DNA of 64,000 nucleotides. Origin: Gautieria morchelliformis (taxonomy: Eukaryota; Basidiomycota; Agaricomycetes; Gomphales; Gomphaceae). Shown here piece by piece: positions 1 to 64,000 of the stretch. A model generated the notes under the pieces. That model ran no database searches, had not been told where the DNA came from, and saw only the letters and a program-made list of their open reading frames with translations. The translations under genes and the position numbers were made by a program. The stretch covers positions 62,001 through 126,000 of the forward strand of contig WHVA01000247.1 of assembly GCA_015179125.1 (NCBI GenBank). Reading direction: 5' to 3'. The first letter of the stretch is position 1, and each line of letters opens with the position of its first letter.

Positions 1-466
1 TGAGGCTCCGTCATCGCTCTCCTCACCACAATTATATGGCGCCTCCTTCTCCTCCCAGCTTGTAACAACTATATGTGCACGTATCTGTGTTATAACGCAG
101 TCTTTCTCTTCTGACATACGGTGTTTCTGTCAACGCGTGCGTCAAACATATGTTCACTCAGAAACTTTCTGAGTGCACATGTGTTTGAAGTACGGCGCAC
201 TCATACACCGGTCCATCCTCATCATTTGACCAATGATAGGTATGTACGGTACAGTGGAGGTCGGGTCCCAGTCATCACCGCCTTAACATACCTTCTACAT
301 AGTAAATAGTTTGGAAGCATTAATTTGCGCGAGAACTTGTGTGTGGAAGGCCTGCGGTCATGAGTCATCTTGCAAGCACCAGGAAACGCATTCTGCTTAT
401 GACGGTGAACCTGCAGCTGTTCTCGATCTTATCGGGACCTGGTTGTTTATAGTTGAATGATCAACA
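1..466. other. No gene recognised
   Basis: I see only short, unconvincing frames here, without domains, splice sites or codon bias. It reads as ordinary intergenic DNA ahead of the inverted-repeat element. Confidence 0.5.
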
Positions 467-880
467 GTCGACTCCCTCCTACTAGCGCATTACGCATACC
501 TCTCGGGATAGCCCCGGAGGTATGCGTTATCAGGGAGTATGGGGTACTCGAGAGATGGCTGAGCGCGCAAAATTTGGGTTCATTAAATAGTTTATTCACG
601 TAGTTTACATTCATTCTATTATACCACCAGAACATGTTGATGTGTCGGGTACTGAATCGGCTGTCCAGCCGCTGACCAAGACTCTTATTGGAGCTTCGCA
701 GCATGCCGGCCTGCCAGTTTCGGATAGATTATGTAAGATAATTTCCTATTTTGGTGCTGGGGTGATCATAACCAATACCTAGGGTTGGATAATGCAAAAT
801 ATGTATGGGGTATGGCCTATGGGTTATGGTCACCAAATCCCCGCAAACCAACACGGGAAATCCATTAGGAGGGAGTCGAC
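467..880. mobile_element. 414-bp terminal-inverted-repeat element (MITE-like)
   Basis: The ends are perfect 15-bp inverted repeats, GTCGACTCCCTCCTA at 467-481 and its reverse complement at 866-880. Inside, next to the left end, lies a second inverted repeat with 11-bp arms (492-502 and 517-527, arm ACGCATACCTC). There is no transposase and no convincing frame, so it would be a non-autonomous DNA element moved in trans. I could not find a clear target-site duplication, so superfamily and exact ends stay open. A chance inverted repeat of 15 bp at this spacing is unlikely but not excluded. Confidence 0.55.
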
Positions 881-1620
881 CGTAATTATGTTATACACTT
901 AAGGCCACTATCCCCTGGCTTGCAAGGCGTCATGAACGGCTGCACTGTGATCAGCATTTTAATTGACTATAACCTGAATAGTATAGTATGCCAGTCAGCC
1001 CGCAGTCAGGTTTGCTGCGATCAGAATGAGACAAGTCGTTTCCGTTGCTCGATCGACAACATTACTACTGTAACATAATAATCAATTGTAATCCAGGCAA
1101 CTTACTTCTAAGCAAACTCTTCAGCGTACTTTCTTACTATAATGGACAACATCGATCCCCACAGCTAGCATGCATGTTGGCGTCTTCGGTGTGGGGCTTG
1201 CCTGACTCGAAAGACGCACAACACACGAGGCTCGGCCTGTCTCCAACGTTACCACCTCGAGTAGGTCATGTGTTGTCTTCACGGACAGCCATATAGCAGT
1301 TCCAACTTACCATCTACCATATCTGGCCTTATGAGGCATATCAGGCCATATATGAGTCTTCGGATTTTTCCGATCTTCCATTTGAGGAGGCAATTCTAAC
1401 TATAAACCAGCCACGTGTCATTCGGATCGGAGCGTTCAAAACTTCTGAGGAAGACCGCATGCATCCTTCCGTGTTTCCGTGTCCACCTTGAGATGCGAAG
1501 CTGTCGTTGCCACGGCGTGTTTTGCATTGAACAAAACTTTTACTATCTAGGAGCGTTAGTAGTTACGTAAGCCTTCGACATGCGCTTTCCGCCCACGCCG
1601 CATGCTTCAGACGTGGCTGG
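881..1620. other. Intergenic, upstream of chitinase
   Basis: No coding frame or repeat recognised. The last 200 bases are the likely promoter region of the chitinase gene. Confidence 0.5.
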
Positions 1621-1628
1621 ATAAATAG
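1621..1628 (+). promoter_or_regulatory. TATA-like box of the chitinase gene
   Basis: ATAAATAG lies about 112 bases before the chitinase ATG at 1740, a plausible distance for transcription starting near 1650 with a short leader. The call rests on sequence and position only. Confidence 0.4.
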
Positions 1629-1739
1629 AATGCTGCACTCAGTTCCTAAGCCTCTTCATTGTAAGGCTTAGCACCGGCTCATAACCCCTTCCAATCCTTA
1701 ACCGTCATTCGTTTGTTCCCTCCACGTCCTCTCAGAGCT

Positions 1740-3253
1740 ATGCGTCTTCTCCTCCCCGCCACCCTTGCTGCAGTGGTTTCGGCAAGCTCTTTGGCGCAGT
1801 GTCGTTTGATCAAACGAGATGCGGCGCTGTCTGCACCATCGTCCAGCGCTACGAACCCTAGTGGGGTGCCAGCCTTTGTGGCTTCGGCCTGGTTCGCTGG
1901 CTGGCACGCCAATAGCGGATTCGCTGTCTCAAACATTAGTTGGAACAAGTACACTCACATCACGTATGCATTTGCGTGAGTTCCATGTATTTCTGTCTCG
2001 TGGTTGTGTAGACCAAGGAATGGTGTTACGTAGCACCACCACGCCCGATGTGAACACCCTTGCAATTAGCTCTGAGGACCAGACAGTTATTCCAGAGTTC
2101 GTTTCGGCTGCTCACAGTTACGGGGTTTCGGCTTCTATTTCTGTTGGTGGATGGACAGGCTCCCGGTTCTTCTCTACCGCCGTTGCCACTGCTCAGAATC
2201 GCACCGCGTTTGTGAAAACACTATCGAATTTTGTAAGTCAGTACGGATTTGACGGCATAGATTTCGAGTAAGTTCCTCGGTTATGGAGTAGTTAGAACAA
2301 CCACTTACCATCAATAGCTGGGAGTACCCCAACAATCAAGGTGTTGGATGTAATACCATCTCGTCCACGGACACAGCGAACTTCCTGCTCCTCCTCCAGG
2401 AACTCCGTTCAACGCCTGCCACTTCTAAACTCATCCTAAGTGCCGCAACAGCCATCGCTCCCTTCATGGACTCTACCGGATCACCTTCCTCGGACGTTTC
2501 TGCCTTTGCCAAGGTGCTGGACTTCATCCAATGCATGAACTACGACATTTGGGGGTCATGGAGTACCGCCGTTGGACCTAACGCGCCGCTAGACGACTCA
2601 TGCGCCCCCGCAGCAGACCAGCAGGGGTCAGCGATGAAAGCGGTCGCAGCATGGACCCAGGCTGGATTCCCAGCACATCAGATCGTACTCGGTGTCGCCA
2701 GCTACGGACACAGCTTCAGTGTTACAAACGCTAACGCGCTTCAGAACGGCGCCCTCGTGCCCTACCCTCCCTTCGACAAAGCAAACCAGCCTCACGGCGA
2801 TTCTTGGGATGGCGATGCGGGCCCGGATGTATGTGGCGTCGAGCAGCCAATTGGAGGTGTGTGTGCATATGCGTGTGTCACATCAACCAAGTTGACATTT
2901 GGCCAGGCAGCTTCGAATTCTGGGGTCTCATCCAGGGCGGGTTCCTCACTTCGGCTGGCCGACCTGCATCGGGCATTGCCTACAGATTTGATAATTGCAG
3001 CCAGACAGTGGGTGTGGGGTTTTGTACTAAGATTTTTTGTTGACCCTCGGTGTAGGCCTACGTGTACAATCCTACGAGCCAGGTCCAGGTTTCTTTCGAT
3101 GATGCAACAGCGTTCACCGCCAAAGGCGCGTACATAAAGTCTGCTCGTCTGCGAGGATTCTCCATGTGGGAAGCTGGCGGTGACTACCAAGACATTCTCC
3201 TCGATGCCATTCGTGCTGGTGCAGATGTTTCAAACGTGAACCTCTGCGGTTAG
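1740..3253 (+). CDS. Secreted GH18 chitinase, five exons, 435 aa
   Basis: Glycoside hydrolase family 18 chitinase, cleaving beta-1,4-linked N-acetylglucosamine chains outside the cell or in the wall. My exon model is 1740-1975, 2034-2267, 2318-2856, 2907-3007 and 3056-3253; the four introns are 48-58 bp, all GT-AG, and the frame stays open. Residues 1-19 form a signal peptide (Leu/Ala/Val-rich, ending SLA); a Kex2-like KR follows at 25-26. GH18 hallmarks are all present: SVGGW at 115-119, the catalytic DGIDFDWE at 152-159 with E159 as proton donor, MNYD at 230-233, and W408 in SMWEAGGD. I see no carbohydrate-binding module, so it is a bare catalytic domain. A TATA-like box lies 112 bp upstream. 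It is the only clearly recognisable host gene in the window and looks intact; retroelement debris starts about 365 bp downstream. Family call is certain; substrate preference (endo or exo) is inference. Confidence 0.95.
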
Positions 3254-3617
3254 AATTCTGTTCTCATGCGTACGTGTTGATTAGCATGTCTGCATTCACC
3301 AGCTGTCTTTTGCAAACTCATCTTGTTCCACCTTCCTTACGAGTGTTCGTGTATCTCTTCGTTAAGATAGTTGGTCGGTCATGGGCGAAAGCCCTAAACC
3401 GCAAGCTTTGGCAGCGCTAAGGCCATTGTTTTTGATTGTTCATAGTCTGTAACGCCACTGTACTTGGATAGGGTAAGCACTCACGCCGCAGTGCGCCCAT
3501 TAATGAACACGGAGTTGAAAACGCACTCGTAGTAATGCATAATGAGCTCAATCGAGTGTATTTGTCAGCTAATAATTATCAAGTCGCTAATAAAATATTA
3601 GCAACCTATAAGTAATA
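3254..3617. other. 3' flank of chitinase
   Basis: Presumably the 3' untranslated region and spacer. No gene or repeat recognised up to the Helitron terminus at 3618. Confidence 0.5.
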
Positions 3618-3720
3618 CCAGGTGGGTACCCGTGCTTCGCACCGGGGTTAGGTCAAACGCATCGATCGGTAAGGTCATACGCATTGGGGAAAATAAAAGT
3701 AATCAATTTCATCAAGTAAA
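3618..3720 (-). mobile_element. Helitron 3' terminus (fragment)
   Basis: Read on the minus strand, this ends in a GC-rich hairpin (about 3629-3646, loop TTC), a short spacer TACCCAC and CTGG, followed by T. That is the Helitron 3' end rule: hairpin, then CTRR, inserted before T. About 100 bp match the better preserved end at 42036 (both carry GGGGAAAATAAAAGTAA). Similarity stops near 3720, where gypsy-derived sequence begins. It is therefore a short remnant, or the end of a Helitron interrupted or fused there. Confidence 0.7.
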
Positions 3721-4230
3721 CTGTAATCTTCTGCTTGACCTTCCTCCACTCCTTCTCTGTTGAGCGGGTGTGGCACAGATACGGGCAGCAGCTCATAGAG
3801 ATCTTGCTGGAGTGTCAGTTGATCTCCAGCTTGTAGTCTCAGAGCCATGGGAAGCTGAGGATGATATCCTCCTTTCCAAGGGAGGTGACTGAGAATGTGG
3901 TCCTCTTGGAGTGCCTGTTGAACCAAAGAACAGCATCTACAACCCCAGTAATTGATCCCAAGGTGTTTGGGCTTCCATCAGCATTGCACACTGGGATTGG
4001 GCGTTGGAGCTTCTGCCTAGTGAGGTGGTTCCTTTCAACCTACACTTGGTCAATGAAGATCTGGGTGGCTCTGCAGTCAATCGAGGCAGGCCTGGAGTTG
4101 ACCTCTCTGGTATTGGTGGTCTGGATCTCCACCTTGACCACCAGGGAGTTTGCATGTCAACTGAGCTGACAACACACTGTTTCAGCATCCTTCATGAAAA
4201 TAACTTTGCGCAGCTAAGGACAGGTTAACT
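3721..4230 (-). mobile_element. Ty3/gypsy fragment, protease region
   Basis: Minus-strand translation resembles the protease region of gypsy-K elsewhere in the window (around 56230-56535), including the stretch about binding an aspartyl-protease active-site loop. It is an old, broken fragment without LTRs, squeezed between a Helitron end and a copia relic. Boundaries are approximate. Confidence 0.6.
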
Positions 4231-4239
4231 ATGAGGACA

Positions 4240-7200
4240 AGAGTGGTAAGTAAATTGTCTGTCAATGGAAGGTAATGCTCACTGAATGCACTCCAATGGA
4301 AGTCCGAAGGCGAGTGAGCTGTGGAGCCGGCAGGGCCTTTGTGAGCATGTCCGCCAGCATGTCACCAGTAGGACAGTAGTCGATGGATATCAGGCTGTGC
4401 TTGACCACATCGCAAATGAAGTGGTATTGGACACCGATGTCTATATGTTTGGTGCATGCTTTGAACTGGTCATTCTTCAAGACTGATATCGCTGATTGAT
4501 TATCACAGTACAGGGTGATGGGTTGTGTGAGAGGACGAGTGATTTCGGCGATGAACATGCAGATCCATAGGGCTTCTTTCACTGCGTGAGTGGCAGCGAT
4601 ATATTCTGCTTCAGTTGTGGATAATGCGATGACAGATTGCTTCTTTGAGCTCCAGGAAATGGAACCTCCATCTATGGTGAACACATAGCTGGAAATCAAA
4701 TAGCGATGGTGGTGTGAGGCTCCATCAGCATCTGAAAATCCCTCAAGTCCAGTGCGTTCTTGTTTCCATGGCTTCGCCCATGTCCAAGGGTTTTTGACAC
4801 CAATTACTAGCTTGTGGTCAATTGTTCCCTTCAGATAGCGAAAACTCCACTTCACCTCCTCCCAGTGGGGCTGCCCCAGGTTTTGCATGAACTGCGAGAG
4901 AAAGGTAATGGCAAACATAATGTCCGGCCTCATTCTGAGCGCTGCGTACATTAGGGATCCGATGGCCTCATGGTACGGGACACCCAGGATGGCTTCGTAG
5001 TGGTGTGGCGTGACAGGGCACTGTGCTAAGCTCAGTTTGTGATGCGGGTCAAGTGGGGTCAACAGGCCTTTGCGTCTTGTAGCCCAAATCTCTCCAGTAT
5101 CTTCGTAATTGTCAAGGGACACCCTGTTTTCCAGTTCTGACACCATGCCAAGTTCCGACTCCATTTCCGACTCTGGTTCTGGTTCTGGTTCCATCTCTGA
5201 CTCCGCTTTTGGAAATGATTTCGCTTCTGGGAGAATTTCCACCAGTTCTGTCTGCTTTGCCAATTCCACTCTACTTCTGACTTCCGCTCGCAGAACAGTG
5301 TTGGAAGTCAAGTGACTCACGTAATAGGTGGCATCAAGGGTCGATCTAGGGTCAGGAAGGTCAGGGGGATGCAGGGTTGATGGCAAGTGCCAAGTGTTGT
5401 CCCTGGCTGCGCAGCATAGTATAATACGGGCTCGCTGACATTGGGGCTCCTTAGACTTTTCTCTTTGGATTTCCCCTTGTCAGGTGAGAATCCCCCCTCT
5501 TGTATACTCTGTTCATTTATACATTGGATTTCCCCTTGTCAGTTGTGTGGTAGTGTGATCTCCACAACCAGTTAGGGTTGCCCTTACAGTAATATATGCG
5601 TGTTGAGAGAATGATATCGTTCGAGCTTTCCTGTCTCTTGCAACTTTGATGCCTAGCATCCAGTGTAGGTCGCCTAGATCCTTAATTTTGACCTCCTGGC
5701 TAAGTTCCAACTTGAACTTGCAGATAACATCTCTCGAGCTTCCAGCGATAGACATATCGTCAATGTCTGCAGTGACAAGTAGAGTGTTGTTGCCCTTGTG
5801 CTTAAAAAATATGCCGTGTTCAACCCAGCATCTCCTAAAACGGAGTTTGAACATAATTGCGCACAGGTGGTTGTACCACTCATGTACGGACTGTCTCAGT
5901 CCATAGATCACTTGTTTTAGGAGGCATACGTGGTTCTCTTTGCCTCTGACCTCGTATCCTCTGGGCTGGCCCATGTAGATAGTCTCTTTTAGCTGTGCAT
6001 TGAGGTAGGCTCCTTCCACATCTGTCTGCTCTAACTCCCAGTCATTCCTGACTGCTAGAGCCGTGATTATCCAGATTGCAGAGAGTTTTGCTGTCGGCTT
6101 GAAAGTCTCATTATAATCAATGCCCTCGACTTGTGTGAAACCTTGGGCAATGACCCAGCTTTTGCGACTGACTAGACTGCCACTTGCATCATGTTTGTAG
6201 TGGAGCACAATCTGACTTCCGATGATGTTTGTGTCTTTAGGTGGCTCTACCAGTTCCCAGGTACCGACTTCTTCATGTTGCTTTAGCTCTTTTTTTTATT
6301 GATGTGTCCCATTCCTGCCAATCATCAAGTTTTCGGGCTTCCTTGACATTCTTAGGGTCATTTCCCACACTCTGTGCCACTACCATCATGTACTCCATAT
6401 GCTCCCCCTGGAGTTCAGCGTCTTCGTGATTGGATTCGACAGTGTACTCGGAGTCATGGAGGGATGCGATGGCCACAGTTTCCCTGGAGTCCCCACTCGA
6501 GTTTTGGGATGGGATCGGCATGCCATGTGGGTACGCAGGTGCGTTCGCACGTCCAGAGCTTGAGCCTTGGCCCTGAGCGATATTGCGGATGTATGCTGAC
6601 AGTTTGTGCAGTCTATGTCCGCACCCTTGCTCAGGTCCTGTTGCAGGTTCAGGCGGCTCGAAACCTTCGAGTGGATCGACTTGTGGTTCTTGCTGGTGCG
6701 AAGCTGGCTCTTCGCTGGTATCTTCTTGAGGTAGGTCATGACTTTGGTTCGGAGCAGCACACTGACTACCCTGCATGCTCTCCCCCTCGTTCTCAGCCGA
6801 TGTATCGCTCAGGCCAATGGTGATGTTATTATCAAACATGATGTTGCGTTCATCTGTAACACATTGTTTCCCTGGCCAATAGATCCGGTGAGCCTGACTT
6901 TGCCTGCTATATCCAACCCAGCGCCCTTCATCTGCCTTCGCATTTAGCTTCCCGCGATCTTCCTTGAGTACCCAAACCTTGGTACCCCATTCTGGTAAGT
7001 TTGATAAGTCTGGCCTTTTATTGAACATGAGCTCATAGGGGGTTTTCCTGTCCAACAGGTAAGTGGATGTGCAGTTCTTGAGCCAAACTGCATGTTGAAC
7101 AGACTCTGGCCATATGAATTTTGGCAAATCGGCTGCATAGTGCATGGCACGTGCATGCTCTATCAGTGTGATGAAATAATTCAGTTTTTATAATTTTTAC

Positions 7201-8279
7201 TTGATTAATTTAAATTAATAAATAAAAAACATGGGGTTCAGGTGTTCTGCTACACTGTTCTGCTTGGGCGTATCATGAACGGTAAGGCTTCGGACTGTAC
7301 CCTTTGACTTCAGATGCTGATTGAAATCCTCGGATAGATATTCTTCCCCTTGATCGCTTTGAAGTTGTTTCACTTTTCTGCCATGCTGTGTCTTGACCCA
7401 AGCTTCGTACTGCTTGTAGCAAGTAAGTACTTTGCTCTTTTTCTTCATGGGTTCAACATGTGACCAATGGGTGAAATTATCAGTGAAACTGACGAATTAT
7501 TCCCTCCCGTCGTAGCTCTGGGGTATGGTAGGTCCCCATACATCGCTATGTATCTTTTCGCCAAGCTTTGTAGCTCGCAGCCCTATCCTTTCTCTAGGAA
7601 TGGGCTTATGCGTCATCTTCCCTTGCGCACAAGAGGTGCAGAATGTAGGTAGGCTCTTCTTATCTACCTCGATGCCGGTGATGATGCCTCTGACTAAGAG
7701 GCTTTTTATGGTGTGTGGGGAGATGTGACCCATCCGGCGATGAAGCTCGTTGATGGTAAGGGTCTCCTGCATGGCATTGGCTGATTCTATAGGTGAGCCA
7801 TGTTCCACCTTATACAGTCCATCTCTGAGCGGTATCCTGCCCACAGTCGTGCCTTTTGCATCTCGGATCGTGCAATGGTGATCATGTAGTAGTACAGCGA
7901 ATCCAGCTTTATCACATCGCACTAGTGATATCAATGTGAATGCCAAGTCCTGGCAATAAAGTACGTCCTTCAGCGTTATGTGAGTCATTGTCTTCCCATT
8001 CAGGATGACAACTCACATGTCTCCAATGCCAGTCGCAGTGAAGATCATCTGTTCGGCTGCGGCAATTCTATGGGGTGGGATTTCCTTGAAGGTAATGAAC
8101 CAATGGTGATCTGGGGACATGTGAGTCAAGGCTCCCGAGTCGTAAACATCAACCTTGGTTCCTTTGGGTTTGCTAATCTCCCGAGAGAGTATGTGACCGG
8201 CAAATGTGGTGGTGAAGGCCCACTTGCTGTCTCCAGTCACAGCATTTACTGACTCACTCCCCTTTTTCTTATTGCCATC
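4240..8279 (-). mobile_element. Ty1/copia relic (copia-1)
   Basis: Parts in element order run right to left: protease near 8013-8330, gag-pre-integrase zinc-binding domain (about 7500-7990), integrase core and C-terminus (6270-7450), reverse transcriptase (5510-6210, with the LEQTDVEGAYLNA motif) and RNase H with AEYIAA and the DMLADMLTKAL tail (4262-5090). The order integrase before reverse transcriptase defines Ty1/copia. No LTRs of its own remain: it abuts a gypsy fragment on the left and is cut by LTR-D on the right. It is broken in several places and clearly old. A solo gypsy LTR (5110-5588) is inserted in it. Confidence 0.9.
5110..5588 (-). mobile_element. Solo LTR of the gypsy-K family
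   Basis: This 479-bp sequence matches the two LTRs of gypsy-K (53094-53582 and 60700-61188) in reverse orientation relative to the window. It is flanked by a perfect 5-bp target-site duplication GTAAT (5105-5109 and 5589-5593). So it is a true insertion into copia-1 that later collapsed to one LTR. Confidence 0.92.
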
Positions 8280-8852
8280 TGTCATGACCCGTCTATTTCC
8301 CTTACCTTGCTGTCTCCACGTTCCCCTCATCGCTCCTCCTGCACCTTTGCCTGAGTTCTCCCTACCCTTCTACCACTCCTCATCTATGTTCGCCCCATTT
8401 GCTCTTTGCCCCATTTGCTCTTTGCCCCATTTGCCAGCAGGCATGCCATCAAACACGATCGGCACCCTCTACCCGGCGTGATGGTTCATCACTGGCCCCA
8501 TCATCTTCTCGATCCAACCCCTTTGGGTGTTCATATGGCTGGAGTGCATTCGCGGGATGTCCTACCCGAAGGTCGTGTGGGATCAACCTAACAGACGAAG
8601 AGTCCATGCAGGGTAGTGTATATGCAGGTCCCAAGGCATGTTTTTGTACATAAGTACCTTCGTCCCCTTCCTCCCTGTCGTTCACGTTCACACTCCTCTT
8701 CCGTTCTATTGTATCTGCATTTCATCTATTTGTATCATGACTGCGCACCCCTATCCAACCCTGATTCCAGACGGCCTCTTTCCTATTCACTAGCATCATA
8801 TGAGCATTCGATATAAGTAGTCTACATTTGCATGTATATTCCTCAGTTACGA
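8280..8852 (-). mobile_element. Truncated LTR-D copy
   Basis: Begins TGTCATGAC, like the minus-orientation copies at 20824 and 35543, and follows them for about 570 bp, then stops near 8852. The rest of the 1.27 kb LTR is absent and the Mutator-like region follows. Its left end cuts copia-1. Confidence 0.8.
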
Positions 8853-9139
8853 TGCTCGAGTTCACACCTTTCAGCTTTTTTTAGGAGGATGTACACTTGC
8901 AGCAGGCTGCATTGAAGCTACTACAAGAACAGAGCCTAGACCTGTGCAACTTGGGGGATTTAGGGAATGACTGGAGTACATGATGGAGCACTCGCAGAGG
9001 AAATGGAACTAAGAAGTACGCTTGCATCTTACTACAGTGGTGGGGATAGTTTATAGCTCTGGAATATAAACATTTTTAACACAAACAAAAGCCAATCCGG
9101 ACCAAGTACTGATGCATACAAATTGAAATATGATCAGTG

Positions 9140-12100
9140 ACGTAGAGCCAAAGGACTCGACATAAATGAAAAAGAATGGTGGTGCCAGGGACCTTATGAT
9201 TTTACGGCATGTTTGGCTCACTTAGATGTCACATACTTTACCTCGAACTTTCAAGTATGACAAATCACCAGGATCCTGTTGCACAACGACGGGTGTCGTA
9301 ACAGAGTAATGCAATGCTTCCCAAGCATTCCACTTCATGAGCACCTCTGGCAGGTAGCACTAGCTCAGTTGAATGACGGTGCCAGGTTAGTATTTCTCTT
9401 GTATATTCAGAATTCTATAGCTATTATATCTGTAATCTAGCATTGCAGCCATTCAGGCTCACAACCAAGAGCTCTATCATGCCAAGTTATGTATTGGCCA
9501 AATGTCGTTCAATCCTAAGACTGCAAACATGCGCTACCAATTTTTGCAAACAGATTCCAGTACCCTCTACCAAAAATATTCCAAGTTGCATGGAATAAAC
9601 GTCGGACAAGCCCCCCAGTACAACTTGGACAACTGGCTCAACCCAGACTCGCCGGAATACAAACCAAACATTGCATCAGCAGTGTTTCATTATCACGCAA
9701 GGGTCATGAAAGACGATAGGATGTGTATTTGCATTCAGACTGAAGATATGAAAAGAGCAGCATGGAAGTTAGCACACCAGAAACAGCTGATATTCGACCG
9801 CACATTTGGTATATGTGACCGTTGTGTCCTTCTATTCATTGCACTTGGGCTAGAGTGGGAGTACCACTCACATTCTTTCTTTTCTCTGCCCCTACTGGCA
9901 TTACGACATGCGCATCCTGTCTGATCTCCTGAAGGCATGGCAGGACTCTCTGGGTTGTCAGGATGGCATTAAATTTATGCCACTCGTTGCTATCACTGAT
10001 ACTGACACAAAGGAGCGTGGTGCACTACTCCAAATTTGGCCAAAGATATGGTTAATTCTGTGCAAGTTTCATGTTCGACAGTGTTGGTCCAATCATCGGA
10101 AACAGGTCCTCCGAATGGGAAAGACACCTAACTTTCCAAAGCAACATGTTCAGGCTAGAATTTGTGTTCTGGAAGAGGAGTAAGTAGTTTCATACCTATG
10201 TAGCATTATTTGTATCTCATAAAATACAGATTACTTCTCACTGGTGACTATGAAGCGGTGCAGAATATTATATCACAAGAGAAGCTTGCGCTCACCAACT
10301 TGAAAGAGCTTCCGGAGATGGTAGCAGCAGCTGGCGCTGGCTTAAATTACCTCAAATATATTACAGATACATGGATGCCAGTCTCCCTCTGGTAGGGTTG
10401 GTCTCAGAAAGGCCGCACACATGCTTCCGCAATACTCAAAATTCCTATCGAAGGTGTCATACCTACAACCAACCATTTGGAGGCTTTCAATGCAATCCTG
10501 AAGCAGAAACATATACACCGGTGGCAGCGCTCTGTCAAGATTGGTTTTCAGGCGTTAATATCGTGTATTAGTGAACACAGCGAATGCCCGAATAACTTGT
10601 GCGAATAAGTATGCCGTTCGGCGAATAGGTGAACCAATGAATGTTCACAAGGTAAGAGGGTTTGCCTAAACGGGGCTCACCCTATCTACAGTTGTAGCAA
10701 AATAGCCCGTGGCTCTTGACGATGTAACGTGCAAGGTCTCACGGAAGGGCTGTCTAAGTCTTGACAATCCCTTCGCTGGCAAAGGTGCTCCTTCGGAGCC
10801 CTTCGCCAACAGCGCAGGAAATAGTTCGAAGGCTAAGGTAGTGAAGACGAAGTATGAGAACTCACCAGTGGTGCCTAAGTCTCCTGCTAGTCGAAGATGG
10901 AGATCTCCAAGAGAAGGCTTAAGATGATGGCCACGGCGAGGTCAAATTTGCACAAGGTGAACGACGTATGATAATTGAACTGGGAAATATACATGCGAAT
11001 GTAAACTACTTATATTGAATGCTCATAAGGTATCAGCGAATAAGAAAGAGGCCATCACAAGTCAGGGTTGGATAGGGGTGCGTGGTCATGATACAACATA
11101 GATGAAATAAACATACAATAGAATGTGAGAAGAGGGAGAACATGAAACGATGGAGAGTAAAGGTGGCGAAGGCACTTATGGACAAAACCATGTCTTGGGA
11201 CCCGCATACATGCTACCCTGCACGGACTCTTGGTCTACTGGGTTGATCCCGCATGACCTATGGAAGGGATGCCCTGCGAATGCACTTTGACCATACGAAC
11301 ACCCAATGGGGTTGGATTAAGAATACGATGGGGTTGATGATGAACCATCATGCTGGGTGAATGGTATCGATCGTGTTTGATGGTGTGCCTGCTGGCGAAT
11401 GATGCGAGCAGCGAATAGCCATTTGGCGAAATGCAAGGAAGAGCGAACAGAGTGACATAGGGGAGGAGAGGTCGAGGTGGAGGGCGAAGCCGAGAGAACA
11501 CTGGGGAGGAGTAGCGAAAGGGAAAATGGGGATACCAAGGTGCAGGAAATACACAGGTCATGACAATCCAACTATCAGAACACCATCGGAAGAGGGTCGA
11601 GCAGAGGAGGTGGTAGACCCAGTGATGACTGACAAGTCAGTCCAAAGCCGTCGATCGTGCGTTTGACGGCGTGGTGATGGTAATTGGTGCGAATCAGTGA
11701 GCATCGGTTGCCGAACATGACAATGGCGATCGGAACGAACATGGAAATGGGGTGAGAAATGGCAGGACAGAGCACCCGAGTATGAGGAATAAACGCATCA
11801 TGACACGCTCTGGCAAACGTCTGCACTTGGATATATTTATTTTCCTGCTGATCACACAGATATTACCAGGCATTTTCAACTGCCGGAGCACAGAAGCAGA
11901 ATACTACCAATGGCTCTCAGAACATTTCTGAGTTAATACTGGTGGTGTTGATCTGGGTGCGAGACAAAAGACACAGCTGTTTGCACCAAAGCAACTGCCT
12001 GCACCGGTCATCCCAGTGGCCTGGTGGACTTCTGAAAACAAACAGCGTAATATCAATGAAGCTACGTATCTCTCACAATCACACATGTCCCAGGGGCACT

Positions 12101-12939
12101 GGTTAGATCCTTATACAGTCGATGGTACCTGTGCAAGTGCCCTGGCTGACATTGGAGTGCCTGATCATAAATGCTATGATTTGAGACTGAATGTTTATGG
12201 CTGGGCCTATTGTTCTTGCCCAGCCTTCAGGCAGAACGGTGGTGCATGCAAGCACTTGTGGGCATTGCGGCTTGCGATTCCAAAGCTGACTGAATCAGCA
12301 TCACTTGCCCCAGCGACCTATCCTTTCCATTTCCCCACAAATGAAGATGATATGTGGACCATCTATAGGCAGTGCTTTATAGTACCTACGACATTGCTGA
12401 CTGCTGCTCCTGATACCACCACTGATCACACTGATGCACCATCCAGTGCATCAGTGACTCTTTCTAATCACACCAACACCTGGTTATTGCAAACCGTGGA
12501 GGACGACGATAGCAAGTCACACAAACCACCTGAGTCTGACATTGACAGCTCAGAATTGGACGGTGACTCCCATACCAAAAAGACAGATGAAGTGAGTAAA
12601 ACAAATTAGGCTAGCGATCTAAATGGTATATATTTATGTTTTCCTATTCAGCCCGAGGGGTCAAGTACCACTGCCACTGAAGGTGTCTGTCACCAAGTGC
12701 TTGATAAGATCAAGCACTTTGCGCACATAAACCTTCCCAAACTTCACGGAATAGTTACACTTCTAGATGATGCACATCAGACCCCAATTTTCCCACTCTC
12801 TCAAACTAATCTTGCTGACCTATCCGAGCTTGAAGATGTGTGTTCAAGACTCACTATAGGTGTTAGGCGGATGACTGGCCAATTCACTGTGCCTGAGTTG
12901 CGTGCACTAGCTGTGCCAGCAACCAGCAAGTACTCATAG
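9140..12939 (+). pseudogene. MULE transposase, degenerate
   Basis: DDE transposase of the Mutator-like superfamily, which would cut out and reinsert the element. The three catalytic acids are visible: D in IFDRTFG at 9796, D in ITDTDTKE at 9998 and E in TTNHLEAFN at 10490. A SWIM zinc finger, CSCPAF...CKH, sits at 12211-12255. Upstream (9280-9385) is the usual Cys/His-containing N-terminal part. Short introns are recognisable at 9386-9440, near 10180-10229 and at 12592-12651; the last two keep the frame. The C-terminal part ends at TAG 12937-12939. In-frame stops (for example near 9258 and 10394), a frame change around 9840-9910 and the 1.27 kb LTR insertion show it is dead. Family assignment is firm; exact exon ends are not. 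Confidence 0.85.
10533..11805 (+). mobile_element. Solo LTR-D, 1273 bp
   Basis: Starts TGTCAAGATTGG and ends CATGACA, flanked by a perfect 5-bp duplication CGCTC (10528-10532, 11806-11810). It interrupts the MULE transposase. No internal region exists here; it is the reference copy for LTR-D, the most repeated family in the window. Confidence 0.93.
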
Positions 12940-13251
12940 CGTAAGTGCTCTCTATCCTACAAGGAAAGAATGAGCTGATATTATTCATGCTAGCATGTGT
13001 TTGGTGCCTCAGATGGTCTTTCAGAGTTGCCAGTCAAGCGACTGCTGCTTCCATCTCCTGAACGCAACCAGCATCACAAGGCATCACATGCGGACCATTA
13101 GGGTAGCTTTGTCCAAGACCACAGTAATTATTCAACACAAATTTTTTTCATTAATAGTACTAAGTTTTATGATTAAATATCAGATTAAGATGCCTTGATA
13201 AAGAATTCCTATTGCTTGGTGGCTGGGACCACTATATCTGCCCTTTTGCTA

Positions 13252-14120
13252 TGTGCTGACTAAGCTCTCCAAGGCGTGTCCGTCACTGATGGATGGTGGT
13301 CATGTGACTGCATCGACGAAGAAATGGTCTTGATCTAGAGGATAGCTGTCTCAAAAGGCTTCGCTTTTGAGATAGTTTAGAGTAGACAGTGATAATAGAC
13401 TCTCAATGAAGAATTGGAGAAAATATCAAGATTTAAGTTCTGTAGCTATCAAACAAGACTACAGTGACTTCAGGGGGTGAAACAGTGGATTCTGGATGAT
13501 CGGTCCATAAACTTGTGGTAGCTACTTATACTATAATAGTGATAACTACCAGTGTTCAGGATAATGGGTGAATGGGTCGAAAAACCATGTGTAACTAAAG
13601 GGTGACTATTTGTAGCCATAAAGCCATGAAATAGATGGGGATAATGGCAGGGGTGTTAGGCTTTGGAATAGAGCCTTGTACCTACTATACAAAGCCCCTG
13701 TCTATATGGTGTCAAGATAGTAATCAACTGGTTGTGTCATGGAGCTCAATAGAAAATGGAAATTAAGTTTCTCTTGTGTAGCATAAATGCTACTCTTGGT
13801 GATGGGGCCGCTGTCTCTGTGCCTCTTCTATGGGGCAGCTGATTGAGCATATGTGCTTGGGACGACATTCTGTCATCATTCTGTGATGTCTGATGCTCCT
13901 GTGCAGTCTATGCTTCTCTGCGGCATTTGGTGCCCGCACCTCCTCGGTGCCTGTGGCCTGGCGCCTGTCGATGTCATGGTTGATGCCATCTGCCGATAGG
14001 CGCACTGTCTCTGATCGGCCGCATGTGGCCGATGCCTTCGTTCCTGTATCTTATCTGATCTATAGATAAGATAGCTGCTTGATCATGAGTGTCATGTGCC
14101 ATCTGCGTGTGTCAATATCT
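13252..14120 (-). repeat. Repeat F, inverted copy (truncated)
   Basis: Reverse complement of about 16480-17363, with shared blocks including TGCTGACTAAGC at its left end and the AGATAAGATA hairpin region at its right. It lies head-to-head with the plus-oriented copy that starts at 14121, lacking roughly the first 100 bp of that copy. F looks like an LTR (TG...CA) but no internal region or clear duplication was found. Confidence 0.75.
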
Positions 14121-14162
14121 TGTTATGATAGATGCAATTATCCTATTCTAAGTCATCTATGT

Positions 14163-14365
14163 TGTAGAGAGGGAAGCCTCGCTGGAGTGACAAACTGCGC
14201 AGAACTACTAACGCAGCTGGTAGTGAGCGGGAAAGAGGAGTCTCCATTACTAATCTAAGTGGACCACTATATACTCTGAGAACAACGGGAGTGGCACAAG
14301 GTGACATCATACTAGAAGGCAAGGAAAACATATAATCTCCAACTAGAGAGTGTAGCTCTCTTACA
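14163..14365 (-). repeat. Element G, 3' terminal repeat
   Basis: 203-bp direct repeat of 16222-16424. It is preceded by ATGT, one half of the target-site duplication. Confidence 0.92.
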
Positions 14366-14726
14366 TCTGCCAGGACTTCTTTTGAAGATCTGAACTAACT
14401 ACTGGTCAACTGCAATGAGATACTGGTGATGTATGATCCAGGGAGTAGGGATGACACCGGGTACGAGTATGAGCCATCGGCGCTTGGCACAGGGACTATG
14501 AGAGGGCAGGGGCGTCGTACGTGTGAGGGAGAGAGCGTGGAAGGGTGCAGTCGGGGAATAGACGAGATGGGGTGATAGGAAGAAGGCGGCACAGACAGAG
14601 AAGGCATGCATGAGCTGGATGATGTTGTCGATGCTGTAATGGAGCCTGCACCGCTGCATTGCGTGTGTGTACGTGTGTCATCGAGGACCGGCGCCTGCAG
14701 GTTTGTGGAGTTTGCACGTGGCCGCG

Positions 14727-16184
14727 TCATGTCGTCGTGGCCCTCCTTCTGCATGGTGCGCATGTTGTTGGATCGCATGACGGTGCGAGGATAGAAGGCA
14801 TGAGTTGACCTGGGGAGGGAAATCGGCGGTGGCAGTGGCTGTTAAGTTGTGGCAAAGCCATCTGTGCATGGCGGATGTGCGAGGCGGTGGCTAGGGGATG
14901 TGTGTCTGCTCCGGTGGACCCGTTGTGCGATGCCATCTGCGCCTGCATCATTGTCTCGCGGGTCTGCCTCTCGGTGTCCTTCGGATGCATCGCATTCTCT
15001 CGAGTCATTGCGGGTGCGTGCATGCTCACGTGGGTCTCGGTCAGGGTCGCGATCTCATGACTCCTCGCCATCTGCTGCATCTCTGTCCTGCGGTGTCGCT
15101 GCGTGACATCGTGCGTCGGTACGCAGGTTGTGGCTGCGAGGGGAGTTTGCATAGGAGCATTCTGTTTGGACGGTGCGGGTGAGGGAGAGCATGGAGGTGA
15201 GGAAGGAACCCAATGGCTAGGCAGCCTGTGACGTCGTGAAAAATGCATCGGCGTGTACTGAGCACGCAAGGAAGGGAGTGGAGGCGTAGGATAAAGGGGA
15301 AAATGCGCCCGGGCATGGAGGTGCGTGTCGGTTCGTGGCTGCCTTGCCACATCACATGTCTGGACGACGGTCTCGAGGGTTGCGCTGTTGCCGTGGGTGG
15401 CGCCAATGCCTGTGGTCCTTCTGGTTGTAGCCGTGCATGGCACTGTAGGTGGGAACGTGTGGGACACATCCGCGCATGGTGCAACGCGTGCATGGGAGGG
15501 AGCCGAGCTGGTGGCGCATGAGGAGGTTTGGGCGACACCATAAAACTGTGAGGAACATAGCTGTGGGTCCTTTCTGACGACTCTGTGCACCCTGGTGTGT
15601 CGCTTAAGTCGGCGGCTGGTTGAAAAGGCACGAGAGCACGTAGCACAAGTGTGTTGGCTCATCGCGCCACTCCGATTGTTCCCTGGGACTCGGATGACTG
15701 TAAGACAGGGCACATACGGAATATCTCGATGAGATAGGACTGATAAGGATGGAACTGAATTGGATGGTGGTTGAGAAACGACTGGCAAGGAAGGGGAAGG
15801 TGTTGGTGGATAGCAGACTATAGACTCGGGACTCTTGTCATCCTGGAACGAGCGAAGGAGTCCATCAGAAATGGCTGGAGAGATAGCAAGTAGGTCCTCC
15901 AAGGAGAGTGTAATGGGGGTTTGGAGAGGATCATCTGTGGGTGCGATGGATGTCAACAGGATACGTTCTAAGACACTTGTGACTGTGCCGCGCATCGCCG
16001 CCGGGTTGCCCTGCGTTTCGACTGACTCGCTGTGGTTCATTTCAATTTGATCGACTAAGTATAACTTGTTTCTTGCGACCGACGTGTTTCTTGCGACCGA
16101 CAGTTCGAATGTGACAGAGCGAGGGAAGGTGTAATGGATGGTCTCCTGCCATGGACAGACAGAAGCTGAGGCTGGGCGTGACAC
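14727..16184 (-). CDS. C2H2 zinc-finger ORF of element G
   Basis: An uninterrupted minus-strand frame of 485 codons fills the inside of element G. A classical C2H2 finger sits at residues 180-200 (C180, C183, H196, H200; x2, x12, x3 spacing). Residues 89-112, with PITLSLEDLLAISP, resemble the linker between Gag and protease in some basidiomycete retroelement polyproteins; that is recollection, not a search result. The C-terminal 280 residues are rich in His, Pro and Thr and low in complexity. The first ATG lies only 38 bp from the terminal repeat, so M49 (16040) is a likelier start. It could bind DNA or the element's RNA; function is unknown. Other long overlapping frames exist here because the region is GC-rich, which lowers certainty that the whole frame is translated. 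Confidence 0.6.
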   Translation of the reverse strand: MSRPASASVCPWQETIHYTFPRSVTFELSVARNTSVARNKLYLVDQIEMNHSESVETQGNPAAMRGTVTSVLERILLTSIAPTDDPLQTPITLSLEDLLAISPAISDGLLRSFQDDKSPESIVCYPPTPSPSLPVVSQPPSNSVPSLSVLSHRDIPYVPCLTVIRVPGNNRSGAMSQHTCATCSRAFSTSRRLKRHTRVHRVVRKDPQLCSSQFYGVAQTSSCATSSAPSHARVAPCADVSHTFPPTVPCTATTRRTTGIGATHGNSATLETVVQTCDVARQPRTDTHLHARAHFPLYPTPPLPSLRAQYTPMHFSRRHRLPSHWVPSSPPCSPSPAPSKQNAPMQTPLAATTCVPTHDVTQRHRRTEMQQMARSHEIATLTETHVSMHAPAMTRENAMHPKDTERQTRETMMQAQMASHNGSTGADTHPLATASHIRHAQMALPQLNSHCHRRFPSPGQLMPSILAPSCDPTTCAPCRRRATTT

Positions 16185-16221
16185 GGAAAGGTTGAGAGTT
16201 CTTGCGAACGGGGCAGCCAGA

Positions 16222-16424
16222 TGTAGAGAGGGAAGCCTTGCTGGAGTGACAAACTGCGCAGAACTACTAACGCAGCTGGTAGTGAGTGGGAAAGAGGAGT
16301 CTCCATTACTAATCTAAGTGGACCACTATATACTCTGAGAACAATGGGAGTGGCACAAGGTGACATCATACTAGAAGACAAGGAAAACATATAATCTCCA
16401 ACTAGAGAGTGTAGCTCTCTTACA
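16222..16424 (-). repeat. Element G, 5' terminal repeat
   Basis: 203-bp direct repeat of 14163-14365, followed by ATGT, the other half of the duplication. Confidence 0.92.
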
Positions 16425-17363
16425 ATGTACAAAGAAACTAATAAAAGAAAAGAAAGAAAAATGATTAAAAAGGAATAGGAACAATGCTTATGATAGACGT
16501 CGACATAGACGACAGATACACGACATCACGAATAGCTATCTTATCTACAGATTAGATAAGATACAGGGATATGGGCGTCGACCATGTGTGGCTGATCAGA
16601 GACAGCATGCCTATCGACTGATGGCATCGGCCATGACGTCGACAGGTGCCAGGCCACAGGCACCGAGGAGGTGCGGGCACCAAATGCCACAGAGGGACAC
16701 AGACTGCGCAGGAGCACCGGATATTGTGGAGTGACTCCAGAACGTCATCCATAATACGTATATTCAATTGGCTGCCCCACAGAAGAGGCACAGAGACAGC
16801 GGCCCCATCACCAAGCCTAGCATTTATGCTAGGCAGGACAGATTTAATTTCTATTCTCTATTGGACTCCATGACACGACCAGCTGATTATTATCTTGACA
16901 CCATGTGGAAAGGGGCTTTGTATACTAGGTACAAGACTCTATTCCAAAGCTTAAACAACCCTGACACTATCCCCATCATCCCATGATTTTATGACTATAA
17001 TTAGTCACCCCTCTAGTTACAAGTAGTTTTTCGACCCATCTGCTCACTATCTCGAACACCAGTAGTTACCAATAATATAGTATAAGTAGTCACTACGAAT
17101 GTATGAATAAAATTATCCAGAATCAACTGATTCACCCCCTGAAGTTACTGCAGTCTTGTTTGATAGCTATAGAACTTAGATCTCGATAGTTTACTCCAAT
17201 TCTTCGTTGAGAGTTCACTATTATTGCCTACTATAGACTGCCTCAAAAGCGAAGCCTTTTGACTTAGTTGTTCCTTAGATTGATACCATTTTCTTGTCGA
17301 CACGGTCACATGACTTCCATCCATCAGTGCCGGACGCGTCTCGAAGGGCTTAGTCAGCACACA

Positions 17364-17883
17364 GAGGAGGGTGGGGGTTGGAGAGCAAGAGTACGGAAGA
17401 AAAACAAGACGACAGACTAAATGGCAGGATTATTGCTATAAACCCACACTGGGCACTGTGGCCCATGCACGTAATGCAGGACTTCCTTTGTGAAGAACTG
17501 ATTACGGTTACACATATCGAACATTCTCCAAAATGTTGTGCTATCAACTCCTTCGTTTGAGGGTGGGGCGGCCGCAAAGGAGGCACATGGAGGTTGTAAA
17601 CTGCTACCAGATGTGGGTCAAGTGGCTCCCACAGACATGATGTATCACCGACCATACGGTCTCCTTGATGGAAACAAGTTAGTCTTGTTTTTGATAAGAA
17701 TCAATATGTTACATACCAGGCATGATAGTTACACTTTCGTGCAGGTTATGTCTGGAGCGAGGTGTGGTTGGTATACTGCCTGAATAGTCACTCATAGTAG
17801 CTAAAAATACGGCTGTTAGCTGATAACTATAGTAGGATATATCGGAATGACTTATGTGACTGAGGATGAGAGCCAGTACTTAT
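17364..17883. other. No gene recognised
   Basis: Between repeat F and the stop codon of the unknown minus-strand gene. It may hold that gene's 3' untranslated region. No domain or repeat recognised. Confidence 0.4.
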
Positions 17884-19157
17884 TCACCTGTGGGTCATGG
17901 CCAACTGGTTTGATGAAGGCATCTTTGATGAATCCAGAACTATAGGGCCTTTTGATAATGGAAGATCACTGGAATGGAAAAAAGCCTCCGAGGGAAGAGG
18001 GACCTGCAGAAGGGTGAACATCGATGAAGAGGAATGGGATTGTGCTTCAGAGACGTTCAGAAGGGAGAATGAGGATGATCCAGGTGTAGATGGGGATGTG
18101 GAATGACTGGGACCGACAACAAACGGGTCATCAACACTTGCTGGGTGACGCTGCAGGGTTTTGTTTATGCCGGAGTCTTTCTTTGCGGTTTTTGTGACTA
18201 TCAATTGCATTAAGTAGCTTAATGAATGTGTATGGGAGACTTTACCGCCACTGAAGCCACCTCTTCTGCCCCGATTAAACTGGTAAGGAAGTGGAGGACT
18301 AATTGGACTTGATGTAGAAATGCCGCTGCGAGATGCTACACTTACATGAGTATCGAGTGAGCAAATGATATTAATGGAACTTACTTGGTGTGGCATGCAC
18401 TGGGCGGAGAAGACCATATCTGTCAAAGTGAGGAAGGCCTATAAGAAATTGTTTTAAGTGTACTAAAGAGGTCAATCTTATAGAGTGTGAACCTGGGCCG
18501 ACATCACTATCTGGTCTCAGTTCATAGACTTCTGCAGGCAGGTCAGGGTTTTCCTTAATGAGATCTGTCAAACAGACTTGAACACAGTTAATATTTGTAG
18601 TTATGAAGCAAACCTGGCAGAATACTTACTCCATGACCCACAACCCTGGTATTTTTGCGCACATGCAGCAGCCACTTTACCTTTATATCTACCGCTTTGT
18701 ATGACCCATATTTCGTAAAGGATGATTGACCTCTGGGTCAGTTTCTTGCGTAGCACATGGGAATTGTGGATGCTCAATGTGCAAGGATCAGAAAGCATTG
18801 GGGAGTTCATAGTCGGCATACAACTGGTTATCTAAATGGCATGGCCTGCGAGAGTGCTCAGAATCCCAACCCGGTAATTCATAGGGTAACTTACCAGTGA
18901 TATACCCTTTCACCGCTGCGTGCCCAAGTCAACATCATTTTCGCTGTGCGTATGCCTTCGTGGTAGGGTGCAAACATTCCCAGCCAAAGCGCACTGACTT
19001 CATCGACACCCGGATGGCCTGAGTAAGGGGATGTTGGAGATAACATAGAAGAATGCACAGAATGTGAGCTTTTCACGGCTCCAGAGGGAGATGAGACTGG
19101 AGTATTCCAAAAGTCTGAAAGTGAGGGGTACATAGCAGACGATGCTGGCATATCCAT
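17884..19157 (-). CDS. Unrecognised four-exon gene, 362 aa
   Basis: I do not recognise this protein. On the minus strand the exons are 19157-18895, 18823-18630, 18564-18385 and 18335-17884. All three introns (71, 65 and 49 bp) start GTAAGT and end AG (acceptors CCAG, ACAG and GTAG); the frame is open from ATG 19157 to TGA, 1089 bases in total. No signal peptide is evident. The middle part is mixed alpha/beta-like sequence (for example LPAEVYELRPDSDVGPGSHS); residues after about 215 include FNRGRRGGFSGGK, and the C-terminal third is Ser/Pro-rich and probably disordered. A further upstream exon is possible, because a GTAAGC donor lies about 60 bp before the ATG. Intact splice sites and frame argue for a real gene in a region where nearly everything else is decayed. 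It could belong to the host or to an unidentified DNA transposon. Confidence 0.6.
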
Positions 19158-19686
19158 ATGGTAAACATATGGCCTATTTAACCTGTTTGTGAGCTCAAAA
19201 GGGGCAAAACACTGTTGCCTTCACGCTTACCTAGTAAATTTGTTGTCGGATAACAGTCTCTCAATGTGAAAAAGTACACTGAATGATGGGGAAGTGGACC
19301 AGCTTAGCTCTGTGAATAGAGCTAAGCTGCTCCACACACAAACAAAGCGAGGCCCTCCGATGTCCATTGCTCGTTTTGGTGTATTGGTGCTAATGTGTTT
19401 CTCCAAAAGGTATGGAGGCAGGAAGCAAAGGTGTATGGGTGCTTATGGTAAACTTTATATTGCGATCAAATAGCTGGTGCTTCCAAAAGCCTGGCCTGGT
19501 GTGCAGCTGACCAAGCTCATTGTTAGGGCGTCAGACCCGTGCCTCCTTTGCTTACTAACACTAACACTTCATTCAAAGGCTTGGAACTGGATGGGCCACA
19601 AGAATTGCTGGAGGTGTCTCGGACGGTAAATGGCATCAGCACTGCACTCAGTGAGCAAATGACCAAAAGGTTAAGCAGAGAGCATC
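19158..19686. other. Possible upstream exons of the unknown gene; hairpin
   Basis: On the minus strand several stretches look coding-like but cannot be joined with confidence. At 19300-19329 a perfect hairpin has 12-bp arms (CAGCTTAGCTCT and complement) and a 6-nt loop. The sequence resumes after the inserted LTR at 20218. Confidence 0.35.
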
Positions 19687-20217
19687 TGTTACGATACGAT
19701 CCTTCGTAAGGTTGACTGAGCTTGGGGGCAAAACCCGAGCTAAGGTCTGAGGTTATGGGGTGAGGTTCTGATAGGGAGGTCGGAGAGGGACTTGGCTTCA
19801 GCTTATGTGCTGTGCCGACCCTACGTATGAGTACCAACTTGGGAGGTAAATGAATAAGAGGTGAGGTTTGGCTTAAGAGGTGAAAACTTAAAAAATAGCT
19901 AAGGATCAAAGAGTATGATAGTTGATTTTCAGACTGAAGAATAGGAATGCGTACAGGGGGTTTATATACGGGCAAGGGTAAGGGTCAGGGGAGAGCATAT
20001 ACGGGGGAATCAGGGCGAGGTCAATATACATGATGCATGATGGAATGGGATCAGTAACTAAGGGGATTTGGGCATGGGATCAAGGTTGGATATGAGCTCA
20101 GGCTTGGGCTCAGGCTCGGGCTTAGAATCACAAGTACTCGGGCACGAGTATCACAAGGCTCAGGCTCGGAAAAAAGGTTGTACTGGTAAGTAACTGGCCA
20201 AAGGCCGGGTCCTTACA
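19687..20217 (+). mobile_element. Solo LTR, diverged LTR-B relative
   Basis: Begins TGTTACGATACG, ends GGGTCCTTACA, and is flanked by a perfect 5-bp duplication GCATC (19682-19686, 20218-20222). Internal blocks resemble LTR-B (GCTTCAGCTTATGTGCTGTG, and a TATA-like GGTTTATATACGG). Confidence 0.8.
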
Positions 20218-20823
20218 GCATCCAGCACTGCTGTAGTTTTACAAACTGAGGCCTGCTCATGTTTGGCACCATGCAATTCGCAACTTTCTCTTGCTTAGTA
20301 TTGTGTGTCAGTGAATTATGGATGCACGAACACAGCAAATGCCCAGTTGCCTTGTGCAGCAAAGGATGTGGTTCAGCAAAGTGCTCCAAACCAGTAAGGA
20401 TGTACAAGGTATATAAGTAAAGTACCCTAATCTACAGTCGAAATGAATGACTCACTTAGCTCAATGATGTAACATGCAAGACTCCGCAGAAAGGCTATTT
20501 GGGGATGAATGATCCTTGTGTTGGTGAAGGTGCTCCTTCAGAGACCTTCACCAACAGCACAGTGGAGCCTCAAAGGGTGAAGTGGTGAAGATGAGTGTTA
20601 CGACCATGCATTTCCAACTTCCGACACTCAGTTCCGCTTCCTTTCTGACATTCCAATAATTCCCACAATCCCACCCCTTGTTATATCCTTTCTTCTTTCG
20701 ACTCTATTACTCAGACCCACCAGACTCGACTCACAGCACAGCAAGACCATATGTCTGTCCCCTCTGGAGTCCTGTTGTTCCGTTATGTCAGATTCTTTTG
20801 CCATTGTTCTTGACTCTACCCTG

Positions 20824-22095
20824 TGTCATGACGCGTTTATCTCCCATACTTAGAAGCTCAGTTTTCCTATTTTCTCACCCCACCTTCGTGTTCGTTCCGA
20901 TCACCATTGTTATGTTCGGCAACCAACTCTCGCTGTTCGTGCCAACTACCATAGCCGCGCCGTCAAACGCACTATCGACGTCCTGAGACTGACTCGGCAG
21001 TCATCACTGGGCCTACCACCTCCTCTGCTCGACCCTCTTCCGATGGTGTCCAAATAGTTGGGTTGTCATGACCTGTGCATTTCCTGCACCTTGGTATCCC
21101 ATTTTCCCTTTCGCTACTCCTCCTCAGTGTTCGTTCGGCTTTGCCCTCCACCTCGACCTCTCCTCCCCTATGTCACCTCTGTTCGCCCTTCCTTGCATTT
21201 CGCTGAACGGCTATTCGCTGCTCGCATCATTCGCCAGCAGGCACACCATCAAAAACGATCGATACCATTCACCCGGCATGATGGTCCATCATTAACCCCA
21301 TCGTCTTCTTAAATCCAACCCCATTGGGCATTCGTATGGTCAGAGTATGTTCGCAGGACATCCCCTCCATAGGCCGTGCGGAATCAACCCAGTAGACCAA
21401 GAGTCCGTGCAGGGTAGCATGTATGTGGGTCCCAAGACATGGTTTTGTCCATAAATGCCTTCGCCACCTCTACTCTCCATCGTTTCATGTTTTTCCCCTT
21501 CTTACATTCTATTGTATGTTTATTTCATCTATGTTGTATCATGGCTGCGCACCCCTATCCAACCCTGACCCGTGATGGCCTCTTTCCTATTCGCTGATAC
21601 CTTACGAGCATTCAATATAAGTAGTTTACATTCGCATGTATATTCCCCAGTTCAATTATCATACGCCGTCCATCTTGTGCAAACTTGACCTCGCTGTGAT
21701 CATCATGTTGAGCCTTTCCTTGAAGATCTCTATCTTCGACCAGCCAAGGACTTAGGCATCACTGGTGAGTTCTGATACTTCATCTTCGTTACCTTAGCCT
21801 TCGAACTACTTTCTGTGCTGTTGGCGAAGGGCTCTGAAGGAGCACCTTCGCCAGCGAAGGGACCGTCGAAACTTAGACAGCCCTTCCGCGATATCTTGCA
21901 CGTTACATCGTCAAGTACTGCGAGCTATTTCGCTACGACTGTAGATAGGGCGAGCCCCGTTCGGGCAACCCCCTTGTTTCGTGAACATTCATCGGTTCAC
22001 TTATTCGCCGAACGGCATACTTATTCGCACAAGTTATTCGGGCATTCGCTGTGTTCACTAATACACGATATTAACGTCTAAAAACCAATCTTGAC
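20824..22095 (-). mobile_element. Solo LTR-D nested in LTR-B
   Basis: 1272 bp, TGTCATGACG...CTTGACA, the reverse complement of the copy at 10533. Flanked by a perfect 5-bp duplication CCCTG (20819-20823, 22096-22100). Confidence 0.93.
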
Positions 22096-22247
22096 ACCCT
22101 GCACGTCCCTGTAGTTCTTTGTTCCCAATTAGTTACTTACCCCATATATCTATCCGACTTCCACTTCCTCTGGAATATGCTTAGTACTACCTCATTACCT
22201 GTTGTCTCAGCTCTTTGTATAAAACCCACTCATGTATGCTTGTTATT

Positions 22248-22653
22248 GGTGTAACCACAAGGTAATGGACCGAGGTGCACACCCTTGTGTACATGCAAGT
22301 CGACGACCCACTGCATGCGCTGGATTGCACACCGAGTCATAGAGCCGAGTTGAGGCACCACGTGTGCAATAAGGTCTGAGTAATAGCCAAAACTGATTAC
22401 ACGGACCGTGGCTCATCTGTGGGGAGCCAGCCGCATAGTTCAACATCTATTTAGCCTGTATCAAGACTCCTATCACAGTAGTATAAGTTGCATGCTATGT
22501 ACTGTAGAACGACATGAATCTTATCCGACCAGCTTTGAGTCACAAGCTGCAGTCCCCTACGCTTGAGTCAAAGTGCACCACAAATCGAGTTGAGTCTGCC
22601 TCTGCACTCAAGTCAAAGCGCATGCCCCAAGCACTTCTGACATTATAATAATA
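22248..22653. mobile_element. Unclassified 406-bp insertion in LTR-B
   Basis: LTR-B is interrupted here and resumes on the other side. The insertion is bounded by GTTATT at 22242-22247 and 22654-22659, a likely 6-bp duplication. It has no LTR-like ends, no clear terminal inverted repeats and no frame. A SINE or a small DNA element are both possible. Confidence 0.5.
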
Positions 22654-23190
22654 GTTATTCTGCAGTCAGATAATTGCCTTTGATACGTGATTTCCTTCGC
22701 TCTACTTAGCACAGTAAGTTCAGCAGAATCTCTGTTTCTCTGCTTTCCGCCTTCTGACCCAACTTCCAACCTCAATTTACTGTGATACTTTCCAACTTCT
22801 GACTTATGATCCAAAATATTTAGGATAATAGTTCATTGAGGGCACAACACATAAGTTGAAGCCACTGTCCTTTCTAGTTCTGACTTCCGGAAATCACAAC
22901 ATGTAACAATGAGAGGTGAAGACAAGAGGTAAAGACTCACAAGTGAACTCCCAGCCCTTTCTTAGAAATAGCAGTCTAGAAAGGGAGGTTCTGGATGATC
23001 ACAATGTGGCAAGGTAGTGCACAAGGTAGACATATGATAATTGAACTAGAGTATATACATGCAAATGCAAACTACTTATACTGAAGATATGGGAGGTATC
23101 AGTGAATAGGAGAGAGGCCCTGATGGGTTGGGACAATACTGGAGGTGTGGAGATATGAAACAACAGAGAGGGACTCTTTTGCACTCCGAC

Positions 23191-23712
23191 CACCACTATG
23201 GGTCACAACTTAGAGTTCTTATGTTCCTGGAATAGGTACCCTCCTAGCTACACTCGTAAAACACTCCTTACATATGAGATACTGTAGGGGAATGGCTGTT
23301 CAACCAGCCAAGGAAGGTTGCTCAACCAGCCCTAGCTAGTTCTTTTCTAAACTCTTGACAAACATGTAAAACCACCTCTGGAGAATTAAAAGTCCTTGTA
23401 TGCTATTTATAATACTGGGGAAAGCCTATTCAAACATTCCTCTATTTTTCTAGTATTTCTCCCTATTTTTCCGAGGCTTCAGTGACCCAAACTGCCTTAT
23501 TTCTGCCCTTGCAGAGTTGTGTGTCCACATACACCCACAACTCTGTCATGGACCTTCAATTTCAAACTCCGCCGGACACCTCGGCGGTTGCCCTATTTTC
23601 GGACCTAGGGTTACCTAAGCACCCTCAGGTCCATCAGGATGGCTCTCTCAGTATTTCCAGCTGAGATCCAAACAATTGCTATTTGCAGCCTGTTTGGCTA
23701 CACCAAACAGTG
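23191..23712. other. Unclassified stretch
   Basis: Contains a TATA-like ATTTATAATA near 23403 and a short frame with ATG at 23549 (38 codons, beginning MDLQFQTPPD). It may be the edge of another retroelement. I cannot classify it. Confidence 0.35.
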
Positions 23713-24182
23713 TGTTGGTATGAGTGCAGTAGACTAGAGATGAAGGAGCTCAGTTAATGGACAATTCACTGAGCATGTATTGCTACTGTACCTAGAGACG
23801 AAGGAGCTATAGACATAGTATAAGCTACCGCATGTCTTGGTACACAGAAACAGTACATACCTCAGTGAATGGACAATTCACTGAGGTACAACTAACTATT
23901 GTCCAAATAATATACTGCCACGGTTGAGCATGACCGTGGTGTTGGGGTTATCAGGGATAAGCTAGAATGCAGGGTCGGGGGGAGGTCGGGCAGGGGGTTG
24001 TTCCATGTCAGCAGCCTCGGGCATATGCCCGAGGCCATATATAATACAACGTCTTAGTTAGCAGCACATCAGTGAACTGCCTTGTTCGCTGAGGTGCGTA
24101 CTCTTTTCTATCCACGTCTAGATACAGAAAGGCATACTACATTACAGCTTCTAGTATCTAGCTACTGTGCATAACTGCTACA
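23713..24182 (+). repeat. Probable 5' LTR of copia-A
   Basis: Runs from TGTTGGTATGAG to GCTACA and is followed at once by GGTTATGGGCCC, the same junction as in copia-2 (CTACA then GGGTTATGGGCCC). It contains a perfect hairpin at 23860-23886 with 11-bp arms CCTCAGTGAAT. No matching second LTR is in the window. Confidence 0.65.
23860..23886. repeat. CTCAGTGA hairpin in copia-A LTR
   Basis: Perfect inverted repeat, arms CCTCAGTGAAT and complement, 5-nt loop. Related hairpins occur in other copia LTRs here (43264-43298, 48020-48054, 63309-63338). Confidence 0.8.
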
Positions 24183-26081
24183 GGTTATGGGCCCGCAGAG
24201 CCCACCATGCCATCCTCCAACTCGAAGTTCATTCGCCACCCCAAAGCTGGCTTGGGACGGCATGAACTGGGTGACTTGGAAAAGTCAGACGCTAGCTCTA
24301 ATAAATGGGCTTTTAACTATGATGGATTGGGGCTGCTTAAGGTATATCTCAACTGCGGCCTTGTGGGTCCTGCGTATTGAGTGGACGCTCGGGGTCGGAA
24401 GCGATGGGAGTGAGTGACAGGGTCATAGTGTACAAATGTCCCTGTGGTATGTGCCGCCTTTAACCAGGGTCGGCTGTGAGTACTACGGAGGGACTCAGAC
24501 AATGGAGAGCACGTGGATGGACAGATACAATTCTGTCTACTGCTTTGTTACATGGGATAGCTACTTTATATGATCTGAAGTATCACTAACTGGAAGATAT
24601 TGTGGTCGGTGTGGGGCAGGAAGAAATGGTGAATGTACGGGCGAACAATCGGTGGGGTGTGCGGGGATAGATGCCCGGGGTTGGAGTCGAGTCATGGGGC
24701 TGATGCGTAGCTAAGCGTACATGTATATACTTGCAATCTGAGTGGAGTGCATGGAGGTGGGGTGAGAGAATGGGAATGGGTCGTGGGGTGAGTGTCAGTC
24801 GGGAAAAGGGAGTGGGGAAATCGGGCGATGCGCATGTATGCGCACGGCGTCGGTCCAGGGCTGTTGATGTGTTTCGGGTTTCATAACACTAGCTACACTA
24901 GCAACGACTTGGGGTAAAGGGGACCGGTCACATCTCCCCAACGCTCCCTACTTACCCGGTCAGCCATGTCTTGACGGAGAAGGAGGAGGAGGAGTTAGAG
25001 GAGCTAGAAAAATGCTGGGATGACTATCACCAGTGCGAGGCAACTATCAAGGCACAGATTTTCACTACTGTGCCTGACAGTGTCCTCATTGAGGTATGGA
25101 ACCTAGACACCGCAAAGGAAGTCTGGGACGCCGTGTGCACGAAGCACGAGGCGAAGGCCCTCACCGTCAAAGTTGACATGCGTCGATGGATGTATGAAAT
25201 GAAATGTGAGGATGACGCAAATGTCTGCACTCACCTAGAGTCGCTCATGAAAATGCACGAACAACTTGCGAGCATGAATGCGGCACTCACTGACGACGAT
25301 CTAGTCACCATTATCCTTGGTTCGCTCCCAAAGTCCTACCGCCCACTGATAAACGCCATCACGATGTCTGCAACGCACACGAAGGCTAGACTGGAACTCG
25401 ATCAGGTGGTAGAGACACTGATTGACAAGTTAGAACAACTTACCATTGAAGAACACCAATTGAAAGCGGGCGAGAATGCACTTGCAGCAGCGAAGGGCCA
25501 CGGAAAATCACAGCCTTGCAGTGGTACCTCCAACAGCACCAAGACCGACGTTGAATGTGGGAACTGCAGGAAAAAGGGGCATAAGAAGGCGGACTGCCGT
25601 TCTAAGGCCAAGAAGAAGGATAAGAAGGAAGGTGACACTGACAAGAAGGGAGGTGACTCGGCGAACATAGCGACAGGAGGTGAGGAATTCGCCTTCACAA
25701 CAATGTTCTCCGGGACCACGCTTGCACTGGGAACGAGCCTGTTGACAGGCCGTGAGGTCGATGTCTACGATTCAGGCGTGTCAGGACATATGTCACCAGA
25801 CCGGCACTAGTTTATTACCTTCAAAGAGATTGCGCTGCGCGCGATCAATGCCACAGACAAGACGATATTCCAGGCTACCGGGATAGGGAATATGGGGATA
25901 GGGATTCCCAACGGGAAAACAACGATGCATGTTACCTTAAGAGATGTGCTGTATTATCCGGATCTGGCATTCACGTTGATATCCCTGACACGCTGCGATA
26001 CGGCTGGTTACTCGGTCCTCTTGAAGGACCGACAGTGCCTAATTCAAGACGCGAGAGGGGCGCTGCTGGGGCAGGTCCCAC
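24183..26081 (+). mobile_element. Ty1/copia element copia-A, gag to protease
   Basis: Gag begins at ATG 24187 and its main open part is 24971-25810. It contains a UBN2-type Gag region, a CCHC zinc knuckle (CGNCRKKGHKKADC) and a protease motif DSGVSGHMS. A gag-pre-integrase stretch follows up to 26081, where LTR-D cuts the element. The stretch 24418-24960 is not recognisably coding. Broken and incomplete, lacking the integrase to RNase H part; the family is close to copia-1. Confidence 0.85.
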
Positions 26082-26900
26082 TTGTCAAGATTGTTTTTTA
26101 GGCGATAATATCGTGTATTAGTGAACACAGTGAATGCCCGAATAACTTGTGTGAATAAGTATGCCGTTCGGCGAAGAGGGTGAACCAATAAATGTTCACA
26201 AGATAAGAGGGCTGCCCGAATGGAGCTTGCCCTATCTACAGTCGTAGCAAAATAGCCCGTGACACTTGATGATGCAACGTGCAAGATATCTTGGAAAGGT
26301 TGTCTAAGTATTGACAATCCTTTTGCCGGTGAAGGTGCCCCTTCGGAGCCCTTTGCCGACAGCACAGAAAATAGTTCGAAGGCTAAGGTAATGAAGATGA
26401 AGTATGATAACTCACCAGTGATGCCTAAGTCCTCTTCTGGTTGAAGATAGAAAACTACAGGAGAAGGCTCAAGACGATGATCACAGCGAGGTCAAGTTTG
26501 CACAAGATGGATGGATGTATGACAATTGAACTGGGGAATATACATGCGAATGTAAACTACTTATATTGAATGCTCGTAAGGTATCAGCGAATAGGAAAGA
26601 GGCCGTTGTGAGTCAGGGTTGGATAGGGGTGCACAGTCATGCTACAAACTAGATGTAATAAACATACAATAGAGTGGGGGAGGAGTGCGAACATGAAACG
26701 ACGGAGAGTAAAGGGGGTGAAGGCACTTATGTATGGAACCATGTCTTGGGACCTGCATACATGCTGCCCTGCACGGACTCTTCGTCTACTGGGTTGATCC
26801 CACACGACCTACGGGTGGGACGTCCCGCGAATGCATCCTGGCCATATGAACACCCAAAGGGGTTGGATCAAGAAGCTGATGGGGCCAGTGACAAGTCATC

Positions 26901-27298
26901 TGTCAGGGTTCATGCATTGCCTTCCACAAGTTTCTATTTCCTTCCATGAGTTTCCGTCACCTTCTGCCAGTTTCCATAACCTTCCGTCAGTTTCCGTAAC
27001 CTTCCGTAACCTTCTATGAGTTTCTATCATCTTCCACGAGTTTCCACAACCTTCTACAAGTTTCCGCCTCCCCTATTATGTAAACCTTGCCAGCACTATA
27101 AGACTGTAGCCAGTGTGGTGGCGTTTCCTCAGCTTAATCTCTGAGGATACCCACTACACAGGCAAGTCCACATGTATCTATCGTTGGTAGACTTATAAAC
27201 TGAGGATACCCACTACACAGTTGTTATTGTCCTTGTATCGGCCACTATCTCCTTGAGTATCTTTAGGTTGTGGCTTCGTCATTAGTGTTGCCCTCACA
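26901..27298 (+). repeat. gypsy-E 5' LTR
   Basis: 398 bp, TGTCAGGGTTCATG...GCCCTCACA. It is 81 bp shorter than the 3' LTR because it has about four fewer copies of an internal 20-bp repeat. Confidence 0.9.
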
Positions 27299-30200
27299 GA
27301 AGATCAAGCTCATAGGACGACCCCACACACTTTTCTTAACCAACCTTCATCTCAGCCTATGGCAGACCAACTCCTGGAGGCATACTGGAACTCCTTGGGT
27401 GAACATGGCCCATTTCTTCGAGGCCTCCTTTCCAGCCAAGCGCAGCAGCTGCAGCAACTTCAACTGCAGAACCAGGAGCTGCACAATCAGATTGTTAACG
27501 TTCATGACCACTTAGCCAATGCTGCCACCAATGCTGCTGTTGCTGCTGCTCAAGCCCTTGTGCCCTCAGTACCTCACAGTGTCCCTCCATCTACTAGCTC
27601 TATCAAAGCAGCAGAACCGGAGAAGTTCAATGGAGACCGTGCAGAGACTGAAGGGTTTATCAGGTCTATCAAGTTGTCCATCACCGTACAGCCAGCATCC
27701 TTCCCAGATGAGCACACAAAGATCCTATATGCTCTTTCCTTCATGACAGGAGGCTCTGTGGAGATATGGGCAACACCTATGGACATTGACTCATCCCGCT
27801 GCCGCACCGAAACATGGACCTGCTACAACTGTAAGAGACCTGGTCACATTTCACCAGACTGTCCTGAACCTCGCAAGCCACGAATCCGTGCAAACCTCAC
27901 AGAGGCAGACATTGCAGCAATTATCTCTAAATCTGTAGCAGCGGCAATGGAGGAACACAAACAGAAGGTAGAAGCCCCTGTCCAAGAGGAGGGAAAGGGT
28001 TTTTAGGCCAGTCAGTGGTGAAAGACATGCCCCGTTCAACGAATCGGTTTTCAGTTCTCAAAACATGTACAATAGGGATCACAGGCGATATGATGCATCC
28101 TTCTCCTACCCCTGATCGAACTGAAACTAAACCAGCCATGCCAAAAACCCAACCCATCGCTCCAGTTGCTAATGCAAACCTTCCAATCCCTCTATATGTC
28201 CGTACTGCTGACCTCTGCTGATGCACCAAAGTACTTCTCAAGGTCCACTCCATTGACACAGAGCATCCACTTGCAATTGACTCCCTCCTTGACAGTGGTG
28301 CTACAGGGATGTTCATCAATGTGGAGTTTGTAAGGGAACACAGACTTCGGACCTGTCCCCTACCCCGTGCCATCCCCATCTACAATATTGATGGTACCCC
28401 AAATGAGGCTGGTTCAATCAAGGAAGAAGTCAACCTCATTTGCACCTTTGGGGATCATACGGAACGTGCCACATTCTCTGTCACAAGCCTTGGACGACTT
28501 GCCATCATTCTTGGTCACACATGGCTTGTTGAACACAACCCAGAAGTTAACTGGCATACAGGAGATGTGAAGATGACACGCTGTCCCAAGTCATGTGGGG
28601 GCAGACCTGTTGTCAGAGGGCCCACAGTCGAAACTGTTCCAGAAGAGAGTGTAAATCAAGAGGAGGTTCCCATACAGCACACCCGCTTCCTACTTGAGGA
28701 AGGAGACAGGACCTTTGTCATCTTTGTGAATGAGAGTCCTGAAATGATTGGTGCAGGCCGGACTGTCTCCCAACAGCTTGCTGAACGGGCCAGCAAGTCT
28801 GCACCAGTCAGATCCTTCGAGGACCTTGTCCCTAAACCATACCAGGAGTTCAAGGATGTGTTTTCTAAGGAGTCATTTGACCAACTGCCTCCTCGAAAGC
28901 CCTGGGGCCATGCGAGTGAGCTCACTCCAGGTGCACAACCCTTCAGCACAAAGGTTTACCCAATGTCACCGGTTGAGCCAAGGGAACTGGATAACTTCCT
29001 TGAGGAGAACCTGAAGCGCCATTGTATCCGTCCTTCCAAATCACCTATGGCATCTCCAGTCTTCTTTGTGAAGAAAAAGGACGGCAGTCTTAGATGTGTG
29101 CAAGACTACCGGAAGCTCAATGATATAACAATCAAGAATGCCTATCCTTTGCCCCTTGTTCCAGACATCATAAGATTGCTGCTGGAAGGGCTAAATACTT
29201 CACAAAGCTTGACATTTGCTGGGGATATAATAATGTACGCATAAAAGAGGGAGATGAGTGGAAGGCAGCCTTTCAGACAAATAGGGGCCTGTATGAACCT
29301 CTAGTCATGTTCTTTGGACTCACGACAGCCCAGCAACCTTCCAGATGATGATGAATGACATCTTCAAGAGTCTCATAGATGAAGGGGTTGTGGTGGTGTT
29401 CATGGATGACATTCTCATCTTCACAGAGTTTCTTGAAGAACATCGTAGGATTGTACGACGTGTCCTTGAAATCCTCCAGGCCAACAACCTGTGCCTCAAA
29501 CCTGAAAAATGCCTATTTGAGCAACTAGAGGTGGAGTATCTTGGCCTCATCCTCTCTTAAGGGCAGGTTGCCATGGACCCAGTCAAGGTTGCAGGAGTGC
29601 AGGACTGGCCAATACCACGTAATGTCACTGAAGTCAAATCATTCCTTGGTTTCATCAACTTCTACCGTCGATTTGTGGAAGACTTCTCACACATTGCAAA
29701 TCCCCTCAACCAGTTGACAAAACAAGATGCCCAATGGTCTTGGGATCCGAATGGCCCAGAGCAAGCGTCCTTTGACAATCTCAAACTCCTCATCACCTCA
29801 ACACCGATCCTTGTCCTCCCTGATCAAGACAAACATTTCTGTATTGAAACAGATGCATCAGCCTATGCCACAGGAGCAGTACTGTCCCAGCTATGTGATG
29901 ATGGCAAATGGCGGCCTGTGGGGTTTGTCTCCAAAAGCCTCAATGATGCTGAACGCAACTATGCCATCCATGACAAGGAGCTTCTTTCTGTGATTCGGGG
30001 ATTAGAGGAATGGCGCCACATCTTAGAGGGAACGAAGCACAAGATTGAGATTCTCAATGACCATCAGAATCTCACCTACTTCTGCACTGCACAACCTGAA
30101 CCGTCATCAAGCATGCTGGTCACTCTACCTCTCTCGCTTTGATTTTGAGCTGATCCATCGTCCTGGTTGTCATTCAGCCAAGCCTGATGCACTCTCATGA

Positions 30201-30321
30201 TGCATGGATCATAAGCGGGGGGAGGAAGACAACCAAAATCAAGTCTTACTTACCCCTGACTTGTTCCACATCAAGGCAAATCCCCCAGAGGCTGGCACGC
30301 AGTTAGTCCCAGGTGAAGGTG

Positions 30322-30991
30322 TGTTACGTATCGAGATTTCCACTAACTCGGAACTGGAAAGGACAGCGGCTTCAACTTATAGGTTGCACCCCCAATGAAC
30401 TATCGTCCTAAGTATTTCGGAACTGAGTCGGAAGTCGGAAAGTACTGAACCAAAGGTTGGTCGGAACTTGAGTTGGAACTGAGGCGAAGGCGGAAGACTG
30501 AGATCTTTCTAAACTCGCTGTGCTAAGAACAGGAGATGGAGCGAAGGAAATCAAGTATCGAAGGTGATTATCTGATTGCAGAATAACAGACATACATGAG
30601 GGGGTTTTTATACAAAGCGCAGAACAACAAGTAATGATATGGTACTAAGCAAATTCCGGAGTAAGCGGAAGTCGAGTACAATGTGTGGGAACTAACTATT
30701 GGGAACAATGGGACTACAAGGGGGGTTCAGAGTAAGATAGAACAATGGCAAAGAACAAGGGGTTGGGAAAACATATCTGACAACGAACTGCAAGGGTGAC
30801 CGGATATATGGTTTTGATGAACGATGAAGCGGGTCCGGTGGGTCCGAGTAATAGAGTTGAAAGAACAAAGGAATAGAACAATGGGCGGAATGTCGGAAGT
30901 ATCGGAGGGCGGAATGTGTTGCGGAAATATCGGAGGGGCGGAAGGTGTGGCGGAACTGAGGGTCGGAAGTCGGAAATGAACGGTCGTAACA
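30322..30991 (+). mobile_element. Solo LTR-B in gypsy-E
   Basis: TGTTACGTATCG...GGTCGTAACA, 670 bp, with a perfect 5-bp duplication AGGTG (30317-30321, 30992-30996). Confidence 0.93.
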
Positions 30992-32695
30992 AGGTGATGC
31001 TTTCCTCAATCGAGTAAGGAACTGTGTAGACTGGGATGAAAAGGTTGTCAAGGCTTTCAAAGAACTGGGCACCTCTGGAAATTTATGAGGAGAAGAGTGG
31101 TCTGAACAGGATGGGCTTGTCCTCTATCACAACAAAGTGTACGTGCCGCTTGATGCAAAACTATGACATGACATAGTGAAAGCGCACCATGACATGCCTC
31201 TCACTGGTCACCCTGGTCGTTGGAGAACTACTGAACTAGTTGCTTGGAGTTACTGGTGGCCTGGGATGGGACCTTACATCGCAAAATACGTGAAGGCCTG
31301 TGACCTGTGCAACCGGACAAAAACCTTCCCTGCTTCTTCCATTGGCAAGCTTCTACCAAACCGTATCCCAGACCGTAGATGGCAGGTTATGTCTGTTGAC
31401 TTGATCATAGAACTGCCTACCAGTCATGGCTATGATGCTCTCCTTGTTGTTGTCGATCGCCTCTCAAAGCGTGCACATGTCATTCCCACCACTTCAGATG
31501 TAACTTCGGTGGGAGTCGCCCGACTCTTCCGTGATCATGTTTGGAAACTTCATGGGCTCCCTGAAGAAATCATCAGTGATCGAGGCACACAGTTCATCTC
31601 CCAGTTCATGCGTGAGCTGAACAAACTTCTTGGTGTCAAAGTCGCTGCCTCTACTGCTTATCACCCCCAAACTGATGGACAGACTGAAAGGGTTAATCAG
31701 GAGATTGAGCAATACCTTTGACTATTCATCAACCAGCATCAGGATGATTGGTTCGAATGGATATCCTTGGCCGAGTTTGCCTATAACAACCGAATCCATG
31801 CCTCAACCCAGACTACACCCTTCATGTTGGACAGTGGCCAACATCCAAGGCTGGGACTGGAACCAGTCTGGGAAACTCGACTTGAGGCCCTGGATGAGTT
31901 CACAACGCGGATGGAAGTGGCCACAAGAGAAGCTCGTGCAGCCCTGTCCAAGGCAGCAGAGGACATGGCACGCTTCTATGACGTGCACCATAAAGCAGCC
32001 CCAGTTTATAAGCTTGGTGACAAGGTTTGGCTCAATGCACAAAACATCACAACCACTTGCACAATGAAGAAGCTAGACCACAAGTGGCTAGGCCCCTACA
32101 CTGTTAATAAGGTGGTCTCACAAAATGCCTATGGTCTAAATCTTCCTGCATCCTTTGGTAGCACACATCCAGTGTTCTCTGTCGTCCTGCTTCGGCCATA
32201 TGAAGATGACCCAATTCTTGAACGTCATGCCCCTCCACCCCCCCCCCCCCCCTGTCATATGGGATGGAGCCGAAGAATATGAAGTTGAAAGGATTCTAGA
32301 CAGCAGGATGTTCCATGGAAGGTTGGAGTATTTTGTGTGCTGGAAGGGCTATGGAACTGCCGATGATCTCTGGCTACCAGCGAAAGGTGTCTCTGGGGCA
32401 AAGCGACTCATTAAGGAATTTCACACACAGAACCCAGAGGCACCTCAGCGTATCTCAGCAGCCACATACATGTCCCTCCCCTTCCAGAGATTTCAGAACT
32501 TCACAGAACCTTCCAGGCAAACTCTCTTCGACTGGACAGCAGGCAGGGCTTCTACTCATAATGTCAAGGGTCCAGAACCCCAAAGATTAGTGATATCAGC
32601 CTCCGCCTAACCAATTCATTCCGATAAGCTATATATCCCCTCTCCACCTGTGACCGCTCACTTCCACTGCATTGACCCCACCACATCCATCAACC

Positions 32696-32992
32696 ATGTC
32701 CTCGCCCACCATTGAGCTTGTTGCCCTCCCCAGCTTCACCCAAAACCTCTCTGACCTGCCAAACATGTCACGTGTCGATCCCACCCTCCTGCACTTCTCC
32801 GGCTTCTCGTCATCCAGAGCAGCCAGTGAAGCCAAGCTACAACGGATGCTTGACTGCCATGCTCTCGACGTCGCATGGTCTTCAAAGTGGTCCGTCAGCT
32901 CTGAGGACCTCACACCAGCGAAGAGTCAGGCACCCACTCGCCCTGCACTTGCATTCCTCAGACCCCGACACAGACAAGAGAACACGTACTGT
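32696..32992 (+). other. Extra frame between integrase and 3' LTR of gypsy-E
   Basis: A frame of about 99 codons starting MSSPTIELVALPSF follows the chromodomain. It is hydrophilic, without a recognised domain, and is cut by repeat F at 32990. A coding-like stretch at about 34040-34230, before the polypurine tract, might belong to the same region. Most chromoviruses have no gene at this place; this could be an accessory frame, captured host sequence, or chance. Confidence 0.4.
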
Positions 32993-33831
32993 TAGAATAA
33001 ATGGATAGCTATATCAAACATTATTCTAAGGTTTATATAATCGTCTAACTGAGCTAACATCTGGGAGAAATGATCCATGCACCAGTCACAGTGCCTGCCC
33101 TGGAAAGCAGGCACCTGGGCCCTGGTCAGAAGAAATATTGCTATGGGACTAATAGTCCCATACAGGACATCGGACACGATGGAGATTACAGTATACAGTC
33201 CTATCTATGGACGTACTGAATAGCTACCTCAGGAGAGAGGTACAGAGATGGCAAATGCCTTGCCAAGGCTGCTGTAGGCACACAGCACAGGACACACAAG
33301 TTTTCTATTCTATTCTATTCCCCTGACCAACTCCACTGATTACGAGCTGTATTACATGTTGAAAGGGGCTTTGTACATTGCTCCAAGGTCCCAGCTTAGA
33401 TACTTGTCAGTAGGACAAGTATCCCCATCATTGTTCCTGCTCCACAGCTGTATGCAGCCTGTGGAGCATTTCCACATTAACCTGACCCATTATATCACTA
33501 TCTTGAACACTGGTAGTCACTACTATTTTAGTATAAGTAGCTACCATAAATGTATGAACAAAACATCCAGAATATCATCCAGAACAATCCAGAATTGCTG
33601 TTTCACCTCCTGAAGTAACTGTAGACTTGTTTGATAGCTACAGAGCTTATTTCTTGATAGATTTCTCTAATTCTTTGTTGAGAGTCTACTATAACCGGCT
33701 ACACTATACTGTTCCGAAAGCGAAAGCTTCGGACCCCTTGTTCCTCTGTTCTCACCTGTTTCTTCCTCGACTCGGTCACGTGACCTACATCAATCAGTGA
33801 TGCACTCGCCCCACAGAGCTTAGTCAGCTCA
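32990..33831 (+). repeat. Repeat F, diverged copy in gypsy-E
   Basis: Starts TGTTAGAATAAATGG and ends CTTAGTCAGCTCA, with shared blocks such as GAAAGGGGCTTTGTA and GTAGACTTGTTTGATAGCTA. No clean duplication seen. Confidence 0.7.
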
Positions 33832-34243
33832 CGCATATACCGTGCACAGGGGTGCACGAAGAGTCCCCACTCCCTGAGTCATCAAATATATCAATTCTGA
33901 TATATCTGATCTATTATTCCTAAAACGTACTATGTCGGCGACCCTGTCTTCCTCAACAATGGCACCCCCCCTTGTGGAACCCCATACACTTTCGAAGGCT
34001 GGGTGGGGCATGTTTCCGTAACATGACAGGAGAGCGACTATGTCGAGCAAGGTTCTGAGGGCTGCACTTGCCCATGGACCCCAATCCCCCTGAGCTCATC
34101 ATTGACCTGCGCTACCAGGGGGGGAAGGGCCAGGAGAGATGGTGGTCCCGCCTGTGGCATACTTGGAAACGATGTCTCGGTGGATGTTGGGGGCTAGGTG
34201 GCAGCTGTGCTTGTCGGGACGACAAGCATTGAGAGGGGGGTGA

Positions 34244-34722
34244 TGTCAGGGTTCATGTGTTTCCTTCCACAAGTTTCTATTTCCTTCCATGAGTTTCCAT
34301 CACCTTCCATCAGTTTCCATAACATTCCGTCAGTTTCCGTAACCTTCCATCAGTTTCCATCACCTTCCATCAGTTTCCGTCACCTTCCATCAGTTTCCGT
34401 CACCTTCCATCAGTTTCTGTCACCTTCCGTAACCTTCTATGAGTTTCTATCATCTTCCACAAGTTTCCACAACCTTCCACAAGTTTCCGCCTCCCCTATT
34501 ATGTAAACCTTGCCAGCACTATAAGACTGTAGCCAGTGTGGTGGCATTTCCTCAGCTTAATCTCTGAGGATACCCACTACACAGGCAAGTCCACATGTAT
34601 CTATCGTTGGTAGACTTATAAACTGAGGATACCCACTACACAGTTGGTTATTGTCCTTGTATCGGCCACTATCTCCTTGAGTATCTTTAGGTTGTGGCTT
34701 TGTCATTAGTGTTGCCCTCACA
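34244..34722 (+). repeat. gypsy-E 3' LTR with internal 20-bp tandem repeats
   Basis: 479 bp. About 34300-34440 consists of tandem units close to CACCTTCCATCAGTTTCCGT. Same ends as the 5' LTR, followed by the duplication CCATC. Confidence 0.9.
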
Positions 34723-35171
34723 CCATCATACTAAGTAGGGGACGTTGATCATGTTTGATGGCGTGCCTGCTGGCATCAGCGAATAGTTGTTCGGCGAATG
34801 TGACAAAGGGCGAACAGAGAGGACATAGGGGAGGAGTGGTCGAAGTGAGGGGTGAAACCAAGTGAACACGGGAGGAGTGGTGAAAGGGGAAATGGGGATA
34901 ACTAGGTGTAGGAAGTACACGAGTCGTGACAATCCGATCATAGGAACAACATTGAAAGGGGGTTGAGCAGAGGAGGTGATAGGGCCAGTGATGAACCACA
35001 AAGCTGGTCCAAGGATGCCGATCGCGCTTTGATGGCATGGCTATGGTGAATGGCGCGAATAGCGAAGATCAGTTGCCGAACCCGGTGAAGGGTGATCGGG
35101 GTGAACACGGAGATGGAGTGCGGCATGGGAAGACAGAGCAACTGAGTATAGGAAATAAACGCGTCATGACA

Positions 35172-35542
35172 CCCATATGTGTTTGTCTGCCATGGAAATT
35201 CATCACAAAATGGGGCACATCTCACAGAAGTCCCTACAACATCTACTCAATCATGGCATGGTATTGGGCATTGAACTGAGCTCCACAGACAATAGAATTG
35301 TCTGTGAAGCGTGCATTCAAGCCAAGATTGCACGCAAACCTCTTCCTCAAGAACTCAGAGACTGAACATCAAAATTCGGCGACAGAATTTATTCTGATGT
35401 CTGGGGACCTGCAAGGCACCTCATGATCGATACAAAGTCATACTATGTCTCTTTTATCGATGACTACTCAAGGGAATCAGTGATCTATCTCATGGCGAAC
35501 AAATCGGAAGCATGTTCAAAATACAAGCTCTATGAGGCTTTG
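35172..35542 (+). mobile_element. copia-2 fragment between two LTR-D copies
   Basis: Encodes the zinc-binding and early integrase region, nearly identical in protein to copia-2 (MCLSAMEIH...KMGHISQKS). It is 371 bp, bounded at both ends exactly by LTR-D termini, and broken. Confidence 0.85.
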
Positions 35543-37578
35543 TGTCATGACCTGTCTATTTCCCTTACCCTGCTGTCTCTATGTTACCCCTTGTCACTCC
35601 CCCTGAATCTTCGCCTGAGTTCGCCCTACGCTTTGATCATCCTTTCCCTATGATCGCTCTATTCGCTGTTCGCCCCATTCTCCGAACGACTATTCACTGC
35701 TCGCATATTTCGCCAGCAGGCTGTCAAGATTGGTTTTCAAGCATTAATATCGTGTATTAGTGAACACAGCAAATGCCCGAATAACTTGTGCGAATAAGTA
35801 TGCCGTTCGGCGAATAGGTGAACCAATGAATGTTCACAAGGTAAGAGGGTTTGCCTAAACGGGGCTCACTCTATCTACAGTCGTAGCAAAATAGCCTGTG
35901 GTTCTTGACGATGTAACGCGCAAGGTCTCACGGAAGGGCTGTCTAAGTCTCGACAATCCCTTCGCTGGCGAAGGTGCTCCTTCGGAGCCCTTCACCAACA
36001 GCACAGAAAATGGTTCGAAGGCTAAGGTAACGAAGATGAAGTATGAGAACTCACCAGTGATGCCTAAGTCCTTTGCTGGTCGAAGATAGAAATCTGCAAG
36101 AGAAGGCTTAAGACGATGATCACAGTGAGGTCAAGTTTGCACAAGATGCACGACGTATGATAATTGAACGGGGGAATATACATGCGAATGTAAACTACTT
36201 ATATCGAATGCTCGTACAGTATCAGCGAATAGGAAAGAGGCCGTCACGAGTCAGGGTTGGATAGGGGTGCGCAGTCATGATACTAAGGAGATGGAATAAA
36301 CATACAATAGAGTGAGGGAAGAATGTGAACGTGGAACGATGGAGAGTAAAAGGGGGCGAAGGCACTTATGGACAAAACCATGTCTTGGGACACGCATACA
36401 TGCTATCCTGCACGGACTCTTCGTTGACTGGGTTGATCCTGCACGACCTATGGAAGGGACGCCCTGTGAACACACATTGGCCATATGAACACCCAATGGG
36501 GTTGGATTAAGAAGATGATGGGGCTAATGATGAACCATCATGCTGAGTGATTGGTATCGATCATTTTTGATGGCGTGCCTGCTGGCGAAATGCGCGAGCA
36601 GCGAACAGCGGTTCGGGGGATGAGGCGAACAGTGAGTAGGGTGGATGTAGAGGAGGAGTGGTCGGCAGGTGCGGCGAACCCTGACGAAGATGCTAGGGAG
36701 TGACGAGGGGAAACATGGAGGTAGCGTGGTAGGAGAAATAAACCGGTCATGACACAGGCACGCCATCAAAACACGATCGACATCCCTACCCGGCATGATG
36801 GCTCGTCAGTAGCTCCATCAGCTTCTCGATCCAACCCCCTTTTGGTGTTCATATGAGCAGGGTGCGTTCGCGGGACGTCCTACCCGTAGGTTGTGTGGAA
36901 TCAACCCAGTAGATGAAGAACCTGTGCAGGGCGGTGTATATGTGGGCCCCAAGACATGATTTCATACATGCCTTCACCACCTTTACTCTCCATCGTTTCA
37001 TGTTCTCCCTCTTCTCTCACTCTATTGTATGTTTATTTCATCTATGTTGTATCACGACTGCACACCCCTATCAACCCTGACTCGTGATGGCCTCTCTCCT
37101 ATTTGCTGATACCTTACGAGCATTCGATACAAGTAGTTTGCATTTGCATGTATATTCCCCAGTTCAATTATCATACGTCGTCCATCTTGTGCAAACTTGA
37201 CCTTGCTGTGATCATCACCTTGAGCCTTCTCCTGGAGATTTCTATCTTCGACCAGAAGAGGACTTAGGCATCACTGGTGAGTTCTGATACTTCATCTTCG
37301 TTACCTTAGCCTTCAAGCTATTTTCTGTGCTGTCGGCGAAGGGATTGTCGCTACTTAGACAGCCCTTCCATGACACCTTGCACGTTACATCATCAGGTGC
37401 CACGGGCTAGTTCGCTACGACTGTAGATAGGGCAAGCTCCGTTCGGGCAACCCTCTTATCTTGTGAACATTTGTTGGTTCACCTATTCGCCGAACGGCAT
37501 ACTTATTTGCACAAGTTATTCGGGCATTCACTGTGTTCACTAATACGTGATATTAACGCCTGAAAACCAATCCTGACA
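35543..37578 (-). mobile_element. LTR-D, outer copy holding another LTR-D
   Basis: Minus-orientation LTR-D (TGTCATGACC...CCTGACA) interrupted by a plus-orientation LTR-D. Flanks CTTTG and GCATC do not match: copia-2 sequence lies on the left and copia-A on the right, again suggesting recombination. Confidence 0.85.
35722..36754 (+). mobile_element. LTR-D nested inside LTR-D
   Basis: TGTCAAGATTGG...GGTCATGACA, 1033 bp, shorter than the 1.27 kb standard. A perfect 5-bp duplication CAGGC (35717-35721, 36755-36759) shows it inserted into the older copy in opposite orientation. Confidence 0.9.
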
Positions 37579-38589
37579 GCATCGTGTGAACCCAAACCTG
37601 TACATAATGCTGCATAGCATATCATACCATTCTCTCTCCGACTGTTTCAACCTGTATATTGCGCAGTTCAGACCGGACACATAGTGCTCCTTCCCAGGAG
37701 CTTCATACCCTCTCAGCTGGCACATGTAGATCATCTCTGTGATTGGAGCATTGAGGTAGGCTCCATCTACATCGGTCTGTTCCAGCTCCCAGTCATTTCG
37801 GGCAGCAATTGCGGCAATGATGCGGATGGTGGAGAGTGTGGCGGTAGGGGAGAATGTTTCGTCATAGTCGATCCCTTCTATCTGTGAGAACCCTTGCGCA
37901 ACAAGCCTTGTCTTGTGGGCTATAACCTCACTGCTAGCATTGTGTTTGTAGTGAAAGACTAGTTTGCTGCTGACAACATTCATGTTGTCCGGGGGTTTGA
38001 CCAGGTCCCAGGTCCCTAGCGTCTCATTCTTTCCCAGCTCTCGCTTGATTGACGCATCCCACTGCAGCCAGTTGTCATGAGAGCGTGTGTCGGCGACGCT
38101 GACCGGGTCGTCTCCCGTGTCGCGTGTTTCGGCTGCCATCGAGTACTTGAGGGGATGACGCGTCTCCCCCTCGGTCTCAGCAGTGGTGGACTTACCTAGC
38201 TCTGTCACAGCAGCTAGTGCCATGCCGTCCATGGGCTGCAGCAGCCCTCGTGGGTATGCAGGCACATTTGTGCGACCCATGCTGCTGCCTGCACCGTCCA
38301 TGGGCCACAGCAGTCCTCGCGGGTACGCAGGCATGTTTGCGTGACCCATGCTGCTGCCTGCGCCATCAGCAATCCCTCGCACATATGTGGAGGGTTTCCG
38401 CGTACAGTGGCCCCTGCCCTGCGGCGGGTCGGCTGGTGGATCCACATCCTTGAACCCTTCGAGTGGGTCGACTCACACGGGACCGGTGGTTGGCTGTGGT
38501 GGTACCGGTGGTGGCCCTTGGTCCTGAGGGGTGCTGCTGCTGGCGCCCTGGCTGCCTTGGGTGTCAGTGTTTTGGAACCCTTCAAGACT

Positions 38590-40035
38590 TTGGTGTTATT
38601 GCTAACACTTCAATCTATCAGAATGTGTCGTTTTACGAGACTCAAAGAATATTAAACAATGCTGCAGCACAACTCCGGAAATAATTTAATATTTGTACCT
38701 TGGTTGCAATCCACATAATAACTAGTCCAAGTTAATACGGATGGAAGGCAATACGTTTCTTAGCAGCACTGAACAATAAACTAAAAGAGTGTAGGTTCAA
38801 GGACACTATCGGGGTCCAAGCGTATTCCAAAATATAAAGGAATGTACTTAGCAGGTGAGTTTATAAATGGACTGCCCTGATAATCTACCAGCGCACAGCA
38901 ATAAAACGAGGGATGAACGAGTTTTAGAAGTGACTTGTGAAAGTCTCTAATCAGGAAAATCGACTGATCAGATCGTCTCAGGTATTGGAGTGCGAATGGC
39001 AAGACTATCAATTGACAGACTCACTCTGTAGAATTACACCTGGAGGATTAGTCTAGGTGGCTAAGCAGAAAAGTATCTACTTAACAAGGAATTAGACACT
39101 AAAGTAAGTGAATAACCCTAGCTGGGATTAGCAGCTTAGTAAGATGCAAGTCACACGAGGTCACGTGGATAGAAGATGTTAGATTGCTAGAATGAATGAT
39201 GATCCTAGGGGGTCAGAATGGCCTCCTTTTATATTGTAAATTACACAGGATTATGTAAAATGGGGAGCTTCTATCTATTAGGCGAGTGATGTCATAAGTA
39301 AATATTTGCGCAGCTAAAACACACCCTTGTAACTATAGTGGTGTGTTTGTGCAAGGAAATTAAGAATAGCTAGCCAATCACCTTCCCTGATTTGCACTGC
39401 TCAGCATAGCCTTACACAGCCCTGCATAGACTTGCATAGCCTTGCATAGCCCTGCACAGCCCTGCACAGCCCTATGACATCAAGGGTCCTATTTCAGGGG
39501 TTGTAGCATTGAGCTTGGAGGCTCATTGTCCAATAGGATTGATTGAATATACACCCTAGTTTTGGTTCTGCATATCATTGGGCAGTCTTGCACACAGCCT
39601 TACACAGCCATGGTTGCTATGAAGCAAGTCATGTGTCTGCTGGGTTTGAACTATATTTAAGTGTACAGGCTTGTGTAAGCTGCACCGGATATTCCCAATC
39701 TCACCAGCTGAGATTGAAAGAGCCAAAGTGTCGGAGTTGTGGGTGTTTGAGGACGTGCGGCTCTGAATTAGCGCATTCGAGGATCGCTCCGGTCGGAGTT
39801 TGAAATTGGGCGCTGATGACAAAGCTATGGACTCTCATGGGTTCATAGCCTTTGTCAAGCACAGTAAAGCTGTTTTGAGCCAAGGAGGTCAGAATAATTG
39901 GCGAAGATATACAAGAAAATTCAAGGAATATTCTAAAGACAGTTCCCCATCAAAGCTGCGTGTATTGGCTGATGTTAAGATGGGAAAAAGGTTTTTTACA
40001 GACTTTTTAATGCTTTTTTCGAGATTTTTAGGCTA
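38590..40035. other. Unclassified 1.45 kb insertion in copia-A
   Basis: AT-richer than its surroundings. It contains a decamer array (next entry) and a frame at 39800-40036 without recognised domain. The ends show no clear duplication, so it may be host DNA joined by rearrangement or an old element. Confidence 0.4.
39401..39473. repeat. Decamer tandem repeat
   Basis: Seven units in exact 10-bp register, consensus CYTGCAYAGC, at 39401-39470. The same motif recurs singly near 39596-39612. Confidence 0.8.
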
Positions 40036-40292
40036 GAAAGATGGTTCCTACACAGTCAGACTCCCCCTCAGCCAGTGTGTCAGCAGGAGTAATGAGGATG
40101 GGGGCGTCAAACATGATGTTACGTTTGACCGTGATGCGGCGCTTCCCGGGCCAGTAAACCCTGTGCCCTTTACTCTCATCACTGTACCCCATCACCTCCC
40201 TTCATTGGATTTCGACTCCAGCTTGCTAGCATGTTCTTTTAGCACAAACATCCTTGTGCCCCACTCAGGTAAGTTGGTGAGATCGGGCTTCA

Positions 40293-41280
40293 TGTTGTGA
40301 CAAACGCAATTATTTCACTCCAAATCATTTATATATAAAAGGAAACTAATAAAGAAAGAAAAGAAAATCAAAAGAAAAATCAAAAGAAACAAAAATTATA
40401 TTCATGATAGACGTCGGCGCAGACGACGATCACACGAAATTTATGTCATGCTATATTACTGACAAATCGGGTGATATACAGGAGTTCGAGCGTCGACCAC
40501 GTGCGGTCGATCAGGGACGGCGCGCCTATCGGGTGATGGCATCGGCCATGACGTCGACAGGCGCCAGGCCATAGGCACCGAGGGGTGCGGGCACCAAATG
40601 CCGCAGAAAATAATAGACTGCGCAGGGGTATGAGATACTGTGGAGCGACCTGAGAAAGTCACCTGCAGTATACATATTCAATCAGCTGCCCCACAGAAAG
40701 GGCACAGAGACAGCGGCCCCATCTCCAAGACCAGCATATATGCTGGGCAGGGTAGACTCAGATGCATTTTTCTATTCTAATATCATGACACGTCTGACTG
40801 ATTACTATCTTAACATCATGTGGACAGGGGCTTTGTATACTAGGTACAGATCTCTATTTCAAGGCCCAGACAATCCTAACACCATCCCCATCACCCCATG
40901 ACCTTATGACTATAAATTAGTCACCCCTTAGTTACAAAGTAGTTTTTCGACCCATCCATCCAATATCTTGAACACTAGTAGTTACTATCAATATAGTATA
41001 AATAGCTAGTACACATGTATGAACGAGATCATCCAGAATCGATTATTCTGCCTCCTGAAATTGCTGTAGTCTTGTTTGATAGCTACAGAGCTCAGATCTT
41101 GATAGTTTATTCCAAATCTTCGTTGAGAGTCTACTATCACTGTTTACTCTATACTACCTTAAAAGCGAATGCTTTTGATTTGACTATCCCTTGGATCAAC
41201 GCCGTTCTTCTGTCGACGCGGTCACGTGACCCTCATTCATCAGTGCTGGACGCGCCTCGAAAGGCTTAGTCAGCGCACAG
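40293..41280 (+). repeat. Repeat F copy in copia-A
   Basis: Starts TGTTGTGACAAACGC and ends near CAGCGCACA. It is colinear with the 14121-17363 copy without that copy's insertion. It separates two neighbouring parts of the copia-A integrase. No clear duplication; right edge approximate. Confidence 0.75.
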
Positions 41281-41291
41281 AAGAAGGACGA

Positions 41292-41495
41292 TGTAGAGAG
41301 GGAAGCCTCACTGGAGTGACAAACTGCGCAGAACTACTGATGCAGCTGGTAGTGAGCGGGAAAGAGGAGTCTCTATTACTAATCTAAGTGGACTCATTAC
41401 ATACTCTGATAACAATGGGAGTGGCACAAGGTGACATTGTACTAAAAGACAAGAAAAACCTATAATCTCCAACTAGAGAGCGTAGCTCTCTTACA
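41292..41495 (-). mobile_element. Solo terminal repeat of element G
   Basis: 204 bp matching the terminal repeats of element G, flanked by a perfect 4-bp duplication ACGA (41288-41291, 41496-41499). It shows that G can insert independently and collapse to a single repeat. Confidence 0.92.
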
Positions 41496-41760
41496 ACGAA
41501 CACAGTGGTTTCAATCACTGAGCAATAGAATTCCACTTGTTAAAGGCACTAATTGATATCTTAATCTAAAACTTCGCACCGTGCACTAGCTCATATGGTG
41601 TTTTGCCATCGAGTGCACGTGTCGAAGTCCTGTTCTTTAGCCAGACCACGTGTTGTACTGACTCTGTCCACAGGAATTTGGGTAGGTTCGCTGTGAGGAG
41701 CATGGCCCGTGCGTGCTCTAACAGTGTCCTGTTCAGGGGCTCTGACACACCGTTCTCTTC

Positions 41761-42035
41761 TGGCGTTGGAGCAGTGGCCCCTGGAGCAGAGTAGGCCAGA
41801 GACCCGGCCCTGGGCTGAGGTACAGCCAGGGAGTCAGGGTACTGTAGTAGTCACTGTCACATAGATTAGGTCACCAAATCACCTCTTCTGCTGCTACCTT
41901 CAGCAGGTTTCCGCTGCGAGCTCCCCAGCTCTTCTCCTTGAGCACCGAGAGCTGCCTCTCCACATGGTGACACCGTGAGATTCGATCCTGACTAATACCT
42001 GCTGCGACGCAAAATCGAACGATGGACATGTTCTA
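41761..42035. other. No gene recognised
   Basis: A short stretch between the copia-A end and the Helitron terminus. A weak tRNA-like box near 41975-41990 does not fold as a tRNA. Confidence 0.4.
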
Positions 42036-43078
42036 CTAGGTGGGTACCCGCGCTTCGCGCGGGGGTGTAGGTCAAACGCATCGGTAAGGTCAAGTGCATT
42101 GGGGAAAATAAAAGTAACCAATTTGAATCAAGTAAAATCAAGTAACACACATAAACCATATCAAGAGAAGTGGATATAATAAAATCAAGGAGCTCTAAGT
42201 AATACATCTTTATATACAATGTTGGTTGTGTCCAAACCCTCCTCAAGCAAGACCTTCACTCTGTTCCAATTGGTCCCTCTTGATACACCAACATACAACT
42301 GACCATGTCCAAACACTGGATATCTCAGGTCCAGCCCAACCGTACCCAAAGACTGTCCTTGAGACTTGTTGATAGTCATTGCAAATGCCAAACGCACCGG
42401 AAACTGCCTCCTTTGCAGCACAAATGGCAACTCTCCCTCTGATGGCTTAATGATGATCCTGGGGATGAAAGCAATATTGCCTGCACATGGACCTGAGATG
42501 ATCCTGACCTCCAACACTCTAATGCTTATCCTCACCAACCGCAACCTTGTCCCATTGCATAGTCCTTGCTTCTGATCCAAATTGCGCAACAGCATCAGAG
42601 GCACTCCAGGCTTGACTTCCAAGCGAGCAGGAGGAAGACAGCCCATCTCTATGGAATTCAGATACTCCACAGGATACCGATCTGCATCATCGGATTCTTC
42701 AATGGAATTTGCGCAGTGCAAGACCTGAGCATCACCTGGAAACTCCCTAAACACCATGGAATTGATCTCATTGACCTCAGTGTTTCTGGCACAGAGGATG
42801 GCACGCTCCAAAAAGTAATTGTCCTGGGCAGGGACATGATTGCCAATGCCAGGGTATATTTCCTGGATCAGATCTTCAATTCCAGGGCCACAAACCATGT
42901 GAGGAGGGAGTGAGAACGTATGATCTAGTGGGAGATCCTTTCCCTGACCCACATTCTGCAGCCATTCTGCAAACCTGGCTCGGTCAGGGTCATTTCTCAC
43001 CCGCATGTTCTCTGTCAGGTGGAGGACATTGATCTTTGGCCACAGATATGACTTCTGAAGGGTAGCTCCCACGATATC
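42036..43078 (-). mobile_element. Helitron, 3' part
   Basis: On the minus strand the terminus is a perfect 7-bp hairpin (42047-42063, loop TTC), spacer TACCCAC and CTAG, followed by T, as Helitrons require. The helicase frame ends about 150 bp inside. The 5' part is missing: the helicase is cut at 43078 by the copia-2 LTR. A second 3' end of the same family lies at 3618. Confidence 0.9.
42185..43078 (-). CDS. Helitron Pif1-like helicase, C-terminal part
   Basis: About 297 codons, open to a stop at 42185, continuing upstream until the frame meets the copia-2 LTR. It unwinds DNA during rolling-circle-like Helitron transposition. Visible helicase motifs: PLMLLRNLDQKQGLCNGTRL (Pif1 family conserved block), TINKSQGQS (motif V) and HGQLYVGVSRG (motif VI). 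The Walker A and B part and the Rep nuclease domain are not in this window, so the protein is truncated by insertion or rearrangement. No stop interrupts the remaining part, suggesting a fairly recent loss. Confidence 0.88.
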   Translation of the reverse strand, partial: DIVGATLQKSYLWPKINVLHLTENMRVRNDPDRARFAEWLQNVGQGKDLPLDHTFSLPPHMVCGPGIEDLIQEIYPGIGNHVPAQDNYFLERAILCARNTEVNEINSMVFREFPGDAQVLHCANSIEESDDADRYPVEYLNSIEMGCLPPARLEVKPGVPLMLLRNLDQKQGLCNGTRLRLVRISIRVLEVRIISGPCAGNIAFIPRIIIKPSEGELPFVLQRRQFPVRLAFAMTINKSQGQSLGTVGLDLRYPVFGHGQLYVGVSRGTNWNRVKVLLEEGLDTTNIVYKDVLLRAP

Positions 43079-43574
43079 TGTAGAGGACAGGAATTATAGG
43101 CAGTAGGAATGGACTTCTTGCTCAAAAGAATAGACTAGAAAACAATTCACTCTCTCAGTGAATTTAGTTGTCACTTAAATATATTATACACTACCTAGAA
43201 AACAATTCACTACAGAGGATTTCTAGGTTAATAAATCGAAAGAATGCTAGACTAATTTACTTGCCTCTCTCAGTGAATTTAGTTGTCACTGAGAGAGGGG
43301 GAAACTGTTTCACTGCGCATGTACTACTACCCGGCCCTTTAGCGCCCAAGAGCTCGCGCGTCGAAGTCATTTCAGACTCCGCTGGGTGCAGCCGCTTGTG
43401 AAAGTAGGGATAACAAGATGAAATGGAGAGATAGGGAGTGAGTGGAAAATTTCGAAAATAACCAGAGAAATGGATGCATAATACAAGAACAACATGAGGA
43501 GAAATTGAGAAAACACACAACAAATTGGATATATTATGCTTGATTTTGGTGCAGGAGCATCAATGCACCCAACA
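43079..43574 (-). repeat. copia-2 3' LTR
   Basis: 496 bp, with a perfect 12-bp-arm hairpin at 43264-43298 (CCTCTCTCAGTG and complement). Confidence 0.93.
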
Positions 43575-46500
43575 CGCCCCCTCAAGCTTAATATATTCCG
43601 ATTTGCTCGTTGAGGATCTTCACTCTAGGACTAGAAAGTCCTTTGGTGAGGATATCTGCCAACATTTGTTCGGTTGGCAAATAAACGAGCTTGGCTTGTT
43701 GATTTTTGATTATATCTCGAAGGAAATATAATCTGATGTCGAAATGTTTGGTTCTCATGTGTTGTTGAGTGCCATACGTGATGGCAATGGCTGATTGATT
43801 GTCTGAATAAATTTTGATGGGTCTGTTCAGTGGTTGGAATATTTCAGAAATAAAATGGCGCATCCAAAGAGCCTCTTTGCCCGCATGGGTCAGGGCGACG
43901 AATTCGGCTTCAGTTGATGAGAGGGCTACTATCGACTGTTTCTGGCAACTCCATGAAACAGTGCCTCCATCAATCTGAAATAAGTATGCCGAATACGAAC
44001 GCCTATGACTCTGTGAACCCCAATCCGCATCTGAATACCCCATCAAGCCGTCTCGATTTCTTCCAAGTGTGAGCTTGTAATGCTTCGTGCCTTTCAAATA
44101 TTTGAAGACACGTTTGACTGCATTCCAATGTGTGCCACCTGGATTTTCGAGGAATTGCGAAAGCAATGACACCGCAAATGCAATGTCAGGTCGAGTGGCT
44201 ACAGCTGCCCACATCAGTGATCCTATGGCTTGCCTGTATGGAAACTTCGACATGGCTTTCTTGCCTCTCTCTGTAGAAGGACACTGGTCTTTTGATAATT
44301 TAACAGCTGGATCAAGGGGCGTAGCATAAGTCTTTGCATCTTCGAGATTGAATTTCTTGATGATCTTCTCGATGTATGCAGGTTGTGAAATTGCAATAGT
44401 TTTCTTCTGCCAGTCTCTTTCGATTTTGAGATTCAATAGCCAATGAATCTCGCCTAGATCTTTCATACTGAAGACCTGAGCAAGATCTCGTTTGACTTCG
44501 TCCAGGACTGACTGATTCTCAGCTGTGATGGTGAGATCATCCACAGCTGTTGCAATGATCACATGCCCCTTTCCGCCACGTCTATAAAATACAGCCCCAT
44601 CTGTGGCTGACGTAGTGAATCCTAATTTGTGGAATTCACCACTTAGACGTTTGTACCATTCCCTTCCAGATTGTTTGAGGCCATAGAGTGCTTTCTTCAA
44701 AAGTAGCACTTCGTCTTTGTCTCTAGACTCATATCCATACGGCTGCTTCATGTAAATAGGTTCAGGTAGTGTAGCATTGAGGTATGCATAGTCCACGTCC
44801 ATTTGATGGATAGGCCAGTCATTCCTAGCAGCAATGGCGCATATGATCCGTAGGGAGGATAACCGAGCAACAGGTGAGTATGTCTCATCATAGTCGACTC
44901 CAAACTTCTGTGTGAAGCCTTGGGCGACCATTCTCGATTTAGGCATTATTGGTTTCCCTTCTGGATTACGCTTCCAAAGGTAGACCCATTTATTACCGAC
45001 AATATTGGCTCCAGGAGGTGGTTTGGCTCGTTCCCACACTCCCTTGTCGATTAGGGCCTCATACTCTTTGTCCATTGATTTCTTCCATATAGGATTATTC
45101 AGAGCTTCGTCTGCATTGCTAGGTTCAATTTGACTCAAATCCGGCGCCTTGTTATTGTTTTGACCGTCGGTTAGAAACGCACTGATGGCACACTCATAGC
45201 TACTGATGCCATCAATCTCGGAGGATAATTCTTGGTCGAATAAAACTTCTTTATGGTCCTCAACGTCCTCGTAAGCTAGCGTAGTCATATGTGTGCCAGC
45301 TTGTCTCTGGGTTTGAGATCTTGTTACGGGACCTGATGGGGCCGGCTGCACTTGTTGTTGACGGATCCTTTCGCTTCTCCTTATCGGTTCAGCTTCTCTA
45401 GGTCTGTCATCAACTCCCTGAATAGGTTGCAGCTTTTCAAGATATTCCTCTGGTGCATTTTCATCAATTTCTTCGATCTTTGCCTCTTCGCTGACTAAGC
45501 GACCGGGCACAGGCACTGATGCCGGAATGGCCTTCTTCTCCTCTCTAGACGTAGGTAGCTTGGATTCCTCAATAGAAATGATTGGGACCTTTCCCTTCTT
45601 CATCTCTGAATCAAACACAACATTCCGCTCGACAGAAACTTTGTGCGAGTCAGGCCAATAAATATAATGACCATGGCTCTGCGCAGAAATTCCTATCCAC
45701 CGAGCTCTCTTGGCACGAGCTTCCAATTTATCTCCCTGAGTGACCTTAACATAGACTTCAGTTCCCCACGCGTGAATGTCTTTGAGATTCGGTTTCTCAT
45801 GGTGGATCATCTCGTAGGGCGTTTTATCCGGTAGAGCTCTTGTGTGCGTCCTGTTCCTAAGATAATTGGCATGCTGTATTGCATAGCCCCATAATATCTT
45901 AGGAAGGCCTGATTCTAACAGCATGGCACGAGTTCTCTCAGTGAGAGTTCGGTTCAGACGTTCGGCAACACCATTAGACTCTGGTGTGTCGTGTACCGTC
46001 AACTGATGCTTCGTGCCTTGTTTGGCTAGATGCTGTTCGAATTCAGAGCTCGTATACTCGCCCCCTCGATCAGAAACAAGTGCCTTGATGTGCACATTTC
46101 TCTGTCGAAGCATTAAAGCCTCATAGAGCTTGTACTTTGAGAATGCTTCTGATTTGTTCGCCATGAGATAGATCACCGATTCTCTTGAGTAATCATCGAT
46201 AAAGGAGACATAATATGACTTCTTATCGATTGTGAGGTGCCTTGCAGGTCCCCAGACATCAGAATAAATTCTGTCACCGAATTTTGATGTTCGGTCTCTG
46301 GGTTCTCGAGGAAGAGGTTTGCGTGCAATCTTGGCCTGAATACACGCATCGCAGACAATTCTATCGCCTGTGGAGCTCAGTTCAATGCCCAATATCATGC
46401 CATGATTTAATAGATGTTGTAGGGACTTCTGTGAGATATGCCCCATTTTTTGATGAATTTCCATGGCAGACAAACACATATGGGCTTGAGCACTTGGTGA

Positions 46501-47836
46501 CTGGAGGTCTAGTCGATATAAACCATTGACCTTCGGTGCTTGCATCAATACCTTTCCAGTAGCGTTAGATATTGTGCATTTCTGGCCACCGAGTCGAATG
46601 TCGTAGCCAGCATCATCGCACCGACCGATCGAGACGAGGGTAGCAGCAATTTTTGGAGCATAATATGTATCTTGCAACGTGACTTCTACTGTTTTATCTC
46701 CAACCTTGTTGGATAATACAAGCAGTCCTGAACCGAAGGCATCAAAAGTGCCTTTGTTGGCTGCTCGGATAGTCCTCGGCTGTGAGAATTGACAGTAGTT
46801 CCTCAATAAATTTTTGTGAGGAGTCATATGCGATGTCGTTCCGGTGTCGAGTATAACTATAACTCCTGAGGATGTGCTCAGATTGAAATTAGAGCACTCG
46901 TCAAAATTGGTGAAGGCAAGATGCCCATCACCACTTTCCTCAGAAGAGGACTCTTCTTCGGCAACATTCGCTTTTGCTTTACCCTTCTTCTTCTTCTTGG
47001 CTTTGGCTTTTTTCTTCTGACGTGGTCCTTGACCTTCTTTACCACCTCCTTTAGCCCAGCAATTTTCGATAGAATGTCCAGGCTTTTTGCAGTTGGTGCA
47101 TATATGCGCCTTCTGCCCCTTCTGGTCCTTCTTAGTAGATGAACCAATAAACACCTGCTCTTCTTGCGGGAGTGTTTTCTTCCTGTCATACTGAGCCTTT
47201 AGTACCCTAATAATATTATCAGGGACCAATGGCATCCCGCATTCTTCAAGCGAAGTGGTAAGGGCGTTCATGACTGCCTCATAGGATGGTGGAAGTGACG
47301 CAAGGATGATGTCCATAATTCTTCTTCGGAAACTCTGGCTCCCATCTCATTAAGACGAGCATATAGGTCTTGGGCCTTGTCCAAATGATCTCTCAAGTCT
47401 CCATCCTCAGGACATCTCATACTGCGGAGTTGTCTCTGCAGGCTGGTGAGGACCATCTTGGGCTTTTTGGTCATCTCATTGACCAGTGCATCCCAAGTCT
47501 CTTTTGCTGTCTTCTGCTTCTGTAGCATCAGGGCTAATGACTCTGACACTGAGACGATGATTTGGGTCTTGGCTTGTCCTTCTCTAGCAAGGTATCTCTC
47601 CAGCTTCTCCTCAGCCTTATCCATCTGAGTTTCCTCAGCTTCTGTAAGAATATGGCCTGGGGGCATAACTGGAGGATCAGGAGGTCGAGTGACTCTCCCT
47701 TCTACATGCTTGAGTAGATTTTTGGACTCGAAATAGCTGATGAGAGTGGCTCGCCACAATGGCCAATTACTTCCATCAGTAGCAAGCTTCTCAACACCCA
47801 ATAGCTTCTCAGAAGTGTCTCCGGGGCCCATAACCC

Positions 47837-48332
47837 TGTAGAGGACAGGAATTATAGGCAGTAGGTATGGACTTGTTGCTCAAAAGAATAGACTAGAAAT
47901 AATTCACTCTCTCAGTGAATTTAGTTGTCACTATAAATTATTATACACTACCTAGAAAACAATTCACTACAGAGGATTTCTAGTTAATAAATCGAAAGAA
48001 TGCTAGACTAATTTACTTGCCTCTCTCAGTGAATTTAGTTGTCACTGAGAGAGGGGGAAAACTGTTTCACTGCGCATGTACTACTACCCGGCCCTTTAGC
48101 GCCCAAGAGCTCGCGCGTCGAAGTCGTTTCAGACTCCGCTGGGTGCAGGCCGCTTGTGAAAGTAGGAATAACAAGATGAAATGGAGAGATAGGGAGTGAG
48201 TGGAAAATTTCGAAAATAACCAGAGAAATGGATGCATGATACAAGAACAATATGAGAAGAAATTGAGAAACCACACAACAAATTGGATATATTATGCTTG
48301 ATTTTGGTGCAGGAGCATAAATGCACCCAACA
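47837..48332 (-). repeat. copia-2 5' LTR
   Basis: 496 bp, same hairpin at 48020-48054. In element orientation it ends CTCTACA, directly followed by GGGTTATGGGCCC. Confidence 0.93.
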
Positions 48333-49544
48333 GCAAGGACCCATGACGTCTCTTCATCGGTACCTTCATAACCAGCCCAACGGACAAGGTCTACGGCGTC
48401 GGTCGATGTTGGAATCAAGAATCTCGGAAATCTCGTACTCGGTCTCGCCGTCGATCTCGACTGGAGGTGGCGGAGACTGAACTCGGTTCGGGATGGTATT
48501 CGGGATTGCGGGTTCAAGCATGGAGACGTGAAAGACCGGGTGGACTGCCTGAAGGTTATCTGGCCTGGCCGATAATCTCAAAGGGGCCGAGGTACTTTTC
48601 AGCCAGTTTCTTCGAGGGCCGGGTTGTCCGGAAGAACTGTGCTTTGACAAACGCGGAGGATCCTATCGCGAACTCGGGAGCGGGAGCACGACGTGCGTCG
48701 GCCGAGACCTGATACCAAGATTGAGCGGATTTAATTTGCTCTTTCAGGGCAGCATGAAGCTGGTCAAGGTCAACTGCTAAGTCTCGGGCTCGGGAGGATG
48801 CGAGGTCCCGTTCAGGGCTGGGGACACCGTGCTTCGAGAGAACATGCAAGATGAACAGGCGGGCAAGGTCTGCGGATGTGACCGTGTCGTGGGTCGGGAT
48901 GAATATGCTCTGTTTGGTTAAGCGGCAAACTACTACAAGGATCGCAGTGAATCCGGAAGACGCCGGCAACTGTTCAATGAAATCCATGGAGAAGGAATTC
49001 CAAGGCTGCTCGCTGCTGCAGGGAGCCGTAAGGCCTATGACGCTGTGACTTTGAATGCAAGCAAGTAGTGCAGGACTTGCAAAAGTTGATAACAAAAGAC
49101 CCAAGTGTGGGCCATGTATATTCCTGTCTGATGAGTTCTAAGGTCTTGTTTGGACCAAAATGTCCCGAGAGTACATGATCATGTTTGTACTGGAGTACTC
49201 GGAGCCGGAGATCGTCGGCATCGGGAACATATATGCGGCCATCGAGGCGGAGTAAACCGTCCTTGGTTTGCGTCCATCTGGGGTCGGAACTATCACCGAG
49301 ATGCTTAGCGGCTACGGGGTCAGATGCAAGGTTGGCTAATATGTCGGCATGAAGCTTCTCGGAGTCCATCACAATGCTTTCCCGGAGAACAGGTTGAAGC
49401 AGACAAGTTGCCCAGAGGGATTCCGACAGTTGTTGATTAGTGAAAATCGGTCGGAAGTTGTGCGGGTTGACTGAGCCATGGTCATTACCTCCCTCTTTAA
49501 GGTAGACGTCCCATAGTCTAGTGAGAGCGTCGGGTTTTGTACCC
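48333..49544 (-). mobile_element. Ty3/gypsy fragment (gypsy-2)
   Basis: From right to left: RNase H end (LGTKPDALTRLWDVY), integrase zinc finger ([13 protein letters not shown]), integrase core ([14 protein letters not shown]) and a chromodomain start (EYEISEILDS). It is cut by copia-2 on the left and meets the minisatellite at about 49545 on the right. Broken and without LTRs; a chromovirus lineage different from gypsy-E and gypsy-K. Confidence 0.88.
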
Positions 49545-50281
49545 AGGTACGCTACCACGTGGGCTACCACGTACATTACCACCGCTACCATGTACGCTAC
49601 CACCGCTACCACGTGCGCTACCAGGTACGCTACCAGGTATGCTACCAGGTATGCTGCCAGGTATGCTACCAGGTATGCTACCACGTACGCTACCAGGTAG
49701 ACTACCACGTGTGGTACCAGGTACACTACCAGGTACACTACCAGGTACGCTACCAGGTACGCTACCAGGTACGCTACCATGTGCGCTACCACGTACGCTA
49801 CCAGGTACACTACCACGTACGCTACCACCACTACCACGTACACTACCAGGTACACTACCACGTACACTACGACCGCTACCACATACACTACCAGGTACAC
49901 TACCAGGTACACTACCACGTACGCTACCACCGCTGCCACGTACATTACCAGGTACACTACCACATGTGCTACCATGTACGCTACCACGTGTGCTACCATG
50001 TACACTACCACCGCTACCATGTACACTACCACCGCTACCACGTGCACTACCATGTACATTACCACCGCTACCACGTACACTACCATGTATGCTACCACGT
50101 ATGCCACCACATTGTTACAACCATGTCACTTGACCAACAACCACATCACTTGACCATACACTACCCCATGCACTACCCTATGTGCTACCCTGTGCGCTAC
50201 CCTGTGCTGTGCTACCACGTACACTATCCTCTGTGCTACCATGTACGCTACCATGTATGCTACCACGTTGTTACAACCACG
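49545..50281. repeat. 12-bp minisatellite, variant I
   Basis: Tandem units such as CTACCACGTACG and CTACCAGGTACA. The last 180 bp are degenerate and carry a 27-bp direct repeat beginning TTGTTACAACCA (50111 and 50268). Plus strand reads CTACC; the right-hand arrays read GGTAG. Confidence 0.95.
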
Positions 50282-50575
50282 TCGCTTGACCAACTACGCC
50301 GCTTCTGCACCACCTCCGACTTGGTTCCGCAACATCCTCCACACTTGACCCTCGTTATAGGCCTCACATTGCATTCCATTCTTAGGCCTTGGATTATTCA
50401 TTCTATTCCTATCATACTAAAATTCATGGATGTCTGGATGTGGCTGAAGGCCCTCGTGCCCTGAGTCAAAGGGGTCATGTCACCCCTCAGGTCGAGACTC
50501 CTCAACCTATTTGGCTTGACTGACCAGTGGTTGAGCTTCGTCGATGCTAGGGAGGGTCTGACGCTGCAGACCCCA
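50282..50575. other. Non-repeat spacer at the array turning point
   Basis: About 294 bp of unique sequence separating two oppositely oriented halves of the minisatellite. No domain recognised. Confidence 0.6.
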
Positions 50576-53093
50576 CATGGTAGCATACTGGCTAGCATAC
50601 AGGGTAGTGCACAGGGTAGTGTACGGGGTAGTGCACAGGGTAGTGTACGGGGTAGTGCACATGGTAGTGTACCATGTAGTCCACAGGGTAGTGTACAGGG
50701 TAACATAGGGGGTAGCATATGGGGTAGCATACAGGGTAGCTCACAGCGTAGTGTACCGGGTAGCCTACAGGTTACATTGTAGTGTAGTGTACAGGATAGC
50801 TCACAGGGTAGCGTACCACGTAGCGCATAGGGTAGTATATGGGGTAATGCACATGGTAGTGTAGGGGTAGTGCACAGGGTACTGTGCAGGGTAGCACACA
50901 GGGTAACACACATGGTAGTATATGGGGTAGCATACAGGGTAGTGTACAGGGTAGCATAGCATAGGGGGTAGGGTACAGGGTAGTGCACAGGGTGGCACAC
51001 AGGGTAGTGTATGGGGTAGTGCACATGGTAGTGTACAAGGTAGCATACAGGGTAATGCACAGGGTAGCAAACATGGTAGCATATGGGGTAGTGTACAGGG
51101 TAGTGTACATGGTAGTGTATGGGGTTTGATACGGGGTAGCCTACAGGGTAGTGCATAGGGTAGTGCACGGGGTAGTGTACGGGGTAGTGCACATCGTAGT
51201 GTATGGGGGAGTGCACAGGATAGCGTACAGGGTTGTGTATGAAGTAGCCCACAGGGTACATCATAGGGTAGCGTACAGGGTAGCTCACAGGGTAGCTCAC
51301 AGGGTAGCATACCACACATGTTACGTATCGGAAATCCCAGAGATTGGAACTAGAAAGGACAACAGCTTCAACTTATGTGTTGTGCCCATAATGAACTATC
51401 GTCCTAAGGATTTTGGATTTGACTTCCAGATGTCGGAGAAGGTGGAAGTTGGGAAAGGAGAGCTGAGGGTCGGAGGTCAGAGGACAGAGGTCGGAAGAGG
51501 CGGAGGACAGAGGATCGAAGGGAGAGAGAGAGAGAGAGGGCTTGCAAGACTCGCTCTGCTAAGAGCAGGAGATAGTGCGGAGGGATTCACATATCGAAGT
51601 TGATTGTCTGATTGCAGAAACGGAGACATACATGTGGGGGTTTTATACAAAGAGCTGAACGCACAAGTAATAGTATAGTACTAAGCAAATTCCTGAGGGA
51701 GCGGGAATTGGATAGACATACGGGGTAAGTAACTAATGCGGAACAAGGGGATGACAAGGGGGTGCAGCGTAGAGTAAGAACAATGGCAAAAGAACAAAGG
51801 TGCGTAAGTACAATGGGCATCGGAACAAACAGAACTACAGAAATGGTATCTTGCTGTGTTCAGGGTCGAGTACGGAGGCCGGTGGGTAGAGTCGACCAGG
51901 GGTACTGAAGAACAAGGGGCCGAGGTTGTGGGTTGTGGAGGTTGCAGAATAGAGTTGGAGGTACTGTGGAGGTGTTCCGGAGGTGGTGGAGATGGTTGAG
52001 CGGAACGATCGTAACAACACAGGGTAGTGTACTTGGTAGCCTACCAGGTAGCGGGATAGTGCACAGGGTAGTACACATGGTAGCGTATGGGGTAGGATAC
52101 AGGGTAGTGTACAGGGTAGCATATGGGGTAGCATATGGGGTAGTGTACAGTGTGCAGGGTAGTGTATGGGGTAGTGTATGGGGTAGCATACAGGGTAGCC
52201 CACAGGGTAGTGTACCGGGTAGCCTACCGGGTAGTCTCTGGTAGCACACATGATAGCATACAAGGTGGTAGCATACAGGGTAGTGCATGAGGTAGCCCAC
52301 AGGGTACATTATACGGTAACATACAGGGTAGCTCACAGGGTAGTGTACCGCGTAGCCCACAGGGTATATTAGAGGGTAGTGTACAGGGTAGCTCACAGGG
52401 TAGCATACAGGGTAGTGCACAGGGTAGTGCACAGGGTAGCACACATGGTAGTGTATGGGGTAGTGCACAGGGTAGCACACATGGTAGTGTGTGGGATAGC
52501 ATACAGGGTAGTGTACAGGGTAGCGTATGGGGTAGGATATGGGATAGTGTCCAGGGTAGTGCACATGGTAGTGTACAGGGTAGTGTACAGGGTAGTGTAC
52601 AGGGTAGCGTATGGGTAGCATATGGGGTAGTATACTGGGTAGTGTACTGGGTAGTGTACTGGGTAGTGTACTGGGTAGTGTATGGGGTAGTGTATGGGGT
52701 AGCATACAAGGTAGCCCACAGGGTAGTGTCTGGTAGCACACATGATAGCATACAGGGTGGCATACAGGGTAGTGCATGAGGTAGCCCACAGGGTACATTA
52801 TAGGGTACTGTACAGGGGGTAGCTCATGGGTAGCATACCGTGTAGCTGACAGGGTAGTGTATGGGGTAGCGCACATGCTAGCGTACAGGGTAGCGTATGG
52901 GGTAGCATGGCAGTGTATGGGGTAGCCCACAGGGTACATTATAAGGTAGCGTACAGGGCAGCTCACAGGATAGCATACCGCATGGGGGGTAACGTAAAGG
53001 GTAGTGCACAGGGTGGCACACAGGGTAATGTATGGGGTAGTGCACATGGTAGTGTACAGGGTAGCGCATAGGGTAGCATACAGGGTAGCATAC
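50576..53093. repeat. 12-bp minisatellite, variant II
   Basis: Units close to GGTAGTGTACAG, imperfect, for 743 bp, then again 52017-53093 after a solo LTR-B. It continues at 61189 beyond gypsy-K. Confidence 0.95.
51319..52016 (+). mobile_element. Solo LTR-B in the minisatellite
   Basis: TGTTACGTATCG...GATCGTAACA, 698 bp, with a perfect 5-bp duplication ACACA (51314-51318, 52017-52021). Confidence 0.93.
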
Positions 53094-53582
53094 TGTAAGG
53101 GCAACCCTAGCTGGCTGTGAGATCACACTACCAAACAACTGACAAGGGGAAATCCGGAGTATGTATACATGAACAGAGTATACAAGAGAGGGAATTCTCA
53201 CCTCACAAGGGCAAATCCAAAGAGCAAAGTCTAAGGACCCCCAATGTCAGCAAGCCTGTATTATACTACACTGCGCAGCCAGGGACAACACTTGGCACCC
53301 GCCATCAACCCTGCATCCTCATGACCTCCCTGACCCTTGATTGACCCTTGATGCCCCCTATTACGCGAGTCGCTTGACTTCTGACACTGTTCTGAGAGCG
53401 GAAGTTGGAAATTGGAGTGGAATTGGCAAAGCGAACAGAACTGGTGGAAGTTCTGCCAGAAGGAGAATCATTTCCGAAAGCGGAGTCGGAGATGGAATCG
53501 GAACCGGAACCGGAGTCAGAAATGGAGTCGGAACTTGGTGTGGTGTCAGAACTGGAAATTGAAAACAGGGTGTCCCCTGACA
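53094..53582 (-). repeat. gypsy-K 3' LTR
   Basis: 489 bp. Contains a (GGAAYC)-like purine-rich hexamer stretch near 53470-53540 on the plus strand. Confidence 0.93.
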
Positions 53583-56500
53583 TCACCCCCCTCTAGCCTG
53601 CTACGTCCTCGAAGCACGGGACATGGGGGATTGAAAGGCCAGCGAGCGGATTCGGTGAGGGGCACCAGGGTGTGTCCTATAGAACTCGCGGAGTTTGTCC
53701 AGAGCGAACACATCTTGCTCCGGGACCCATGAATCCTCCTCATACCCATACCCTTCCCATTTCACGAGGAATTGGAGTCATCCTCACACAAACCGGCTGT
53801 CCAGGATCTGCTCCACCACATAGTGCTCTTCCACATCTACAATTTCTGGTGGAGGTGGGAGATGAGCCTTCCGCCCTGGAATTGGGTCCTCAAACACAGG
53901 GAGCAACTTCGCTATGTTGAAGACGGGGTGTAGGCGGGACATGGAGTTCGGAAGTCGGAGGTGTAGTGGTGGGCAAGCTTCTGCGAAGGGCGAGTGGTGC
54001 GGATGTCACTTGCATCTAGATACACCTTGTCTCCAACTTGGTACTCCGGGGCAGGAACCCGGCGTTGGTTGTAGTACCTTTCCATGTCATCCTTGGCCTT
54101 CACAAGGGCAGACTTGGCTTCCGAAAGGGTGGAGTCCATGCAGTCTCGGAACTCATTGACTGTCTCGAGTCAGGACTCTGCCTGGTGTGGTTCAAAGCCC
54201 ATCCGCAGGTGTCGTCCAGAGTCAAGCATGAAGGGAGTCTGTTGTGTGGCGGAATGTACATGGTTGTTGTATTGGAATTCCGCCAGTGGAAGTAACTCGT
54301 CACAGTCATCCTGCCTCTCATTGACAAAGAGGCAGAGATATTGCTCCAGCTCCTGATTGACCCGTTCCATCTGTCCATCACCCTGTGGATGGTATGCTGT
54401 GGTGGCAGCCAGCTTTATGCCGAGCAGGCGGTAGAGCTCCCGAGTCAGTTCTGCGATGAACTGTGGACCTCGGTCAGAAACGACTTGCTTCTGGAGCCCA
54501 TGCAACTTCCAGACATGTGCAAGGAACAGGCGGGCCGCTCCGAGAGCTGTGATCGTCGTGTGCATCGGAATGAAGTGGGACACCTTGCTTATCGAGTCCA
54601 CGATGTTCATAATTGCGTCGTAGCCATGAGACTCTGGGAGTTCAATGATGAAGTCAACACTGATGGTGTCCCAGCAGGATTCTGGAATTGCGAGTGGAAT
54701 GAGCCCTCTGACGGGTGGATGTCGCTGTGCTTTGGTCCGGAGACAAAGGTCGCACATCTTCATGTACTGTCCAATATAGCAGGCCATCTGAGGCCACCAG
54801 TAGTTCCAAGCCACTAACTCCAGCATCTTCCACCTGCCAGCATGCCCAGCGACCTGGGTGTCATGGTGTTGGGACATGATGTGGCGGTGGAGGTCGGCCC
54901 CACCTGGAACATAGGCCTTGCCTCTGAAGTGGAGCAGCCCATCACGTTCTGACCACTCTGCTGCCCGTACAGACTGTGAGTGCCCTTTCTGCAGTTCCTC
55001 CACCACCTTCACCACCGATTCCTCCTTCTCTCCATTCCGGTACTGCCTCCGGATGCCCCGGAGTATTTCCGCTTCCGCCCCAACTGCAGTCACTCCTTCG
55101 AGGGTGCAGATTGCAAAGAGACTTGGGCGGAGTAATGTCATGTCAGCATTGTCCCTGCTTCCGCTTCCATGATCCGCGTGGCAGGATAGGGCATCGGGCT
55201 TGCCCATGGTGCGGCCGGGGCGGTGGTGGAGTATGAAGTCAAACTGGGACAGGTGTAGGGACCACCGTGCTTGTCGTCGGTTCAACTTCTTAGACGTGCG
55301 GAAGCACTCAAGGTTCTTGTGGTCTGTCCAGATCTCAAATGGGCATAGAGCCCCCTCGAGGAAGTGTCGCCCCTCCTCCAGCGCTCGGATGATTGCCAGC
55401 ATTTCCTTGTCGTGGATCTCATAGTTCCGCTTGACCGGACTAAGGCTTTTAGAGAAGAAGGCAATTGGATGCCACCCCCCACCATCTTCCGATGACTGCT
55501 GTGACAAGACCGCTCCGGTGGCTGTGTCGGAAGAATCCGCCTCGACTCGATAAGGGCGAGAGTCGTCGGGAAAGATCAGGACTGGGGCAGAAGTGATCAG
55601 CTCCTTGAGTTTGTCAAAGGAGGCCTGTTCCGGCTCCCCCCACCGCCATCCAACACCCTTCTTGGTGAGGTCAAAGAGGGCACGGGCATGGCAGGTGAAG
55701 TCCTCGATGAACCGCTGGTAGAAATTGACAAACCCAATGAAGGACTGGACCTCTTTCTTGTTCCGCAGCACAAGCCATTCTGACATGCCGGAAACTTTGA
55801 CTGGGTCCATTTCCACGTTTCCTTCTGACACGATCACCCCAAGATACTCTATCCGCGTCCGCTCAAATTCGCACTTTTCCGGCTTGAGACACAGGTTGTA
55901 CTCCCGGAGCCGTTCCAGCACTCTCCGCACGACCTCCCGATGTTCCAACATTGTTTTCATGAAGATGAGGATGTCATCGAGGTAGATGCAGACAACCCCT
56001 TCTGCTATCATGTCATGGAAGATGTCATTCATCATCATCTGGAATGTGGCAGGACTGTTGGTGAGGCCAAAGAACATGACCTGTGGCTCAAAGAGTCCTC
56101 GGTTGGTGTGGGTTGTGTCTACTATCTCTGTGATGGACCTGCCTCATTGGGGCTTATATCCACATTGAACACTGGGATCGCACATTGCAACTTCCGCATG
56201 GTCAGTCAGTTCCGTTCCACATAGTCTCAGTCCATAAACTGACCAGTGGCCCCACAATTGACAAGGGCGGGTCTGGATTTGACTTCCACCGTATCTGTCG
56301 TCTGGATCTCCACCTTAATGACTAGTGACTTGGTGCCAGGGGTGGCAGCAACAACATAGCGCTTTGGGAGGCATCTCTCCCAAGGGCGGATGCGAGATGG
56401 ACGGGGTGTTGGATTCGGCTTTTGTGTGACTTTATCTGGTGGGTCTGTACGAAGTGAGGGGAGTGGGGGCTTTTCATTCTCTACTTCAAGACAGGAAAAC

Positions 56501-57463
56501 CGGTTATGTACAGGTATCAGGGGCACACATCTCACCCGCTGCGCGTCACAAAATCCGACACATCTTCCGCTTCCAATGCGCCATGTTCCGCATTTTCGGA
56601 AATTTCTTCCGCAGTGGGCACTCTGCTTATGTCTGCAAGTGTGAGGAACTCTGGAAGGAGCTCGAGTTTCTCCTCTGTGGTCATAAGCCGATGTCTAAGG
56701 CTTGGGGGCACTCGCAGGCATAGTGGCCTGGCTGTCGGCATCGGAAGCAGGTGATAGTTCCTTGCCTTGTCCGCGCATGCGGTCAACATCCATGGGGGCA
56801 GGGCCACTATTTGAGGGAGGGGGGATAGGGTTCCTAATAGGATCAGGTGGAGCAACCGTCAGAAATATTTTCCATGTGGGAATGACGGGTTTTGGCACAA
56901 ATGGAGTAGGACGAGTGGAACTGTGTGTCATGTTCCGGGTTGTCTCCACGAAGGCCTCATTTGCTTCCCTGTTTCGGGACACCCTCTGCACAGCTTGGTA
57001 CCACCCTTCTGGGTCATCGAAATCCGGAGCTCCATCCCCAAGCAGCGCAACTTGGTTCTGGAGTGTCGGATCAAGTCCTCATCGGAATTTGATGACAATC
57101 ACCTTGTCGTCGTCATACTCGGCCAGGTCAATGAGCTCCTGGAAGCAATCGATGTAGTCATTGACCAGATCCTTGGCCTGGTACCAGCTGGTCCCCTCGA
57201 GCTTCGTAAGGGCTGTGAGCTGCTCATTTTTCGGGCAGAACTGGTCGGAAAATGTTTTCTTGAAGGCGTCCCAGTCCCGGAAGTAGTTCCCCTTGCCCTT
57301 TGCTTCATGTCGGATCACCTTGTTTGCAAAACGGGCTGGCGGTCCGACTTGAAAAAGGACAATGCCCAGTGAATCTGAGCCTGGTCATTCGGAAAGAGGT
57401 CTCCGACAATTGCGAAGTAGATGCTGCATGTGTTGAAGAATGCGCGTCCCTTCTCCTGATCTC

Positions 57464-58093
57464 TGTTACATATCGAGATTTCCGCTAAGTCGGAACTGGA
57501 AAGGACAGCGGCTTCAACTTATAGGTTGCGCCCCCAATGAAACTATCGTCCTCAGTATTTCGGAAATGGGTCGGAAACCGGAAGGTGCTGAACTAAGAGT
57601 TGTTCGAAACTTGAGCCGGAACTGAGGCGGAAGGCAGAAGACGGAAGATGGAGAGACGAAGGTCTTGCTAGACTCGCTGTGCTAAGAACAGGATGGAGCG
57701 AAGGAAATCAAGTATCGAAGGTGATTATCTGATTGCAGAAATGGAGACATACATGAGAGGGTTTTATACAAAGAGCAGAAGCAACAGGTAATGTTATGGT
57801 ACTAAGCACATTCCGGGGGAGCGGAAGTCGGGTAGACATACATGGGAACTAACTAATTGGGAACAATGGGACTACAAGGGGGTTCAGGGTAAGGTAAAAC
57901 AATGGCAAAGAACAAGGGGTCGGAAAACATATCTGAAAACAAACTACAAGGGTGACCGGATATATGATCTTGATGAACGATGAAGCGGGTCCGGAGTGTC
58001 TGAGTAATAGAGTTGAAAGAACAAGGGAGTAGAACAAGGGGCGGAATGTGTGCGGAACTGATGGTCAGAAATCGGAAATGGACGGTCATAACA
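57464..58093 (+). mobile_element. Solo LTR-B in gypsy-K Gag
   Basis: TGTTACATATCG...GTCATAACA, 630 bp, with a perfect 5-bp duplication ATCTC (57459-57463, 58094-58098). Confidence 0.93.
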
Positions 58094-58199
58094 ATCTCCA
58101 TCAAAGTCCGCCAGAGTTGCGGGTTTGACCTTTGCCAACTTTGCTGACATCTTCTCTTCCGCTACTTCCGCTTTTCCGAAATCCGACTCATCCTGCATT

Positions 58200-59097
58200 G
58201 CATTTCCACCACTTCCGCTATGATGGGCACACTGAACGCACTTCCTTTGCACATCATCCTCGGGTTTACCTGGCTGCAGGAGCACAACCCGGAGATCAAC
58301 TGGCAGACTCGGAAGGTGCTGATGAGTCGATGCCCAGCCAAGTGTCACATGTGTCGGTCGGAAGTGTGGAGGGAGCGCCAGGAGCAGCGGAATACCGAGC
58401 GACTCATACAGACATGTCGTTCCGGCCCCCATCCACTACTTGCTGAAGAGGATTTGGAAGTGGAATTTGAACCAGCTCCCACTTCCGGTTCTGATTCCGA
58501 CTCCGACGTCATCCGACTCGGTCCAGAAGATGCTCTGGCGGAGGGGGAGCGCCTGCTGTACATAAACCTTCCACCGGAAGCAGAACATGTCTGCGCCACC
58601 GGAAATATTTCGCAATGCCTCGCTGAAGCCTCCAGGAAGCATGATAAAGTGGAGGTGGAGATTCCAGAGTACCTGCGGGAGTTCGAGGATGTCTTTGCCA
58701 AGGAGTCGTTGGATGCCCTGCCTCCACGGAAGCTGTGGGACCATGCCATCAAGTTGGAGCCTGGGGTCAAAGCCCACCAACTGCAAGGTCTACCTGCTGT
58801 CACCCAGGGAGCAGGTAGAGCTCGATGCGTTCCTAGCAGAAAACCTCCTACAGGGAGGATCCACCCCTCCAAGTCACCCATGGCATCTCCGGTGTTCTTC
58901 ATCAAAAGAAGGATGGCTCGCTCAGACTTGTGCAGGATTACCGGGCTTTGAATGCGATCATGATCAAGAACCGCTACCCCATTCCACTCATTTCTGAACT
59001 TATCACACAACTCCGCGGGGCTAGGTACTTCACTAAGCTGGATGTCCGCTGGGGCTTCAATAATGTTCAGATCTGTGAGGGAGACAGTGGAAGGCTG
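58200..59097 (+). mobile_element. Plus-strand gypsy fragment inside gypsy-K
   Basis: Encodes, on the opposite strand to the host element, a protease to early reverse transcriptase stretch (motifs ILGFTWLQEHNPEINW and FVKKK-like [11 protein letters not shown]). It lies between two parts of the minus-strand Gag. No LTRs; broken. Inverted rearrangement or template switch are both possible. Confidence 0.75.
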
Positions 59098-59214
59098 CAT
59101 ACGTAATATCTAACTTAGCCAAAATTGTTTGTAAGGCTGTTTCAATAGCATCGGTCTTCATCCGGTTCAATTCCTCCTCCATATTTCAAAGACGATCGTC
59201 CGGATCCATGTCAG

Positions 59215-60699
59215 AAGGAGAAATATGGGACGGGATTTCTGGGCTCGACGTAAGAAGAGGGGCTGTCGTATGCCGTGTGCATGGAATCTTGTTAGTGTTG
59301 AGAGTAATACCGAAAGTAATATGATTTAATCTCTGGATGTGAGATAAATTGAGTGGTAATCAGAAATAGCAAGAATATCTGCACATACAACAGGTGTATG
59401 TGTCTTATGATAAACACTATAAAGGTCTAGCTAGTAGATGTATAGTAAATAGAATCGGATTTCGCTGCTACTATATGGTACACGAAGCTAGCTATTTATC
59501 AGTCAATGCTAGTACTTGGCGGTCATCATATTCATGGAATGGGAACAAAGGCAAGGTGGGATGGGGGGAACGGCGCATAGACATTGATAGGAGTATCGAC
59601 GGGTGTTGTACAAGTTAGGTTGGGTGTGGAGTATAAAACAGAGAAAGGGAACGGGTTGTGGGAGTGGATAGGGGATGTGGTCTAGCTACAGGCAGGGTCG
59701 GCTCGACGTGTCACATCCCTTGATTGGGTCACGTGATTCTGGGGCGTGTGCCACTTGGGTCGGGCTCGGCGTGCTTGGGAAGGGTCTATAGGGGCGTTCT
59801 GGACTGTAGAAGCGTGTGGTGTGTGCTCCTGTGATATTGGGATGATCGGAGGCGTGGATCGGGTTGGATCGAGTGGGTGGGTGTGGGTTCAGTGATCTTG
59901 GGCATAAGTTGTTGTGATGTGTATGCGTTCGGATGTATATCGACGAGTTGATTTGGGTTTGGAATTGTGTTGTTATAATCACCGTGTCGATATTATATTT
60001 CTTTAGTATTTCCAACATGGAAGAGGTTGTGATCTCCGAGTCACTATCTCCGATTCCAAACGCACCTATCGCGAATGCAACATGCAGTACGACCGCCGGT
60101 CCTCTAGGGAGGATGTTCACATTGACAACAATGTATATTCTTCTAGGATATATTAGATATCTTTTAAAATATCAACCCTAACCAAATTCATAATCCATCA
60201 TTTTGAGCAACTTGTATATTGTGGACATCCTAAATTTTTTTGAATGTTCTGATATTTTAAAAATATGGTTGTATGTGCTAAAGCATGGTGTGTATTGATA
60301 TAACAGAGCAATTTCAGAGAGGATGTGGATGACTATATATTAAAAGTATACATGAAACATGTTAGATGTACAATCACAGAATATAGAAGCAAGTATGGAC
60401 AATACCTGTACTATATTATTATATATGGTTGAGAGATCTGATTAGAAGGTATGTTTAAAATAATATGCATGTATAGTACAAAGATATGTAACTATTGATG
60501 TTTAGACAATGGGGTATACACCCTTTCCTGGGGGAGCTGCAGACTGTGAGAAAGAACTTTGGGGCTAGGATTAAGCATGTCTTACAGATGCTGGCAACTG
60601 CCTAAATTGTGATATATTTTATGAAATATAGATGAGCTAAGCTATATATACATATATATGACCTTTATAAACATCCTCCTAGGGGAGAGGCTTTTCTGC
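59215..60699. other. Unclassified leader region of gypsy-K
   Basis: Long, AT-rich on its right side (60120-60660), no domain. It is unusually long for a stretch between 5' LTR and Gag, so it probably includes further inserted sequence that I could not delimit. Confidence 0.4.
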
Positions 60700-61188
60700 T
60701 GTAAGGGCAACCCTAGCTGACTGTGGAGATCACACTACCACACAACTGACAAGGGGAAATCCGAAGTATGTATAAATGAACAGAGTATACAAGAGAGGGG
60801 ATTCTCACCTCACAAGGGGAAATCCGAAGAGAAAAGTCTAAGGACCCCCAATGTCAGCGAGCCCGTATTATACTACGATGCGCAGCCAGGGACAACACTT
60901 GGCACCGCCATCAACCCTGGATCCCCATGACCTCCCTGACCCTTGATTGACCCTTGATGCCACCTATTACGCGAGTCACTTGACTTCCGACACTGTTCCG
61001 AGAGCGGAAGTCGGAAATTGGAGTGGAATTGGCAAAGCGAACAGAACTGGTGGAAGTTCTGCCAGAAGGAGAATCATTCCCGAAAGCGGAGGCGGAGATG
61101 GAATCGGAACCTGAACCGGAGTCGGAAATGGAGTCGGAACTTGGTGTGGTGTCAGAACTGGAAATGGAAAACAGGGTGTCCCCTGACA
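60700..61188 (-). repeat. gypsy-K 5' LTR
   Basis: 489 bp partner of 53094-53582. Followed by CATAC and then minisatellite. Confidence 0.93.
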
Positions 61189-62375
61189 CATACAGGGTAG
61201 CGTACAGGGTAGCATATGGGAGTAGTGTACTGGGTAGTGTACAGGGTAGCCTATGGGGTGGCCTATGGGGTAGCATACAAGGTATCCCACAGGGTAGTGT
61301 ACCTGGTAACCTACAGGGTAGCATCTGGTAGCACACATGATAGCATACAGGGTGGCATACAGGGTAGTGCATGAGGTAGCCCACAGGGTACATTATAGGG
61401 TAGTGTACAGGGTAGCTCACAGAGTAGTGTAGCGCGTAGCCGACAGGGTAGTGTATGGGGTAGCACACATGGTACCATACAGGGTAGCATATGGGGTAGC
61501 ATGGTAGTGTATGGAGTAGCCCACAGGGTACATTATAGGGTAGTGTACAGGGTAGCTCACAGGATAGCGTACCGCATAGGGGGTAGTGTAAAGGGTAGTG
61601 CACAGGGTGGCACACAGGGTGGTGTATGGGGTAGTGCACATGGTAGTGTACAGGGTAGCGCATAGGGTAGCATACAGCGTAGTGTATAGGGTAGCATACA
61701 GGGTAGCGTACATGGTAGCGTACATGGTAGCGTACCTGGTAGTGTATGTGGTAGCGTACCTGGTAGCGTACCTGGTAGCGTACATGGTAGTGTACGTGGT
61801 AGCGTACGTGGTAGGTACATGGTAGTGTACATGGTAGCGTACCTGGAAGCGCACGTGGTAGTGTACGTGGTAGCGTACCTGGAAGCGCACGTGGTAGCAT
61901 ACCTGGTAGAGTACGTGGTAGTGTATGTGGTAGCAGTGGTAGCGTACCTGGTAGTGTATGTGGTAGCATACGTGTAGTGTACGTGGTAGTGTACCTGGAA
62001 GGCACGTGGTAGCGTACGTGTAGTGTACGTGGTAGCGTACCTGGAAGCGCATGTGGTAGCGTACCTGGTAGCGTACCTGGTAGCGTACCTGGTAGTGTAC
62101 GTGGTAGCATACCTGGTAGCACACGTGGTAGCGTACCTGGTAGAGTAGGTGGTAGTGTACGTGGTAGCGGTGGTAGCATACGTGGTAGCATATGCGGTAG
62201 TGTACGTGGTAGCGTACCTGGTAGAGTACGTGGTAGTGTACGTTGTAATGCACGTGGTAGCGGTGGTAGCATATGTGGTAGCGCACATGGTAGCGTACCT
62301 CATAATGTACATGGTAGCTTACGTGGTAGCGTACCTGGTAGTGTACGTGGTAGTGGTGGTAGCGTACGTGGTAGC
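61189..62375. repeat. 12-bp minisatellite, variants II then inverted I
   Basis: Continues variant II (GGTAGTGTACAG) to about 61690, then changes to units GTAGCGTACCTG and GTAGTGTACGTG, the reverse complement of variant I at 49545-50281. Confidence 0.95.
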
Positions 62376-62985
62376 ACCAACTTCACTCACTGCAAGGCGA
62401 ACATGCAGTGTTCCACAGGTACACTGGTCAGGATTCACTCATCATCGCAGTTGATGTCAATGACCTCACCATGGCTGGTAACTCGAAGGATGCAATCCAC
62501 ACATTTAAGGATAAGCTGCGCACAGTCCTCAAGATCAAGGATCTTGGGGACCTAAGTTGGCTACTTGGGATAGAGGTAAAGTGGGACCGTAAGCTACACA
62601 CGATTTCACTGTCACAGCGTGCATACATAGATAAGATCCTGTAGTGTTTTAATCTACAGGATGCCAATCTGCTGAGTACACCACTCGACCCCCACTATAA
62701 GCTCTCGCTCTCACAATCCCCCTCTACCCCTCGCCAATTCGATGACATGCACAATGTGCCCTACAGGGAGGCCATCGGCTTCCTGATGTATGGGGCCCTA
62801 GGCACGCACCCTGAGATTTCATTCGCGGTGTCATTCCTGGCACAGTTCATGCAGAACCCAGGCAGGTCACACTGGGAGGCCGTCAAGCGGGTATTCCATT
62901 ACCTGAAGGCACCAGGGGTATGTGCCTCATCATTGGCAGATTGCACCTAGGCCTGGAGCTCTATTCGACGCATATTGGGCATCAC
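62376..62985 (+). mobile_element. copia-A type fragment, reverse transcriptase to RNase H
   Basis: Carries LIIAVDVNDLTMAGNS and KDLGDLSWLLGIEVKWDRK of a Ty1/copia reverse transcriptase and the [20 protein letters not shown] region before RNase H. Cut by the minisatellite on the left and an LTR-like start on the right. Broken. Confidence 0.85.
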
Positions 62986-62988
62986 AGG

Positions 62989-63480
62989 TGTTGGGTGCAT
63001 ATGTGCACCAGACTTCAAACCTAACATTTCTGTTCTTTCTTTCGATTTTGACCTGAAACTATGCTGACATTCATTCTATGCCTTTTACAATTTTCCTTGA
63101 TTTTTTCGAGGCTGTATTACTTGTCCTTTTCATGTTCTGTCCAACCGACCCTTTGTGGGTGGTTGTGGACAAGTTTCCTTTTTGAGCTGCAGCTGTTCAC
63201 TAACGTGTTACGTTCTATGGGCGCTTAGTCTGGCACACCATTGCCTGAAGGGCGCTTAAGTGCCGGAACTTCGTATATGTGAGTGAAACAAGCCCATGCA
63301 CAGCCTCCCCTCCTCAGTGTTGACAATCACTGAGGAGGTGAGTTTAATAGTGTACTTTCGTAATATTTAACTGAGAAACACATGTAGAATATTAAATAGG
63401 TAGCTTTCCTTTATATTACTAGTGTTGGGCGGATGCTCACAACTTTTTATAACCTGTAGCTTCACCCATTTTATTCTCAA
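62989..63480 (+). repeat. Probable copia LTR, end not placed
   Basis: Starts TGTTGGGTGCATATGTGCACC, like the copia-2 LTR in its own orientation (TGTTGGGTGCAT). A hairpin at 63309-63338 with 11-bp arms CCTCCTCAGTG sits at an offset similar to that in copia-2. The far end is not clear. Confidence 0.55.
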
Positions 63481-64000
63481 ATTATAGAAAAGAAGAGGAC
63501 GAAAGTACATGCCAATCTTATTGTTGGGATATAAATAAATTTTCTTTTGTCCCTCCCTGAGCGGCCGCTCCGCCGACGAGAGCACCCATTCTTATTTTTA
63601 CCCCTCTTCTTATTTTTTCTACCCACTTTTAATATACACTATATCATTATAACTATTCATATATATTACAAATATCTACACAACTACTATTACTCCATAT
63701 GGTAGTCTAATACTCTCTCATTATAACTAGTCATACTAATACTCCTACTCATATCTGTTACAAGTATCTCTCCAAGTATCTGTTACTCTATCTTGTAGTC
63801 TAATACTCTCTCATATGTATATATATCTTCAAGATGTTTAAATATATACAGAATCATCTAATAACATCTATTATTCTCCTTATAAATACTACTATATATT
63901 CCTATATGTTGTTATTAATACTCTTATAGTATATATTATATACTCATATATGCTGTATTACATAACCATTATGATTATCCTCCTTGACTATCACTGAGGA
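63481..64000. other. AT-rich stretch, no gene seen
   Basis: Low-complexity AT-rich sequence with many ATATA and TACT runs. The last bases, ATCACTGAGGA, repeat part of the copia LTR hairpin, so the LTR or a second copy may continue past the window. Confidence 0.4.

Follow-up and report, generated by a model that had tools for sequence, protein, structure and literature searches.

The element at positions 14163-16424 of the 64,000-nucleotide stretch of Gautieria morchelliformis DNA analysed here (the window) raised the question of how a small LTR element whose only frame encodes a C2H2 zinc-finger protein is propagated, and what that protein does for it. As a rule, LTR elements of the non-autonomous kind are considered to retain only signals, or a Gag. 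The element is, in our judgement, probably a pol-less, non-autonomous Ty3/gypsy derivative that is moved in trans and encodes a Gag-derived finger protein. The following features were annotated:

16425..16428, no strand: target site duplication (TSD) on the 5' side, ATGT on the plus strand (flank reading)
16222..16424, minus strand: 5' LTR in the coding orientation, 203 bp, TG..CA (repeat comparison)
16210..16219, minus strand: primer binding site TGGCTGCCCC, 10 nt complementary to a tRNA 3' end, read as tRNA-Asn(GTT)
14727..16040, minus strand: finger-protein frame, 437 codons and a stop when started at the first ATG (stop-to-stop opening 14727-16313)
15843..15986, minus strand: Gag-protease-linker-like stretch, placed via alignment to sister copies matching DUF4100
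15585..15653, minus strand: single canonical C2H2 zinc finger HTCATCSRAFSTSRRLKRHTRVH (Pfam, pattern reading, PDB match)
14419..14508, minus strand: conserved stretch of the C-terminus, CPLIVP..GSYITSI, not in frame in the window copy
14345..14365, minus strand: LTR-start hairpin, window example
14163..14365, minus strand: 3' LTR in the coding orientation (repeat comparison)
14159..14162, no strand: TSD on the 3' side, ATGT on the plus strand (flank reading)
41292..41495, minus strand: a further family member, a solo LTR with ACGA as its plus-strand TSD (flank reading)

The element was complete, and its coding strand was the minus strand; the first-pass annotation, made from the letters alone, had given neither the strand nor a primer site. 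The 203-bp direct repeats with TG/CA ends, the ATGT duplication and the four transitions (three at CpG) described there were all reproduced on re-measurement. The two LTRs were 98.0% identical, all four differences being transitions and 3/4 lying at CpG, and ATGT flanked both sides. TG..CA LTRs and a 4-bp target duplication accord with a Ty3/gypsy-type LTR element. The LTR of the family started with TGTAAGAGAGCTAC. The primer site TGGCTGCCCC began 2 nt after the 5' LTR, thereby adjoining it, and matched the 3' end of L073 over 10 nt. The corresponding tRNA-end pattern had three genome matches of identical sequence, one of them an Rfam tRNA at C337, and the control had none. The identity Asn(GTT) was based on our own reading of the anticodon loop and one matching program row, whereas a run without introns called the same gene Val(aac). 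Self-priming of the Tf1 type was rejected, with only 5-6 nt matches. Before the 3' LTR, the window family carried CTGGCAGA or CCGGCGGA and no clear polypurine tract; such a tract was clear by eye in the related elements C1004, C926 and C191.

The genome (122 Mb, 1113 contigs) was searched with the LTR, and at least 40 matches were scored among 73 candidates. Allowing up to three mismatches, the initial 34 LTR bases were found at 55 places (reversed control, 0), and eight distinct paired loci were recognised (the window, C1089 = C365, C201, C808, C187, C287, C696 and C523), which bore out the proposal that the element belongs to a family. The solo repeat at 41292-41495, the original ground for that proposal, was indeed flanked by its own duplication, ACGA, on both sides. 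Paired copies were 2.26-3.2 kb long, with the exception of C523 (8.8 kb), which was rejected as a pol-bearing partner, its extra DNA being an opposite-strand gypsy nested inside. The LTR pairs were 97.0-99.0% identical (93.6% with one gap in C187), and the primer site followed the 5' LTR in 8/8 paired loci. L009 and L012, on contigs C1089 and C365, have identical flanks and were one insertion, present either as haplotype copies or through a duplication. Eleven LTR copies starting TGCAAG (L110, L111, L115, L117-L122, L136 and L137) also had common flanks. The mean identity of their 30-bp left flanks was 0.86, compared to 0.30 among five controls, and the group is a single solo LTR that was multiplied as a passenger of another repeat family.

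The 485-codon frame reported initially (minus strand, 14727-16184) is real, but it opens with GTG, and its first ATG, at 16040, leaves 437 residues. The window copy was moreover frameshifted near its 3' end in comparison to sister copies, the conserved C-terminal stretch lying in another frame (14395-14778). This stretch was readable in 7/8 paired loci; it was shortened in C187 and C696, in a different frame in the window, and visible in C808 solely as a reading of another frame. From stop to stop, C187 and C696 were open for 724 and 623 codons, respectively. The Pfam scan, which covered the window frame, returned one C2H2 finger (PF00096, E 2e-4, 22.1 bits, below the cut-off of 25.2) and neither a pol nor a capsid domain, consistent with the single finger and absent pol noted before. 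The other paired copies were read by eye, and no pol was recognised in their coding-strand frames of at least 150 codons, the nested gypsy in C523 aside. The finger satisfied the C2H2 pattern C-X2-C-X12-H-X3-H and was, in a PDB search, nearest by sequence to DNA-binding fingers (ZBTB17, E 3.7e-6, and the consensus finger 1mey). In the predicted protein of the family, a linker-like N-terminus precedes a single C2H2 finger, which is followed by a long tail of low complexity. The N-terminus may bear a weak resemblance to the Gag-protease linker suggested in the first pass: DUF4100 matched at E <= 1 in 8/9 aligned members (best 6e-4), but the sole non-matching member was the window copy, and the linker likeness gave a pairwise BLASTP E of 15 and an hhalign probability of 1.9% (E 0.026). 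The pre-protease stretch of the pol-bearing gypsy C191 matched an overlapping part of DUF4100, below the Pfam cut-off.

Sister families were gathered by six-frame searches, for which the finger proteins served as queries first and Gag next. The relatives obtained were C290 and C566; C926 with two further finger frames on C437; C1004, C167, C729 and C465, which had only tail DNA in common with the window family; and gypsy copies, among them C132 and C191, the latter read through pol. The LTRs of C290, C926, C1004, C167, C191 and C132 started TGTAAG with a hairpin, C566 being degraded at this point. The hairpin stems (AGAGAG/CTCTCT, AGGGAG/CTCCCT and AGACAG/CTGTCT) differed between families with pairing kept, on the strength of just two double changes and fold z-scores of -0.9 to -2.7. 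The 6.6-kb C191 carried gypsy pol between related LTR ends: its LTRs of 453 bp were 99.3% identical over 455 aligned positions, its TSD was CTGA, and a Gag-protease frame was accompanied by an RT-RNase H-integrase frame, for which Pfam scored RNase H and integrase H2C2 above the cut-off and protease, RVT_1 and rve_3 below it. C191 resembled the window element in the LTR-start hairpin, TG..CA ends, 4-bp TSD and a similar sequence before the 3' LTR (AGTCCCGG). It differed in its pol frames, a knuckle of CCHC-like appearance (by eye), Pfam matches that included no C2H2 finger, and a primer site of 13 nt to tRNA-Lys instead of the tRNA-Asn used by the window family.

Among the finger-bearing sisters, C926 had 226-bp LTRs (97.8% identical), the TSD GTGC, an 11-nt tRNA-Lys primer site and one 596-codon frame, in which the finger was followed by the first part of a C191-type Gag (71% identical to C191 Gag and 74% to C132 Gag); no pol was seen between its LTRs. 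C290 had a similar Gag piece, but in a separate frame, 2.5 kb away from that of the finger. KEAFGCKD was the common end of the Gag part in C926, C290 and two C437 loci. No capsid emerged when a profile of the Gag start was compared with the PDB, the one match (E 0.19) being unrelated. C926 and C290 shared with the window element a finger with FSTxRRLKRHTRVH and a low-complexity tail, but their LTRs were 226 and 223 bp long and the Gag start lay downstream of the finger; C926 further differed in its tRNA-Lys primer and a coiled-coil-like N-terminus (by eye). When C926 and window-type copies were compared, DNA similarity within the elements was limited to 63 bases at the finger, in C187. C1004 and C167 possessed neither the finger nor the N-terminus. 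They were 99.8% identical overall, with LTRs identical at 199/199 positions, and occupied different sites (TSD GCAT and GTCC), so this finger-less type moved very recently, and the finger is therefore not needed in cis.

The best-surviving alternative holds that the finger frame is a role-less leftover and that a deletion derivative spreads by its LTRs and primer site alone. It is favoured by the recent mobility of the finger-less C1004/C167 type and by the frameshift in the window copy. The 23 finger codons gave pS of 0.26-0.78, pN of 0.06-0.28 and pN/pS of 0.20-0.40 (Fisher p 0.0001-0.03 each) in ten chosen, non-independent subfamily pairs, compared to pN/pS of 0.65-2.65 in wrong frames of the same bases. 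The pairs were drawn from window-type copies (window and C187), C290, C926 and the two C437 finger frames; L010, L016, L027, L035 and L050 were matched but unpaired, and C808, C1089, C696 and C287 were labelled but unused. The relatives had been found by protein search and then by a pattern fixing 7/23 residues, which biases towards constraint. When the seven fixed residues were removed, pN/pS was 0.24-0.43 in the six pairs without C437c, whereas in the four C437c pairs the constraint faded, in favour of a role-less frame (0.55-0.83, 0/4 significant). Because pN/pS was low across sister families in comparison to the wrong frames, the finger was probably held by selection while these families diverged. 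In the adjoining linker, pN/pS was 0.73 for the window versus C290 and 0.55 for C187 versus C290. Decayed fingers were also seen, with a zinc ligand changed in C437b and a stop in the finger of C566.

Within the window family, the picture was closer to neutrality. Conservation of the finger frame among copies, which the first-pass annotation had proposed as a check, held in so far as 8/11 copies were stop-free over 156 codons (linker to finger), but the three stops were not fewer than expected neutrally (4.2), and all changes over these codons were near neutral (N 84 and S 40; neutral simulation 87 and 37). The synonymous versus non-synonymous comparison advised there was thus near neutral within the family and spoke for constraint on the finger between sister families. 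Shared changes leaned synonymous (N/S 23/21 versus 61/19 for singletons, Fisher p 0.009), a signal moderated by recurrent CpG sites and with a mixed wrong-frame control (frame +1 ran the opposite way, p 0.026, and frame +2 the same way, p 0.23). Copies thus decay near-neutrally after insertion, while the older changes hint at constraint. The near-neutral changes within the family fit a role-less frame; the finger constraint, the lean of shared changes and the stop-free copies argue against it, and we consider it rather unlikely. The correction for fixed residues and the missing DUF4100 match of the window copy led us to raise its standing slightly and to lower slightly that of the trans-moved derivative with a Gag-derived finger protein.

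For the latter, a pol-bearing relative would have to act as helper. The first-pass annotation had recommended looking for a pol-bearing element with the same repeats; genome searches of this possibly incomplete assembly found, among the matches listed, none with the window-family LTR or primer site, let alone both. This absence, the different tRNA matched by the pol-bearing C191 and the lack of a clear polypurine tract in the window family weigh against the trans-moved derivative. The pattern of TACA plus the Asn primer site had, among 16 matches, four outside the family (C2, C222, C637 and C543), and the forward control also had one. All four were rejected as helpers, no direct repeat being present (over 6 kb for C637 and 0.8-1 kb for the others); C637 contained one forward frame above 150 codons (163) and no reverse frame above 200.

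In the mechanism that we propose for the trans-moved derivative, the element RNA (window minus strand) would be primed by tRNA-Asn, and copied and integrated in trans by proteins from a pol-bearing gypsy relative. The single frame would yield a Gag-derived finger protein, by comparison with C926, in which the same kind of finger is fused to the first Gag part. We tentatively suggest that this protein is an adaptor bringing element RNA or cDNA into helper particles: it would join them via its Gag-derived parts and hold the RNA or cDNA. Since the window family has no capsid part, it would fall to the linker-like part to provide the particle link. The protein may be the nucleocapsid substitute envisaged in the first pass, the finger and part of Gag being joined in one C926 frame. 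A more far-reaching scenario, which we regard as unlikely in its entirety, is that a pol-less gypsy lineage swapped its CCHC knuckle for a C2H2 finger, that this was long selected as an adaptor that acts in trans and to its own benefit, the finger together with a Gag fragment taking the lineage's RNA or cDNA into the particles of a helper, and that one branch shifted to CpG-centred sites.

The finger could instead belong to a transcription or anti-silencing factor binding the element's own LTR. Its constraint and its proximity to the fingers of ZBTB17 and 1mey are compatible with such a role, but one zinc finger alone confers little binding specificity, and we hold the role to be doubtful.

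A targeting factor directing integration to CpG-centred sites was evaluated from the TSDs. A CG centre was present in at least one flank in 18/24 window-family events (14/24 in both flanks) and in 4/20 sister-family events (Fisher p 0.0007), while CG made up 3.6% of window dinucleotides; the other six window-family events had TG/CA (5) or TA (1). The 24 events were those with two flanks after merging C1089/C365, C424/C52 and the 11-member shared-flank group. C444, C894/C285, C398/C1113, C437, C759, C169, C670 and C903 were dropped, the second flank being missing, and C437:53255 was left out. C201, C333, C696, C748, C200 and the 11-member group were kept with 3/4 bases equal, and C937 was kept with 2/4 bases (GCAT/GTGT) and not scored as CG. 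Of 33 sister-family TSDs examined, 20 were kept (C454, C150, C457, C384 and C658 with 3/4 bases) and 13 were excluded for lack of a second flank that matched (C242, C248, C792, C541, C409, C624, C149, C130, C174, C1059, C1100, C338 and C171:106540). The site preference thus lends something to the targeting factor named in the first pass, but the finger as its cause was not borne out: LTRs of the finger-bearing C926/C290 kind had CG in 1/9 events, and for this reason the CpG shift was not credited to the finger. A pyrimidine-purine centre was, furthermore, general in the sister families (17/20, with 25% expected from window composition), and in Drosophila such target motifs track element clade (PMC3276498). 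Targeting by the finger is consequently improbable; in our own reading, the CpG shift would be a property of a putative helper integrase.

Equally improbable is an interference factor, by analogy somewhat like Ty1 p22, in which the Gag-fragment fusion would co-assemble with the helper and restrain it; the common KEAFGCKD end of the Gag part is in keeping with this, but the part concerned comes from the beginning of Gag and not from its C-terminal half, and no capsid part was recognised in the window family. No captured host gene was recognised among the matches read as DNA, which lay in LTR elements or fragments and did not include some weak matches (e.g., C130).

TRIM and LARD are non-autonomous LTR elements moved in trans. 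The window element, a gypsy-type LTR retrotransposon without autonomy, falls outside TRIM, LARD and TR-GAG as these are defined in PMC5818461. TRIM and LARD are described there as having no coding regions, whereas the window family keeps its frame in most copies and the finger is apparently constrained. TR-GAG retains the Gag domain and has no pol; in contrast, the window frame had no capsid match, and C926 contained the first Gag part only. The layout resembles that of pol-less LTR elements with a Gag-related frame and helper dependence, but unlike those that keep Gag, the window frame combines a C2H2 finger and a linker-like N-terminus with no recognised capsid domain. A literature search of open-licence PMC titles and abstract starts returned no such C2H2 LTR element. 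If the reading is true, a C2H2 finger under selection across protein contexts and LTRs would represent parasites evolving their own coding function, and the presence of pol-bearing, finger-bearing and finger-less sisters in one genome makes the role testable.

A long inverted repeat surrounded the window element, which lay close to its centre; the repeat had arms at 13656-14076 and 16534-16954 (421 nt, 83% complementary) and further arms at 13506-13602 and 17009-17105, and is perhaps a fold-back element. Elsewhere in the window, a copia-type frame (43588-47346, minus strand, 1252 codons) with RVT_2 and rve and a gypsy-type frame (54170-56143, minus strand, 657 codons) with RT, RNase H and integrase H2C2 were observed.
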